NCBI GenBank assembly: GCA_951213105.1
Contig: OX578150.1
Coordinates: 23,440,022 to 23,504,021, forward strand
Source: Amaurobius ferox
Taxonomy: Eukaryota; Arthropoda; Arachnida; Araneae; Amaurobiidae
DNA length: 64,000 bases
Reading direction: 5' to 3'
Shown one piece after another: positions 1 through 64,000 of this stretch. Each line of letters begins with the position of its first letter. Within the stretch, counting starts at the first letter, position 1. The notes below the pieces were generated by a model, which was given only the letters and a program-made list of their open reading frames with translations, was not told where the DNA came from and ran no database searches. Made by a program: the position numbers and the translations under genes.

Positions 1-653
1 TTGGGACCTCTAGAATACGAAAAAACTAGTTTTAGCGCGACGTCTGTGTGTGAGTCTGTCTGTGCAATGTATATATCCACTTTAACTTAAAAACTAATGG
101 ATCAAATTTCTAAAATTTGGAAGGTCGCTTGTGTGTGACCCTGGTGCTGATTAGTTTTTGATTTGAAGTTAAAGAACCAGCCTCTGTTTTATCTTTGCGA
201 AATGGTCTGCAAAAATCTTATGCATCCACTCTAGCTAAAAATCTAATTAACCAAATTTCACAAAATTTAGTAGATAAGTCGGTTGTAAGTTACCCTGGCG
301 CTGATTAGATTTTGGTACGACTCTGAAAAGAACTTGCCTTTGTAGACAAAATGGTCCGTAAAAATCGCAAAAATTTAAAATAAAACCACGTTTGCTCATA
401 TGTATCAATTAAATGCTTGTTTTAAGCGTAAGTTTGTATACAATAATGCATAAGATCAACTCCATTACTATAGGATTAACCATTCTCGAGATACGAGTTT
501 TTTCGCATTTCTGTTACGTCGCCTTTGGGTGAAAAATTTTGTATCAAAAGTTCAAATTCATTACTATTTTGTGCAATTAAACTCAATTTAATGAATATTA
601 AAGAAAAAGAAAAAATGATTCTGCAGAGAAAGCCATGTTCTGCTTGCATCAGA
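1..653 (+). mobile_element. Family B hairpin repeat, cut by window edge
   Basis: Matches the complete copy at 63027-63773 from its CCTCTAGAATACG segment to its 3' end. The terminal hairpin lies outside the window. Two internal modules both carry the phrase GGTGCTGATTAGATTTTGG. It ends CTGCAGAGAAAGCC followed by a diverged form of the family terminus TGTGCTGCCCACATCAGA. Non-coding; short ORFs here are chance. Confidence 0.75.
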
Positions 654-671
654 TATTTTCATTTGCAAAAA

Positions 672-1190
672 TTAAAAATTCGATGTGGGCAGCAAATGAT
701 ATTTCCTACAGACACAAAAGAAAAAGTGAGTTTGTTTAATTACACAAAAGTGAGTTAGTTTAATTACACAAAATAACATGGATTTGAATTTGAAGTTTTT
801 TTTATAATTTTCGTTTTCATTTGGCGACTGAACATATTTTCAAACGCAACTTGGCAAAAATACGAAAAAAAAAAACCTGAAACATCGATTGATCCTAAAG
901 TTATGGGGTTGGTCTTATTCTTTTCATCATCAAAAATTACAAGTATTTAATTGATGCATTTGAGCACACGTAGTCTTATTTTAAAGGCTATTTCATCCCG
1001 TATCGTACCAAAATCTAATCAGCACTAAAGTGAGCTCCAGGTGATATATCTGCCAAATTTTGTGAAATTTGGTTAATTAGTTTTTTAGCTAGAGGATACG
1101 TACCTATTTGCAGAGCATTAGGCAAAAAAAAAACGGCAGTTTCTTTTTCTCAGAATCGTACCAAAATCTAATCAACACCACTGTAACCAG
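672..1190 (-). mobile_element. Family B hairpin repeat, partial
   Basis: Reverse-oriented family B copy beginning at TCGATGTGGGCAGC and breaking off near 1190 within the repeated AATCGTACCAAAATCTAATCA module. With the copy at 1-653 it forms a tail-to-tail pair separated by about 20 bp. Confidence 0.65.
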
Positions 1191-1526
1191 TGTTAGGAAG
1201 TATCGAAAATACATGAATTTAAAATGCATTTTCAAAATACATTTGTATTTTAAACTGAAAAAGTAAAGTATTTTGTTAATGTAAAATACATTTGAGTATT
1301 TTGCATTTTCAAAGTACTCAAACTACATTTCTTCAGATTTCCAACTATCGTGTTTTAACCGCAAATGAACAATTCGCAAAAGGGAAAACGGCTATTCTGC
1401 ATTTTGTCTAGTCATTGATTTCGTTTCTAGGAGTTAATCTGAACTTTTTTCAACCTGGCGTTGATCAAGATGTTAATTAGTGGGATGTTTTGTATCTGTG
1501 GACTGTAGTAGTCTTTGAAAAAAAAA
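1191..1526. other. Unassigned stretch with ATACATTTGTAT-rich patch
   Basis: No gene seen. Positions 1200-1330 are rich in self-complementary ATACATTTGTAT and AAATGCATTTT words, which looks like a decayed palindromic repeat. Confidence 0.4.
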
Positions 1527-2345
1527 TCTGATGTAGGCAGCACATGACTTTCCTTATATAATGTAATAAATTTACTACTTTTACAGTAAAAAAAAATTGA
1601 TTATTTTTATAGTAGATATTTATATTCTTTTCAAGATATTGAATTTCCGTTTATTAGTCGTTATTTTCATTGATTTAGCGTCATTTTTATCCATTTAGCG
1701 AGTTTATCGCTAATTTAGCAACATTTAAAAAAGTCGCCAAGTTGGCGACATTCCACCCAATTCGTCGCCAAAATCTCGCCAAGCGTTATGGACGGAGAAA
1801 TAAGTTATTCTTACAGCAGATAAATAACTATTGGTGTTCAAATACAAAAGTATTACTCAAAGTATCTTTTTTCATGAATGGAACAAGCTAGATCCACGAG
1901 AATGATGCCACCCAATTTATCGCATGGTATTACATGTGAAAAGTGAACATATTTCTCAATAGGAAATATATATATTTTTTATTTTATATAACTGTTTGAT
2001 AATTTTTTTGAAAAATGTGCAATATCTCGAGAACGGTTCATGTTAGCGTTCTAAAATTTATGTCAATCGTTTTCTAATGAAAAATTACATCAGAAATGCC
2101 TATTTGCTTTATTATAGGTTTTTTAACTTTATTAAGATTTATTATAGTATCTTTATTATAGGTTTTAATATAACTTTATAATAGGTTTTGATTTTTTGAA
2201 GATTTTTTCAAAATTTCACTCGAAAATTTAAGGGGTTCTGACTATTCGATTACGTATGAAAACAATAGGCTTCCAGTGTTTACGGATTATAATTTTTGTA
2301 CCAAATTTCGTTCGAATCGGTCCATTCGTTCGTCGGTTATCAGAT
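1527..2345 (-). mobile_element. Family A hairpin repeat, hairpin end missing
   Basis: Begins TCTGATGTAGGCAGCACATG, then the inverted-repeat arm ACTTTCCTTATATA, the GGCGA-rich self-complementary segment (about 1680-1795), the AATATCTCGAGAACGG phrase near 2024 and the CGAATCGGTCCATTCGTTCG phrase near 2313. It stops at about 2345, before the GT tract and terminal hairpin seen in full copies. Confidence 0.8.
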
Positions 2346-2530
2346 TAGGATCTCCTGGACACTTGACTATTTCTAGAGTGATGTCAGTCTGTGGTCAATT
2401 TGTGTACATAACTGCCACGAACAGATCTTTGCGAAACTTGATCCAACTTTAAGGAAAACTCTAGAATTAAAATTTGTCGGTCAAATGGTTTTTGCGCGAA
2501 TGTATCTTATTATAGAGCAAAACCAATCAC
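2346..2530 (+). mobile_element. Family D hairpin repeat fragment
   Basis: Resembles the start of the family D copy at 6451: GACCTCC-like text, an ACTATTT..GAGTGATGTC segment, then AACTGCCACGAACAGAT. It directly abuts the broken end of the family A copy. Confidence 0.4.
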
Positions 2531-2757
2531 CAGTGCAACTTTTAATAAAGTCGTAATCAGATAAATCTATTTAGATGACTAAATGTACAATAATATATGC
2601 TGTAAATTAAAGTAGAGAATTGAAAATATTTGAAGTTTAAACATTTATTAAATCGGATAAAATATTTTGTCATAAAAGAAATATATATATTACATTAAAA
2701 TAGTCTTAAAATCTCTGGGCTAGTTCCTTCAAGATCCTTTTAAGTTTCCTACCAAAT

Positions 2758-3183
2758 TCATTCACTAGGAATAAATGATGCACCGGCAGTTTGAATATCT
2801 TCCTCTGAAGATCCAGTTTCTCTAGAATCTTCAACCTCCCGTTCCCTTTGCGTTGGGGCAAGCTGGAGTCCCAATACTACATCTTGGGCCTCCTCTACTT
2901 CAACTTCATCCCCTTCCTGTCGATGTCCACTTTGTACATTTGCATCTTCGACCTCTTCTACTTCACCCTTTTCCTGTCGATGTTCACTTTGTAGAACTGC
3001 ATCTTCAACTTGCAGGGACATGTTACTAGATTGCCGCAGAACAATACGTTCACTTATTACTACATTACCATGAGTTGCAGCTTTGGTAGGGGATAGCTGG
3101 AGATCTACGCAATCTCCTCGTGCTTCATTGCTAACAGCCATGACTTTGGTAGCCAATTCTTCTAGTTTTAGGTTTTCACCCTG
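2758..3183 (-). CDS. Acidic low-complexity ORF, possible further or alternative exon
   Basis: Open frame of at least 132 codons in a region where long ORFs are rare. The protein is acidic, with two near-identical blocks of the form QSEHRQE-KGEVEEVED and QSGHRQEGDEVEVEE, and a segment (ARGDCVDLQLSPTKAA) that echoes the ARDESADLQQSPAA repeats of the upstream exon at 3295-3990. The shared repeat suggests one gene or a tandem exon duplication. A possible acceptor (AAGCACAG before GGTGAAAAC) lies near 3183. Its phase does not fit the best-looking donor in the upstream exon (CAG/GTACGA near 3453), so the joining is unresolved. No known domain recognised. Confidence 0.4.
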   Translation of the reverse strand, partial: QGENLKLEELATKVMAVSNEARGDCVDLQLSPTKAATHGNVVISERIVLRQSSNMSLQVEDAVLQSEHRQEKGEVEEVEDANVQSGHRQEGDEVEVEEAQDVVLGLQLAPTQREREVEDSRETGSSEEDIQTAGASFIPSE

Positions 3184-3294
3184 TGCTTCATTTTTTATTT
3201 TATTATTTCAGTTTTAATAATTCTAAAAAGTTAAAAATATCTGCATATTTAAATGCATCGTTAAGATTAATAATTCCTTGTTTAGGGAATGCGT

Positions 3295-3990
3295 TTATTT
3301 TGGGCCCTTGCGATGTTTTTTCTTCTTTTCATTACCTTTTGCTTTCGATTTGTTTTCATTTTTTTGTTTCTCTATATTTCTCGCATGCTTGTTTCTTAAA
3401 TATTTATTTTCATTTGCAGTAGATTTTACGTAATATGCAGATCCTTCGTACCTGTGTGTGGGTGAGTCCGATAAATAATCTGTTTCTTGTTCATCATGTG
3501 ATGCGTCGCTAATAGCGGCTGGGGATTGCTGCAGATCTGCGCTTTCATCTCGTGCTGCAACACTATTAGTTGCGGTTGCGGATTGCTGCGGATCTGCGCT
3601 TTCATGTCGTGCTGCATCACCAATAGTCGCGGCTGCGGTAGTGGATTGCTGAAGCCCTGTGCTTTCGTCTCTTACTAAATTGGTCATAATGATGTTACTA
3701 GTTGATTGCTGCATTTGTGGGCTTCCACCTTGGGCTACATTGCCAGTAGCAGCATTGCTGGTTGACCAAATTCTTGGTTCTGCTGCTCTGCGAGCGGCGG
3801 AGATGGCGAACCGTTCTGCCTGTTGTTCTGTCAATCTCCATCTGGCCTCCTGCAGTGCCTCTCTAGGATTCCTCATAGCAATGTATCGGTTAGCTGCCTC
3901 ATGAAGCCGCCTTTGTTCTGAAATGAATCGTTCCAAACGAAGCTTTATCCTTCTGAACTCTTCCATTCTTTCTTCATAATCTGAATCCGC
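3295..3990 (-). CDS. Terminal coding exon of a three-exon candidate gene; unknown product
   Basis: The minus-strand sequence ACATTTTTAG/GCGGATTCAG gives an acceptor at 3991/3990, and the frame stays open to a stop at 3295. Residues read ADSDYEERMEEFRR, then a highly charged, probably helical or coiled-coil stretch of about 70 residues rich in R, E, Q and A. Next come three imperfect repeats of about 20 residues of the type ARDESADLQQSPAA, and a Lys/Asn-rich tail ending KKKKHRKGPK. The upstream exons at 4201-4254 and 7298-7559 join it in phase 0, giving about 330 residues. Coding potential is judged from frame length, composition and splice sites only; no family recognised. A chance or TE-derived ORF remains possible. 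Confidence 0.5.
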   Translation of the reverse strand, partial: ADSDYEERMEEFRRIKLRLERFISEQRRLHEAANRYIAMRNPREALQEARWRLTEQQAERFAISAARRAAEPRIWSTSNAATGNVAQGGSPQMQQSTSNIIMTNLVRDESTGLQQSTTAAATIGDAARHESADPQQSATATNSVAARDESADLQQSPAAISDASHDEQETDYLSDSPTHRYEGSAYYVKSTANENKYLRNKHARNIEKQKNENKSKAKGNEKKKKHRKGPK

Positions 3991-4200
3991 CTAAAAATGT
4001 TGCAAGATTAAGAATGAATTTGGAATAGTTTGATAACCACATGAATAGAACAGAGCAGTAACAAACTTTACTATTATAAATATTTTGTTAAGCATTAAGA
4101 TATAAGTATAAATAATTGCTAAAATTTCACAATTAACCCCAAAGCATAATTTTTCCCTACACCAATTCTTATCAATTTTACCTCTGTGTTTTCTCTTAAC

Positions 4201-4254
4201 ATTGAGGAACTCATTCTCAACTCCGAGTACTCTGAACTGAAACTCTGCATACAT
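4201..4254 (-). CDS. Short internal exon of the candidate gene
   Basis: In-frame stretch ending VENEFLN before the donor AAT/GTTAAG at 4201/4200. An alternative donor CACAGAG/GTAAAA at 4182 would put the next exon out of frame with an early stop. Acceptors at 4255 (ATCTAG) or 4237 (AGTTTCAG) both preserve phase 0. The short length makes this the least certain exon. Confidence 0.35.
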
Positions 4255-4364
4255 CTAGATTTATCAAATTTTCACGTTTCGTTACTTGCGTAGGTCATGA
4301 CAGTTTCTGCAGTTTTCTTGCAAATTATAGTGCCGTGTATTTAGATCATATATGCTAAATTATA

Positions 4365-5845
4365 TTAACAAGAAAAATCAATCATGCATAAAGCATTGAT
4401 CTCTAAAATGCATCTCTAAAATGAGATACATTCAGCGCCGATATATTTTAAATTATAGCACTATAATAAATTATATTTGAAAACTTCATGGGGAAAATAT
4501 TAACTTTATTCAAATGACATTGAAATATAAATCTGGCTCTAAAAGCAATATTTCATGTCACTTATTCCCGACAAATAATTTTGAGTGAAACAAATTCAGC
4601 AGTTCTTATACAACTCGTATTACAAACACTTGTTTACATTCGTCATCCATTAAAATTAGGCTTCGTTGTGGAAATAATCAAAGTTTGTTAATCATTTAAA
4701 CTCAAAAATATTGTGAATAGCGTCCTCGCAGAATATAGATGCACAGAAAATACGCAAAAGTGTGGTTTTAGGACGGATGCAACACTAAATAAATTTAACA
4801 GGAAAGATCAATCATGCATATTCATTGTGAAACACTTTCCAACTTCAATGCAATTTTATTTAAACATCTCTACATTCCTCTGTAATATTTTTAAAATTAT
4901 TACAATACTACATCAATTTATTATATTTGAAAACTTAGAACTTCATCGAAAAAAATTAACTTAATTAAAATGACGGCATTTAAATATAAATTGCCTGGTT
5001 TAAACATCTCTAAAATGCCATACATTTCTCTAATATTTTTAAAATTGTGATACAATAATTTATTATATTTGAAAACTTCATCTAAAACACAATTTAATCA
5101 AATGACGTTATCGAAATATAACACGCCTGGCTCTATAAAAGCAGCATTTCATTCATCACAATACTATAATAATTTAATTTAAAAGCTTAAAACCATGGAG
5201 GTACAAGAAATTAAACTATGCTTAAAACTTTATCGAAAAAATAGTCTACTTTTCTGGGTAAAATCAATGAATATTTCATTCATATCAACTGTATTGCAGA
5301 CTCCATGAGTTAAATAATTTTGCGTTAATGAAATGCAACAATTCTTATACAACTCATTCTACATCTTTTGGTATTTACGTTCTCCATAAGTGAAAATTAG
5401 GCTTCGTTCTAGAAATAAAAGTTGGATGATCACTTAAACTCAAATATATTGTAATTTCACCGTTTCAGTATGTAGATGCACAGAATTTTTAGCAAAAATA
5501 AAGCGATTTTGGGACGGATACAACACTAAATATGAATTAGAAAGTACTTTAAAAATCGCGATTTTAAGACGAGATGGATGCCATATTTTATTTTGAAGTG
5601 GGTCACGTGATCCCTTCATATAATGGTCACGATCTCTTCATATAAAAGGTGTAATTATTTTAATTTTTATTTAAAAACTAAATATATTTTGCTGAAATTT
5701 TATATATTTCATGGGATAATTTGAATATTTCCTAAAACTTTCGAAGCAATTTGAGAATTTTAAATCCGCTTAAAAGATGTTTGAAAAATTAGGTCCCATA
5801 GGGTTCAATGCATTTTCTTTCAACACGAGGACGCATGGAAAAGTT
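4365..5845 (+). mobile_element. Family C repeat with internal tandem module
   Basis: Long AT-rich repeat, also present reversed at 42505-43825 and in part at 30845-31265 and 32465-32725. A module of about 430 bp, running from AAGATCAATCATGCAT to GGACGGATGCAACACTAAAT, occurs in tandem (about 4375-4800, then about 4803-5530). The distal part ends with TTGAAAAATTAGGTCCCATA. It lies in the intron between 4255 and 7297 of the minus-strand candidate gene. Confidence 0.7.
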
Positions 5846-6450
5846 CACGCATGGAAAAGCAATCAACGCATGGAAAAGCAATCAACGCGTGGAAAAGTTT
5901 AAAAATAAATTTTAGTCTCTGAAAATGCAACCAAATCGAGGATGGTGAAAAGCTAGACCGTCCGATTCATCCTAAGATATAGAGCAACTTTTTGGACGGC
6001 CCAAATTGAGGGTGTAGAGAAATTTAATTCAAAACCGTACTATATAAATGTTATCCAAAATGTATATCACGTGAATTTTTCTAAAGCCGTATTATTTGCT
6101 TATATCCAGTTTCCTTTTAAAAATTTCGTACAATATCAATCTTTAATACTATTTATATAGAATTTCTTTGAATAGAATCAGACCCCAAATTCGGTGCAAT
6201 TAAAATTTATTTTTACTTTTCTATGCGCCACCGTTGTATAAGGGGGGGGGGGGGCATCGAAAAACTTTATTAAAGATATTAAGTTTTTTTGGAAGAATGT
6301 GTGTAAAGTCGTTCATTTAATTTCTTTCGAGTGGCAGGCACTTTCATAAAAATAACTATCAGTTTTGTTGCCTCAAAATATTCCAAGACTGGCATTTCAT
6401 TCATTGAAAGGAAGGGAATCAAACGCTTTAAAATAAAACTTGAAATTTTT
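5846..6450. other. Unassigned AT-rich DNA with G12-13 run
   Basis: No gene seen. Contains a short tandem of ACGCATGGAAAAGC near 5830-5900, a segment reading GAGGATGGTGAAAAGC, and a homopolymer G run at 6242-6254. Confidence 0.4.
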
Positions 6451-6935
6451 ACTTTCTCATAGTACACAATATAGTATAGAGAAAGTATGGTTTTCACAAG
6501 TTTATTTCGAGGCCAATATGATTGGGACCTCCAACACGTTGACTATTTTTAAAGTCATGTCTATGTCTGATGAATTTGTGTTCACGATAGCTGCTACAAA
6601 TGGATTTTCACGAAAACTTTATATTCGCTTTTTGTTAACTAAAATTCTTGAACTGGGTACAATTTTTTAAAATTGGAGCAAAAACTTCAAAATTTATTAT
6701 TAGAAATATTTTCTTAGCATGACAGTATGAGACAAAATTTCATATTATGCATAAAAGAGGTTTTAGCTCAATGGTCACGAAATTTTAAGTTTAAATCATT
6801 GTGTGTGAAAAATAGCAGAGATACAATATGTGTTCGTCACGTCCTTGGCCCCCTTCCCCTTCGGCCGAAAGGGGGAAGACAAGTTATCCCCTCGAGAAGG
6901 TACATTGCCAAACTTGACATCAATCGAAAGATTTT
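6451..6935 (+). mobile_element. Family D hairpin repeat
   Basis: Starts with a palindrome: ACTTTCTCAT at 6451 is answered by ATAGAGAAAGT ending at 6486. A GATGAATTTGTGTTCACGAT segment and the low-complexity CCCCTTCCCC/GGGGGAAG stretch near 6850-6880 follow. Similar copies occur at about 39915, 45145-45779 (reverse) and 47130-47746 (reverse). The segment GGTACATTGCCAAACTTGA at about 6899-6917 is homologous to the DNA into which the giant palindrome at 47861 inserted. Confidence 0.65.
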
Positions 6936-7015
6936 GAAATGAAACTGCACATCTACGAATTACTGCAAAAACAGCACTTGCAAAAGCCCATTAATCGGCT
7001 AGCAATTGATAAGCG

Positions 7016-7258
7016 TTGGTATCAAAAAGCGTATTTTTAGGCTTGCGGTAGCTTTGAGATCAAAAAGTCTATTTTTAGGCTTGTAATAAATAAGCTTTGG
7101 CATCAAAAAGCCTATTTTTAGACCTGTAATAAATAAGCTTTGGACATCAAAAAGCCCATTTTTAGACCTGTAATAAATAAGCTTTGGACATCAAAAAGCC
7201 CATTTTTAGACCTGTAATAAATAAGCTTTGGACATCAAAAAGCCCATTTTTAGGTTAG
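7016..7258. repeat. 44-bp tandem repeat, about 5.5 copies
   Basis: Units of the form AAGCTTTGGACATC then AAAAAGCCCATTTTTAGACC then TGTAATAAAT. The last three are nearly identical and the first ones are diverged (43 bp, or variant sequence). Starts of AAGCTT at 7092, 7135 and 7179 give the period. The array ends about 40 bp from the splice donor of the first coding exon. Confidence 0.9.
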
Positions 7259-7297
7259 CAGTAGTAAATCAAGATACAGATAAAAACAAATGCTTAC

Positions 7298-7559
7298 CTC
7301 TATTTCTCCTGACACCGTCTCCTGTACTACAGCTGTCTCAGTCTCCTGTCTTGCAGCTGCTGTTTCAGCTACGGGATCTTCCAAGTATCGCACCACGATG
7401 CCCCAGATTCCTAGTGTGGTGATGCCAAGGGAAATAGGTCGAGCGATGTTGGTGGGTATGATTTCCATTTCGGCGAGACACATGCATGCAGCGCCCGTGG
7501 CCAAGAGTCCTCCTTTGTGGACCATAATATCCAAAAGCCTGCTCAAGATTGCCATGTTG
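7298..7559 (-). CDS. First coding exon of candidate gene; short hydrophobic protein start
   Basis: The exon is bounded by TTTCTGTTTCAG/CAAC upstream of ATG (ATG at 7555-7553) and by GAAATAGAG/GTAAGC downstream (7298/7297); both fit consensus. It encodes 86 residues ending VSGEIE in phase 0. Residues about 15-30 (GGLLATGAACMCLA) and 40-58 (PISLGITTLGIWGIVVRYL) are hydrophobic and could be membrane segments; the rest is rich in E, T, A and Q. An acceptor ahead of the ATG implies a non-coding first exon further upstream, past the copia element. The product is not recognised; the exons at 4201-4254 and 3295-3990 continue the frame. Confidence 0.5.
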
Positions 7560-7719
7560 CTGAAACAGAAAGTATAAATTGCAGTGAAATCCAGTTATTC
7601 CAAATCAAAGCGAGACAGCACATTTTATTCAGTACTAGAATACCCGACGTTGTCCGGGATTTCATATGCGAATCTGAATAAACGACCACTGCATAAATAT
7701 TTTTAGGACCGTGATTACT

Positions 7720-7724
7720 GCATG
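7720..7724. repeat. Target-site duplication, left (GCATG)
   Basis: GCATG immediately before the copia LTR start, repeated at 8313-8317 after the LTR end. Confidence 0.85.
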
Positions 7725-7882
7725 TGTTGGGAAATAATTTTCCTTCAACTAACTGTAACTTAACCTTTTCATTTGTGAAAGCGGAGTATCTTCAAGCAGA
7801 TCAGACCACATTATTCGTAAAGTAAGTTTTATAAATGAGAACTAAAAATCTCAAAATTTTGAACTTATTTATGTATTGAGTA

Positions 7883-7963
7883 ATGACAATCTAGCAGATA
7901 TATTAACTAAAGTTGTAAGTAAAGATAAACTGTTAAGATTTAAACAAACATTGAATTTCATGT
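7883..7963 (+). pseudogene. Copia pol C-terminal remnant (end of RNase H)
   Basis: Reads NDNLADILTKVVSKDKLLRF then a few residues to a stop at 7963. The ADxLTK motif followed by a basic helix is the usual end of Copia-superfamily polyproteins. Only about 26 codons remain. Confidence 0.8.
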
Positions 7964-8030
7964 AATGTAATGGTTCTACTTGTATATCTGTTTGTAAAGC
8001 TGTTAACAGAAGTAAAATTACGGGGGGCCT

Positions 8031-8312
8031 TGTTGGGAAATAATTTTCCTTCAACTAACTGTAACTTAACATTAAGGTGAAGTTGTAACTGTGGACCGTA
8101 ACTGGAGAAAGTGAGAGTATAAATGAGTGTGAAATGGATAGTTACAGGCGACTGAGACACAGGGTAAAGCGTTATGGTAGTGGATATATGTTATGTATTG
8201 CCGCAGGATGTGAATTCTAATTTATTATGTAACCTAAGATAGGTATTTAAGATTGTTAATAAATTGTTATGTTATCGAAGATGTCTCTGCATATCACTCA
8301 CGAAACGCTACA
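8031..8312 (+). repeat. Copia 3' LTR
   Basis: 282 bp starting TGTTGGG and ending GCTACA (TG..CA). It is preceded by the purine-rich tract ACGGGGGGCCT and contains an AATAAA-type signal near 8260 (TTAATAAATTG). Confidence 0.85.
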
Positions 8313-8317
8313 GCATG

Positions 8318-9404
8318 GCACTTAAGTATACCAAACTGGTGAAAATTAATAAAAAGCGGTTTCTTTAAAATTTGCATTATTTTTACTTTCATATTAATTT
8401 GAGTAAAATCTCATTTTAATGCCAAACAAAGGAATTTTTTTTTTTTTTTTTTAAACAGGACTGCCGAATGCATTGTAATAGAATTTCAGATAATTTATGA
8501 AAATTTAAATAATTAGGAATACATCCCATAAAGTAATTTAATAAAGAACGCTGTGGGGGCTATTAAACAAGAGCAAAATGTGGCCATACTGTTAAGGTGA
8601 ATGTTTATCATGGCTGACAATCTAAGGGAAACTAAGCCATATTTGCGTTATATATCAGGAAACTCTGAAGCTTAACGTGCAAAGCTTATTAATGACATCA
8701 GATATTGAAATTACTTTATTTTGGGGTCTTGCGCATATGATTTCAAATGTTTTTACAATGTGTACATAAATCCAGAGAAAGGTCAGTTACCTTTCCATTA
8801 TGTGGTTGATTTACAAAAGTTCTTTAATGAGTGAAAATATTTAGGTGACAAGTTTTCTAGCTCTTTAAAGTCTTAATGATAATTGAAAAATTTCCTTAAT
8901 CAAAGTCTTTTTTTTAATACTGAAATATATATTTAATTATATCTCATTTAAAATAAAATCATATTCTATAAAAAATACTTTTGAATTTTAAACATTCACC
9001 TGAAAACATTAAAAGTTCCTTTAATTTACCAAAATTTAATTTCCACCATTATTAAATCTAGGATAACAAATGAAAACTGCAAAATTACATTAAATGAAAC
9101 TAATTTCTCTTCGCAAAGTCCTCTAATAATATCCGAATGTAATTATTAACATTTAATATTGCAGTATTCATCAAGTTTATTTACACATCGGTGATATCAA
9201 CCTAAAATAAACTTAATAAATCAAACTTCAAGCGGAAGTAACTGTAACCCAGCTTTTTACGATGTATTGCAATGCGAAGCAATGCCATTGATTTGGCACT
9301 CAAACACGAGTTTGAGTTAGTGATTTCGCAAGCACCTACCCTTACAGTGACTGCATTTTCGTATTATATTGCTCTAAAAGCAAAAATAGACTTACTGATG
9401 AGGG
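8318..9404. other. Unassigned AT-rich DNA
   Basis: No gene or recognisable element; a T18-type homopolymer sits near 8433-8452. Confidence 0.5.
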
Positions 9405-9475
9405 CAGGGCCTGACTTAGCCCAACTGGGGGCGCGGAGCTGTCAATCCCCCGGGCCCCCTTCACCTCTCAATATA
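9405..9475. mobile_element. Possible hAT-type terminal segment
   Basis: GGCAGGGCCTGACTTAGCCC followed by a G/C-rich stretch resembles the CAGGGCC.. ends of hAT-like elements. No opposite end or target duplication was identified. Confidence 0.2.
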
Positions 9476-10690
9476 TAAAATTAACAGAAATATTTTTCAA
9501 AACATAATTGCAACATAATTAAATTCTAGAAAGGTGAACACGTAGTTCTTTGATATTTTAATGGAATTTAAATTATGGATAACTTCCTTATCATAGCCGA
9601 GATATCAACATGCTAAATTAGTGTGGTTAATCCATATGATTTAATCTTTAACATATGCAATTGCGGAACTCCACAACTTACCCGCCGGCTATCAAAGTTG
9701 TCCATGACTGGTACTCATCTCTGCAAGGGTCACTTAAGGATGCCAACTGATTTATATTAATATTCATAAAATTGCATGCAGGGGTTTTACCAGACTAACC
9801 GATATGCCGAGACCACAAAAGTTAAAATTTTCGTATGACTCCATCTTTTTAAATTTTTGAAAGTGTTTAAAAATTTTAAGGTCTTTCCTTGACGGCCGTC
9901 TGAAAATCTAGACTGTATGCTTACCAAATTAAATTATCGTACCAAATTTCGCGACTAGCTCAAATTGTTAAGAGTTATAAGATGCCCAAAGGCAAGACAA
10001 AGAAAGTTTATTCGCATTCACTGATGTGCCAAACTTAAACATGTCAAATTTCTCCAAAACATTTTATAGCATTTATAAGTTTACACAATCTTTGGCATAT
10101 TTAGCAAAATATTTCATAACAAAGCCGAAAAATTCTTTAATTTGATGAATCTATATTTAAATGGGATTTTTTGCTTTTAGCTTTATTATGTATAGGTGTT
10201 GATCTAATTTTATGATCGATAACCTGTGGTTAATTTTATTTATTTCCTATTGGTATATTTGATATCTATTGTATTGCTCAAATGAGAGTATGTTTACAAC
10301 ACACTAGGCGAGTTTTATGAGGTTTTAAGCTGTCCTAAAGCTTTTAGTGGCGTGTTGGACTTCCCTGGTGTTGAGAAAATTTTCCTCTGTTTCACAGTCG
10401 GATGCTCTATGCTTTAAAGAAGCCTTGCAGTCCAAGTATACAGTATCTCCCCCCCCCCCCCGCATCCATCCTTTTCCCCCCATTCTCTATTTCTAAGTTT
10501 AATAGAAATTTTAGATTACGTATACCCTTGCTTCACAAGTGAAAACTCAAACTTATTTCAGTTACTATGGGTAAGGTTTGGAAAATATCAATCCGTAAAG
10601 TGCACTTTTATGTCTCCATAATCAGTTCACCAATCGCACGTGTTTTTAATAATTTCCATAAATTGATACAGTATCAAACAGAAAAGTAAA
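9476..10690. other. Unassigned AT-rich DNA
   Basis: No gene seen. A segment at about 9800-9980 (GCCGAGACCACAAAAG.. GGCCGTCTGAAAATC) vaguely resembles 5890-6010. A C11 homopolymer lies near 10449-10460. Confidence 0.4.
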
Positions 10691-10692
10691 AT

Positions 10693-10860
10693 TCAATTGT
10701 GTCAACTCGAAAATAGGTCTGCTTTGTGCAGGAATAAAATATCAAATGTCACAACTCAAAATGGAGATCTTGTGCGCGAACAAAATATCTAAAACTTCAT
10801 AACTCAAAATAAAGATGTCTTGTAACAAACAAAATAGCAAAACGTCACGACTGGGGTCTT
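10693..10860. repeat. Degenerate ~50-bp tandem repeat
   Basis: About three diverged units of the form TCACAACTCAAAAT..GATC then TTGTGCG..ACAAAATATC.AAA. Confidence 0.6.
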
Positions 10861-11087
10861 TAATTTGTATAACGGTTGTAAAACAAGTTGGAGTTCGACC
10901 AAACTCAATTTGATAATATATCAAACAGTTTCTTTTTGCAGATCTACATTATTAAAACGAGGGACATGCCAATTCAGATATTTAAAAGCAGATTTTGAGT
11001 GAAGAAAAATGAAGTTTGCCCTAAAGTGGAGGGCGGATGTTGAGTTGAATGGCATGAAAATGAAAAATTAAAGATCTTTACTTTCCC

Positions 11088-11320
11088 TTCACGCATTATA
11101 GAATTTATAAGGAAAAGTTTTGTGACGGGGTCGAAAATTCGAATAGAGTTTTCTACGGCAGAGCACTTCAAGCATTCCTCAACTCGAATCGAATGTTTTT
11201 AAAGTACTGCGTGTGCAATTATCTTATGAACGCATATAGCGTTTTAAACGCAATTCGGTACTATTATTAGGATCCGTGAATACCAGAACCCCTCCCCTCC
11301 ATCCCATTGTTTTTGAACTT
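11088..11320 (+). mobile_element. Family A hairpin repeat, 5' part
   Basis: Begins with the palindrome ACTTTCCCTTCACGC..TATAAGGAAAAGT, then GTGACGGGGTCGAAAATTCG, AGAGCACTTCAAGCATTCC and a diverged CTTATGAACGCATATAGCG phrase. The remainder is not recognisable. Confidence 0.65.
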
Positions 11321-11880
11321 AGTCGAGTGTTAGTTTTTAAAAAAAATCATAGCGTCAGGACATTCAGTAATGATAAATAATCTATACGCAAATTTTTATT
11401 CCAACACGAATGACAAATTTTATAAATTACGTTTGGTTCATATCCGAAGCCAATTTTGCTCCATAAAACCGGAATCCACCAACCTTTTGAGTTATTGCTT
11501 TTAAGGACAAGGGGAAGTGCTCGGGCGATAAAACCGCACTTTTAAACTTCCATCCAAGAGAATAATGAGTTGCATATTTGACAGAATTTACATTCATAGG
11601 AAGTTTAGAGGGGGAAGTCGTGCCAGTCTCAGTCTTTAGAAAGGAAAATTAGGGCTCAGACACTTAAAATGAGGAATAAAAAGCAAGTAAGAAGGGGGGC
11701 GGTCGAAGAGACTCGGAACCTTGAGGTAAGGCGGTTAATCAGACGGCTGGTGTTGATTACTTCGAGAAGTAATTTAAAGAGCAATTCAGAGTATAGCTCT
11801 TTGGTTGGTGATATGAAACTACGTCCGGGAGGGGCATGACTATAACCTGGAGTCAACTGTCGAAAATTTGAACTTGTAAA

Positions 11881-11936
11881 GAAAGGGTGCTGTAATTTAT
11901 AAAGGGTGCGGTATTTTTTAAAGGGTGCGGTATACT
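11881..11936. repeat. Short tandem repeat, ~22 bp unit
   Basis: Three copies of AAAGGGTGCGGTATTTTT-type units. Confidence 0.7.
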
Positions 11937-11941
11937 GCTTG

Positions 11942-12181
11942 TGAGAATAACGCCAACACTTTCTTAAGGAAAGCAGGAATAGGAAAATTGGACAATTGCT
12001 TAGGGGGAATTTTGATCCCTCTTCAGGTCAAAAGTCTTATTACAACAGCTAAATAAGAAACTTTGCGGTTGTTAAGAAAACTGTTTTAATCTGATAAAAT
12101 GGGGATCAAAATTCCATTTAAACAATTGCCATCCAATTTTCACATGTCTGCTTTCTTTAAGTATTGAATGCGTTATTCAAT
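11942..12181. mobile_element. Foldback element (MITE-like)
   Basis: Left arm from GAATAACGC through AAAGCAG, AAAATTGGA and GGAATTTTGATCCC; right arm is the imperfect reverse complement, ending GCGTTATTC at about 12178. Each arm is roughly 90 bp around a short loop. No target duplication identified. Confidence 0.7.
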
Positions 12182-12773
12182 AGATATACCATAAGCAAAA
12201 GAATTCAGTGACTCGCCTCAAAGTAAAATAATAAATGACTAGCCTCAAATAAAGTTATTTGTGATTAAAAACTACAAATGTTTCAATGTCACGACTTTAT
12301 TTAAATGAATAAACGCTTGATAGTTGCAGATTCAAAAGCAAAACAGATATTGAATTTTATACCTTATTTTGAGATATCGCGCTTGTCATGAAAATAACAT
12401 TTCCAATATCTCGGGAACGGCTTGTAAAACTCCTAAGCAAGCGACTTAATTTCTGTTTGAAAGCATTCACTGATTATTATTGCAATACGCCTAGCGATAC
12501 TAGCAGGCCACTTCTTATATTGGACTTAAGGATTCTTATATGGAACTCTAGTTTAAAGAAAGCACCTGAGCAATATATTGTTTATATCTCTTATTTAAAA
12601 GTGGCCAGGGGTTCGGAGAAAAGGGAAGAAATTTATGAAGTTTCCTAAAGGAGGATCAGCAAGAAGGAATCTTCGAGATAGGCAAAATTAGGACAGAGTC
12701 CAAACTCCAATTCCCTCGAGTCTCAAAACTTCATATTGCAGGCCACTGGTGTCACAGATTGAATAACTATTTT

Positions 12774-12917
12774 AATAAAGACAATTGCTTGGTAAAAAGG
12801 GATCTTTTAATATTAGCACCATCTATAACGTACATAAAATTATGTACGCAGTTTCATGTACGGTATAGATGGTGCTGATATTAAAGACCCCTTTTTACTA
12901 AATAATTTGTCTTTATT
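12774..12917. mobile_element. Foldback element (MITE-like), ~60-bp stem
   Basis: AATAAAGACAATTG..GGTAAAAAGGGATC..GCACCATCTATAACGTACAT at 12774-12835 is matched by its reverse complement at 12856-12917 with a few mismatches, leaving a loop of about 20 bp. Confidence 0.8.
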
Positions 12918-14329
12918 GCATTGTTTTAAAGTTTTTAAACATCCAATTTAAATATCGTATTGTAATTTTTAATTATATACACTGCATTTAACGAATCGTT
13001 TGCTTTTATATTGCAATTGCCAATTTTGATTTAATTCATCAGGAAATTAAAATATTTTAACAGCATGAGCCGTTGATTAATGTATCGAGCACAATCACCA
13101 TACAGCCGTCTTTTTGCATAGGATGGTATCTATCCATTTATCTTGTTTTTTACTTTCGAAACAGACTCGAACTTTTTATCAATTGCTTAAGCTTTTACTT
13201 ACGAATTATTTCGTTTCAGATTTTAATCTGCAGCTTGAGAAAAAATTTAATGCAAATAAAGTCGGACTTTAATTACTGCGAAAACCCGAGTGAAGTCTAA
13301 TGAGAATTTTAGGTAGATAGAATTTCTTGATACTTCTAAAGTTATTCTTTCGAATTACAGAATAACCAAATATAAATTTAAAACTGATATTTTTAATACT
13401 ATTTTTAGAACTTCTATTGTTCAAAGAAATTAAAATGTTAATCACTTTAGAACACATTAGCAGCCAATTTCCTTTTCATTTGTCCATATTACGGCACAGA
13501 AAATGGCTTTCAAAAATTTTCGAATTCAGGATTTACGATTTTAGATATTTTTAACATATTTGGAAATGTATGTGAACCAATTCGGAAATGTCTGCACATG
13601 CATGAAAACTATAAAGAATTAATACACATATCGCTATGAAATTTTGTGCAGAGTAGGAAAACTAGGATTACATAATTACGTATAATTCACATGATTATAG
13701 AATACCTATTCTAAATTTAAAATTTTCATAGCATTATTTACTATGGCTAACAGTAATTACGCAAGAATGAACCCAAATAGTTTAAAATTCGTTACGAATG
13801 CAAAAACGTATGCATGTTTTGCACAAATTAATTAATTTTATACAATGCATCAGTAGCACTGGTCATGCCTGTAGCCAGCTAATATATTTTAAAGAATGAA
13901 ATGTTTAAAACTTTCAAAACACTTCATGAAACACACATTCATAGCTTTGGAATAAGTCGATACAATTGCCAGTAACAATATTGAATACTAAGATAAGTGG
14001 AGGGCCACAAGAGATTTTCATACAAATAATCAATGCAAAGAGTAGCATTTAATTGTTAATTGCATGTAATGAAATTCAATTGTAATAACGTATATTTAAA
14101 ATATGCGATTTAACAAAAGCCATGTCACTTCAAAAACCTAAATTGCACGTGCAAGACTAGATACTACATACAAAATATAATTTTTACTGTACAAATTGGG
14201 CGCTGAAAGCCTTTTCTACAAACATTTATCTGTGACTGTTTATTAGTATGATTTAAATCTTTGAGGTTTTAACCAGTCTGGTTCCATTAATCACGGCAAC
14301 ATTAAATTTGGTATTAATTTCAAAGTACA
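12918..14329. other. Unassigned AT-rich DNA
   Basis: No supportable gene or element seen. Confidence 0.5.
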
Positions 14330-14850
14330 TTTTTTTTTTTAAATTTTAAATCTTATTGGGTTAGTCTGTCGTGGATCCACCTTAGTAATGTACTTCTCTC
14401 TATGAATAAGCCGAGACTCTGAGTAGTTGGAAAAAACGAATTTGGGATGTTGTATTTCGTGGAATTTTAATTTTTTGTGTTTTGAACTATATCGGGTCGT
14501 ATGTCCGATATAGAACTAGTCTTATATAGATTTAGTCGTATATAGAACTCGTCTGGTATAGATTTAGTCATATGTCTGATATAGAACTGCTTTAGTTTTT
14601 GAAAATAACTCCAGATCTGGAATCGATCGAAACATTCCGCATACTAGTATATTTCAATAGTACATTACAGTTTAGCTAATTTTTGCCCCGCAATAGGAAT
14701 GCACTAGTTTCTCAGGAATGATCGAGAACTGGAGAAACTAAAAAGTACAAATTTTGGCATGCCGTTTTGTGGCACTTATTTAAATTTTAAATCTTATCTG
14801 TCTGGCCTGTCCTGGTCCCGCCTTATGAATGCATACATTTTTTGGGGAAC
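14330..14850. repeat. Degenerate direct duplication with TATAGAACT-type units
   Basis: AAATTTTAAATCTTAT followed by a GTCTGTC/CCTGTCC..CCGCCTTA..AATG stretch occurs at about 14338 and again at about 14785. Between them, 14500-14590 repeats TATAGAACT..TATAGATTTAGTC. Divergence is high. Confidence 0.4.
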
Positions 14851-16770
14851 AAAATTAAATTAACTTATTAAATTAAAGATTAGTCATTACAAATTTCATA
14901 CATTTAAGTTGCACACAAACAATAAGGGGTAGCACTTTAAAAACAGTTTTATTCTTTTACTCAGACCACAAGTAAAACGTATTAAGTTTATTCTATTTCT
15001 ATAAAAGTAAGGTTTAAAGGAACATTGAATTTCAACAGCTTTTGCAATCGAAACAAAATTCAGTTAAAGATCTTTTAGAGTAAATAAGCTTGCGTTCTGA
15101 GAAGTCGCTTCATAACATTTGCAAGCAGTTATTTCATTGAAAAAATAGTCAAAATATATTAGTTTACCAATAAACTAGTCAAAACCATGCATTCAACAAA
15201 TTAGTCTTAGTACATTTTCTACATCCGTAAAAAATCTTAAATACGTCTCCCTTATTGACCAGTTTGTGCTATATGTAATAATTTTTTTTACAGGGGAATA
15301 ACGCACTAGTCTTATATTTCAAATATGTCGTTAAGAAACAAAATATTCTACACAATTTTTGATTTGCAACATCTTTCGCATATAATTTCAGAGCAATACA
15401 AGTAGTCAAAAGTTTTGGTTGAAATATAAAACTTTGCAATAAATATTTTCAATGACAACTTAAAAATGCACTCGCTATTGCTCAGAACGTTAAGTACGGA
15501 ATAATTGAATTTATTCAATTTTTCAAAAGAGGTAGTCACGCCTCGCCCGCGCTTTTTAAAAATTGGATAGAATTAACCGATGTGCAAGTCGTGACATGAG
15601 AAAACTGCAATATTAAAATGAAATGCTATTTCAGCGAATCTTCAAATTGTGCCAATGTCTAGCACAATACTCAATGTTAATGTAATATACTAAAGAAATG
15701 CATATTTTAAATTTGCAGTTACAATTCTCTTCGTTAGATGCAACCGTAAATGGCATTTTCTATTATCGTCTGCTCAAAATAGAACAGATTTTGAAGTGGA
15801 AATTTCGATAAATTTGAGACTTTAAATTTCCACTACTTACGAACTATTTCGAATTTTTAAAAATAAATCTCACAAAGTCGTATTGTCTAGTGGCCTGAAA
15901 TACAACTGTACCGAATTTCGCCCTTGTCCGAATCTTCGATTTTCCGCTAGATAAACATCTTATTACGCAAGAGAACGAGAAAATAAATACTATTCTACTT
16001 TAATATATCTGGTGCTTAGCTCTTCGCATGCAGGGTTAAGAGTAGATCAAAATTGTCAAGCAATAACCGTTTACTTTAGCAATCTTCAGCCATCATTCAT
16101 AACTAGAATTTACGTATGTTATGATACAAGGTGGAGTAGGCCATATGTTAGACCAAATAATATAATTGACCAAATAGACGAATGTTTCATTAACCTTGAT
16201 CATGGAATATCTTTACTTTTTTTGTTTTCGCAAAACAGAAAAGTGGGGGGGGGGAGTGAATTGAAACACAGACAAGTAGTAATTTTAGACCAGGGGCCTA
16301 TATATCAATCCTGCCTAGTATACCACCCTTCACCGGTTGGTGCTTTAAATAAACATACGCCATTTACCACATTTTGTTGAAGAATACATTAATTAACCTA
16401 CTCTAGTTAATAAATATCAATACTCTGCCTGACATGGCAAGCTGTTAAATTTCAGCGCAATTGATAATAGGCGCGCTCAAACAGCGCAGATAACACACAT
16501 AAAAACCACGAGTAATAAAGCATTTAGTGGTTTAGAAAGCATTACAACATTTAAAACTTTTGATATCAAACAAAAGAAATCACATAAAAGTAACACATTT
16601 TAGGAAAAGAACTTTTCTAAAACTTACGTGAAGAATGAAGGTGTAAGGAACAGAAGCTACAGTAGTGTCGACTAGTAATATACTAGAAACAACAGTCATA
16701 CAATCTATCAAGATACTACAACACGATCGGCTGAAACTCGCAGTGTATAAAAGCTGGAGGTTGCATAACT
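14851..16770. other. Unassigned AT-rich DNA
   Basis: No gene that I can support. A 122-codon open frame at 16012-16380 has no recognisable domain. Confidence 0.4.
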
Positions 16771-16833
16771 TTCTTTCTTTTCTTTCTCTTCCTTTCTTTC
16801 TTTCTCTTCCTTTCTTTCTTTCTCTTCTTCTTA
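16771..16833. repeat. TTTC/TCTTCC microsatellite
   Basis: Pyrimidine tract of CTTT units with a 20-bp higher-order repeat (CTTCCTTTCTTTCTTTCT). Confidence 0.9.
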
Positions 16834-16974
16834 AAGTTGAGAAGCATAATGGAGTTTAACCATTGGTTAATTCCTCCAATGACCCCTTTTTCCCCTATGG
16901 GGGATTTTACGTCCTGCAGTTGGAATCAGACAACTCTGCCGAATTGTCGCATTTGTATTCGTATACAAACCATT

Positions 16975-17265
16975 TTATGCAAACGTTGCTAATAACGGCC
17001 ATCGCGATATTGGGATTAGGGTATTTCCATAGACTAGTCCATAGGATGAGTCCATAAGACTGTTAAAAGATTCCGTACAATTCTTTTTCTGATTTTCAAG
17101 ATTTTGAAAGCATTTTTTTCTTTCTCCTCCATATAATTTGCAGTTCATCATTATATGTTCTATACCATTGATTTTTTTGCACCTTGTACATTCCTCGCTT
17201 ATACTTTTGTCCCAGTTACTTAGGATTTTTCCTGTTAAGATCGACTTGGTTCTGAGTCTGTTCAA
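16975..17265 (-). pseudogene. LINE ORF2 C-terminus with Cys/His knuckle
   Basis: The frame carries CTRCKKINGIEHIMMNC, a CX2CX7HX4C knuckle, shortly after RLRTKSILTGKI. That layout is typical of the region after RNase H in I/Jockey-group non-LTR retrotransposons. It continues the RNase H fragment upstream (17458-17880) after a disrupted gap of about 190 bp. Confidence 0.7.
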
Positions 17266-17457
17266 GGAAACTTCTTGTATTCTGTTTTGGGTAGTTTCAA
17301 TTTAGGGTTCTTGTTTTTGATATATGGATATATCCCATTGTATTTGGATTCTTCCCACTTTATTTTGGGAGCTGTCCTTTATTCTTCATTTGGTTAAAGA
17401 TTTGATGTCGGAAGCTGTCACTATTCCGTACATCGGAGTATGTTTTTGTGTGACTGC

Positions 17458-17880
17458 TCACTTAGCGAGTTTATCCGCTTCCTCATTTAAAAAGATGCCC
17501 GGGTGTCCAGGTACCCAAACGAATTGGGTTTCGATCTTGTCTTTTCTGATTGTATTTCTTATACTGTTAATAATTATATCTTTTCTATTATTTTTATTTT
17601 TTATTGCTTCTAATGCAGATTTGCTGTCGGTTATAATTACATTTTCCCTATTTTTATCCTCTATGTACTCTACGGCGTAATGAATTGCACAACTTTCTGC
17701 TGTGTATATAGAGCAGCATTTGGGGATTTTTAGATTTCTCTGGCTATTTCTATCAGTATAGATTCCAAATCCCGTTCCGTTTTCCATTTTAGATCCATCC
17801 GTAGCTATCCAATGTGTTTGCTTGTCTTTTTGGAACCTCTGGAACCTTTGGTTCTTTGGAAACACATTTGGAACCTCTAT
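17458..17880 (-). pseudogene. LINE RNase H domain remnant
   Basis: Open frame of about 140 codons with all four acidic motifs of a retrotransposon RNase H in order: ATDGSK, YTAESCA, ITDSKSAL and WVPGHPGIFLNEEADKLA. A stop follows immediately after the last motif, and another stop occurs upstream near 17920, so the copy is dead. With the knuckle fragment at 16975-17265 it forms a 5'-truncated LINE 3' end of I-group type. The RNase H-bearing LINE clade cannot be fixed without the RT. Confidence 0.8.
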
Positions 17881-18158
17881 GGATGTAAAGATCCTTGAAA
17901 AGCTGGATCTACAGAGGTTCTATCCAATTTCATATTTTCGGATTGTATCTTTTCTCTTATTTTTTGTCATTTTAATATTTTGAGCCTTCAGATTTTGATA
18001 ATCCTTTGATGTTTGAACTTGATTTGAATGCATCGCTCCTGAATGTTGATAAATTCATGTGTATTTTTACTTATTTTCCTCAGTATTGTTTTTGAACCAG
18101 GGTATGACACTGATCATGTTTTAAATTAGTCTTATTATTTTTATTTTATTTTTAATTT

Positions 18159-18258
<100 letters not shown>

Positions 18259-18396
18259 AAAAGGAAATGTCCAAATCTGAAAATCTAAATCTCTATCTGT
18301 ATTGAAATTTGTAAAAAATTTGATGTATATATATATATATATTAATGTATAACGTATTCATGAAATTAATTATAAACTTTATTATTTAATGATTTA

Positions 18397-18404
18397 TATG
18401 ACAG
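18397..18404. repeat. Target-site duplication TATGACAG, left
   Basis: Perfect 8-bp match to 20266-20273, flanking the hAT-like element. Confidence 0.75.
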
Positions 18405-18449
18405 CATAGGTGCCTACTACGGAGAGGGGGACAGAGGGGCACGAGCCCC

Positions 18450-18490
18450 CGTTGAACTTTTCCAGAGGGGGCTTTGCCCCCTCTGGAAAA
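18450..18490. repeat. Small perfect hairpin CCAGAGGGGGC
   Basis: CCAGAGGGGGCTTT and GCCCCCTCTGG form a short G/C-rich stem just inside the hAT-like element. Confidence 0.7.
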
Positions 18491-19013
18491 TTTCAAGGTT
18501 TTTTTCTAATTTCATATTTCACTAAATACCAAAAAATGCAATTTTTTAAACATAAATATAATTGAAAGAAATTCCTATCAACTTAAATGTCATTTTTCAG
18601 TTCAGTCTTGTTCCCATCTTCCTTACCATAGCTCCCTAAACTATCTGTCACTCAAACCAAGCTCATCTTTATTCCCAGGAAACATGTTTATGCTAATGAC
18701 AAAAACACCTGTTTACCAGAACTTTTTCGACTGACCACCTAATTCAAAGAGAAATGGAATTTTTGGCATTTCCAAAAAATAGCTGTTTCCGTCCAGTAAT
18801 AACTATAAATGATTACCACGAAGTAGAGATGACTTTTTGTCTACCTAAAGAGATCTTATCTGTAATTACTCCTGGATTCTATATACCAATGCTGTCTTTA
18901 CAGGTGTCATCTGTTCAGTTTGAAGCTGCAAACCCCGCGGGTGGTATCCATTCAGTTTGAAGTAGCAAACCCAACGGGTAGCTTTATTCCTGGTGAGCAC
19001 AGGACGTTTGGCA

Positions 19014-19584
19014 CAGAACCGTAGTCAGGCAAAGGCCAGAAGGAGCTAAGCCCCCCCCCCCCACACACATACACTAGGTATACTCAGCCCACCCCCCCTG
19101 ATAAAAAAAGTTTCTGTGATAAGAAATGTCAATCAACATGTCATGCCAATTTTGCATAAAAATATTATTTATGAGATTTTTTTTATAAATTGCTTTGTTT
19201 TAAGGATTTTTTAATTTAGCTGAATGTGTGGTTATAGTGATGATCAATTTATTTACATATTCAATTTAAAAATATTTAAATATAGACAATAGTATTTGGA
19301 TACTTTTGTATTATTGCTGGGTTCATTGTTTTAATTTATTGTGTCAAAATCAACTGATAGGTAGTTAAGAGTTGATATTAAGCGTTAACGTGTATTAACT
19401 TTCAGATTTTTTTTCTATTAATTAACAGCTTTGCTACTAGTTAATTCTTATATTAAAATCCATTGTAATTATTATATATTACAATATTAATGCATAGTAA
19501 CTATATGGATTTTCCTAATCATCTCTTAGCTTACAAATATAAATAGGCCTAAGAAGATTAAAAATATTTATCGCACAATAAATA
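19014..19584 (+). mobile_element. hAT-like family F copy, nested
   Basis: Begins CAGAACCGTAGTCAGG and shares extended similarity with the element at 33347-34023, including TTTTTTAATTTAGCTGAATG, AATCAACTGATAGGTAGTTA and CTACTAGTTAATTCTTATAT. Its right end is obscured by the SINE and foldback insertions. Confidence 0.65.
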
Positions 19585-19593
19585 AAACTGCTG
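19585..19593. repeat. SINE target-site duplication AAACTGCTG, left
   Basis: Matches 19875-19883. Confidence 0.8.
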
Positions 19594-19874
19594 ATATCTT
19601 TCTTTCGACTCAGCCTGTCCGACCTACCCGAAAGTGTAAGATATCCGTTTAGACTACGAGACAATGCCAACTAATTTAGACTGGAATCTAGTGGTTGGCG
19701 ACATCCACAGGGACCGACCCTCTTTCCTTTGCTACCAACCGCCGCTCGGAAGGACTTTCAAACCCACAAATTTAACGTGCTCGTGCACGGGAACAATTTA
19801 GGCAAAGCCGGAAATCGAACTCGGGTCCTCCGAGTACAATCTCCGTGACTTAACCACTCGGTTATCTCACTCCG
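19594..19874 (-). mobile_element. tRNA-derived SINE, full length
   Basis: On the minus strand it begins GGAGTGAGATAACCGAGTGG (A-box region) and has box B GAGTTCGATTTCC. The body then runs to the tail region containing GGTCGGAC-type text. It is flanked by AAACTGCTG on both sides, showing a retrotransposed insertion. The copy is older and more diverged than 23031-23307. Confidence 0.85.
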
Positions 19875-19898
19875 AAACTGCTGCGTGTAAGACAATAA

Positions 19899-20169
19899 TT
19901 TACAAAACTTCCTTGAGGAAAGCATATATATGTCAGTTAGGTGACTACAGTTGCTTCGATGGCATTGTAATCCCCCTTTTTCAGGCCAAAATAATAGTAT
20001 GCGCTCTTAACAACTACTACTGCCGTTCGTTAGGCAGTTCGTTCTTGGCGGTTGTTAAGGGCGCATACTGTTCTTTTGGCCTAAAGAAGGGGCTTAAAAT
20101 GACCTCGAACCAATTGTAGTCATCTAACTGACATATACTTGCTTTCTTCAAGGCGGCCTTGTAAGTTGT
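19899..20169. mobile_element. Foldback element, ~115-bp arms
   Basis: The left arm includes GAGGAAAGCATATATATGTC, GACTACAGTTGCTTCGA, TCAGGCCAAAATAATAG and TATGCGCTCTTAACAAC. The right arm is the imperfect reverse complement ending CAAGGCGGCC. The loop is about 25 bp around GTTCGTTAGGCAGTTCG. Confidence 0.8.
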
Positions 20170-20273
20170 TATATCTTTATCGACTTTGTGAATCTTTTAT
20201 ATAACTTTATTGGATTGTGCCCCCCCCCCCCACCCCTCTGAGATTTTGAAAACTCGGCGCCTATGTATGACAG

Positions 20274-21449
20274 ACATAATTTTATGTTAACTATTTCCCT
20301 TTCAAAAATAGCAGAACAGTGACAAAGTAACATTTTGGAGAAAATCTGCCTTAAATTAATTTACAGTTGTTTCTATCACTCTTAAGGCTGATGATATAGG
20401 GGGTGACTTTGCACATTCTAATGTTAGGCAAAATTTATTACTCCCTCTGTCTAAAGGCTGATATAACGGCTTAATCTGATGTAATCTGAGTCTAAAACTA
20501 TCTGGAGTCTTGATTTGGAGGGTGTTCTTAGGACCCCACCCGGTGAATGATTCAATCATTCACGTGACCGTGGATAGATGGAAGTTTATGGCCTTGAGGA
20601 CAGACACAATATCGGCATAAAGCCTTTGTTTTGCAGTGGCGGATTTTTGATTTTGTAAAATCCCGTGGCATTAAGGTTTTATACCATTGGGAGAGAAGGA
20701 GGGTAATTAGAATGCAGTCCAATTTTCATGTAGTGAAAATTATATGATTGCATTTGTAACGTAAAGTTCACACAGGAAAGGTAAAACAAAAAATGTTTTT
20801 TTTTAAACTTCCAAACAATTTGCAGGGGGGTGGGGGCCCTTCCTACTTACTGCCTATTCTGCAGATTTTGCAGAGGCAATTGATGACTTTAAAAATGGCG
20901 TTAAATTTAATAAATGATTTGATGTATAAAGTTAAAAAACACATGTTTATATTGTTCTCAGTATTTTTAAATGTAAAATATCCGAAGTTGGAGTCTCACT
21001 CGACTTTCTCATACATACATGTGCCGCATTGTTTATATCTACTTCTGTCATAATCAGTTCCAGAATGCAAAACATTTTCTCTTGGTTTTCCTTGTCAAAT
21101 TATTCTATTAAACTATTTTGTAAGAACCCCTAAGAAATTGTAAAAGTTTTCATCAAGTTTGCTACACAGATTAATCGGTATAATGTTTTTATTTGTGTTA
21201 ATTGTAATCTATTTTAACCCTACTAACCAAAAATTTGGTTTCAGTAAATACTCTTTGGTTCACATTGACCCTAGGAGGTTAAATATATATTTAATTCTTA
21301 CAGAGACCCTGTTGTTATTACAGTGATGTGTTGCCGAAGTAACAAGGTTCTGTCTGTCGAAGGACCCTGCAAAGAATCACACCTGATTACTAACTAACAA
21401 AGTCACAAATAATGTCGATTTGCGATTAAAACTAATTTTTGCTATTATT
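20274..21449. other. Unassigned AT-rich DNA
   Basis: No gene or clear element seen. Confidence 0.5.
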
Positions 21450-22406
21450 ACTTTCCTTATATACATAATGTATAAGGAAAGTATTGTGACGGGTCGAAAA
21501 TTCGAATTCGAGTTTTCGACGTAGAGCACGTTTCAAGCATCCCTGATCACGAATCGATCATTTTTGGACTGATGTCTGTGCGTGTGAAAGTATGTGTGTG
21601 TGTGTGTGTGAAAGTATGTGCGCGTGTGTGTGTGTGTGTGAAAGTATGTGCGTGTGTGTGTGTGAAAGTATGTGCGTGTGTGTGTGTGTGTGCGCGTGTC
21701 AGTGAGTCTGTGGAGACAATATCTCATGAACGAATGGAGCGAATGTTCAGAACCCTCCTAAATTTTTAAGTGAAATTTTGTAAAAATCATTAAAAAATCA
21801 AAACCGTTAATAAAGTTACTCAAATAGACGTTTCTTATGTAATTCTTCCTTAAAAAATGATTGACATAAATTTTAGAACGCTAGAACGAACCGTTCTCGA
21901 GATATTGCACATTTTTAAAATAAATTTATCAAAAAATCCCATAAATTAAAAAAAAAATATATTTACTGTTGAGAAACATGTTCACTTTTCATATGTAATA
22001 TCATGCGATAAATTGGGTGACATCATTCTCGTGGATCTAGCTCATTCCATTCATGAGATAAGATACTTTGAGTAATACTTTTGTATTTGAACGACAATAG
22101 TCATTTATCTGCTATAAGAATAACTTATTTCTCCTTCCATAACACTTTGCGATATATTGGCGACGAATTTAGCGGAATGTCGCTAATTTGGCGACTTTTT
22201 TAAATGTTGCCAAATTAACGAAAATGTCGCCAAATGGATAAAAATAACGCTAAATCAATGAAAATGACGATTAATTGACGAAAATTTAATACCTTAGAAA
22301 GAATATAAGTATCTACTATAAGAATAAACTATTTGCTTTTGCTGTAAAAGTAGTAGATTCATTGTAATATATAAGGAAAGTCGTGTGCTGCCCACATCAG
22401 ATTTTT
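21450..22406 (+). mobile_element. Family A hairpin repeat, full length
   Basis: Starts with a palindrome (ACTTTCCTTATATA ... TATAAGGAAAGT, 21450-21483), then GTCGAAAATTCGAATTCGAG, a long GT tract (21590-21706), the CCGTTCTCGAGATATTGCAC phrase near 21890 and the GGCGA self-complementary block (22145-22240). The second arm ATATAAGGAAAGT follows at 22370-22382, and the terminus TGCTGCCCACATCAGA lies beyond it. No coding capacity. The inverted arm is terminal at one end and subterminal at the other. Confidence 0.85.
21590..21706. repeat. GT microsatellite with AAAGTATGT interruptions
   Basis: Tandem blocks GTGTGTGTGTGAAAGTATGT inside the family A copy. Confidence 0.9.
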
Positions 22407-22677
22407 TTACAATAAGACAAGCTTCAATTGTTCAGAAAAATGTGTTGAAGTCACCAGTTTCTCTAATACTATTAGGAGGATTAATAACCTTCAAGCGCAA
22501 TTCAAACTGTCATTTTCAAGCATAGACAATACTACCACCATTTCTGGAATTATCCTGTTTTTCCATAGAAAATTAACCAATAATAGGCGGGGTTTATCAG
22601 ATTTGGCGTAATAATCTAGGAAAAGATGGTATGAAAATATAAAATTCAGTATAATTCGAGTTCTAATTATGAAATCT

Positions 22678-22749
22678 ACTAATTATCCTATGTATATTAT
22701 GCACTAATTATCCTATGTAGATTATGCACTAATTATCCTATGTAGATTT
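22678..22749. repeat. 25-bp tandem repeat, three copies
   Basis: AATTATCCTATGTA.ATTATG units start at 22681, 22706 and 22731. Confidence 0.9.
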
Positions 22750-22751
22750 TT

Positions 22752-23760
22752 TTGTTACTTCCCCTATTTACATAGTATAATGTATAGGGAACGTATTGTG
22801 ACAGGGTTAAATATTCGAATTCGAGTTTTCGACGGAAGAGCACGTTTCTAGCATCCATGAATTCGAATCGAACGCTTAAGTTAATGTCTGTGCGTGTGTA
22901 CATGTCTCTGTGTATTTACTTGTCTGTGTGAATGTGTATGCATGTCTGTGTGTGTATATATATATGTCTATGTATGTGTGTACATGTCTGTGTGTGTATA
23001 TATACGTCTGTTATTAGTGTGTTGTTGATGAGACCCAGACCGTCCGACCTACCAGAAAGGTGTAAGGTAACTGTTTGGACGGCCGGGAAGTGCCACCCAA
23101 TTTAGACCGAAACCCAGTGAAGGGAGCATCCACGGGGACCTTATCCTCCTTCCCCTAACACCAACTTCTCGGGATGACTTACAGACCCACATGTTTAACG
23201 TGATCGTACTCCGCGTGAACACGGCTGCAGTTTTGACATTGGCGGGAATCGAACCTGGGCCTACCGAGTGCAATTCCCGCACCCTAACCACTGGGCTACC
23301 CCGCATTGTGTATTAATATGTGTGTTCGTGAGTTTGTGGAAGCGACATCTCACGAACAAATGGAACGTTTTGAACGAAATATGGTACAGATACTACAATC
23401 AGTGAATATTGGACCCCTACTGATTTTAAGCGTAATCGAATGTTCGGAAGCTCCCTCCCCAATTTTTGAATGAAATTTCGATCAAATTATCAAAACATGA
23501 GATTAGAAAAAGAATGACACAAACTCTAGATTGCTAGCATGAATCGTTCTCGAGAGATTGCACATTTTTCAAATTAATTTATTAGAAATATCCTAAAATT
23601 TATAATGTATTAAGTATTGGGAAATATTTTCACTTTTCATATATAATATTATGCGATAAATTTGTTATCATCATTCTTGAGGATCTTGTTCTTTGAGTCA
23701 CAGGAAATATACTTTGTGTAATAGTTTTATATTTTGACGCCCAAGAATTCGCCAACAGTT
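22752..23760 (+). mobile_element. Family A relative, interrupted by a SINE
   Basis: Begins with a CCCCTATTTACATAG..TATAGGGAACG palindrome, then TTCGAATTCGAGTTTTCGAC and a GT-rich tract. After the SINE at 23031-23307 come GGAACGTTTTGAACGAAAT, CGTTCTCGAGAGATTGCAC and ATATTATGCGATAAATTTG. The 3' terminus is lost. Confidence 0.7.
23031..23307 (-). mobile_element. tRNA-derived SINE, best-preserved copy
   Basis: The minus-strand head GGGGTAGCCCAGTGGTTAGG (A-box region), box B CAGGTTCGATTCCCGCC and a shared body (GTGGATGC..CACTGGGTTTCGGTC, TTACCTTACACCTTTCTGG, GGTCGGACGGTCTGGG) define the family. Copies or fragments are also at 19594-19874, 24499-24622 and 30119-30240. It is inserted in the GT tract of a family A element. 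Its short ORF is not a gene. Confidence 0.9.
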
Positions 23761-24498
23761 ATTAATATACCGGATGGTCAGAACTAAAAGACCCCTACTC
23801 TGAGCTCTCTATAATCGAACTACTCAGTGTAAAGGCTCCAGAATTGTTGAACCTACTATTCAAGACATGGGGAAAAGGATTACGCGAAAAAAAAAAAATT
23901 AGTTCCAGAAACACCGATAGGTGGCGCTGTACAACAGAAAATATGCTGAAAAGACAAAAATAATCACAAAAAAAAAAAAACACATTCGATATGGAATTTT
24001 TCTTTTGCTGATATAAAAAAAAAAGAAGATAAAAAAGAAGAAACTTAAACTGTCATTGTAACTGCAATTTCGCACTGTAAGTCTTGAAGTATACATCTTG
24101 AAGTGTACATCTTGAAGAAGGGAACCCTATTGAGCAGTATTCCCTGCATTGATAAGGTCCTTGTGATATGAATGTTTGGTACGTTCGAATAAAATGTGTT
24201 ACAAATGTGTATTTTGTGTCTTTTCAGCATATTTTATGTAATGTACAAATAATTCATCCTCGAAAAAAATAAATTTATTAATGTGCTTCCCCCCCCCCCT
24301 TTAAACCGAATATTAAAATATTGAATCTAATGTAAGAATGTTCTTCTATAGTGGTCAGATGTCCTTATAACGTTTCTTTACATTAATTTTTTGAATACAA
24401 AAATTATTGGATAAATACTTTATACCTTTATAAAGGCTTTGACGAATAAGCACGTTTTCTGTCTAATTTCTAATGCTACAAACTTCTTTTATTCATAC
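23761..24498. other. Unassigned; contains poly-A and TTGAAG repeats
   Basis: No gene seen. Three spaced copies of ACATCTTGAAG lie near 24090-24118, and a C10 run is near 24290. Confidence 0.4.
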
Positions 24499-24622
24499 CC
24501 AAACCATCCGATCTACCAGAAAGTATACGGTAAAATTGTTTGGGCAACCAGAACAGTGTCACACAGTTTAGATCGAAATTAAATGGGGATGGCAACTAAA
24601 GACCGTACCCTCCTTCCCCTAA
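24499..24622 (-). mobile_element. SINE fragment
   Basis: Contains CCGATCTACCAGAAAGTATA and TTAGATCGAAATTAAATGGG, diverged forms of the SINE 3' body. The tRNA head is missing. Confidence 0.7.
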
Positions 24623-24715
24623 CCTCTTAAAATAAAGCCCAGCAAAACTGAATATTTTAGCTGTAGCTAGTTTACTATTCACTAAATTGTCACCCATGAT
24701 ACAGCTACATTCTGG

Positions 24716-24717
<2 letters not shown>

Positions 24718-24756
<39 letters not shown>
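24718..24756. repeat. (AT)n microsatellite
   Basis: Pure AT dinucleotides. Confidence 0.95.
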
Positions 24757-24759
<3 letters not shown>

Positions 24760-24872
24760 ATTCACTTTGTTTTTATTATTTGTCCTTCCACTAGCCAGTA
24801 GACAGTTCCAATGGTGTGCATAAGTAAATACTATCGCCATTGTCAGAAACTGGCTATTCTATCGGTTTTAAT

Positions 24873-24923
24873 TCGAATTGTATGGCTGTCTTGGCGATAA
24901 TACAATTTCGAATTAACCGCCGT
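24873..24923. other. Hairpin with ~19-bp arms
   Basis: GGTTTTAATTCGAATTGTA and ATACAATTTCGAATTAACC flank TGGCTGTCTTGGCGATA. Similar in layout to the hairpin at 27568-27632 on the other side of the reverse transcriptase. Confidence 0.7.
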
Positions 24924-25243
24924 TTTTTGTGTAGTTTCAGTTGATTATTCTCCATGTCTTGATCTTCAATCTTGAGCTATTTATTATTGTCTTTTCTCAT
25001 TTTTGCCGTGTTTGCTTTTTTATTTTATATATATTTATATATATATATATACATTTTTAATTATGATTTTTGTATGCTCATCTTCCCCTCATCGCCTTTC
25101 CATTATAGTAATAAGTTACCTTCTATTTTTATCCTTAGACTTGGTCTATAGTTACTTATTTGTAACAGATATGCTAGAAATGTGTTGTTTTTGTACTTTC
25201 CGTAGCTTATGCATAGTTTTCGATTAAAATATTTCAATTTTTA

Positions 25244-25265
25244 TTTATATATATATATATATATG

Positions 25266-25344
<79 letters not shown>

Positions 25345-25345
25345 T

Positions 25346-25391
<46 letters not shown>

Positions 25392-25392
25392 C
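25244..25392. repeat. (AT)n with GTATTT spacers, then (AG)n
   Basis: Three AT blocks separated by GTATTT, then about 10 AG repeats. Confidence 0.95.
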
Positions 25393-25622
25393 ACTTTCTT
25401 ACAATGTGATCCCCCCCCCCCCCCCATCGAATATCCAAATTTTTTTGCATAGCTGAAAATAAAATCTATCGATAAATTCCGCTGATCAGCAACCTCAAAT
25501 ATGACTAAACTATTTTTCCTCTAACTAATCTTTCGGATGGAGGGCCACAAAAACATAATATTTCAATCCTGGCCAGTTATATATTTTTTTTAATTTTCAC
25601 TAATCAGACATACATATGACGA

Positions 25623-26861
<1,239 letters not shown>

Positions 26862-26873
26862 CATACAGTGAAG

Positions 26874-26877
26874 AAAA

Positions 26878-26926
<49 letters not shown>

Positions 26927-26933
26927 GTATGTA

Positions 26934-26972
<39 letters not shown>

Positions 26973-27002
26973 ATGTGTATATATATATATATATTATATA
27001 TA
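26874..27002. repeat. Poly-A tract followed by (TA)n
   Basis: About 20 A directly downstream of the RT stop, then TA repeats with GTATG interruptions. Confidence 0.95.
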
Positions 27003-27567
27003 ATTATTAATTATATAAATAAAAATGAAAAATAATAAACTAAGTCAAAAACATTAGAAAAATCAAAAAATAGGAAAATAAGATGCATTAACATTAATGT
27101 TTTGAATTTTATTTTCGCAAAAAAATGTAACTTTTGTCAGTATTGAAACTACGTTTTGAGCGCCCTTATAATGGTGTATATAGTGGCATTCACGATTATC
27201 CATTTTTCATATGAATTACTTGTTTAGTAGGAATTTTCATCTTTGATTCATATTCATATTCATGTTTGCATATTTGGGAAGTTGTATTCTGAATTGCTTG
27301 TCCAGTCTCCAGCTTAGACTCACTGGACGGGTTTGGGAGTAACTCCGTGAACGTTCGTACTGCCTCCCTGGTAGAATTTCGACTTGTTCATTCCGGTGCT
27401 TCTAGATTAAGCTGTTGAGGTTGATCGTGTATACACGTGGTAGAAGAATGGTTCATGCCGCATGGTAATACAATTTTCTTAATGTATCCTTTTTTCATTT
27501 TTTGTTGCCTGTAGTCTGAGTTTAAGTATTTATAGTAATGTACTATTGCTTAATCTGAAACAGGCAT

Positions 27568-27632
27568 TTGTTTGGGTTAATTGGAATTAAATACTCAGAC
27601 CTGACGATGAATTTAATTCTAATTAATCATCG
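27568..27632. other. Hairpin with ACCTGACGATGAA loop
   Basis: TTAATTGGAATTAAA and TTTAATTCTAATTAA enclose TACTCAGACCTGACGATGA. It may be a terminal structure of the Penelope-like element, matching the hairpin at 24873; this link is inference. Confidence 0.55.
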
Positions 27633-27756
27633 AATTTGGGATGGTGCTGTTCTTTTCTCTTATCGGCATTATGGCTTTGAATTTGCTTCTATGGTGATGT
27701 TAATATTACTTGAATTGTATTTTTTTATTTTTACATAATTCTTATTATTACATTTC

Positions 27757-27757
<1 letters not shown>

Positions 27758-27796
<39 letters not shown>

Positions 27797-27817
27797 CCGT
27801 ATATATAGCTCTGTGCT

Positions 27818-27850
<33 letters not shown>
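27758..27850. repeat. (AT)n tracts around an AGCTCTGTGCTA spacer
   Basis: Two TA blocks separated by a short unique segment. Confidence 0.9.
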
Positions 27851-27853
<3 letters not shown>

Positions 27854-30102
27854 TTATTTATTTACAATGTAACATTCCCCCCCCCCCTCCATCCCCAATT
27901 GGATGTTAGAAATCAAAATTCTTGTCTAGCTGAAAATTAAAACAGTTGAAATATAAAGACTTTTAGAATTTGAGTGCTTTGAAAGTGAAATGGTCTCACT
28001 CAAAATTAACAATTTTTTATCATAAGACAAGTTCTATTAGTAACTGTTCATGTCTTATCATCAAAATATAATATACTAAATTTCTCGGAATAACTATACC
28101 TCATTGCTAGACGAATAAGCAAAAGGTCAGGCATACAAACAGGAAGGACGAGAGGGCTGAAGTCAGCTCTGCTCTTCGAGGTGTAATCAATGAATAATCG
28201 TGATTCTAGCTCTTTGGCTCTGCTCACAGGGAGGGGCTCAGGGTCTGCAGTCACTTTCCATGGGATTGCAGATGAAATGTGTTCAGGAGTTCGTATAACG
28301 TATATTTTAATAAAAATCTCTAGTGAAACAATACCTTATACTTAGATTAAGTATATTTCCATAACTCCTGAACACATTTTAAAGACTTTAAGACAGATGT
28401 CTATTTAGACAGATGTAGACTAATAGACAGATGTCTATTTAATGTATAGAAAGTTTGCTATGGGAAGAAATCTATTATGTTATCGTTAAAAATATACCAA
28501 AGGAATATGTTGATCCAATTCCCAGTACCGTAGGCTAGCGTAAGAATATAGCTTCCCCCCCCCCCCTCCGGTACCGCAGAAAGCAGAAACACAAGTTATC
28601 TGAAGCTGAAGTACTCCGTTTTGCGGGAGGAATAGAAAAAAGCGAAGATGACTCGACATTTCCTAGGAAAAACTTCCAACTCTGTGCTTCCTACGATACC
28701 CATTACCTTAGGATGGAATGAACTCGTCGGTGTATTACTGCTTTGGCGGTCTAGTGGGTTGCTATACTTTAGTTAAACAATTGGCGATTTATAAAACATA
28801 GTTACTCATTTTATTTCTAGATGGCGTCACCACACAATAAGCCAAAATTAGGAAAGATGCCTTTTTTGAAAATTAATTTAATATATTTACTAACTATAAA
28901 GAGTGTTCTAATTGTATTAGAAGATTCAAAAAAGTGTATTTTACAAGCAAAGTAAATTTCAGACTTTCATATTCAATATTTTTTTATTATTGCTCATTTT
29001 TATAAAATAGCATTGATGGTATAGGCATAGGGAGTCAATGAGTGAGACTCCCCCTTAAAGGCAGCCTTCGGCTGACCTAGGTATTCCGCAAGGTCTATTG
29101 AAAGGTACTCTTACTTCCATTTACCTTGGGTACTCCGTAACTTGAGATTCCTTGAATCCTTGAATCTAGTGTATGGGCTGTTTAAAAGATGTGGTCCAAT
29201 AAGGAGCTAACAGAAGTTTGGAATTTCGGGAAAGAACCAGCAAGGGAGAACCCTTCGACCAGAGATATAGGTTTAGGGGGGTTTAGGTCCCTGCATTTTA
29301 CCTCGATGGGAGAACCATCCTGTCAAACCGGTTTCTTATCTTTCAGATTTTGTGGAATAGCATTCTGCAGTTTTCTCTGGCTATATTGGCACGTTTATTT
29401 TCTCTGTGTATTTTGAAGTAAATCGTGATCAAATTTTAACGTGGTGCTCCATATTTATTTTTACATTTATTGGATATTGATATATTTCTTCAACTCCAAG
29501 TGGGTAAGTTTTCATTCGGTGTTTCAGATGTGTTGTCTTTTTGTATAATTTCAAACAAGGGTGACCACTAAAATGTTGGGCCGTCCCTAGCCTGTTTCAA
29601 TTAAGCAATTTTGGTATTGATGAACCGGACTTACCAAGGATCGTTATATCATAAATGCCACCCTTAGGCACTAATATATGTACAGCAAGTAGGCATTAAT
29701 ATATTTCCTTCACAAGTAATAGTTGAACACTAGGAGAGTATTCTTCGCGAACTGCCTTAAAACATGTTTACAGATATCACATGTTTCAAAGATGTTGTCA
29801 TTAGTATTATTCATGTAAACTTCGATTTTGTGTAAAAACTTTTATTTATTTCGACACTAGGATTGGTTTATTGATATAAACCACTGAGCTCAATTTATGC
29901 AGTTAAATTTGAAGCATGGTAGTTTTTAACTTTACATTATCACGTTAAAATTCTCTTTTAATAATATAGAGAATCGAAACTGAATATTGGGCTCTTTTAA
30001 CTAACTATCTTATAATAATGGGATTCTTGCGGGATATTTCGCAATAAAATGCTAGTTTTATTTTTTAAGGACTTACAAAGTTCCATTAGATTAAAATGTT
30101 CC
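27851..30102. other. Unassigned DNA, no gene seen
   Basis: Includes C-homopolymers near 27876 and 28555 and slightly GC-richer patches at 28570-28760 and 29040-29350. No reading frame with recognisable content. Confidence 0.4.
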
Positions 30103-30118
30103 ACTAGATTAGACTGTG
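30103..30118. repeat. SINE target-site duplication, left (16 bp)
   Basis: ACTAGATTAGACTGTG, repeated exactly at 30241-30256. Confidence 0.9.
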
Positions 30119-30240
30119 CGGTCCCTGTGGATGCCTCCCCCACTGGGTTCCGGTCTAAATTGGGTGGCACTTCCCGACCGTCCAAACTGTTACCTTACAC
30201 CTTTCTGGTAGGTCGGACGGTCTGGGTTTCAACAACAACA
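30119..30240 (+). mobile_element. 5'-truncated SINE with perfect duplications
   Basis: Starts inside the SINE body (CGGTCCCTGTGGATGC) and runs to GTCTGGGTTT plus a CAACAACAACA tail. The tRNA head is absent. Exact 16-bp duplications prove a 5'-truncated target-primed insertion, and the CAA tail defines the SINE 3' end. Confidence 0.92.
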
Positions 30241-30564
30241 ACTAGATTAGACTGTGAGCTAAATTTTAGTTCTCTAGAATCTAGGAAAGATTAAAAATGC
30301 CATCAAAAAACCCCACATCGGTTATGACGAGTTAAATAAAAGCTTTTAAAAGCAATGAGCATATGATAATAGCTTCCTTACCATAGTACGAAAGCTTTAA
30401 AACACATACGTATTACTATTATAACTTCCTCATCCTATAGAGGAATTTTAATTTTCATTAAATATATGGAGTAAAGATGTTGAGAACAAAACACGTTTTA
30501 ATAATTAGAATTCCTGCACACCTTTCGGGCTGGCAACGTTCAAGTAACAAAATCGGCAATTATA

Positions 30565-30845
30565 CACGTTTCAAGCGCTCTAGAATACGAAAAAACAATA
30601 CTTTTAGGGCCATGTCAGTGTGTGTGTCTGTCTGTGCTATGTATCCATACTACCTTAAAATCTATTTGATCAAATTTCATAAAATTTGATAGGTAGTTAG
30701 TTCTCTTGAAGGGTTACTCTGGTGCTGATAAGATTTTGGTACGACTCAGAATAAAAGAACATGCATTTATTTTTTTATTTTATTTTATTTTGCTTTGCTT
30801 TTTTTTGCGAAATCGCCCGCCAAAACCGACGAAATCTAAAATAAA
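30565..30845 (+). mobile_element. Family B hairpin repeat, partial
   Basis: Contains CTCTAGAATACGAAAAAAC, GTGTGTGTCTGTCTGTGC and GGTGCTGATAAGATTTTGG, and breaks off into family C sequence. Confidence 0.7.
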
Positions 30846-31265
30846 CAAGAAAGATCAATCATGCATAAGCGTTGATTTTGAAACACATTCCAACTGAAAT
30901 GCAATTTTATTTAAAAATTTCTAAAATGTGATACATTCAGTGGTGATATCTTTTACATTATCACAGTACTACAGTAATTTATTATACTTAAATATTTAAA
31001 ACTGTATCGAAATATAAATCATCTGATTCTCTATGCAAAATCAATGAATATTTCATTCATATAACTTGTATTACAGACTCCAGAGCTAAATAATTTTGTG
31101 TGAAAAAAATTCAGCAATTTTTATGTAACAAACTTTATAATCACTTGAGATATTTGCATTCTGCATAAGTTAAAATTAGGCTTCGTTGAAGAAAAAATAA
31201 AAGTTTAGAGATCATTTAAAATCATAACTATTGTAATTGCGTAGGCACGGAATTTAGATACACAG
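30845..31265 (+). mobile_element. Family C module
   Basis: One copy of the ~430-bp module (AAGATCAATCATGCATAAGC ... AATTAGGCTTCGTTGAAG), joined directly to family B DNA on its left. Confidence 0.7.
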
Positions 31266-31309
31266 ATAAACACATATACACAGATAATATATGTGTGTGT
31301 ATGTGTATT

Positions 31310-31968
31310 CAAAGTATTGGAATCGTGCCGACGATCGGAGGGTAGGTATATTTTTTGTAGGAAACCCTGATGTTCATTAGATTATAGTACGATTCGTAAT
31401 AAAAGAATCTGCCTTCTTTGCGAAATGGCCCGCAGAAATTGCCTTTATCCACTTTAGCTAAAAACTAATGGAACAAATTTAACAGAATTTGGTGTATAAT
31501 ATTTCAATAACCTACAAGTGATTTATATACCAAATTTAACAAAATTTGGTATATAAATCATTTGTAGGTTATTCTAGTACGATTCGGGAAAAAGGAACGG
31601 GCTATATTTGCGACATGGCCCGCAGAAATCGTTAAATATAAAAATAAAAGACTACGTATGCTCAATTATATCAATTAAATTCCTATTTTATACGTGATTT
31701 TTGACAACAAAAAGAATAAGACTAATCCCATTACTCTAGAACTAGCCGTTCTTGAGATATTCTAGTTTTTTCTCGTTTTCGCTACTCCACCTTTGACAAT
31801 AAGTTCAGCTATCAAATGAGAACCAAATTTAAGTTTAACGTGCAAATTCAATGTCATTTAAAATACTTATGGCTGTTATTTTGTGCGGATAAACTCAAAT
31901 TATTATTGAAGAAATAAAGAGAACGTGCATATGAGTCTGCAAGGAAAGACATGTACTGCCCACATCAG
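31310..31968 (+). mobile_element. Family B hairpin repeat, hairpin lost
   Basis: Runs from AAAGTATTGGAATCGTGCCG to CTGCAAGGAAAGACATG, then TACTGCCCACATCAGA. Contains CCGTTCTTGAGATATTC near 31748. An extra inverted duplication of ACCAAATTTAACAAAATTTGG lies near 31520. Confidence 0.75.
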
Positions 31969-32464
31969 AATTTTTAACAATATTACAACAATTATTTATA
32001 GAAGTGAACGGGAATTATTTGCAGGCCATTTCGAAAAAAATGTAGGATCTATATTTAAAGATCCGCCAAATTTTTGTAGAATAAAATGTTCAACAAATTT
32101 AAGTTGTGTACTAAATTTTAACTCTTTAGGACGTTGGAAAGTGCATTAAAAATGCCATCAAATAAGTATATTACGAAGATTTATATAAAATTAAAAAGAA
32201 ATTTGAAAAATTGTTATCTTCCAAATTTATTTTAAAATCTGAAGCCTCTCTAATATACATAATAATTAAACGCTTGTAAATATATTTATTATATAATATA
32301 TCTATATTTTCTTTCTGGAGGATATTCCAAAAGTCAGAATTTAATTGAACTTGTTTTTCTCCCTATATTAAAAAATTTTTAATGGGTGATTCTTAGAATA
32401 GACCCCCCACTCATTTTTCAAAGTACGATCCAACGCCAAGTTGGCGCGATTCTTCAGGTTGCAA

Positions 32465-32725
32465 TTTGTGAATTTTAAATTTGCTTAAAAAATGTTTGAA
32501 AAATTAGGTCCCATAGGGATCAATGTATTTCATATTTTCAACCCGGGTTCAATAAAAACTAATTGGGTGATATTATTTATTTATATTCCCATAGGTTCCA
32601 CAGACCGTCTGAACAACATACTAAAATTTCATTTTGATAAAGTCATTTTTACGGCAGTTATCGTGCTAACGGACAGACAGAATGAACAAAGTCATAAACA
32701 CTTTTCAACTTTGTTGTAAAGTGTT
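32465..32725 (+). mobile_element. Family C hairpin end
   Basis: AAATTAGGTCCCATAGGG ... CAGACCGTCTGAACAACATAC ... ACGGACAGACAGAATGAAC, then the hairpin CACTTTTCAACTTTGTTGTAAAGTG. Matches the distal end of the copy at 42505. Confidence 0.75.
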
Positions 32726-32875
32726 GAAAACAACGTATGTTCAAGTGAATCAATTAAATGTTTGTTTCATACGAGATTTTTGACGATAAAAAGAATAAGA
32801 CCAGCCCCATTGCAATAGGACTAGTCGTTCGCGAGATATTTTAGTTTATTCGCAATCTTACTAAAGTTTTTTTAC
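32726..32875 (+). mobile_element. Family B 3' fragment
   Basis: CAATTAAATGTTTGTTTCATACG and CGTTCGCGAGATATTTTAG phrases. Confidence 0.55.
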
Positions 32876-32883
32876 GCATTTTT

Positions 32884-33115
32884 ACCTTCCCTGCAATACA
32901 CAATAATGTATACGGAAAGTATTGGAATCATGCCGAAAATCGCAACTCGAGTTTTCGACGGATCTACACGTCTTGGGACCTCTAGTAGACGAAAATACCA
33001 TTTTCAGCGTGATGTGTCTGTGCAATTTATGTATTCACTCTAACTCAAAAACTATTGGACCGAATTTCATAAAATGTGGTTGGTAAATCATTTGTGTGGT
33101 GTGGCCCTGCACATT
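32884..33115 (+). mobile_element. Family B hairpin end, truncated
   Basis: Palindrome CCTTCCCTGCAATACAC..TATACGGAAAG, then ACTCGAGTTTTCGACGGATC and the CTCAAAAACTATTGGACCG phrase. It joins a reverse-oriented family B copy near 33115. Confidence 0.7.
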
Positions 33116-33338
33116 TTGAGACATTTAGAACACGAAAAATTCTTATTCTTTTTATCGTCAAAAATTACGTATAAAACAAGCATATAGTTGATACATCTAA
33201 GCATACTTAATCATTTATATTAGATTTTGACGATTTTTGCGGGCCCTTTCGCAAAAAAGGCAGGTTCTATTTTCGAATCGTACCAAAATCTAATCAACAC
33301 CAGGATAACCCACAAGTAACTTATTTACCAAATTTTGT

Positions 33339-33346
33339 GAAATTTG
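33339..33346. repeat. Target-site duplication GAAATTTG, left
   Basis: Matches GATATTTG at 34024-34031 with one difference. Confidence 0.55.
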
Positions 33347-34023
33347 CAGGACCGTAGCCAGAGGGGGGCTAACCTGCCCCCCCCCCAAGAGATATAGGGG
33401 TATATTCAGCTATCCTGATACATATATTACATTTTTAGTAGTGATATGAAATTTCATCCAACATCTCATCCAAATTTTGGGGAAAGATTGCGTTATGAGG
33501 TTTAAAATTACTTCGTTTTATAAATCTTTTAATTTAGCTAAATTTGTGGTTATACAGATGATAAATTCATTTACATAATTAATTTTAAAATATTTAATTT
33601 TTTAAATAATTAAGATAATAGTATTTAGAATGCTTTTGTGTTATTGCGGTGTTCAACATTCACAAGTTAAAATCAACTAATAGATAGTTAAGAATTAATA
33701 TCAAGTGTTTACTTATATTTACTAGCTGAAATTTTCTTCAATTAACAACTTTACTGCTAGTTAATGCTTATATTTAAATTAAGTGTAATTATTATATATT
33801 AATATTGATGCATGGATTTTCGTAATCAACGTTTAGCTTACAATTATAAATATGTAATTGATTATTTGCTAATAATTTATATGGATTGAAATATATAATA
33901 ATAACTATTACAGTTTAGGGATGCTAATATTTAATAGAATTTTTATAAGCCCCTCCTTCAAGCCCCTCTTAAATTTCAATCCAGTCCCTCTTCAATTTCG
34001 TTTCTGGGAACTGTATTATCCTG
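33347..34023 (+). mobile_element. hAT-like family F element, ~677 bp
   Basis: Starts CAGGACCGTAGCCAG and ends ATTATCCTG (CAGGA-type inverted ends), with near-identical 8-bp duplications. It is inserted in a family B repeat whose two halves rejoin at its ends. No transposase. Related to the copy from 19014. Confidence 0.65.
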
Positions 34024-34376
34024 GATATTTGGTATTATTATATTATATCTAGGATACAGACAATTTTCGCTGGCCATTTCGCAAAAAAAACAGGTACTTT
34101 TATTCCGAATCGTACCAAAATCAGCGGCAGAGTAACCCACAAGTAACTTATCTATAAAATTTTATGAAATTCAGTCAATTAATATTTGAGTGGATACATA
34201 CAGTGATACAGTACACAGACAGACACACACACACACACCACAGACGTCATGCTGAAAATAATTTTTCGTGTTTCAGAGGTACCAAAACGTGTAGTTCCGT
34301 CGAAAATTCGAGTTGCGATTTTCGGCACGATTCCAGTACTTTCCCTATGCATTACCATGTATTCTATAAGGTAAAA

Positions 34377-34862
34377 ACTATTTTTAGCGTGACGTCTATG
34401 TGTCTGTCTGTCTATGCTATGTATGTATCCTCTTTAACTCAAAAACTAATTAACTAAATTTCATAAAATTCCAAAAGCATGTCATTTGTGGGTTACCCTG
34501 GTGCTGATTAGATTTTGGTGCGATTCGGGATAAAAGAACCAGCCTTTCTTTGCGAAGTGGCCCGTAAAAAAAATACCTGTATCCACTTTAGCTGAAAAAT
34601 TAATAGACTAAATTTCACAAAATTTTTTAGATAAGTGGTTTGTGGGTTACCTTAATGCCAATTAGATTTGGTTCTTTTTAGTTTTTGCGAAATGACACGA
34701 CAGAATTATCAAGAACTAAAATAAAGTACTACAAATGTTTCAATTAAATTCATGTTTTATATGTAATTTCTGACTACAAGAGAATAAGATCATCCCCATT
34801 ACTCTTAGATGGATCATTCTCGACATATTTATTATTATTTTTAAATTGAGGAACTGAAGACA
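34377..34862 (+). mobile_element. Family B repeat, truncated
   Basis: Begins AAAAACTATTTTTAGCGTGACG directly after the hairpin of the opposite-facing copy, giving a head-to-head arrangement. Confidence 0.65.
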
Positions 34863-34878
34863 TTGCATTGAAAAAAAA

Positions 34879-35795
34879 TCTGATGTGGGCAGCAGATGAC
34901 TTTCCCTATATAATGCAATGAATTTACTACTTTTACAGTAAAAAAAATAGTAGATATTTATATTCTTTCCAAGTTACTGAATTTCCGTCAATGAGTCGTC
35001 ATTTTCATTGATTTAGCGTCATTTTTATCCATTTGGCGAGTTTTTCGTTAATTTAGTAACATTTTAAAAAGTCGTCAAGTTGGCGACGTTCCACCACATA
35101 CATCGCCAAAATCTCTCCAAGCGTTATGGACGGAGAAATAAGTTATTCTTACAGTAGATAAATGTCTATTGGTGTTCAAATACAAAATTATTACTCAAAG
35201 TATCTTTTTTCATGAATGGAACGAGCTAGACCCACGAGAATGATGTCACCAAATTTATCGCATAGTATTACATGTGAAAAGTGAACATGTTTCTCAATTA
35301 GAAATATTTTTTTTATTTTATATGACTTTTTGATAATATTTTTTAAAAATATGCAATATCTCGAGAACGGTTCATGTTAGCGCTCCAAAATTTATGTCAA
35401 TCGTTTTGTAATGAAAAATTACATTATTCGTTATTTGTGTAACTTTATTAGAGGTTTTGATTTTTTGACGATTTTTCAAAAATTTCACTCGAAAATTTTG
35501 GCGGGTTCTGAACATTCGATTACGTATGAAAACAATAGGCTTTCAGTGTTTACGGATTGTAATTTTTGTACCAAATTTCGTTCGAATCGGTCCATTTGTT
35601 CGTCAGTTATCGTCTCCACAGACTCACTGACACACACACACACATACTTTCACATACACATATAGACATCACTTCAAAAATGTTCCATTCGTGATCAGGG
35701 ATGCTTGAAACGTGCCTCTCCCGTCGAAAACTTGATTTCGAATTTTCGACCCCGTCACAATACTTTCCTTGTACATTATTGTATATAAGGAAAGT
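34879..35795 (-). mobile_element. Family A hairpin repeat, full length
   Basis: TCTGATGTGGGCAGCAGATG at one end; CTTTCCTTGTACATTATTG..GTATATAAGGAAAGT palindrome at the other (35762-35795). Internal GGCGA block near 35030-35115 and AATATCTCGAGAACGG at 35353. Confidence 0.85.
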
Positions 35796-35799
35796 AATA

Positions 35800-35995
35800 T
35801 ATTAAATGAAATTTCTTAAAATAGAGCATTTACATCTCTTGAGGGGTATTTTGATATTCATTAGATTTTGGTAAGATTCGGAAAAAATAACCGAATTTTA
35901 AAGCGAAGTGTCCAGCAAAGTTTGTGAAAATGTGAAAAAAATGACTAAAATTGCTGAAATATATCAATTAAGTACTTGTTCCTTATATAATTTTT
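35800..35995 (+). mobile_element. Family B fragment
   Basis: TTCATTAGATTTTGGTAAGATTCGG and ATATCAATTAAGTACTTGTTCC-like text. Confidence 0.5.
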
Positions 35996-36888
35996 CCCTT
36001 CCTTATATACATAATGTATAAGGAAGTATTTGGACTGGGTCAAAAATTCAGTTTTCGATGGGAGAGCACGTTTCAAGCATCCCTGATCACGATTCGAACA
36101 TTTTTGAGGTGATGTCTGTGTGTGTGTGTGTGTGTGTGTCAGTCTGTGGAGACAATATCTCACGAACAAATGGAGCGATTCCAATGAAATTTGGTACAAA
36201 AATCACAATCCGTGAATACTGGAAGCTTATTGTTTTAAAACACAATTACATGTTCAGAACCTCCCTAAATTTTCGAGCGAAATTTTGAAAAAATCATTAA
36301 AAAATCAAAACCTTTAATAAAATTACGCAAATAGACATTTCTTATGTAATTTTTCCTTAGAAAACGATTGACATAAATTTTAGAACGCTAGCATGAACCG
36401 TTCTCGAAATATTGCACATTTTTTAAAAAATCCCATAAATGAAAAAAATATTAACTCTTAAGAAACATGCTCACTTTTCATATGTAATATCATGCGATAA
36501 ATTTGGTGACATCAATCTCGTGGATCTAACTCGTTCCACTCACGAGAAAAGATACTTTGAGTAATACTTTTGTATTTGAACGCCAATAGTCATTTATCTG
36601 CTGTAAGAATAACTTATTTCTCCGTCCATAACGGTTGGCGAGATTTTGGAGGCGAATTTAGCGGAATGTCGCCAACTTGGCGACATTTTTAAATGTTGCC
36701 AAATTCACGAAAATCTTGTCAAATAGATAAAAATGACGCTAAATCAATGAAATAACTGCTAATTGAAGGAAATTCAATATCTTGGAAGGAATATAAATAT
36801 CTACTGTAAGAATAACATTTTTTTTAACTGTAAAAGTAATAAAGTCATTGCATTATATAAGGAAAATCATGTGCTGCTCACATCAGAT
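35996..36888 (+). mobile_element. Family A hairpin repeat, full length
   Basis: Palindrome CCTTCCTTATATACATAATG..AAGGAAG, GT tract 36115-36142, CCGTTCTCGAAATATTGCAC, GGCGA block 36630-36730 and terminus TATATAAGGAAAATC then TGCTGCTCACATCAGA. Confidence 0.85.
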
Positions 36889-37115
36889 CGAATCATCTAC
36901 ATAACAACGAATAATACTAACCGCATGACAGTAGGATGAATTATATGTTGTTGTTTTTTCTCCCCATTTTGAAGAGATAAAGTGTTTAAAGTGTTTTAAG
37001 TTGCCAAATGGAACAAACGTGTATTACAACTGCAAATTGGATATAATATCAGAAACGTATGATGTCATTTTCTGCAATTTTTAAACTCGATTTAATACAT
37101 AGTGAAACAAAGAAT

Positions 37116-37480
37116 AAAATGCATTTGTAGGGAAAACCATGTGCTGCTCGCATCAGATTTATAAGCAGTTAATTTTTTATTACTGTATGTAACAATAAAA
37201 TGCATTTTTGCTGTTTGAAAACAGCATAATTAATTTTATTGATAGACAGTAAGATTGCATATGCATTATTTAATTTAGTAACAAACATTTATCACATATA
37301 TGCGTTAAGGGAAAATAACTGCATGACAGTATATAGAAACTTAATAGAGGTTTATTAAAGTATCTATGAAAATTTTATTGAACAAACTTTGAATAACGGA
37401 ATAGTATATAGTAAGAGTTAAAAATGAGATATATATACACAGCAATTTAATAAATCGTAATGAAGGAATACATATATGAA
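37116..37480 (+). repeat. Tandem duplication unit 1 (family A end plus unique part)
   Basis: A family A 3' end (CATGTGCTGCTCGCATCAGA) followed by about 320 bp (AGTTAATTTTTTATTACTG ... CAGCAATTTAATAAA). The same order recurs about 524 bp downstream. Confidence 0.75.
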
Positions 37481-37484
37481 TCTG

Positions 37485-38005
37485 TCAACACCATGTTGCT
37501 AATTTTAAATGTTGCTAAATTAATGAAAATTTCTCCAAATGGATAAAAATGACTCATTGACGGAAATTCAATATCTTGGAAAGAATATAAATATCTACTA
37601 TAAAAATACTCTTTTTTACTGTAAAAGTAGTAAATTAATTGCATTATATAAGGAAAGTCTTGTGCTGCCCACATCAGATTCTTTTTTGCTTATAAATAGT
37701 TAATTTTTTATTGCTGTATGTATCAATAAAATGCACTTCTGCTATTTGAAAACAGTATAATTAATTTTATTGATAGACATTAAGATTTCTTTCTCATTAT
37801 TTATTAACAAACATTTATCACATATACGAACTAAGTGAAAAAAAAACTGACTAACAGTATAATGAACTACTTTCAAATTTCTATAAAGTATCTATGCAAA
37901 TCTTATTGTAGTCTTATTGTCTTATTTATCTATTAAAATGAAATATGTATACACAGCAATTGAATAGAACTTTATGACGGAATACATATATGAACCTGTC
38001 AGCAC
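37485..38005 (+). repeat. Tandem duplication unit 2 (family A 3' part plus unique part)
   Basis: Family A 3' portion at 37485-37681, then AGTTAATTTTTTATTGCTG ... CAGCAATTGAATAGA, visibly diverged from unit 1. Confidence 0.75.
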
Positions 38006-38154
38006 GCAACGCGTATTGATAAATAAGGTTGTTGAAATACGTAATACCAATTTCATATTTCCTATTATTAACCCATTTTAATACAAATATTTTTGTTGTT
38101 TTCCTCGCAATATAACAACGCAATTTCGAGGGACACCCTTTGAGAATTCCTGTG

Positions 38155-38250
38155 TTAGACCAGTGTTTTTTAAACTTCCAATGATGGCATATGTACCCCC
38201 TTTGAAATTTAATTTCATCTCCATAGTTGAACAGTTCGAGGGCAGTTTAA
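38155..38250. mobile_element. Possible hAT-type end
   Basis: CAGTGTTTTTTAAACTTCC resembles hAT-type termini (CAGTGxTTxxxAAACTT); partner end not found. Confidence 0.25.
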
Positions 38251-38759
38251 AAGATACAATACTTGATTATCTGCGGTTGCAGACTTGTACATTGTTTTAG
38301 TAATCTAATATATTCGTAAATTCCGTCAAACCTTGTTTATATATGACTATATCTAGCTTAATCCAAAGCTAGAACTTGATCTAGGACCTTACTGTCTTTT
38401 TTTTCTTCTTTTTATTCTTCGCCGTTGTTTGCTGATTTTAATTTAACTATTAATTTGAGGAATTGCATAAAATTTTCGACAATTTGAAAAAATAAATCGA
38501 TTTTTAGATATTAAAAAAAATATATATCCCGAAAACAGCTTTCAGTTTTACAAAAACTACACTTCTTCATAACATTATCTTCTAGTTAGTTTTTATCTAG
38601 AATCTTGCTCTTTTAATGTAAGCAAAATAAGTGGAAGGTTTGAGGTTGCAGTCGAAAATAAAAGCATAAGATTCCTAAAATACGATGCAGCTTCTTAAGA
38701 GGCATTGTATACATTCAAAATTTTCTTTGTTTTGGTGAAAATTGTGGTTGTAATATACT

Positions 38760-39682
38760 ACTTTCCTTATATACATAACGTATAAGGAAATTATTGTGCT
38801 GGGGTCGAAATTTCGAATTCGAGTTTTCGACGGGAGAGCACGTTTCAAGCATACATGATTACAAATCGAACATTCTTGAGGTGATGTCTGTGTGTGTGTG
38901 TGTGTGTGAAAGTATGTATGTGTGTGTGTGTGTGAAAGTATGTATGTGTGTGTGTGTGTCAGTGAGTCTGTGGAGATGATATCTCACGAACAAATAGAGC
39001 GATTCGAATGAAATTTAGTACAAAAATCACAATCCGTGAATATTAGAAGCCTATTGTTTTTAAACGTAATCGAATGTTCAGAACCCCCCTATAATAAAGT
39101 TACGGAAGTAGACATTTCTTATGTAAATTTTCCTTAGAAAACGATTGACATAAATTTTAGAACGCTAGCATGAACCATTCTCGAGATATTGCATATTTTT
39201 TAAATAATTTTTTCAAAAAATCCCATAAATAAAAATATATATATATTAACTGTTGAGAAATATGTTCACATTTCATATGTAATACCATGCGATAAATTTA
39301 GTGACATCATTCTCGTGGATCTAGCTCGTTCCATTCATGAGAAAAGATACTTTGAGTAATACTTTTGTATTTGAACGCCAATAGTTATTTATCTGCTATA
39401 AGAATAACTTATTTCCCTGTCCATAACGCTTGGCCAGATTTTGGCGCCGAATTTAGCGGAATGTCGCCAACTTGGCGACTTTTTAAATTTGCCAAATTAA
39501 CGAAAATCTCGCCAAATTGATAAAAATGACTCTAAATCAATTAAAATGACGACTAATTGACGAAAAGTCAATGTTTTGGAAGGAATATAAATATCTACTA
39601 TAAGAAAACCCTATTTTTTATTGTAAAAGTAGTAAGTTCATTGTATTATATAAGTAAAGTCATGTGTTGCCCACATCAAATT
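38760..39682 (+). mobile_element. Family A hairpin repeat, full length
   Basis: Palindrome at 38760-38793, GT tract 38886-38962, CATTCTCGAGATATTGCAT, GGCGA block 39425-39515 and terminus TAAGTAAAGTCATGTGTTGCCCACATC. An internal stretch near 39090 has a small deletion. Confidence 0.85.
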
Positions 39683-39914
39683 TTTTTAACATTAAATTAT
39701 AAACAAAATTTGACAAAAAATAATTTTATTGAACTACATCTTTAATTAAAATCGAAATTTATTTATAAGGGTATATTTTTTTCCAATTTCTACTATGTTT
39801 TTAAATATTAGTTCTTTTACTTCATTTTTTTTTTTTACATTCCTTGGAATATACTACACAAAATTATACATGGATTTTTAGATGCTTTTGATATTTATGT
39901 ATTTAATAAAAATT

Positions 39915-40460
39915 CTTGATTTCTCATACGTCCTACGAAGTACTGAGGAAGTATTGTTTTCGCTAACATTTTCGATTTTGATGCCAATATATGCTTTAAA
40001 ACCTTCTGAACACGTTTTGACTATTTATGGAGTGATATCTGTCTCCCTGTCAGCCTATCTGTTGGATGCCTGCGGTCGATTTCTTGCGTACACAATAGCA
40101 GCCACAAATAATATGGATTTTCGCTAAACTTTATATTCGACTTTGTTATCAAAAGATCTAGAACTAGATAGAATTTTTTTTTTAATTCGTGGGAAATATT
40201 TGGAAAGAAAAAAATGAATTGTGGTAGGAGAAAATCAAGTTGAGATACACTGCAGTTAATTTTAACACAGTAACATAGGACAAAATTTGACCTAATCATG
40301 CATAAAAAGGTTTATTCAGTCACTGTTGGAAAAAATAGCCACGACCTAATTTTTTGATCATGGCGTCATTAGCCCCCCCCCCCTCCTCCGAGGGTGTTAA
40401 TCAAAAGATTTTTCAAGCCCTTTAAAGTAAAGGGCAACAAGCTACTTGCAATTAGGACCT
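39915..40460 (+). mobile_element. Family D hairpin repeat
   Basis: ATTTCTCATACGTCC..GAGGAAGTATTG start, GAACACGTTTTGACTATTT, and a C-run followed by TCCTCCGAGGGTGTTAATC near 40385-40402. The last part is the homologue of the insertion site of the giant palindrome. Confidence 0.6.
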
Positions 40461-40521
40461 ATAATAGCGATTTTTCATTTTTCATTTTTTCTTTTTTTTT
40501 GGTAAAAATAAAATTAAAAAT

Positions 40522-41270
40522 TTGATGTGGGCAGCACATGACTGTCCCTGAAGACTTACATCCACGTTGTCTTTATTTTAATTAAATTTTGTTCACTTTT
40601 ATTTCAATTTTTGTTCTCATTTGGTAGCTGGACTTATTTTCAAAGGTGGCGTAGAGAAAATACGAAAAACTAAAATATCTCGAGAACGGCTAGTCCTAAT
40701 GTAATGGGGCTGGTCTTATTCTTTCCTTCGTTAAAAATTATGTATAAAACAAGCATTTAATGGATATATTTGTGCAAACGCAATTTTTTAGTTTAGATTT
40801 TGACAATTTTTGCTGGTCATTTCTAAAAAAAATGCAGGTTATTTTTTTTTAATCGTAACAAAATCTAATCAGCTCCAAGGTAATCCACAAGCGACTTATC
40901 TACCGAATTTTGTGAAATTCGGTACATTAGTTTTATAGCTAGAGTGGATACAAACAATTTTTGCGGGACATTTCGCAAAAAAAGCGGGTTCTTTTATCCC
41001 GAAGCATACTAAAATCTAATCAGCACCAGGGTCACACCGAAGTGACTTACCTACCAAATTTAATGAAATTCCGTCTATTAGTTTTGGAGTTAGAGTGGAT
41101 ACATGCATTACACAGACAAACACACACACACACACAGACGTCACGCTAAAACTAGTTTTTTCGTATTCCAGAGGTGTCGAAACTTGTAGATCCGTCGAAA
41201 ATTCGAGTTGCGATTCACGGCATGATTCCAATACTTTCTCTATACATTACCATGTATTGCAGGGAAAGTA
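40522..41270 (-). mobile_element. Family B hairpin repeat, full length
   Basis: TTGATGTGGGCAGCACATG at one end and CTTTCTCTATACATTACC..GTATTGCAGGGAAAGT at the other. Contains AAAATATCTCGAGAACGGC near 40670. Confidence 0.85.
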
Positions 41271-41660
41271 AAAAACTATTAAAAATGGATTCTAGTATGA
41301 GGTTGTTAGTTTAATTTTTTGAAAATCTTATCTACAAATCTTAATTGCATGCACAATTTTATAAAATATATAATAAAGAACGTGTATAAAAAATGTAAAA
41401 CATCTATCTTAATAACAAAAAAAAAAGAACTTTGTATTTTTAAAACACGAATGTTCCCATAAAATGAACACGGAAAAAAACCTATTTAAAATTTTTATTT
41501 GTAAGTTGTACCTGTTTTTTCTTCGTTAGGATAAATATTAATAATTTCTTAAATTATGAAGATACAGCTTTGAAATTTCACCTTCGTATTTAGAAATATT
41601 ACAGTTATAATTTGAGCCGATAAAACAAAAATTAGACATTTTGGACATTTTCAGGTAAAT

Positions 41661-41885
41661 ATGTCGCCACTGAATACTATTTCCAGAAGGAATATATCAG
41701 ATGGTTCCAGTTGTAGGATTTTTTTTATGTGCATAACATCTGTGCTTGTGGGTGTTTTTGTGGGGAGCGTTATGAACACTTTGCACGCTTATACATTCCA
41801 AAACGTAATAGATGGAAGTGTAAATATGTTTTATTGGAATTGTGATCCAGACTATAAATATACAAAAATAATTTCGATATTTTAA
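41661..41885 (+). CDS. Short ORF with one predicted membrane segment; uncertain
   Basis: 75 codons from ATG, ending in TAA. Residues about 18-45 (CRIFFMCITSVLVGVFVGSV and following) are hydrophobic. The upstream text GACATTTTCAG/GTAAAT could be an acceptor or, read the other way, a donor. No family recognised and no supporting neighbours; it may be chance. Confidence 0.18.
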   Translation: MSPLNTISRRNISDGSSCRIFFMCITSVLVGVFVGSVMNTLHAYTFQNVIDGSVNMFYWNCDPDYKYTKIISIF

Positions 41886-41892
41886 TATTTAA

Positions 41893-42504
41893 AATTTTTT
41901 TTTTCAAAAAAAACTTCAAAAAGTATCTGCCCGTGCTTTTTTCATTTTCTTACTTTCACTCCAAATATCTAATTATAAAAGATAGATATAAATAGTAAAC
42001 TATAAGAATATGTACAAGAAAATTTAGTATTAAAATCAATATTTATTTTTAAAAGAACTCTTATAGTTTTCGAGTAATCATCTTGTCAAGCTGAAAAAAC
42101 TTGAAATTTTTCCGTTTTTTAGATTGTTATGCTTACGTCTAAAGAACTAAAAGAGCTAGCTATGAACAATAAACAAGAATATGTAGTTCTTTGAAAGCCC
42201 AACAAAAGAATATAATTGGATTTATTTTTAAAAGAGCGGATAAATAAAATCGAGCTCTTTTTTTTTTTTTTTTTTTTGAAAAAACATAAAATGTATCTGT
42301 CTTTTTTTTTAAGTGTATCTGTCTCGAATTTTTTTCATTGTTCTTACTTTCACTCAAAATACCTTCGAAACTATAAAATACATATATAAATAGTAAGCGA
42401 CAAAAATATGCATGAGAACATTTAGTATATATTTAATTTTTTTTTAAAAAACGGTTTTATAGTTTTCGAGTAATCGTCTTGTCAAGTTGAAGAAGATTTT
42501 CAGT
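41893..42504. repeat. Direct duplication (family G), two ~230-bp units
   Basis: Units at about 41893-42116 and 42275-42500 share TCTTACTTTCACTC..AAATA, AGTATAAATAGTAA-like text and ATAGTTTTCGAGTAATC..CTTGTCAAG. Spacer sequence reappears at 43845-43960 beyond the family C copy. Confidence 0.65.
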
Positions 42505-43825
42505 TTTTAACACTTTACAACAAAGTTGAAAAGTGTTTATGACTTTGTTCATTCTGTCTGTCTGTCTGTCTGTCCGTTAGCACGATAACTGCCGTAAAAA
42601 TGACTTAATCAAAATGAAATTTTAGTATGTTGTTCAGACGGTCTATAGGACCTATGGGAATATAATTGAATAATATCACCCAAATAGTTTTGGATTGAAC
42701 CCGGGTTGAAAAAATGGAATACATTGAGCCCTATGGGACCTAATTTTTCAAGCATTTTTTAAGCAGATTTAAAATTCACAAATTACTTCAAAAATTTTAG
42801 ACAATATTCAAATTGTTCCATAAAATATATAAAAAAAATTTCAGCGAAATATATTCAGTAGTTTTTTAAATAAAAATTAAAATAATAATAACACCTCTTA
42901 TATGAAGCGATCACGTGTCCATGATATGAAACGATCACATGACCCACTTCAAAATGATATATGGCATCCATCTTGTGTCAAAATCGTGATTTTTAAAGTT
43001 CTTTTTAATTCATATTGAGTGTTGTATCCGTCCTAAAACTACCTTATTTTTGCCTAAATTCTGTGCATCTACATACTGAAACAACGCAATGACAATATAT
43101 TTCAGTTTAAATGCTCATTCAAATTTGATTATTTCTACTATTAAGCCTATTTTTCACCTATGTAAAATGTAAACAGCAAAATATGTAGAAAGAGTTGTAT
43201 TAGTATCGCTGTAATTCTTTAACACAAAATCATTTAGTCCATGGAGTCTGCATGGCTGATATGAATGAAATATTCATTGATTTTAGAAAGAGAAGGACGA
43301 TAATTTTCGATGAAGTTTTACGCATAGAGTTAACTTATTTGTAGCTCCATGGTCTTAATTTTTAAATAAAATAAATTATTATTGTATTGTGATGAATGAC
43401 ATGAATGGGGGAATTATTTATGAATGAAATGTTGCTTTTATAGAGAGAGCCAGGCGTGTTATTTTTTATGATGTCATTTGAATGAATTTCAGTTGTTTTC
43501 GATGAAGTTTTCAAATATAATAAATTATCGTAGTATTATGATAATTCTAAAATTATTACCGAGGAATGTATCAGATTTTAGAGATGTTTAAACCAGGCAA
43601 TTTATACTTTAATGCTGTCATTTGAATGAAGTTAATTTTTTTCGATGAAGGTTTAAGGTTTCAAATATAATAAATTAATGTAGTATTGTGATAAGTTTTA
43701 AAATATTACCGAGGAATGTATTGCATTTTAGACATGTTTAAATAAAATTGCATTGAAGTTGGAAAGTGTTTCATAATCAATGCTTTAAGCATGATTGATC
43801 TTTCTTGTTTTAAGTCTGTAATGTT
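42505..43825 (-). mobile_element. Family C repeat, near full length, splitting family G
   Basis: Left end is a hairpin (CACTTTACAACAAAGTTGAAAAGTG) followed by GTCTGTCTGTCTGTCTGTCC. It then runs through module sequence to GATCTTTCTTG at about 43805. Reverse of 4365-5845. Family G sequence resumes after it. Confidence 0.75.
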
Positions 43826-43834
43826 TATATTCTG

Positions 43835-43960
43835 CAAACTTAAAGTACTGGTTAAAAACAATAAGCAAGAATTTGTAGTCCTTTGAAAACCCCACAAGTG
43901 TATATAATTGGATTTTTTTTTTATCAAGCTCTTAGTTTTCGAAGTATAGTTGTTATGGTA
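43835..43960. repeat. Family G continuation after the family C insertion
   Basis: ACAATAAGCAAGAATTTGTAG..CCTTTGAAAACCC..TATAATTGGATTTTT matches 42163-42225. Confidence 0.6.
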
Positions 43961-44726
43961 TCAATATCTTAGCATTTTAACCTAGATATTGCAAGGGGTG
44001 GGAAGCTGTAATGTTTAAAATGCCTTGATTGTTGCAGCTCAATCTATTTACATTCTCTTTGGTGAACTATTTATGCACAGCAGAAGCACAACGTTATTTA
44101 ATTTGTTTATAAAAGAATTTGGAAGTTGAATGAACTTGGTGATTCTAAGGATAATTAATGGTTGATGAAGTTTTAACAGAATAGGTAGAAATATGAGTAT
44201 TCAAGTACGCATTTCCAAGTTACCAGGCAAGCTTGTGAAATAGATTAGCACGAATGTAAAATTCCTTCAGATATATTTTATAAGTTTAATTTAGTAAAAT
44301 CTTAAATCTGCTTTAGGGAGAAATCTAATAAAATATTAGATTTTAACCTTGTTTTGCATCTTTTAATGCGATCGGACATGAAAGCGACAGAAGTAAGAAG
44401 AAAATGTGAGAAATTCTATTTCCTGGAAGAACACTTTCATTCTTTCATTCATTCTCTGTTCAACCAAATAATTAAAAAAAAAGGCGAACAAAGACATTTG
44501 TGTCTTTAGCAGGCCAGCTGAAAGCAATTTGATCTCCCCCTCCTTGTGCTTCTATGTTTCGGTTAATCTTTATAAGCTGCAATGGAATAAACACTGCCAA
44601 GTCGTCATTTTTGAGTCAGTTTAGGTCCCAGTGCTTGCCAATTTTTCCATTGAATTAAATCTTTTAATTTTTTCAGTCTTAAATCAAAATTTTGCATTAT
44701 CATAAGAACGAAACATGCTAATGCAG
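43961..44726. other. Unassigned AT-rich DNA
   Basis: No gene or clear repeat seen. Confidence 0.45.
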
Positions 44727-45010
44727 TGATTCCCAAACTTTTGAATCCGCGACCCACTTTTTTGAACGTCGATCTTTCGCGCCCTACCTAGCTCTAAAGA
44801 GGGTACGTATTTTGGGGTTGGACCCCCCCCCCCCCCTGAAATAGAAAAATTAACATTGAAAATATATAAGACTAAGGTGTATTGTTGTATTAAGCCTGAA
44901 GTTGCTCCCCCCCCCCCCCAAAAAAAAAAAAAATGAAATCCTTACTACGTGCTTGGCTCTAACATACTTAAACCAGACAGAGGGGAACTAATTTTTAAGA
45001 GGAAAATCAA
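44727..45010. mobile_element. Possible hAT-type end with C-runs
   Basis: CAGTGATTCCCAAACTTTTG is close to common hAT-type termini, followed by a ..GACCCAC.. segment and two poly-C runs. The other end is not found. Confidence 0.3.
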
Positions 45011-45144
45011 ATTCGCATATTGACTACAATTTTATAAAATCTTATTCGTTTCTCAGAATGAGGCGTGTGAGAAGGATAGGCTTGTTTCCAGTTTTTGCTG
45101 ATGATTGCCATTGATTCAATTTTAAATTAAGATAACTAGTGTAT

Positions 45145-45779
45145 GGCCCACATCGACTTTCTCATATTAGAATTCTTTTTTTTTTCCAAATTTTACAAAA
45201 AAATTTAAAAATCAGTATCGTGGGTCTAAATGATTACAACTATAATGTGTTACTATTAACTTTAAAAATCTTGAAAAAAATCTTTCTATTAAAAACATAT
45301 TTGCATATGTAGATCCCGGGGGGTGTAACTACCCCCCCCCACGAGGGAGATAATGGTGCCACGAACAAAATGAATTGTATTGCGGCTATTTTCCACAACA
45401 ATGTTTGAAATTACAAGTGTCGTTATTATTGAGCCATAAATAATCCTTTTCATGCATAATTATGTCAAATTTTGCGCTATGCTGCCATGTTAAAAAAACA
45501 TAAAATTTCGAATAAAATTCAAAGTTTTGGCTCAAATTTAAAAAAAATTCTCTCTAGTTCTAGATTTGTTCACAACAAATCAAGAAATAGAGTTTCGTGA
45601 AAATCTATCAATATTTATGACTGCCATCGTGTACACAAAAATCAACTGCAGACATAAGACAAGCCGACGCACATCACTCCAAAAATAGTCAAAACGTGTT
45701 CAGGAGATCTTAAAACATATATTGACATCAAAATCTCGAAATTAAAAATTTTCGTCTCAATACTACGCATGAGAAAGTA
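45145..45779 (-). mobile_element. Family D hairpin repeat, complete
   Basis: One end ACTTTCTCATGCG (minus strand, from 45778). The other end has the inverted arm ATATGAGAAAGT at 45157-45168 with GATGTGGGCC beyond it, so the arm is subterminal there. This is the same asymmetric plan as families A and B. Confidence 0.75.
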
Positions 45780-45781
45780 AA

Positions 45782-46385
45782 AATCTGTGGGTCCAACGCA
45801 TGTCTTTCCATGCATATTAACAAATTCCGATATTGAAAAAAAAAGAATAAACACAAATTAGAGTTTTCTTATTACTGAATATCACAGAAAATAAATAGAA
45901 TTTTCCTCGGTGCCAATTCGGTGTACTTACTACTGAATTTCGTATAATTTGCTTCATTATTCCGAGATATGTAGCTCTCTCTCTGTAGAAAATAAAGATT
46001 TCTATATTTCGAGAAAGACATGTAATAATTATTAAACAATGTCACCCATACATTCCTGGCTAAAAATACTTCAAGTCATTTACTCGTGTAATAATACTGA
46101 GTAGTATATATGAATAATTAACAAAAAAATTCCATTTTAAATAAAAAAAATATGCAATACCTCAAAAACATATATTTTATTGTCCAGAAAAACGGAAATA
46201 TCAAAATGAATTATCCAGTATATGGATAATAAATTCTTTTTAAATTTGGAAGTGAAAGCGTTTAACACAGGGACCCTATGCTGAGCCTCACGAAAATTAT
46301 TTGGCCTCTGACGATTATTCATTATATACTAAATATATTTCGATTTGCTCAATTTGTTTGATATACCGTCGCATGTGAGAAAGTA
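45782..46385 (-). mobile_element. Family E hairpin-type repeat
   Basis: Begins on the plus strand with AATCTGTGGGTCC..CATGTCTTTCCATGCAT and ends GCATGTGAGAAAGT. A diverged relative abutting the family D copy end to end. Confidence 0.45.
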
Positions 46386-47129
46386 AAAGATCACCTGAAA
46401 AACGGCTCTTGAGTGTATATGTAATTTTTTATGATTTTTTTGCATTTCAAATCAAAAATACAAAATATCTCGAAAACGGAGCATGAGGGTTTTCTATAAA
46501 TGATGGTATTAAATGATGGACATTTTCAGAAAATATCTTATATGTTATTATTATGTTATTTCTTTATAATATTATTCTTTTATAACGTCTTTCAGATTTT
46601 CGAAAATTGATATGCATTTCAGTCCCATTCACCTAAAATTCCATGGTCCTGTGACATTTATCAATTGAAGTAATATCATCAAATCTAAAAAATACATTTA
46701 TACATTTTGATTGATAATTTTATGAACTAAATTCTTCCCTATTGACTTTCGCTTTAAATACTCAAAAGTCAAAGTATGCTATATTTTATTGAATTCTATG
46801 CAGAATATAATATTTATAATAGTTATAGTTTTATGATCAGTTAGTTCAAGGAATTTGATTTTGTGAGATAAATGGGTTTCAATTAAAGCAGTGAGATGTG
46901 AACCCGTTCAATATAATCTCGTTTTAAAAACTACCTCATTCAAATTACAATATTTACTTTTCAAATTTGGATATCAGGATGTACTTATCTTAAATCCTGA
47001 TAACCAAAAATTTAAAAATGTAATAACTGCGTCATTAATATTAATGCATGCTTTTTTCTCTATAGTAAAGCAAAAGTAATTGGAGATAGCTCAACACCAC
47101 CTTCTCACACCCAAATTCATTTTTAAGTA
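46386..47129. other. Unassigned, includes an AAAATATCTCGAAAACGG phrase
   Basis: The phrase near 46465 suggests another decayed member of the hairpin superfamily; boundaries not seen. Confidence 0.35.
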
Positions 47130-47746
47130 GTTCGTATTTTTTTTTCTTTGTAAAAAAATATATAAAATTTCGGTATTGTGGATCCGAATAATCACAATTA
47201 TAGCATGTTACTCTTTATTTTAAAGAGCTTGAAAATTATATTAAAAAGCTTTATTTTAAAGAGCTTTGGCATTCTACCCCTTCAGGAGGGGGTAACTTTC
47301 CACTTCCCGGAGAGCTAATGACGTCCTGAACACAAAAATTGTATCAATGTTATGTTTCACTACGATGATTGAAACTGCTAAGTTTCATGATCATTGAGTC
47401 TGCTTTATGCATAATTTTGTTCTATACTGCCATGTTAAGAAAATATGAAATTTGGGATAAATTAGAGTTTTCGCTCGACTTTCAAAAAATTCTATCTAGT
47501 TCTACATTTTTCGTTAATAACGCAGGATATGAAATTCCGTGAAAATCTATTGGTATTTGTGACAGCTATCGTTGTACAGCACGAAATCGACGACATGTGA
47601 CAGATGGACAGACATCACTCTAAAGATAATTATAACGTGTTCAGGAGGTCCTAATACATATATTGGCATCAAAATCTCGAAACCGAAAATTTTCGTAAAA
47701 ATAATAGCTTTTTCTGTACTATATTTTAGAGTATGAGAAATTAAAA
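47130..47746 (-). mobile_element. Family D hairpin repeat
   Basis: Minus-strand start TTTCTCATACTC near 47746, then GAACACGTTATAATTATC, CTTTAGAGTGATGTCTGTCC and the GGGGGTAACTTTCC patch. A CTTTATTTTAAAGAGCTT segment is duplicated near 47215-47270. Confidence 0.65.
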
Positions 47747-47854
47747 ATTTGAAAAAGCTGTATAAGTGGTGCAAATGACCACAGTTGTAGCATGTTAACC
47801 TTCATTTTAAAGGGCTTGAAAAAAAGAATTCTAGGGATATCAAGTTTGGCAATG
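47747..47854 (-). mobile_element. Family D fragment at left flank of palindrome
   Basis: Contains TTGTAGCATGTTAACC..TTTTAAAGGGCTTGAA and ATCAAGTTTGGCAATG, homologous to 6895-6930 and 40395-40440 in reverse. It runs straight into the target duplication. Confidence 0.65.
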
Positions 47855-47860
47855 TATACC
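47855..47860. repeat. 6-bp target-site duplication TATACC, left
   Basis: Identical to 59719-59724. Confidence 0.85.
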
Positions 47861-47880
47861 AGTAGAAAAGGAAGGGGCGT

Positions 47881-48320
47881 TCACCTGCGAAGGCGGTATG
47901 TGCGGTATGCGGTATGCGGTAGGGCCGCCATCTTGAATTCCATAATCCTGGACGGGGGTGTAAAAGGGGGGAAAATGAAAAAAAGTGGGGGTGAAAAATT
48001 TTGGAGAAACTTTTTGTCGGGTGGCAACGATGTCGTAGTCTTGTACGAGGGGTTGAGGGGGAAATAAATTTTTTGGAATGAGATTTTTTCTAAGTAGGGA
48101 AGAAACTGTTTTGGAGGTGGCAACACCTGCGAAGGCGGTATGGAACCATAACCGCCCCGTAGCGGTGGAAAGTGGAACTATCGAGGATGGAACTTAGCAT
48201 TTTTTTTTTTTGTTTCGATTGCCATAGCAACACCTGTGGGGTAGAAACTTTTTTCAGGGTGGCAACACCTGCGAAGGCGGTATGGAACCATAACCGCCCC
48301 CTAGCGGCAGAAAGGAGAAT
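47881..48320. repeat. GGCGGTATG-rich module (mirror 59259-59698)
   Basis: CACCTGCGAAGGCGGTATG occurs three times; two copies (48126 and 48267) sit in ~140-bp units that also contain GGAACCATAACCGCCCC..TAGCGG. The first has the short tandem TGCGGTATGCGGTATGCGG. Confidence 0.85.
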
Positions 48321-48419
48321 TAGAATTGGGATTTTTCTGATAGTTGAGATTTTTTTTTTCTTTTTCTAAATGAATTAATTAAGTACGAAATATTCGTATT
48401 TTTTTTTCTTTTTCTTAAA

Positions 48420-49330
48420 TGAATTAAAGGTGTTAATGAGGATAATTAAATAAAGTGATTAAGTATATAAAGGCCATTGTTATCCATCCGCATGCTAGAA
48501 GCGTGCCAAGGACATGGTAAAGGTATACCAAAGGGATATGCTGAAGACATGCCAAGGTCATGTCAATATCCCTCCGCTATATCGCGGTTACGAAGTGAAC
48601 TGCGAGAATCTTGTAGGGTGTAGGGGTATGCCAAGAGGATCGAACATGAATTTTAAGAAAGTGTTACTTTTAGCGTTTTTTCGCAAAAAGTTTTCAAAAC
48701 GTTAAAAAAACAACAAAAATGTACGTTTTTAAAATAAATTGTGGTTTTTAGATTGTTTGAATTCTCTATGGGAAATAACATGGGTTTTCACACTTTTGTG
48801 TATTTTTTGTAAAAAAAATGTGCGTTTTTGCAAAAGTGTTACCAAAAAAGCGTTTTTTGAAAAATGTTACATTTTGCGATTTTTTTTCGAAATGCCGTTT
48901 TCTCTATGGGAATTAACATAGGTTTTCGCACTTTTACATTTTTTTAAAAAAAATGTGCGTTTTTGCAAAAGTGTTACCAAAAATGCGTTTTTTGAAAAAT
49001 GTGACATTTTGCGATTTTTTTCAAAAACACACTTTTTACTTGTAAAAACTAAGAAAAACACGTTTTTAAAGTAGCAGAATCGCGTGAATTGGTGTTTTAA
49101 AGTAGCAGAATCGCGTGAATTGGTGTTTTAAAGTAGTAGAATCGCGTGAATTGGTGTTTTAAAGTAGCAGAATCGCGTGAATTGGTGTTTTAGAGTAGCA
49201 GAATCGTATGAATCGGGTGTATAGGAGGGGGTGTGTTTCTACAATCATTTCGATCTTGGAGTTTAAAAAATTTTAATATTCCCCAAAATAAATGTTTTTA
49301 AATAATCGTGAAAGTGTACTACTACCATAG
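48420..49330. repeat. Large module copy 1 inside left arm (mirror 58249-59159)
   Basis: From GAATTAAAGGTGTTAATGAGG through CTCCGCTATATCGCGGTTAC, GGGTATGCCAAGAGGATCG, repeated TTTTTGCAAAAGTG blocks and CATTTCGATCTTGGAG to AATAATCGTGAAAGTGT. Recurs diverged at 50140-50860. Confidence 0.85.
49068..49215. repeat. 31-bp tandem repeat, ~4.7 copies (mirror 58364-58511)
   Basis: Units AAAGTAGCAGAATCGCG then TGAATTGGTGTTTT, nearly identical. Confidence 0.95.
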
Positions 49331-49520
49331 GGGGTTTCTTTATACCAACATGGTTTAATATGAGTACCATTTTACAAGTGTACTACTACCATAGGGGGTT
49401 TCTTTAAACCAACATGGTTTAATACGTGTGTTATTTTATACATGTGTTATTTCTTTAAACCAGCATGGCTTAATACGTATGTTATTTTACAAGTATACTA
49501 CTACCATAGGCTACCATAGG
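49310..49520. repeat. ~60-bp tandem repeat, ~3 copies (mirror 58059-58269)
   Basis: Units with TACTACTACCATAGGGGG, TTTCTTTAAACCAACATGG and TTTAATA, followed by an A/T-rich spacer. Confidence 0.9.
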
Positions 49521-49539
49521 GGTGCCTTTTAATTTTAAC

Positions 49540-50110
49540 ATGTTTTAAAAACCGCACGACAGACCCGAAGGCCTAGTGTAGCAAAGTGTGTGACTGGTTA
49601 GTGTAATGTGTGTAAGTGAATTATTTTTTAATTTTTTAATTGTGGTCCCACCTCCACCCGTCAATTTAAACTGGATAAAAAACAACAAGTGTTTAATATC
49701 TAATGTAAATCGACGCCACAATTTAACTGTGATTCTCAAATGAATACCGCAGAGTACATTAAATCACGATGACAGATCTACCCCTCCCCACCTCGCGTGA
49801 ATGTGGATACTTACGTTAAAACATTGTATGGTCAGTGCGGGAAAGATGAGGATACTGCTAACAGAGTGTGGTTCTGTATCTGGACATAACTTTAGGCTAT
49901 ATATCGCGTTGAGCTTGGGTTTGGCCGACGGTTTAGAACGGCTCTCGCCGCTATTGTTAACATCTGTGGTGGGGGACAGTTTTTACGGACTGATAGAATG
50001 CTTGTGTTGTTAGATTAAAAAGACACTACTAAATATCATTGTATTCTCAGCTGGGAGAGGCTCTTTTAAAGAAGTTCTTATTAAATTTTAACATGTTTTA
50101 AAAAGAATCT
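49540..50110. other. Non-repetitive stretch of arm (mirror 57469-58039)
   Basis: Least repetitive part of the arm. Open frames up to 70 codons on either strand have no recognisable content. Confidence 0.5.
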
Positions 50111-50139
50111 TTCATTCATTAGTGTTATGAATCACGCAA

Positions 50140-50900
50140 GTTAATTAAAGGATGTTAATTAAATTAATTGATTAAGTATTGAATGCCTGTATACCAGGAG
50201 CATGTCAAAGACATGTCAAGGGGTATGTCAAAGCGTACCAAGGGTGTGCCAAAGGAGTATGCTGAAGGCATACCAAGACCATCGTTCCTACACTATCCCT
50301 CCGCTATATCGCGATTACGAAGTGAACTGCGAGAATCTTGTAGGGTGTAGGGGTATGCCAAGAGGATCGAACATAAATTTTAAGAATGTGCCGCTTTTAG
50401 CGTTTTTTTCACAAAAAGTTTTAAAAACGTTAAAAAAACAACAAAAATGTGTGTTTTTTCAACAAGTTGAAGTTTTGGAGTTGTTGGATTTCTCTATGGG
50501 AATTAACATGGGTTTTCACACTTTTGCGAATTTTTTAGAAAAAAAATGTGGTTTTTCGCAAAAAAGCGGCCAAAAATGTGTTTTTTGAAAAACGCTGAAT
50601 CGGCCGATTTTTTTCAAACTGTCGGATTTCTCTATGGGAATTAACATAGGTTTTCTCACTTTTGCAATTTTTTTAAAAAAAATGTGCGTTTTTGCAAAAA
50701 TGCGGCCAAAGAAGCGTGTTTTTAGAGTAGCAGAATTTCGGGAATCTCGAGAATCTCGGGAATCTCGGGAATTGGGTGTATGGGAGGGGGTATGTTTCCC
50801 CAACCATTTCGGTCTTAGAGTTTAAAAAATAAATATTTTCAATAATCGTGAAAGTGTGCTTATGTCCAAAATACTTGAGCGTCATGAATCTCACAAGTTA
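50140..50900. repeat. Large module copy 2 inside left arm (mirror 56679-57439)
   Basis: Same order as 48420-49330 with substitutions and indels; includes GGAATCTCG short tandems at 50740-50780. The two copies lie about 1.7 kb apart. Confidence 0.85.
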
Positions 50901-51039
50901 ATTAGAGGATGATAATTAAATTAGGCGATTAAGTCTTGGAGTTTAAATAATAGCAGATACCAATGCCTGTATACGTATGTTATTTCTTTAAACCAACATG
51001 TTTTAGTACGTGCGTTATTCTAAGAGGGAGAAACGCCTA

Positions 51040-53000
51040 ATATGCTGATACATATGACACACGCGCTCAGCACAAATCGATGCAAATAAATGGTGAGATA
51101 GTTTTTAAAGACGAAACTTTGAAATTGTTTTCGATAAATAAGGTATTTGAGGTTATTTAACGTGTGAATGAACGATAACATGTCAATAAAATGAGGAACT
51201 AGGCTAAGTTTACAAGTATAGGACTTTAAAGTTTTGATGTTTTAGGGGATAGAACTTGAATTTATAATTAAACATGATTTATACTAACTACTGTAAAGGG
51301 AGAAATGCATAGCGAAAGGGGTTATGTGTGTATATAATGCATATAACCAACACCCACCGGTGGAATGCAGATCTAAGATAGTATTTTCAGGAGAAGACAT
51401 GGGATTCTTAAGTAAATGGAGTATTTAGAGGCATTTAAAGAGATATAAACATATGATAAGGTAACATCCATAATACACACAACTAATATAGGACAGCGAA
51501 AGGAAAACTTTAGTATTGTTTAGAGACCGAACTTCAAATTTTTAAGTAAATGTAGGTGTTTGGAAAATTTTTAATGAACTATGTACGATACACATGTCTC
51601 CGATCACAGTGGTAGAAAAGTGATACCGGAGCAGTTTTTAAAGATGTGACTTTAACTTTTTTCAATTAAGTGAAGAATCTACTAAATATTAGAGGGTGCT
51701 AGCGCTTACCGAGGGTTTTATGTATAATACACATAAGCAGCATATAACATTAGGAAGGGGATATTAGAAAAATTTTTAAAGATAGGACTTTAGATTTTGG
51801 AACTAAATGATATATCAAGAAACATTTAAAGGGGATGAAAACATCTAATGAGGCGGAATGGGGGTGTACTTACCCAAGATACCCAGCACTGAAATTATTC
51901 ACTAAGATAAATTTTTATAAAGTAAAGACTTTAGAAGTTTCACATAAAAGGCAATTTATACTAGTTTTTAAAGAAATGAAAACGCCCAGCGAGATGACTT
52001 AGAATGAATACAACGCCGATATATATAACAGTGAAAAGAAAAACTTAAATATTGTTTAAAGACTGCACTTCAAATTTCAAAGTAAATGTACATACCCAGA
52101 AACTTTTAATGGACTAGTATAATACACATACTCGATATAACAGTTAAATGATGAACTAAGAATAATTTATAAGTATATAACTTTGGATTTTTTTTTTAGT
52201 TAAATAGGGATTTCAGCTAATTTTTAGAGGGATAGAAAGGTATACTAAAGGGTGTACAACAAATTTTTAGAAGGGACTTAGGGAATTTGCTAGCTAAATA
52301 GGGATTTCCACTACTTTTTAAAGGGATATAAAGACATACTAAAGGGTATACAGCAAATTTTTAGAGGGGACTTTGAGAATTTTTTAGCTAAATAGGGATT
52401 TCTACTAACTTTTAAGGAATAGAAACACGTACTGAAGAGTATAGAGCGTAATCATTACTAACACCTAGTGCTAAAATGAGGAATTAGAGTAATATTTTGG
52501 GGATGGGACTTTAGATTTTTAAGTAAATGTTATGTTTAAAAACTTTTAAAGTAGCGTAAATACCTACTAAGATGACATATGCGATACACATAGCCAATAC
52601 ATAGTTATTAAATAGGGAAAAGCTAAGATGGCTTTTTAGAATAACACCTAAAATTTTTTCTAACTAAGCGCAATATATCAACACTTAAAGCGGACGAATA
52701 CGAAGATTCAGACGGCATGTGTGATACATATCGCGGGCACATAATAGTTAAATGTTAATTTAAGTAAGTTTTTAAGGATAGAACTCTGAATTTTTGGGTA
52801 AATGAGATGTTTAAGAACATTTAAAGAGTCAAAAACACCTAATAAGGCGGTATGAGATGATTTCATCATCATCAGATAACAGTGAAATGGGGATACTACA
52901 AATATTTTAAAGGGGAATCCTTAAAATTTCTAAGTAAATAACCTTTAAAGGGGTGAAAAATATATAGTGAAGTTGTGTAGATAATACAGATCATCGACAT
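51040..53000. repeat. Degenerate ~150-bp tandem array (mirror 54579-56539)
   Basis: Recurring order: a GATACACATA-type segment, a TAACAGTGAAATG-type segment, TTTTTAAAGATGGGACTTT-type text, TTTAAGTAAATG and ACTTTTAAAGGG.TGAAAACACC. At least a dozen diverged units. Confidence 0.75.
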
Positions 53001-53640
53001 TCTAAAACAGACAAGACATGTCTATACAAGATAAAAAATGTTGTACGTTAATATAAACATGCATTATTATATGTAGCAATGTAATACATACCCCAAGATT
53101 TATATAAAGTAATTGCGAATACATTATATCAATCCCATCAGAAATCACCTAAAATAATAAAATTATCAAGCTGAATAATATATCTAGGTACTAAAACCCC
53201 AACAAACTACATTAAATTGATAAAAATCTTAACTAAATAAAATAATGAAGCTGTAACATACTATAAAAATACTAAGTTTAATAAAATAATAGAATAAAAT
53301 CATATTAAAGCAAGTACTTACATGTTCAATCCGACTCAAAATGCTACATTAGGTGTAGGCCGATGAATAATGACAGATATAACATCTCCAGCTTTACCAA
53401 CTTAAACCGACCTATTCCCAGAGCAACTTGAAACGCGTCTTGACAGCACGAAATCCACAGCAGAAGTGATAAAATCGATACTTCAACGACACCCCCTACA
53501 CGACAAGGTCACATCAAGGTCATATCATGGTTACAGTTAAACTATGGTATAAAATAGAATCACATGTTAAAAAATAATAGATTTTAGTAAAATAATTAAA
53601 GAAAATCCCTCTGTGATTATGAATGAGCTGTCTATATTTA

Positions 53641-53652
53641 CCGTGTGTGTGT

Positions 53653-53698
<46 letters not shown>
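53641..53698. repeat. GT microsatellite in left arm
   Basis: About 58 bp with GC variants. The mirror tract at 53889-53938 is about 48 bp and carries two TA variants. Confidence 0.95.
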
Positions 53699-53701
<3 letters not shown>

Positions 53702-53753
53702 TATACCTTAAAAAGCTATATATCTGTAGTATCCCAACGGATACTAATATTTG

Positions 53754-53835
53754 TTTTTCAAACTTAGAAAAACTTTATTTCAGTTGCACTTATTTTAAGT
53801 GTAATTAAAAAAAAGTTTTAACTAAATGTGTAAGA
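53754..53835. other. Central spacer of palindrome (82 bp)
   Basis: Asymmetric, but retains weak mirrored similarity (AGAAAAACTTTA against TAAAACTTTTTT in reverse) and an internal CACTTATTTTAAGTG palindrome. Confidence 0.85.
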
Positions 53836-56800
53836 CAAATATTAGTATCCGTTGGGATACTACAGATATATAGCTTTTTAAGGTATAATTACACACACAC
53901 ACACACACATACACACGCACACGCACACACACATACGGTAAATATAGACAGCTCATTCATAATCACAGAGGGATTTTCTTTAATTATTTTACTAAAATCT
54001 ATTATTTTTTAACATGTGATTCTATTTTATACCATAGTTTAACTGTAACCATGATATGACCTTGATGTGACCTTGTCGTGTAGGGGGTGTCGTTGAAGTA
54101 TCGATTTTATCACTTCTGCTGTGGATTTCGTGCTGTCAAGACGCGTTTCAAGTTGCTCTGGGAATAGGTCGGTTTAAGTTGGTAAAGCTGGAGATGTTAT
54201 ATCTGTCATTATTCATCGGCCTACACCTAATGTAGCATTTTGAGTCGGATTGAACATGTAAGTACTTGCTTTAATATGATTTTATTCTATTATTTTATTA
54301 AACTTAGTATTTTTATAGTATGTTACAGCTTCATTATTTTATTTAGTTAAGATTTTTATCAATTTAATGTAGTTTGTTGGGGTTTTAGTACCTAGATATA
54401 TTATTCAGCTTGATAATTTTATTATTTTAGGTGATTTCTGATGGGATTGATATAATGTATTCGCAATTACTTTATATAAATCTTGGGGTATGTATTACAT
54501 TGCTACATATAATAATGCATGTTTATATTAACGTACAACATTTTTTATCTTGTATAGACATGTCTTGTCTGTTTTAGAATGTCGATGATCTGTATTATCT
54601 ACACAACTTCACTATATATTTTTCACCCCTTTAAAGGTTATTTACTTAGAAATTTTAAGGATTCCCCTTTAAAATATTTGTAGTATCCCCATTTCACTGT
54701 TATCTGATGATGATGAAATCATCTCATACCGCCTTATTAGGTGTTTTTGACTCTTTAAATGTTCTTAAACATCTCATTTACCCAAAAATTCAGAGTTCTA
54801 TCCTTAAAAACTTACTTAAATTAACATTTAACTATTATGTGCCCGCGATATGTATCACACATGCCGTCTGAATCTTCGTATTCGTCCGCTTTAAGTGTTG
54901 ATATATTGCGCTTAGTTAGAAAAAATTTTAGGTGTTATTCTAAAAAGCCATCTTAGCTTTTCCCTATTTAATAACTATGTATTGGCTATGTGTATCGCAT
55001 ATGTCATCTTAGTAGGTATTTACGCTACTTTAAAAGTTTTTAAACATAACATTTACTTAAAAATCTAAAGTCCCATCCCCAAAATATTACTCTAATTCCT
55101 CATTTTAGCACTAGGTGTTAGTAATGATTACGCTCTATACTCTTCAGTACGTGTTTCTATTCCTTAAAAGTTAGTAGAAATCCCTATTTAGCTAAAAAAT
55201 TCTCAAAGTCCCCTCTAAAAATTTGCTGTATACCCTTTAGTATGTCTTTATATCCCTTTAAAAAGTAGTGGAAATCCCTATTTAGCTAGCAAATTCCCTA
55301 AGTCCCTTCTAAAAATTTGTTGTACACCCTTTAGTATACCTTTCTATCCCTCTAAAAATTAGCTGAAATCCCTATTTAACTAAAAAAAAAATCCAAAGTT
55401 ATATACTTATAAATTATTCTTAGTTCATCATTTAACTGTTATATCGAGTATGTGTATTATACTAGTCCATTAAAAGTTTCTGGGTATGTACATTTACTTT
55501 GAAATTTGAAGTGCAGTCTTTAAACAATATTTAAGTTTTTCTTTTCACTGTTATATATATCGGCGTTGTATTCATTCTAAGTCATCTCGCTGGGCGTTTT
55601 CATTTCTTTAAAAACTAGTATAAATTGCCTTTTATGTGAAACTTCTAAAGTCTTTACTTTATAAAAATTTATCTTAGTGAATAATTTCAGTGCTGGGTAT
55701 CTTGGGTAAGTACACCCCCATTCCGCCTCATTAGATGTTTTCATCCCCTTTAAATGTTTCTTGATATATCATTTAGTTCCAAAATCTAAAGTCCTATCTT
55801 TAAAAATTTTTCTAATATCCCCTTCCTAATGTTATATGCTGCTTATGTGTATTATACATAAAACCCTCGGTAAGCGCTAGCACCCTCTAATATTTAGTAG
55901 ATTCTTCACTTAATTGAAAAAAGTTAAAGTCACATCTTTAAAAACTGCTCCGGTATCACTTTTCTACCACTGTGATCGGAGACATGTGTATCGTACATAG
56001 TTCATTAAAAAATTTCCAAACACCTACATTTACTTAAAAATTTGAAGTTCGGTCTCTAAACAATACTAAAGTTTTCCTTTCGCTGTCCTATATTAGTTGT
56101 GTGTATTATGGATGTTACCTTATCATATGTTTATATCTCTTTAAATGCCTCTAAATACTCCATTTACTTAAGAATCCCATGTCTTCTCCTGAAAATACTA
56201 TCTTAGATCTGCATTCCACCGGTGGGTGTTGGTTATATGCATTATATACACACATAACCCCTTTCGCTATGCATTTCTCCCTTTACAGTAGTTAGTATAA
56301 ATCATGTTTAATTATAAATTCAAGTTCTATCCCCTAAAACATCAAAACTTTAAAGTCCTATACTTGTAAACTTAGCCTAGTTCCTCATTTTATTGACATG
56401 TTATCGTTCATTCACACGTTAAATAACCTCAAATACCTTATTTATCGAAAACAATTTCAAAGTTTCGTCTTTAAAAACTATCTCACCATTTATTTGCATC
56501 GATTTGTGCTGAGCGCGTGTGTCATATGTATCAGCATATTAGGCGTTTCTCCCTCTTAGAATAACGCACGTACTAAAACATGTTGGTTTAAAGAAATAAC
56601 ATACGTATACAGGCATTGGTATCTGCTATTATTTAAACTCCAAGACTTAATCGCCTAATTTAATTATCATCCTCTAATTAACTTGTGAGATTCATGACGC
56701 TCAAGTATTTTGGACATAAGCACACTTTCACGATTATTGAAAATATTTATTTTTTAAACTCTAAGACCGAAATGGTTGGGGAAACATACCCCCTCCCATA

Positions 56801-59718
56801 CACCCAATTCCCGAGATTCCCGAGATTCTCGAGATTCCCGAAATTCTGCTACTCTAAAAACACGCTTCTTTGGCCGCATTTTTGCAAAAACGCACATTTT
56901 TTTTAAAAAAATTGCAAAAGTGAGAAAACCTATGTTAATTCCCATAGAGAAATCCGACAGTTTGAAAAAAATCGGCCGATTCCGCGTTTTTCAAAAAACA
57001 CATTTTTGGCCGCTTTTTTGCGAAAAACCACATTTTTTTTCTAAAAAATTCGCAAAAGTGTGAAAACCCATGTTAATTCCCATAGAGAAATCCAACAACT
57101 CCAAAACTTCAACTTGTTGAAAAAACACACATTTTTGTTGTTTTTTTAACGTTTTTAAAACTTTTTGTGAAAAAAACGCTAAAAGCGGCACATTCTTAAA
57201 ATTTATGTTCGATCCTCTTGGCATACCCCTACACCCTACAAGATTCTCGCAGTTCACTTCGTAATCGCGATATAGCGGAGGGATAGTGTAGGAACGATGG
57301 TCTTGGTATGCCTTCAGCATACTCCTTTGGCACACCCTTGGTACGCTTTGACATACCCCTTGACATGTCTTTGACATGCTCCTGGTATACAGGCATTCAA
57401 TACTTAATCAATTAATTTAATTAACATCCTTTAATTAACTTGCGTGATTCATAACACTAATGAATGAAAGATTCTTTTTAAAACATGTTAAAATTTAATA
57501 AGAACTTCTTTAAAAGAGCCTCTCCCAGCTGAGAATACAATGATATTTAGTAGTGTCTTTTTAATCTAACAACACAAGCATTCTATCAGTCCGTAAAAAC
57601 TGTCCCCCACCACAGATGTTAACAATAGCGGCGAGAGCCGTTCTAAACCGTCGGCCAAACCCAAGCTCAACGCGATATATAGCCTAAAGTTATGTCCAGA
57701 TACAGAACCACACTCTGTTAGCAGTATCCTCATCTTTCCCGCACTGACCATACAATGTTTTAACGTAAGTATCCACATTCACGCGAGGTGGGGAGGGGTA
57801 GATCTGTCATCGTGATTTAATGTACTCTGCGGTATTCATTTGAGAATCACAGTTAAATTGTGGCGTCGATTTACATTAGATATTAAACACTTGTTGTTTT
57901 TTATCCAGTTTAAATTGACGGGTGGAGGTGGGACCACAATTAAAAAATTAAAAAATAATTCACTTACACACATTACACTAACCAGTCACACACTTTGCTA
58001 CACTAGGCCTTCGGGTCTGTCGTGCGGTTTTTAAAACATGTTAAAATTAAAAGGCACCCCTATGGTAGCCTATGGTAGTAGTATACTTGTAAAATAACAT
58101 ACGTATTAAGCCATGCTGGTTTAAAGAAATAACACATGTATAAAATAACACACGTATTAAACCATGTTGGTTTAAAGAAACCCCCTATGGTAGTAGTACA
58201 CTTGTAAAATGGTACTCATATTAAACCATGTTGGTATAAAGAAACCCCCTATGGTAGTAGTACACTTTCACGATTATTTAAAAACATTTATTTTGGGGAA
58301 TATTAAAATTTTTTAAACTCCAAGATCGAAATGATTGTAGAAACACACCCCCTCCTATACACCCGATTCATACGATTCTGCTACTCTAAAACACCAATTC
58401 ACGCGATTCTGCTACTTTAAAACACCAATTCACGCGATTCTACTACTTTAAAACACCAATTCACGCGATTCTGCTACTTTAAAACACCAATTCACGCGAT
58501 TCTGCTACTTTAAAAACGTGTTTTTCTTAGTTTTTACAAGTAAAAAGTGTGTTTTTGAAAAAAATCGCAAAATGTCACATTTTTCAAAAAACGCATTTTT
58601 GGTAACACTTTTGCAAAAACGCACATTTTTTTTAAAAAAATGTAAAAGTGCGAAAACCTATGTTAATTCCCATAGAGAAAACGGCATTTCGAAAAAAAAT
58701 CGCAAAATGTAACATTTTTCAAAAAACGCTTTTTTGGTAACACTTTTGCAAAAACGCACATTTTTTTTACAAAAAATACACAAAAGTGTGAAAACCCATG
58801 TTATTTCCCATAGAGAATTCAAACAATCTAAAAACCACAATTTATTTTAAAAACGTACATTTTTGTTGTTTTTTTAACGTTTTGAAAACTTTTTGCGAAA
58901 AAACGCTAAAAGTAACACTTTCTTAAAATTCATGTTCGATCCTCTTGGCATACCCCTACACCCTACAAGATTCTCGCAGTTCACTTCGTAACCGCGATAT
59001 AGCGGAGGGATATTGACATGACCTTGGCATGTCTTCAGCATATCCCTTTGGTATACCTTTACCATGTCCTTGGCACGCTTCTAGCATGCGGATGGATAAC
59101 AATGGCCTTTATATACTTAATCACTTTATTTAATTATCCTCATTAACACCTTTAATTCATTTAAGAAAAAGAAAAAAAAATACGAATATTTCGTACTTAA
59201 TTAATTCATTTAGAAAAAGAAAAAAAAAATCTCAACTATCAGAAAAATCCCAATTCTAATTCTCCTTTCTGCCGCTAGGGGGCGGTTATGGTTCCATACC
59301 GCCTTCGCAGGTGTTGCCACCCTGAAAAAAGTTTCTACCCCACAGGTGTTGCTATGGCAATCGAAACAAAAAAAAAAAATGCTAAGTTCCATCCTCGATA
59401 GTTCCACTTTCCACCGCTACGGGGCGGTTATGGTTCCATACCGCCTTCGCAGGTGTTGCCACCTCCAAAACAGTTTCTTCCCTACTTAGAAAAAATCTCA
59501 TTCCAAAAAATTTATTTCCCCCTCAACCCCTCGTACAAGACTACGACATCGTTGCCACCCGACAAAAAGTTTCTCCAAAATTTTTCACCCCCACTTTTTT
59601 TCATTTTCCCCCCTTTTACACCCCCGTCCAGGATTATGGAATTCAAGATGGCGGCCCTACCGCATACCGCATACCGCACATACCGCCTTCGCAGGTGAAC
59701 GCCCCTTCCTTTTCTACT
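53836..59718 (-). repeat. Right arm of giant inverted repeat (5883 bp)
   Basis: Mirror of the left arm; all modules listed there occur here at 107579 - x. Confidence 0.93.
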
Positions 59719-59724
59719 TATACC
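59719..59724. repeat. 6-bp target-site duplication TATACC, right
   Basis: Identical to 47855-47860. The following CTCGGAAGG matches the family D text CCTCCGAGG near 40390 in reverse, continuing the repeat interrupted by the palindrome. Confidence 0.85.
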
Positions 59725-59735
59725 CTCGGAAGGAG

Positions 59736-60010
59736 ACTTGTCCCTGGGTGTTGGCGAGCGTCAGGGAGTTTTGCTCCGGCACGCGTGCACTGCCCGAGTC
59801 AAAACAGCTTACAACGCGAGATCTGGGGTTGGTGAGTATTAGAGCAGTCCCCAACGATTGTATTATGCTGTAGCAGGTGGAACGAAAGAGCTCCAGGAAG
59901 TTACCTCAGATAGTGACTGGGGTTTGTGAGCGCCAGCGAGCATGGGAGCGGAGTCCATTCGTATTTAGAAAAGGGAATAATACAATGCAGTGTAAGTAAG
60001 ACGAAAAAAA
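59736..60010 (+). other. GC-richer patch of unknown nature with splice-donor consensus
   Basis: Less AT-rich than its surroundings. Contains three degenerate repeats (CCTGGGTGTTGGCGAGCGTC, TGGGGTTGGTGAGTATTAG and TGGGGTTTGTGAGCGCC) and ends with AATGCAGT/GTAAGTAAG near 59990, an excellent donor sequence. No convincing open frame. It could be an untranslated first exon, an LTR remnant or a repeat. Confidence 0.3.
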
Positions 60011-60359
60011 TTCTTAAAATTGAATAAAACGAGGGGTCGTGCTCACAAATTTATGCTTCAAACCTTTGGGTGAGTCACGTATGTTGGAAGGTGGAGTATA
60101 ACTAGGAGTTGATTTCTTAAAATATTTTTCTACATCATTGATATAGGAATCTGCATCGTTTTCTGCATCATTAATGTAAGAAAGGTCATGCTTTGCCAAC
60201 ATCCGATTTTTCTTAGAAACGAGAAGCGTATTACTAGGTAATAGGTATTTGAAAAACAAAATTAAATTAATTCTGCAATTTAAAAGTATTACACAACCAG
60301 CCCAGCCGTGCGTTTCGCGTATTACACTCTGTTGTTCTTTGGGTTCCATAAAACTAGAA

Positions 60360-60515
60360 CCTACAATTGCCCATGCAGGAGCATTCGTTTATGTTCAACT
60401 TCAACCAAACTTTATCTAACGTTTGGCTTTGTGTCTTGTTGATGGTTATCGAAAACTCCAACTTCACTAGAAATTATTTTTCAATAAAACGGGACCGGTA
60501 AATTCTGGGTATTAT
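60360..60515 (-). pseudogene. Pif1-type helicase C-terminal fragment (Helitron/Helentron-like)
   Basis: Minus strand, one frame: IIIPRI near 60515-60500, one stop, then FSITINKTQSQTLDKV (60450-60405) and a degraded GQLYV-like end (…ECSCMGNC). The IPRI and TINKxQxQT motifs in this order are characteristic of Pif1-family helicases, including those in Helitron and Helentron Rep-helicase proteins. Only about 50 codons are recognisable and a stop interrupts them. It could derive from a rolling-circle transposon or a cellular Pif1 copy; the repeat context favours the former. Confidence 0.65.
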
Positions 60516-60645
60516 TATTGCTTTCCATAGAGAATAATATTAAAAAAATCTGTAGCAAATTCAATTCAAAAATTCCACTCGACGGGGAATAATATACTCT
60601 ACAAATGCATATGCTTAAAATTTGTATTCGCTGTGGTTTTCATAA

Positions 60646-61066
60646 TGTTAGGACGTATCCTCTGGAATCTTGGACGTATTTTCAGGATATAGGAATGAGT
60701 CCAAATTCCTGGATAATTAACACGCTTATTTACAAACACAGGAACAGGAACATTATACAGCAAAGAGCTCCATAACTATCACACAAGATCATTAAACAAC
60801 TGTCGGGTACAGTAAAACAATAATTAAGTGCACCACTAATTTCACAAAACAGCCGTTAATATTCTCAAAACATTGACATATATCACAGTTCAATGTAGTT
60901 CGTATCACGTCAACTGTTCTCTAGCTGAGTGATATCTCTTTATATTCATTATATGGAGACTTCTTGAATCGGCTCGTATTTCGTAGAATATTCGTTATTT
61001 CGAGGTGGTTCTAGAACATTCGAAAAATCGCGAAATTGGCGATTAATCGCCCTCTGAACTTCAGCA
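60646..61066 (-). repeat. Gypsy-type LTR, probably the 3' LTR
   Basis: Minus strand from TGCTGAAGTTCAGAGGGCG to CGTCCTAACA (TG..CA, 421 bp). It has an AATTTAGGGG purine tract just upstream, TATAAAG near 60944-60938 and GTAAATAAGCGTG late in the repeat. It lies directly downstream of the gypsy pol relic on the same strand. No second LTR lies in the window to confirm the ends. Confidence 0.55.
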
Positions 61067-61139
61067 TATGGTACCCCTAAATTCACGCCATAGAAATGAC
61101 TGCCTGTAAAAGTGTTTTCCTTGTCTGCTTTTCAAAAGA

Positions 61140-62290
61140 GAGTCCGGTGGAGACATTTTTCTCATTGGACCCACCCCTCTCTCTTTAAGACTATGCACCA
61201 GGCATTATCAATGTACTGTGGTAAAAAAATATGGGGTCTAATCTGCCGGTATGGGCGACTTTTGGATTGTTTGAAGACGATTTCTGATTTCCATAAACGA
61301 CACTGTTTATTCTTTTCATCATGACGTTGAGTTCTTCCTAGTGGTTTTGCAGTTTCGGCCAAAATCCTGGTCGTCGCCAAGGGTCGAACAGCCATACTTT
61401 GTCGGCCTCATGGAATCATACTTTATTAGCTTTAGCATCGTATCTGGTTTTCATATTCTTTCCGTAGCTATGTTGATTCTTTCACTAGCAAAAGGATAAA
61501 CTTTCTCCAACCGTGCATGCAGATCTTGCACATATTCATCTGGCAGTGAAGGGGCATGACATGGTCGTCCAAACAATAGATCACACGATAGTTGCAATTA
61601 AGAATGTCCGATCGATTCATGGACTGCACTTCTGTAAGCCAGCAGGAAAAGGGTAGATGACGGTCCATCTTGCTGGTTTCTTAATACGAATATGGAGAGA
61701 TGATTATTAAGTATCGATCTGTTCAATCTTTCTTCCATGCCGTTCGATTGAGGATGTCGTATTTCTGAAGTCGGTGAATCCATCTTGCGACCTGTCCTTC
61801 AGTGTTCTTAACACTGAGGAGCCAGATGAAAGCAGCGTGAACAGTACGCAACAATAATTCTTTCCGTAAAGATGATGATGAACATGATGTACGGATTTAA
61901 CAATTACCAACAGTTTTTTCCTCGTTACGCAGAACTGTTTTTTGGACTTCGACAAGCACTTGCTAAAGTATGCGATGAGACACTCATTCCTGCCTTCATA
62001 TTTCCTAGGAAATAACTACCCCTATGCCTTCTTTACTAGCATTTGTATCTAGCGTAAATCTCTCTGTTGGTTGAGGACATGGCAGAATTGAAGCTAAAGG
62101 CAGCATATTCTAAAACCGATTGAAGGCATCTTCACATTCCGTTGTCCATTCAAATTTCTTGTCACCTTCCGTTTTCGATGGCGATACTTGAGAAGTTCTT
62201 TGCAGAAAACTGTATTCTTGTTGCCATGGAAATTTCTAATAAAGTGACCGAAGCATATGAGTAAATTCTGCTCTCAATTAATTTTGATCA
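61140..62290 (-). pseudogene. Gypsy (Ty3-type) pol relic, internally deleted and frameshifted
   Basis: Read on the minus strand from 62290 downward. A degraded RT thumb is followed by the RT/RNase H connection KFEWTTECEDAF (about 62163-62128), FTLDTNASKEGIGVV and IAYFSKCLSKSKKQFCVTRK (61972 on). RNase H continues as LLSVKNTEGQVARWIHRLQ (to about 61767), joined within a few bases to the integrase C-terminal part of the core RHPQSNGMEERLNR (61763-61720). AYRSAVHESIGHS, GRPCHAPSLPDEYVQDLHAR, TRYDAKANK and HEADKVWLFDP follow in shifting frames. The rest of RNase H, the zinc-binding domain and the first two integrase acidic motifs are missing between 61767 and 61763. Stops and frameshifts make it non-functional. 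Confidence 0.88.
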
Positions 62291-62695
62291 AGGAATCCCT
62301 TTATTTCATTCTTATTAACTTATCTGGACTTATTGTGTTCCCTTCATATTTTCTGTTTTCATGTAAATAATGCGGGGGGGGGGGGGGGAGGAGGGCGGAG
62401 AGCTATGTTATGTTAACAGTTCTTATTTTCTCGGTTCTTTCTTTCTCTTTTGATCCTTTTCATTTGTGTATTTTCTAAATTTTATTCTAAATTTATGTTT
62501 TGTTCCCCATTTGCCTAAATTTCTCCTCTTTTAAATATATCTTCTTTTTTACATATATTCTACATTTTCCTTTTAAAATTTTATTATTTTCTTCAGTTCT
62601 AATATATATTTTATTATGTTAATATACCTCATTCCAAATTTTATTTTTCAATGATCTTTTTATCTATATTCGCAATAACCCTTTTCCAATTTTTT
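62291..62695. other. Unassigned T-rich DNA with G14-type run
   Basis: Poly-G near 62371-62388; otherwise T-rich with no gene. Confidence 0.5.
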
Positions 62696-62699
62696 AAAA

Positions 62700-62774
62700 A
62701 TGGACGTACTTGTCAAGTTTAAATATAATGTAAAACTTGGACGTACTTGTCAAGTTTAAATATAATGCAAAACT
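62700..62774. repeat. 37-bp tandem duplication
   Basis: GGACGTACTTGTCAAGTTTA then AATATAATG.AAAACT, at 62702 and 62739. Confidence 0.95.
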
Positions 62775-63026
62775 GTCTGTTTAATCACAATATTTTTCAT
62801 CAATTGTTATCGCTTTAGATCTAAATAAATGTTCGTTTGGCGGGATGGTAGACCTTGGGTGCCTCCTGACTGCAGGAGGTATCCCTTCCCGGCCGTGCAG
62901 CTAGCTTCTCTAAACCCACTATGTGAGTCGCACGATCTGGGGTCTTCAGCATATCAGCCCTTTTGCAAACGCGTTAGATGGTCGCTTAAATTTAACGTTA
63001 CTTTGCCTTCGCAGAATGTCCTTTAT

Positions 63027-63773
63027 TAATTTCCCTGCAATACATGATAATAATGTATAGGGAAAGTATTGGAATTATGCCGAAAATCTCAACTCGAGTT
63101 TTCGACGGATCTACACGTTTCGAGACCTCTAGAATACGAAAAACCATTTTTAACGTGACGTATTTCTGTCTGTCTGTCTGTGTAATGTATGTATCCACTC
63201 TAACTCAAAAACTAATGGACCGAATTTCATAAAATTTGGTAGACAAGTCACTTGAGTGTGATCCTGGTGCTGATTAGTTTTAGTACGATTCGGGATAAAA
63301 AAAAAAAACCTTTTGCTGCGAAATGGCCCGCAAAAATTGCCTGTATCCATTCTAGCTGAAAAACTAATGAACCGAATTTCATAAAATACGGTAGATAAGT
63401 TGCTTGTGGGTTACACTGGTGCTGATTAGATTTTGGTACGATTCGGAAAAAAATAACCTGCCTTTTTCCAAAATGGGCCTCAAAAATCGTCAAAATCTAA
63501 AATAAAAACTACGTATGCTCAAATATATCCTTTGAATGCTTGTTTTATACGTAATTTTTAACGAAGAAAAGAATAAGAGGAACTCCATTACACTAGAACT
63601 AACTGTTGTCGAGAAAATTTACTTTTTTCGCGTTATCTCTACGCCACCTTTGAAAATAAGTCCAGTTACCAAATGAGAACGAAAATTGAATTAAAAGTGA
63701 ATTAAATTTAATTAAAATAAACATAAAGTGAATATAAGTCTGCAGGGAAAGTCATGTGCTGCCCACATCAGAT
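63027..63773 (+). mobile_element. Family B hairpin repeat, complete reference copy
   Basis: Left end palindrome TTTCCCTGCAATACATG..ATGTATAGGGAAAG, then CAACTCGAGTTTTCGACGG, CTCTAGAATACG, GTCTGTCTGTCTGTG and two GGTGCTGATTAG modules. A diverged form of the CTCGAGATATTT phrase lies near 63605. At the right the inverted arm CTGCAGGGAAAGT is followed by CATGTGCTGCCCACATCAGA and T's. The inverted arm is terminal at the left and about 25 bp internal at the right. Non-coding, about 747 bp. Confidence 0.88.
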
Positions 63774-63781
63774 TTTTTCCT

Positions 63782-63943
63782 TCATAGTACGCAGGGTCTC
63801 AGATTCTGACGTTCTATAAATCGCAGCAACGCCACATACAATTGATCACTGAAACCGGCTAGATGTTTCCGAAAGGCTTTAAATTGGTTGGTTAGGAACA
63901 GTGCAGCTCTTAGATCGTTGTAACGGCGTACTGAATTTCTGGG
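63782..63943 (-). CDS. Possible terminal exon, unknown product
   Basis: The minus-strand frame stays open for 53 codons to a TGA at 63784-63782. It reads NSVRRYNDLRAALFLTNQFK, then AFRKHLAGFSDQLYVALL and a short tail ending RPCVL. Composition is balanced and less AT-rich than the flanks. An acceptor such as CATGACCCAG or CAGAAATTCAG lies at its upstream edge. The family B element begins right after the stop. No family recognised; a decayed transposon frame is equally possible. Confidence 0.28.
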   Translation of the reverse strand, partial: PRNSVRRYNDLRAALFLTNQFKAFRKHLAGFSDQLYVALLRFIERQNLRPCVL

Positions 63944-64000
63944 TCATGAATGGGATCTATAAAACTTTGGGTAACAAGACTTTCTCTGAAAATTCCTCAA

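Follow-up and report, generated by a model that had tools for sequence, protein, structure and literature searches.

Structure of the palindrome

The window, the whole stretch of 64,000 nucleotides of Amaurobius ferox DNA that was analysed, contains a palindrome of 11,858 bp (47861-59718) with two arms of about 5.93 kb each (Table 1). Arm-to-arm pairing was recomputed between 47861-53688 and 53891-59718, and the giant palindrome of the original prediction, with a constant pairing sum of 107579, is real over these 5,828 nt. Four mismatches interrupt it, including two in the TG tract and two outside (50596/56983 and 51567/56012). The sum holds up to 53688/53891 and not further in: beyond the 10 extra bp of the left TG tract it shifts to 107589, and the arms again pair without a mismatch over about 55 bp. 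The perfect 6-bp TATACC duplication claimed to bound the unit is present, and its AG start and CT end (AGTAGA...TCTACT in the window) recur as AG..CT in all 11 palindromes read, namely that of the window and ten others.

The central 82 bp that separate the arms in the original prediction are not unique sequence: they pair with each other at approximately 74% (29 of 39 alignment columns), leaving a loop of few bases near 53795. The element is therefore palindromic over its entire length, its core being an imperfect hairpin. The central fold has a z score of -7.1, and none of 200 shuffles folded equally well, the folded piece taking in some of the perfect arm. The same two-sided core is also seen in the middle of L012, L016, L018, L022, L024, and L028, and it is lost in L014; L010, L020, and L026 were unaligned at the centre.

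Table 1. Features of the palindrome and its flanks in the window.
Feature	Position	Strand	Remark
Target site duplication TATACC, left copy	47855..47860	+	Flush with AGTAGA
Left arm, ~5.93 kb	47861..53795	+	Starts AGTAGA; arm pairing
Outer arm	47861..48461	+	90% identical to end of gene-bearing relatives C8 and C17
~480-bp internal segment, copy 1	48519..48993	+	84% identical to copy at 50240-50722
Tandem array	49064..49213	+	31-bp unit, 4.8 copies
~480-bp internal segment, copy 2	50240..50722	+	84% identical to copy at 48519-48993
Degenerate satellite-like repeats	51110..52972	+	15 units with E < 0.05, spacing 90-146 bp
Inner arm	53330..53640	+	99-100% identical at best 40 of 1,226 candidate places
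TG microsatellite	53643..53698	+	10 bp longer than mirror copy 53891-53933
Imperfect central hairpin	53740..53850	+	Alignment, folding
Right arm, mirror of left	53796..59718	-	Ends TCTACT; arm pairing
Target site duplication TATACC, right copy	59719..59724	+	Flush with TCTACT

Gene content and repeats of the arm

The unit had been described as having no polymerase, integrase, or capsid gene, in agreement with a six-frame Pfam search of the arm (stops read as X), which gave no match at E <= 0.1, including none to retroviral-type integrase, ATPase, protease, or capsid genes. The same kind of search found no protein-primed DNA polymerase B in the window's element. The best of 10 single ORFs reached an E value of 0.029 in Pfam (14.8 bits against a curated cut-off of 27), and tblastn of the arm with the integrase and ATPase of L038 gave no match. 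The longest stop-free frame in the arm encodes 138 aa, while those of five shuffles are somewhat shorter (77-105 aa), and an arm ORF had no match at E <= 0.01 in a set of 5.8 billion proteins. Rfam (gathering cut-offs) and tRNA scans of the window returned no match, nor did a search of a phage collection. Exact terminus and inner-arm patterns gave 0, 1, and 0 matches in IMG/VR; the single match (L001) has only 19-22 bases in common and was taken as chance, not as a relative.

The gene-free arm holds kilobases of its own repeats (Table 1). Three copies of CACCTGCGAAGGCGGTATG lie in the outer arm, and the satellite-like units have no counterpart at E <= 0.01 elsewhere in the window, beyond the palindrome. 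The best 40 of 1,226 inner-arm places in the genome group into 17 inverted pairs and six singles.

Family members and insertion marks

The search for further copies in the genome found many. A 17-nt terminus pattern has 598 exact matches in the 3.56-Gb genome, compared with five for a reversed control; when ends up to 35 kb apart are paired, the first 100 matches listed give 32 inverted pairs, and 23 of these span 7.0-13.1 kb by match positions. An arm search (40 scored of 2,506 candidates) revealed at least 24 elements, and 14 of the 16 with both ends among the matches listed measure 10.5-12.6 kb. A 0.65-kb class of terminus pairs was rejected as a short deleted form, because the flanks are mutually inverted and lack a direct duplication. 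One polymerase-bearing inverted pair has a flank pair of this type in its middle.

When arm agreement defined the boundaries (0-5 bases of slack tried), a perfect 6-bp duplication adjoins AGTA in nine of the 11 palindromes (five at offset 0, four at offset 1), while in L024 (GGCGTC) and L026 (TATATA, within a TA repeat) one appears only where the script required it. The 6-bp duplication recurs at sites other than that of the window's element. A 7-bp duplication was found only in a 17.9-kb relative, which differs from the 6 bp of the palindromes. Six of the 11 palindromes start with AGTAGA, which fits AGTAGT at five of six bases in the window, four (L010, L012, L014, L026) start with AGTAGT, and L024 starts with AGTGAG/AGAGAG. 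According to the available part of PMC8097293, vertebrate Mavericks have 6-bp duplications and (AGT)2 ends, and the terminal hallmarks noted earlier are close to this published motif. L014 lies within the arm of another family member, and its joined flanks align to an empty site over 200 bp. The element inserts and moves as a unit, as shown by the 6-bp duplications, the AGTAG-type ends, and the empty site for one copy.

Within one element, the arms differ at 0-15 positions per 5,192-5,500 bp in the 11 palindromes, whereas elements differ from each other by up to 19.7% (gaps uncounted in both cases). The pattern is one of joint change between the two arms of an element; L018, for example, carries 21 private changes common to both arms and a single one confined to one arm. 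L012 carries one both-arm and six one-arm private changes, and L010 and L012 differ by nine both-arm and 17 one-arm changes, indicating that arms do diverge. Large indels in one arm are carried by L010 and L020. The near-identity that had been attributed to recent insertion or gene conversion is confirmed, and its reading is refined by the joint change of arms in elements that differ by up to 20%.

Gene-bearing relatives in the same genome

Polymerase B was found at no fewer than 76 places in the genome (76 scored of 4,222 candidates), and ATPase and integrase ORFs adjoin one of them. Inverted copies of terminus AGTAGTATATGGGG make up 17 pairs, of which 15 span 16.1-19.0 kb and 11 enclose a polymerase among the matches listed; Polintons of 16-19 kb with (AGT)2 ends are present in the genome.

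Relatives of about 12 kb with the same outer arm carry two divergent genes, encoding a PC4-domain protein and a family-B DNA polymerase. C8:103690778 and C17:45761075 match the first 601 bp of the window's element at 90% (C17 from base 13) and have both genes behind this arm-like end, and in C10:61718165-61730432 both genes lie between the element ends. The outer arm is thus common to the window's element and the two-gene elements. In the gene-spacing count (61 polymerase rows and 107 PC4 rows), a PC4 match lies no more than 20 kb from the polymerase in 44 of the 61 rows at >=81%; all 44 pairs are divergent, and 32 are spaced 3.6-4.3 kb apart. As polymerase B is absent from the window's element and present in relatives sharing its arm, the element is Polinton-type and non-autonomous, not itself a Polinton. 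It is also not simply half of a two-gene element, because its arm has kilobases of its own repeats.

Inverted forms of single genes were identified as well. The element at C3:36970540-36981171 has a CCTGCA duplication and two inverted intact PC4 ORFs, 2,909 and 2,907 bp from the element ends; it was rejected as a full palindrome, its centre being non-palindromic (300 bp read), and instead consists of inverted repeats around a loop. Two further inverted PC4 pairs are present in C11 and C15, and inverted polymerase pairs occur at C24 and C13, with no PC4 nearby among the matches listed. The PC4 ORF had no match at E <= 0.001 in the 5.8-billion-protein set, whereas the set contains at least 8,000 relatives of a 358-aa polymerase piece. 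The named ones among the best 120 came from spiders, a gastropod, corals, sea anemones, and an ant; the piece had no match in viral contigs.

Origin of the palindromes

The best reading is that the window's palindrome is one copy of a large non-autonomous Polinton/Maverick-type family whose members are built as giant near-perfect palindromes. As an explanation overall, such a family with fold-back replication and an integrase acting in trans is likely. The element would replicate in linear form, with a protein-primed polymerase starting at its AGT ends; a displaced strand may fold back at an inner hairpin and copy one half, so that both ends of the resulting palindrome would be the same and differences between arms would be erased. 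Polintons of this genome would supply the integrase for insertion. The palindromes have probably arisen, and been kept symmetric, by this fold-back (snap-back) copying of one half, and inverted pairs that hold just PC4 or just polymerase are the expected product of fold-back of either half. Both fold-back synthesis and a helper are what we infer behind the palindromes; no integrase was found in the portions read of the gene-bearing elements, so the helper is putative. The original suggestion that Polinton/Maverick machinery mobilises an arms-only foldback is supported by the copies, the duplications, the end motif, the (AGT)2 Polintons, and the gene-bearing relatives. It withstood the refuting tests proposed with it, since further copies exist and the duplication recurs elsewhere. 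Even chances may be given to a wider view, in which defective snap-back genomes, derived from a virus-like transposon with protein-primed replication, now sustain themselves in an animal genome as mobile families (left-half, right-half, and gene-free), with the same origin at both ends, symmetry remade at each replication cycle, and the integrase of full Polintons parasitised.

The arms might also stay alike through gene conversion in place. An old family of foldback elements, its very long inverted repeats converted after insertion like other chromosomal palindromes, would account for the near-identical arms of 11 elements and for private changes occurring in both arms, and the available part of PMC3573991 indicates that arms-only Galileo elements can derive from an ordinary transposon. 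We consider this rather unlikely. L016 and L020 represent one duplicated insertion, because their flanks are in common, and show 0 both-arm and two one-arm changes since duplication, whereas L016 and L022 are separate insertions differing by five both-arm changes and one one-arm change; both comparisons rest on small counts and point away from conversion in place. Moreover, conversion alone does not predict inverted single-gene pairs.

It is very improbable that the foldback is moved by a different DDE superfamily, IS3EU/GingerRoot, although 6-bp duplications are usual there (PMC10045372, available part). These elements end in TA..TA (GingerRoot occasionally in TG..CA), in contrast to the AG..CT of the palindromes, 11 of 11 of which start with AG, and the gene-bearing relatives encode DNA polymerase B. 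An artefact of sequencing or assembly, with a read folded back on itself, is hardly credible: missed-adapter reads do produce perfect palindromes, but here the outer flanks differ, duplications lie at the junctions, ten more copies have small arm differences of their own, and one empty site is present.

To our knowledge, the replication of animal Polintons is mostly inferred from gene content. The shape of the palindrome family is the expected leftover of fold-back copying and, together with the single-gene inverted forms and recent insertion pairs, would make Polinton replication testable. The family also suggests a route by which a transposon may lose all genes yet remain mobile, and its many natural 10-13-kb palindromes provide material for studies of chromosomal palindrome stability.

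Comparison with known systems

No palindromic Polinton was described among the titles and abstract openings of the open-licence literature searched. The palindromes resemble Polintons/Mavericks in their 6-bp duplications, (AGT)2-type ends, inverted termini, and the family-B polymerase of arm-sharing relatives, and canonical Polintons of the same genome end in AGTAGT. They differ in that the palindrome has no genes and the whole element is the repeat, with inverted repeats of 5.9 kb compared with 46-1,447 bp in intact vertebrate Mavericks, according to the available part of PMC8097293. Galileo (P superfamily) is similar in its arms-only copies and long, internally repetitive inverted repeats (PMC3573991, available part), whereas it has 7-bp duplications and TIRs of up to ~1.25 kb, unlike the 6 bp, AG..CT ends, and 5.9-kb arms of the palindromes. 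Snapback defective genomes of AAV, described in the available part of PMC8235507 as self-complementary halves of the left or right moiety, both symmetric and asymmetric, are alike in being self-complementary half genomes of either moiety. However, AAV snapback genomes are packaged viral subgenomes, while the palindromes are chromosomal, inserted with duplications, and present in many copies.

Structure of the Palindrome

The palindrome comprises 11,858 bp (window 47861-59718), and its arms pair without gaps over 5,828 nt with four mismatches, two of them within a TG tract, which bears out the original prediction of two mirror arms of about 5.9 kb. A TG/AC microsatellite is 10 bp longer in the left arm than in the right; inward of it, about 55 bp pair perfectly, followed by 29 of 39 columns as far as the loop, which is a few bases long. 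Because the arms pair on past the microsatellite to this small loop, the supposed unique 82-bp spacer does not exist, and the centre is an imperfect hairpin core. The element starts with AGTAGA and ends with TCTACT, with TATACC on either flank, so that both the AG/CT termini and the 6-bp duplication are present as predicted. Each arm contains a 480-bp segment in duplicate, a 31-bp array, and 1.9 kb of successive degenerate repeats; in the window outside the palindrome, arm similarity is confined to the TG tract (within-window comparison, E <= 0.001). Near the palindrome end, GCCGCCATCTTG occurs at window 47924-47935 and GGCCGCCATCTT is invariant in 11 of 11 aligned termini, a motif that we take to resemble a YY1 site.

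The arms were also correctly described as gene-free, since no Pfam family matched their six frames at E <= 0.1. Ten single arm ORFs gave only weak Pfam matches below curated cut-offs (best E 0.029), and neither of two arm ORFs matched in a separate domain search. Open frames reach at most 138 aa in the arm, against 77-105 aa in five shuffles. Other repeats and retroelements of the window are listed in the table.

A Multicopy Family That Inserts as a Unit

The 3.56-Gb assembly from which the window comes (276 contigs) was searched with the outermost 601 bp of an arm, giving 47 matches from the best 40 of 2,506 candidate places. Among the matches listed, 24 elements were counted, 16 with both ends, of which 14 measure 10.5-12.6 kb and the other two 7.4 and 13.3 kb. 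The terminus pattern AGTAGWWAAGRAAGGGG occurs 598 times in the genome, against 5 for the reversed control. Among the first 100 places listed, 64 belong to 32 inverted pairs less than 35 kb apart; judged by position only, 23 of these pairs span 7.0-13.1 kb, five are short (642-676 bp), and four are long (17.9-29.6 kb). At least one 7-13-kb pair (C3:36970540) carries a PC4-domain gene and another (C1:73338918-73346543) has a flank of the 0.65-kb class inside, so not all such pairs are window-type palindromes. A 311-bp centre-adjacent piece showed 99-100% identity at the best 40 of 1,226 candidate places, which form 17 inverted pairs and 6 singles. The window palindrome is thus one member of a multicopy family.

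Ten other palindromes (L010 to L028, even numbers) were read at both ends. With each boundary placed at the end of arm agreement, and inward shifts of 0-5 bases tried, a perfect 6-bp duplication stands beside AGTA in the window and in eight of these ten further copies (five at offset 0, four at offset 1): TATACC, TCCATT, TACAAA, ACCGAA, TGTCAA (twice), GGTGAT, AGCGTT, and TAAAGC. L024 has the duplication GGCGTC only if its ends are allowed a one-base difference (AGTGAG, AGAGAG), and TATATA in L026 lies inside a TA repeat and is hence little informative; for these two, the boundaries were picked by requiring AG and a duplication, so the arm-agreement count is the fair one. L016 and L020 have both flanks in common (297/297 bases per side) and therefore represent a single insertion within a duplicated segment. 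L014 inserted within an arm of another family member: once one copy of the duplication is dropped and the two flanks of L014 are joined, they align with uninterrupted arms for 200 bp, at 94% without gap (L026) and 93% with one gap (window). The uninterrupted arm is the empty site, and the palindrome inserts as a unit.

Gene-Bearing Relatives and Half-Element Forms

Two longer elements on C2 have the palindrome's outer arm, so that relatives with replication genes carry it; the 28.4-kb one matches L024 at 84-97%, in pieces. With the relatives' polymerase piece as query, the best 114 of 5,685 places comprised 61 at 81-100%, mostly single, many of them with an intact frame of about 1,277 aa, and 53 at 72-74%, mostly inverted pairs. 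The PC4 ORF gave 107 matches from the best 106 of 3,389; among the matches listed, one lies within 20 kb of 44 of the 61 polymerases at 81-100%, divergent in 44/44 and at 3.6-4.3 kb in 32. The 12.3-kb form on C10 would be without an integrase, judging from a gene spacing that leaves little room and the 2 kb read (L056).

The C3 element has no polymerase among the polymerase matches listed, and it contains a loop, since the 300 bp at its centre do not form a palindrome. In that loop, an exon-like stretch was seen by eye, which is perhaps captured host DNA. No PC4 was found within 20 kb of the C24 and C13:123203795 polymerase pairs among the matches listed. The 72-74% lineage has at least 19 inverted pairs, 13 of them spaced 8.15-8.71 kb start to start, and both copies often score equally. 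Units of ~0.5-0.65 kb (L044-L047) consist of two inward-facing family ends, with flanks inverted in 4/4 read.

Coordinates of elements and features (W, window; C, contigs of the same genome)
Feature	Location	Description
Longer relative	C2:142020972-142049402	28.4 kb; duplication CACGCA; TIR 98.6% over 700 bp; polymerase B, PC4 ORF, reverse transcriptase, zinc-finger ORF
Longer relative	C2:25578868-25596801	17.9 kb; 7-bp duplication TGCAAAG; TIR identical over 700 bp read; ORFs with PC4 and AlkB-like domains
Part of 17.9-kb relative (L040)	C2:25586900-25588700	ORFs join AlkB-like 2OG-Fe(II) oxygenase and PC4 domains
12.3-kb element	C10:61718165-61730432	PC4 and polymerase both between its ends
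Palindrome-like ends	C8:103690778; C17:45761075	90% to palindrome's first 601 bp (C17 from base 13); PC4 and polymerase both behind
PC4 element	C3:36970540-36981171	AGTAGTAAAG ends; duplication CCTGCA; two inverted intact PC4 ORFs, 2,909 and 2,907 bp from ends
Loop of PC4 element (L057)	C3:36975706-36976005	exon-like stretch between splice-site-like sequences
Inverted PC4 pair	C11:161727352/161734702	from gene matches alone
Inverted PC4 pair	C15:91896382/91902596	from gene matches alone
Inverted polymerase pair	C24:31561589/31565681	97%; from gene matches alone
Inverted polymerase pair	C13:123203795/123212377	89-90%; from gene matches alone
Inverted polymerase pair	C7:132849683-132858846	0.65-kb-class flank pair at exact centre
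Two polymerases	C13:74589370-74598983	palindrome-family end between them
Canonical Polinton terminus (L039)	C13:38329700-38334700	itself ~51-bp palindrome, 90% self-complementary
Open frame, 413 aa	W:25620-26858 (+)	RVT_1, E 1.5e-11; behind TA repeat; presumably Penelope-like, by motifs
Retroelement remnant	W:17461-17919 (-)	RNase H domain
Retroelement remnant	W:61710-62015 (-)	LTR-type RT RNase H domain
Dispersed repeat, ~0.6-0.8 kb	W:1518-2342, 21740-22413, 34867-35611, 36162-36888, 38977-39688	~5 copies, 79-87% identity; within-window comparison
Inverted repeat, 1.1 kb	W:4797-5827 and 42702-43809	80% identity, 37 kb apart

Canonical Polintons of the Same Genome

The search for DNA_pol_B_2 (PF03175) yielded 85 matches in the best 76 of 4,222 candidates, with many open frames of ~1,520 aa, and ORFs beside one such polymerase (in L038) match Pox_A32 ATPase and rve integrase. 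One Polinton copy on C13 terminates in ACTACT, which gives it the terminus AGTAGTATATGGGG. In the best 40 of 442 places, this 120-bp terminus stands singly 6 times and otherwise in 17 inverted pairs. Of these listed pairs, 15 are spaced 16.1-19.0 kb (the other two 5.1 and 21.7 kb), and 11 bracket a listed PF03175 polymerase.

Arm Homogeneity and Mechanism

Over the first 5,500 bp, the arms of one element differ at 0-15 of 5,192-5,500 compared positions, while arms of different elements differ by 0.02-19.7% (from 0.09% if L016 and L020 are counted once), gaps excluded in both; large one-arm indels occur in L010 and L020. Private changes polarised with L026 affect both arms or one arm 21 and 1 times in L018, 3 and 1 in L010, and 1 and 6 in L012. 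Both-arm and one-arm differences number 9 and 17 for L010/L012, 43 and 5 for L010/L018, 45 and 14 for L012/L018, 5 and 1 each for L016/L022 and L020/L022, and 0 and 2 for L016/L020, the same insertion. Near-identity of the arms had been attributed to recent insertion or ongoing conversion. That reading needs refining, since the two arms of an element change together. L016 and L022 are separate insertions, and transposition is therefore recent. The counts, though small, fit copying between arms during past replication, with single-arm drift once the element had inserted, better than they fit steady gene conversion in place, which could also keep arms alike.

In nine elements, the outer 600 bp diverge from the window arm by 3-12%, bins at 600-3,300 bp, where repeats make alignments unreliable, by up to 58%, and the stretch at 3,300-5,700 bp by 0-6%, with a renewed rise in the core-containing last bin in most copies. 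The same outer module is on both arms of an element, so any end that was exchanged was necessarily copied from one arm to the other. The inner arm (53330-53640) shows greater identity between copies than the outer arm does (99-100% vs 86-95%, two best-40 lists), a trend repeated in the nine read copies, which suggests that ends were swapped or that the central part is under constraint.

The palindromes form a multicopy unit with AGTAG-type ends and 6-bp duplications, for which one empty site was seen and in which the two arms of an element change together. Given the polymerase family and AGT-repeat ends, replication may be protein-primed from the element ends; fold-back synthesis on the displaced strand would give the arm symmetry, and a Polinton integrase, acting in trans, would insert the palindrome. 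The imperfect hairpin core that several copies share (lost in L014) may mark where the strand folds back, or it may just be an old spacer escaping homogenisation. The original prediction of an arms-only foldback mobilised by a Polinton/Maverick agrees with the family, duplications, AGT-type ends, and gene-bearing relatives, its mobilising step being the probable part. Searches for the defining genes showed that the window palindrome lacks them, so it is not itself a Polinton; its behaviour is that of a non-autonomous offshoot of Polintons. We consider the chances even that these are defective-genome-like palindromes living as transposon families.

Vertebrate Mavericks are reported to end in (AG)3 or (AGT)2, to make 6-bp duplications and, in the set of intact elements, to have TIRs that measure 46-1,447 bp (PMC8097293), and thus have both the duplication length and the AGT-type ends in common with the palindrome. 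IS3EU and GingerRoot are described with 6-bp duplications too, but with TA..TA ends (PMC10045372), unlike AGTAGA...TCTACT here, and Ginger1 and Ginger2 with TGTNR ends and 4-bp duplications, Ginger2 also 5 (PMC2836005, PMC10045372). For shape, the nearest documented analogue in the material consulted is the snapback genomes of AAV, which are self-complementary left- or right-half genomes in symmetric and asymmetric forms (PMC8235507).
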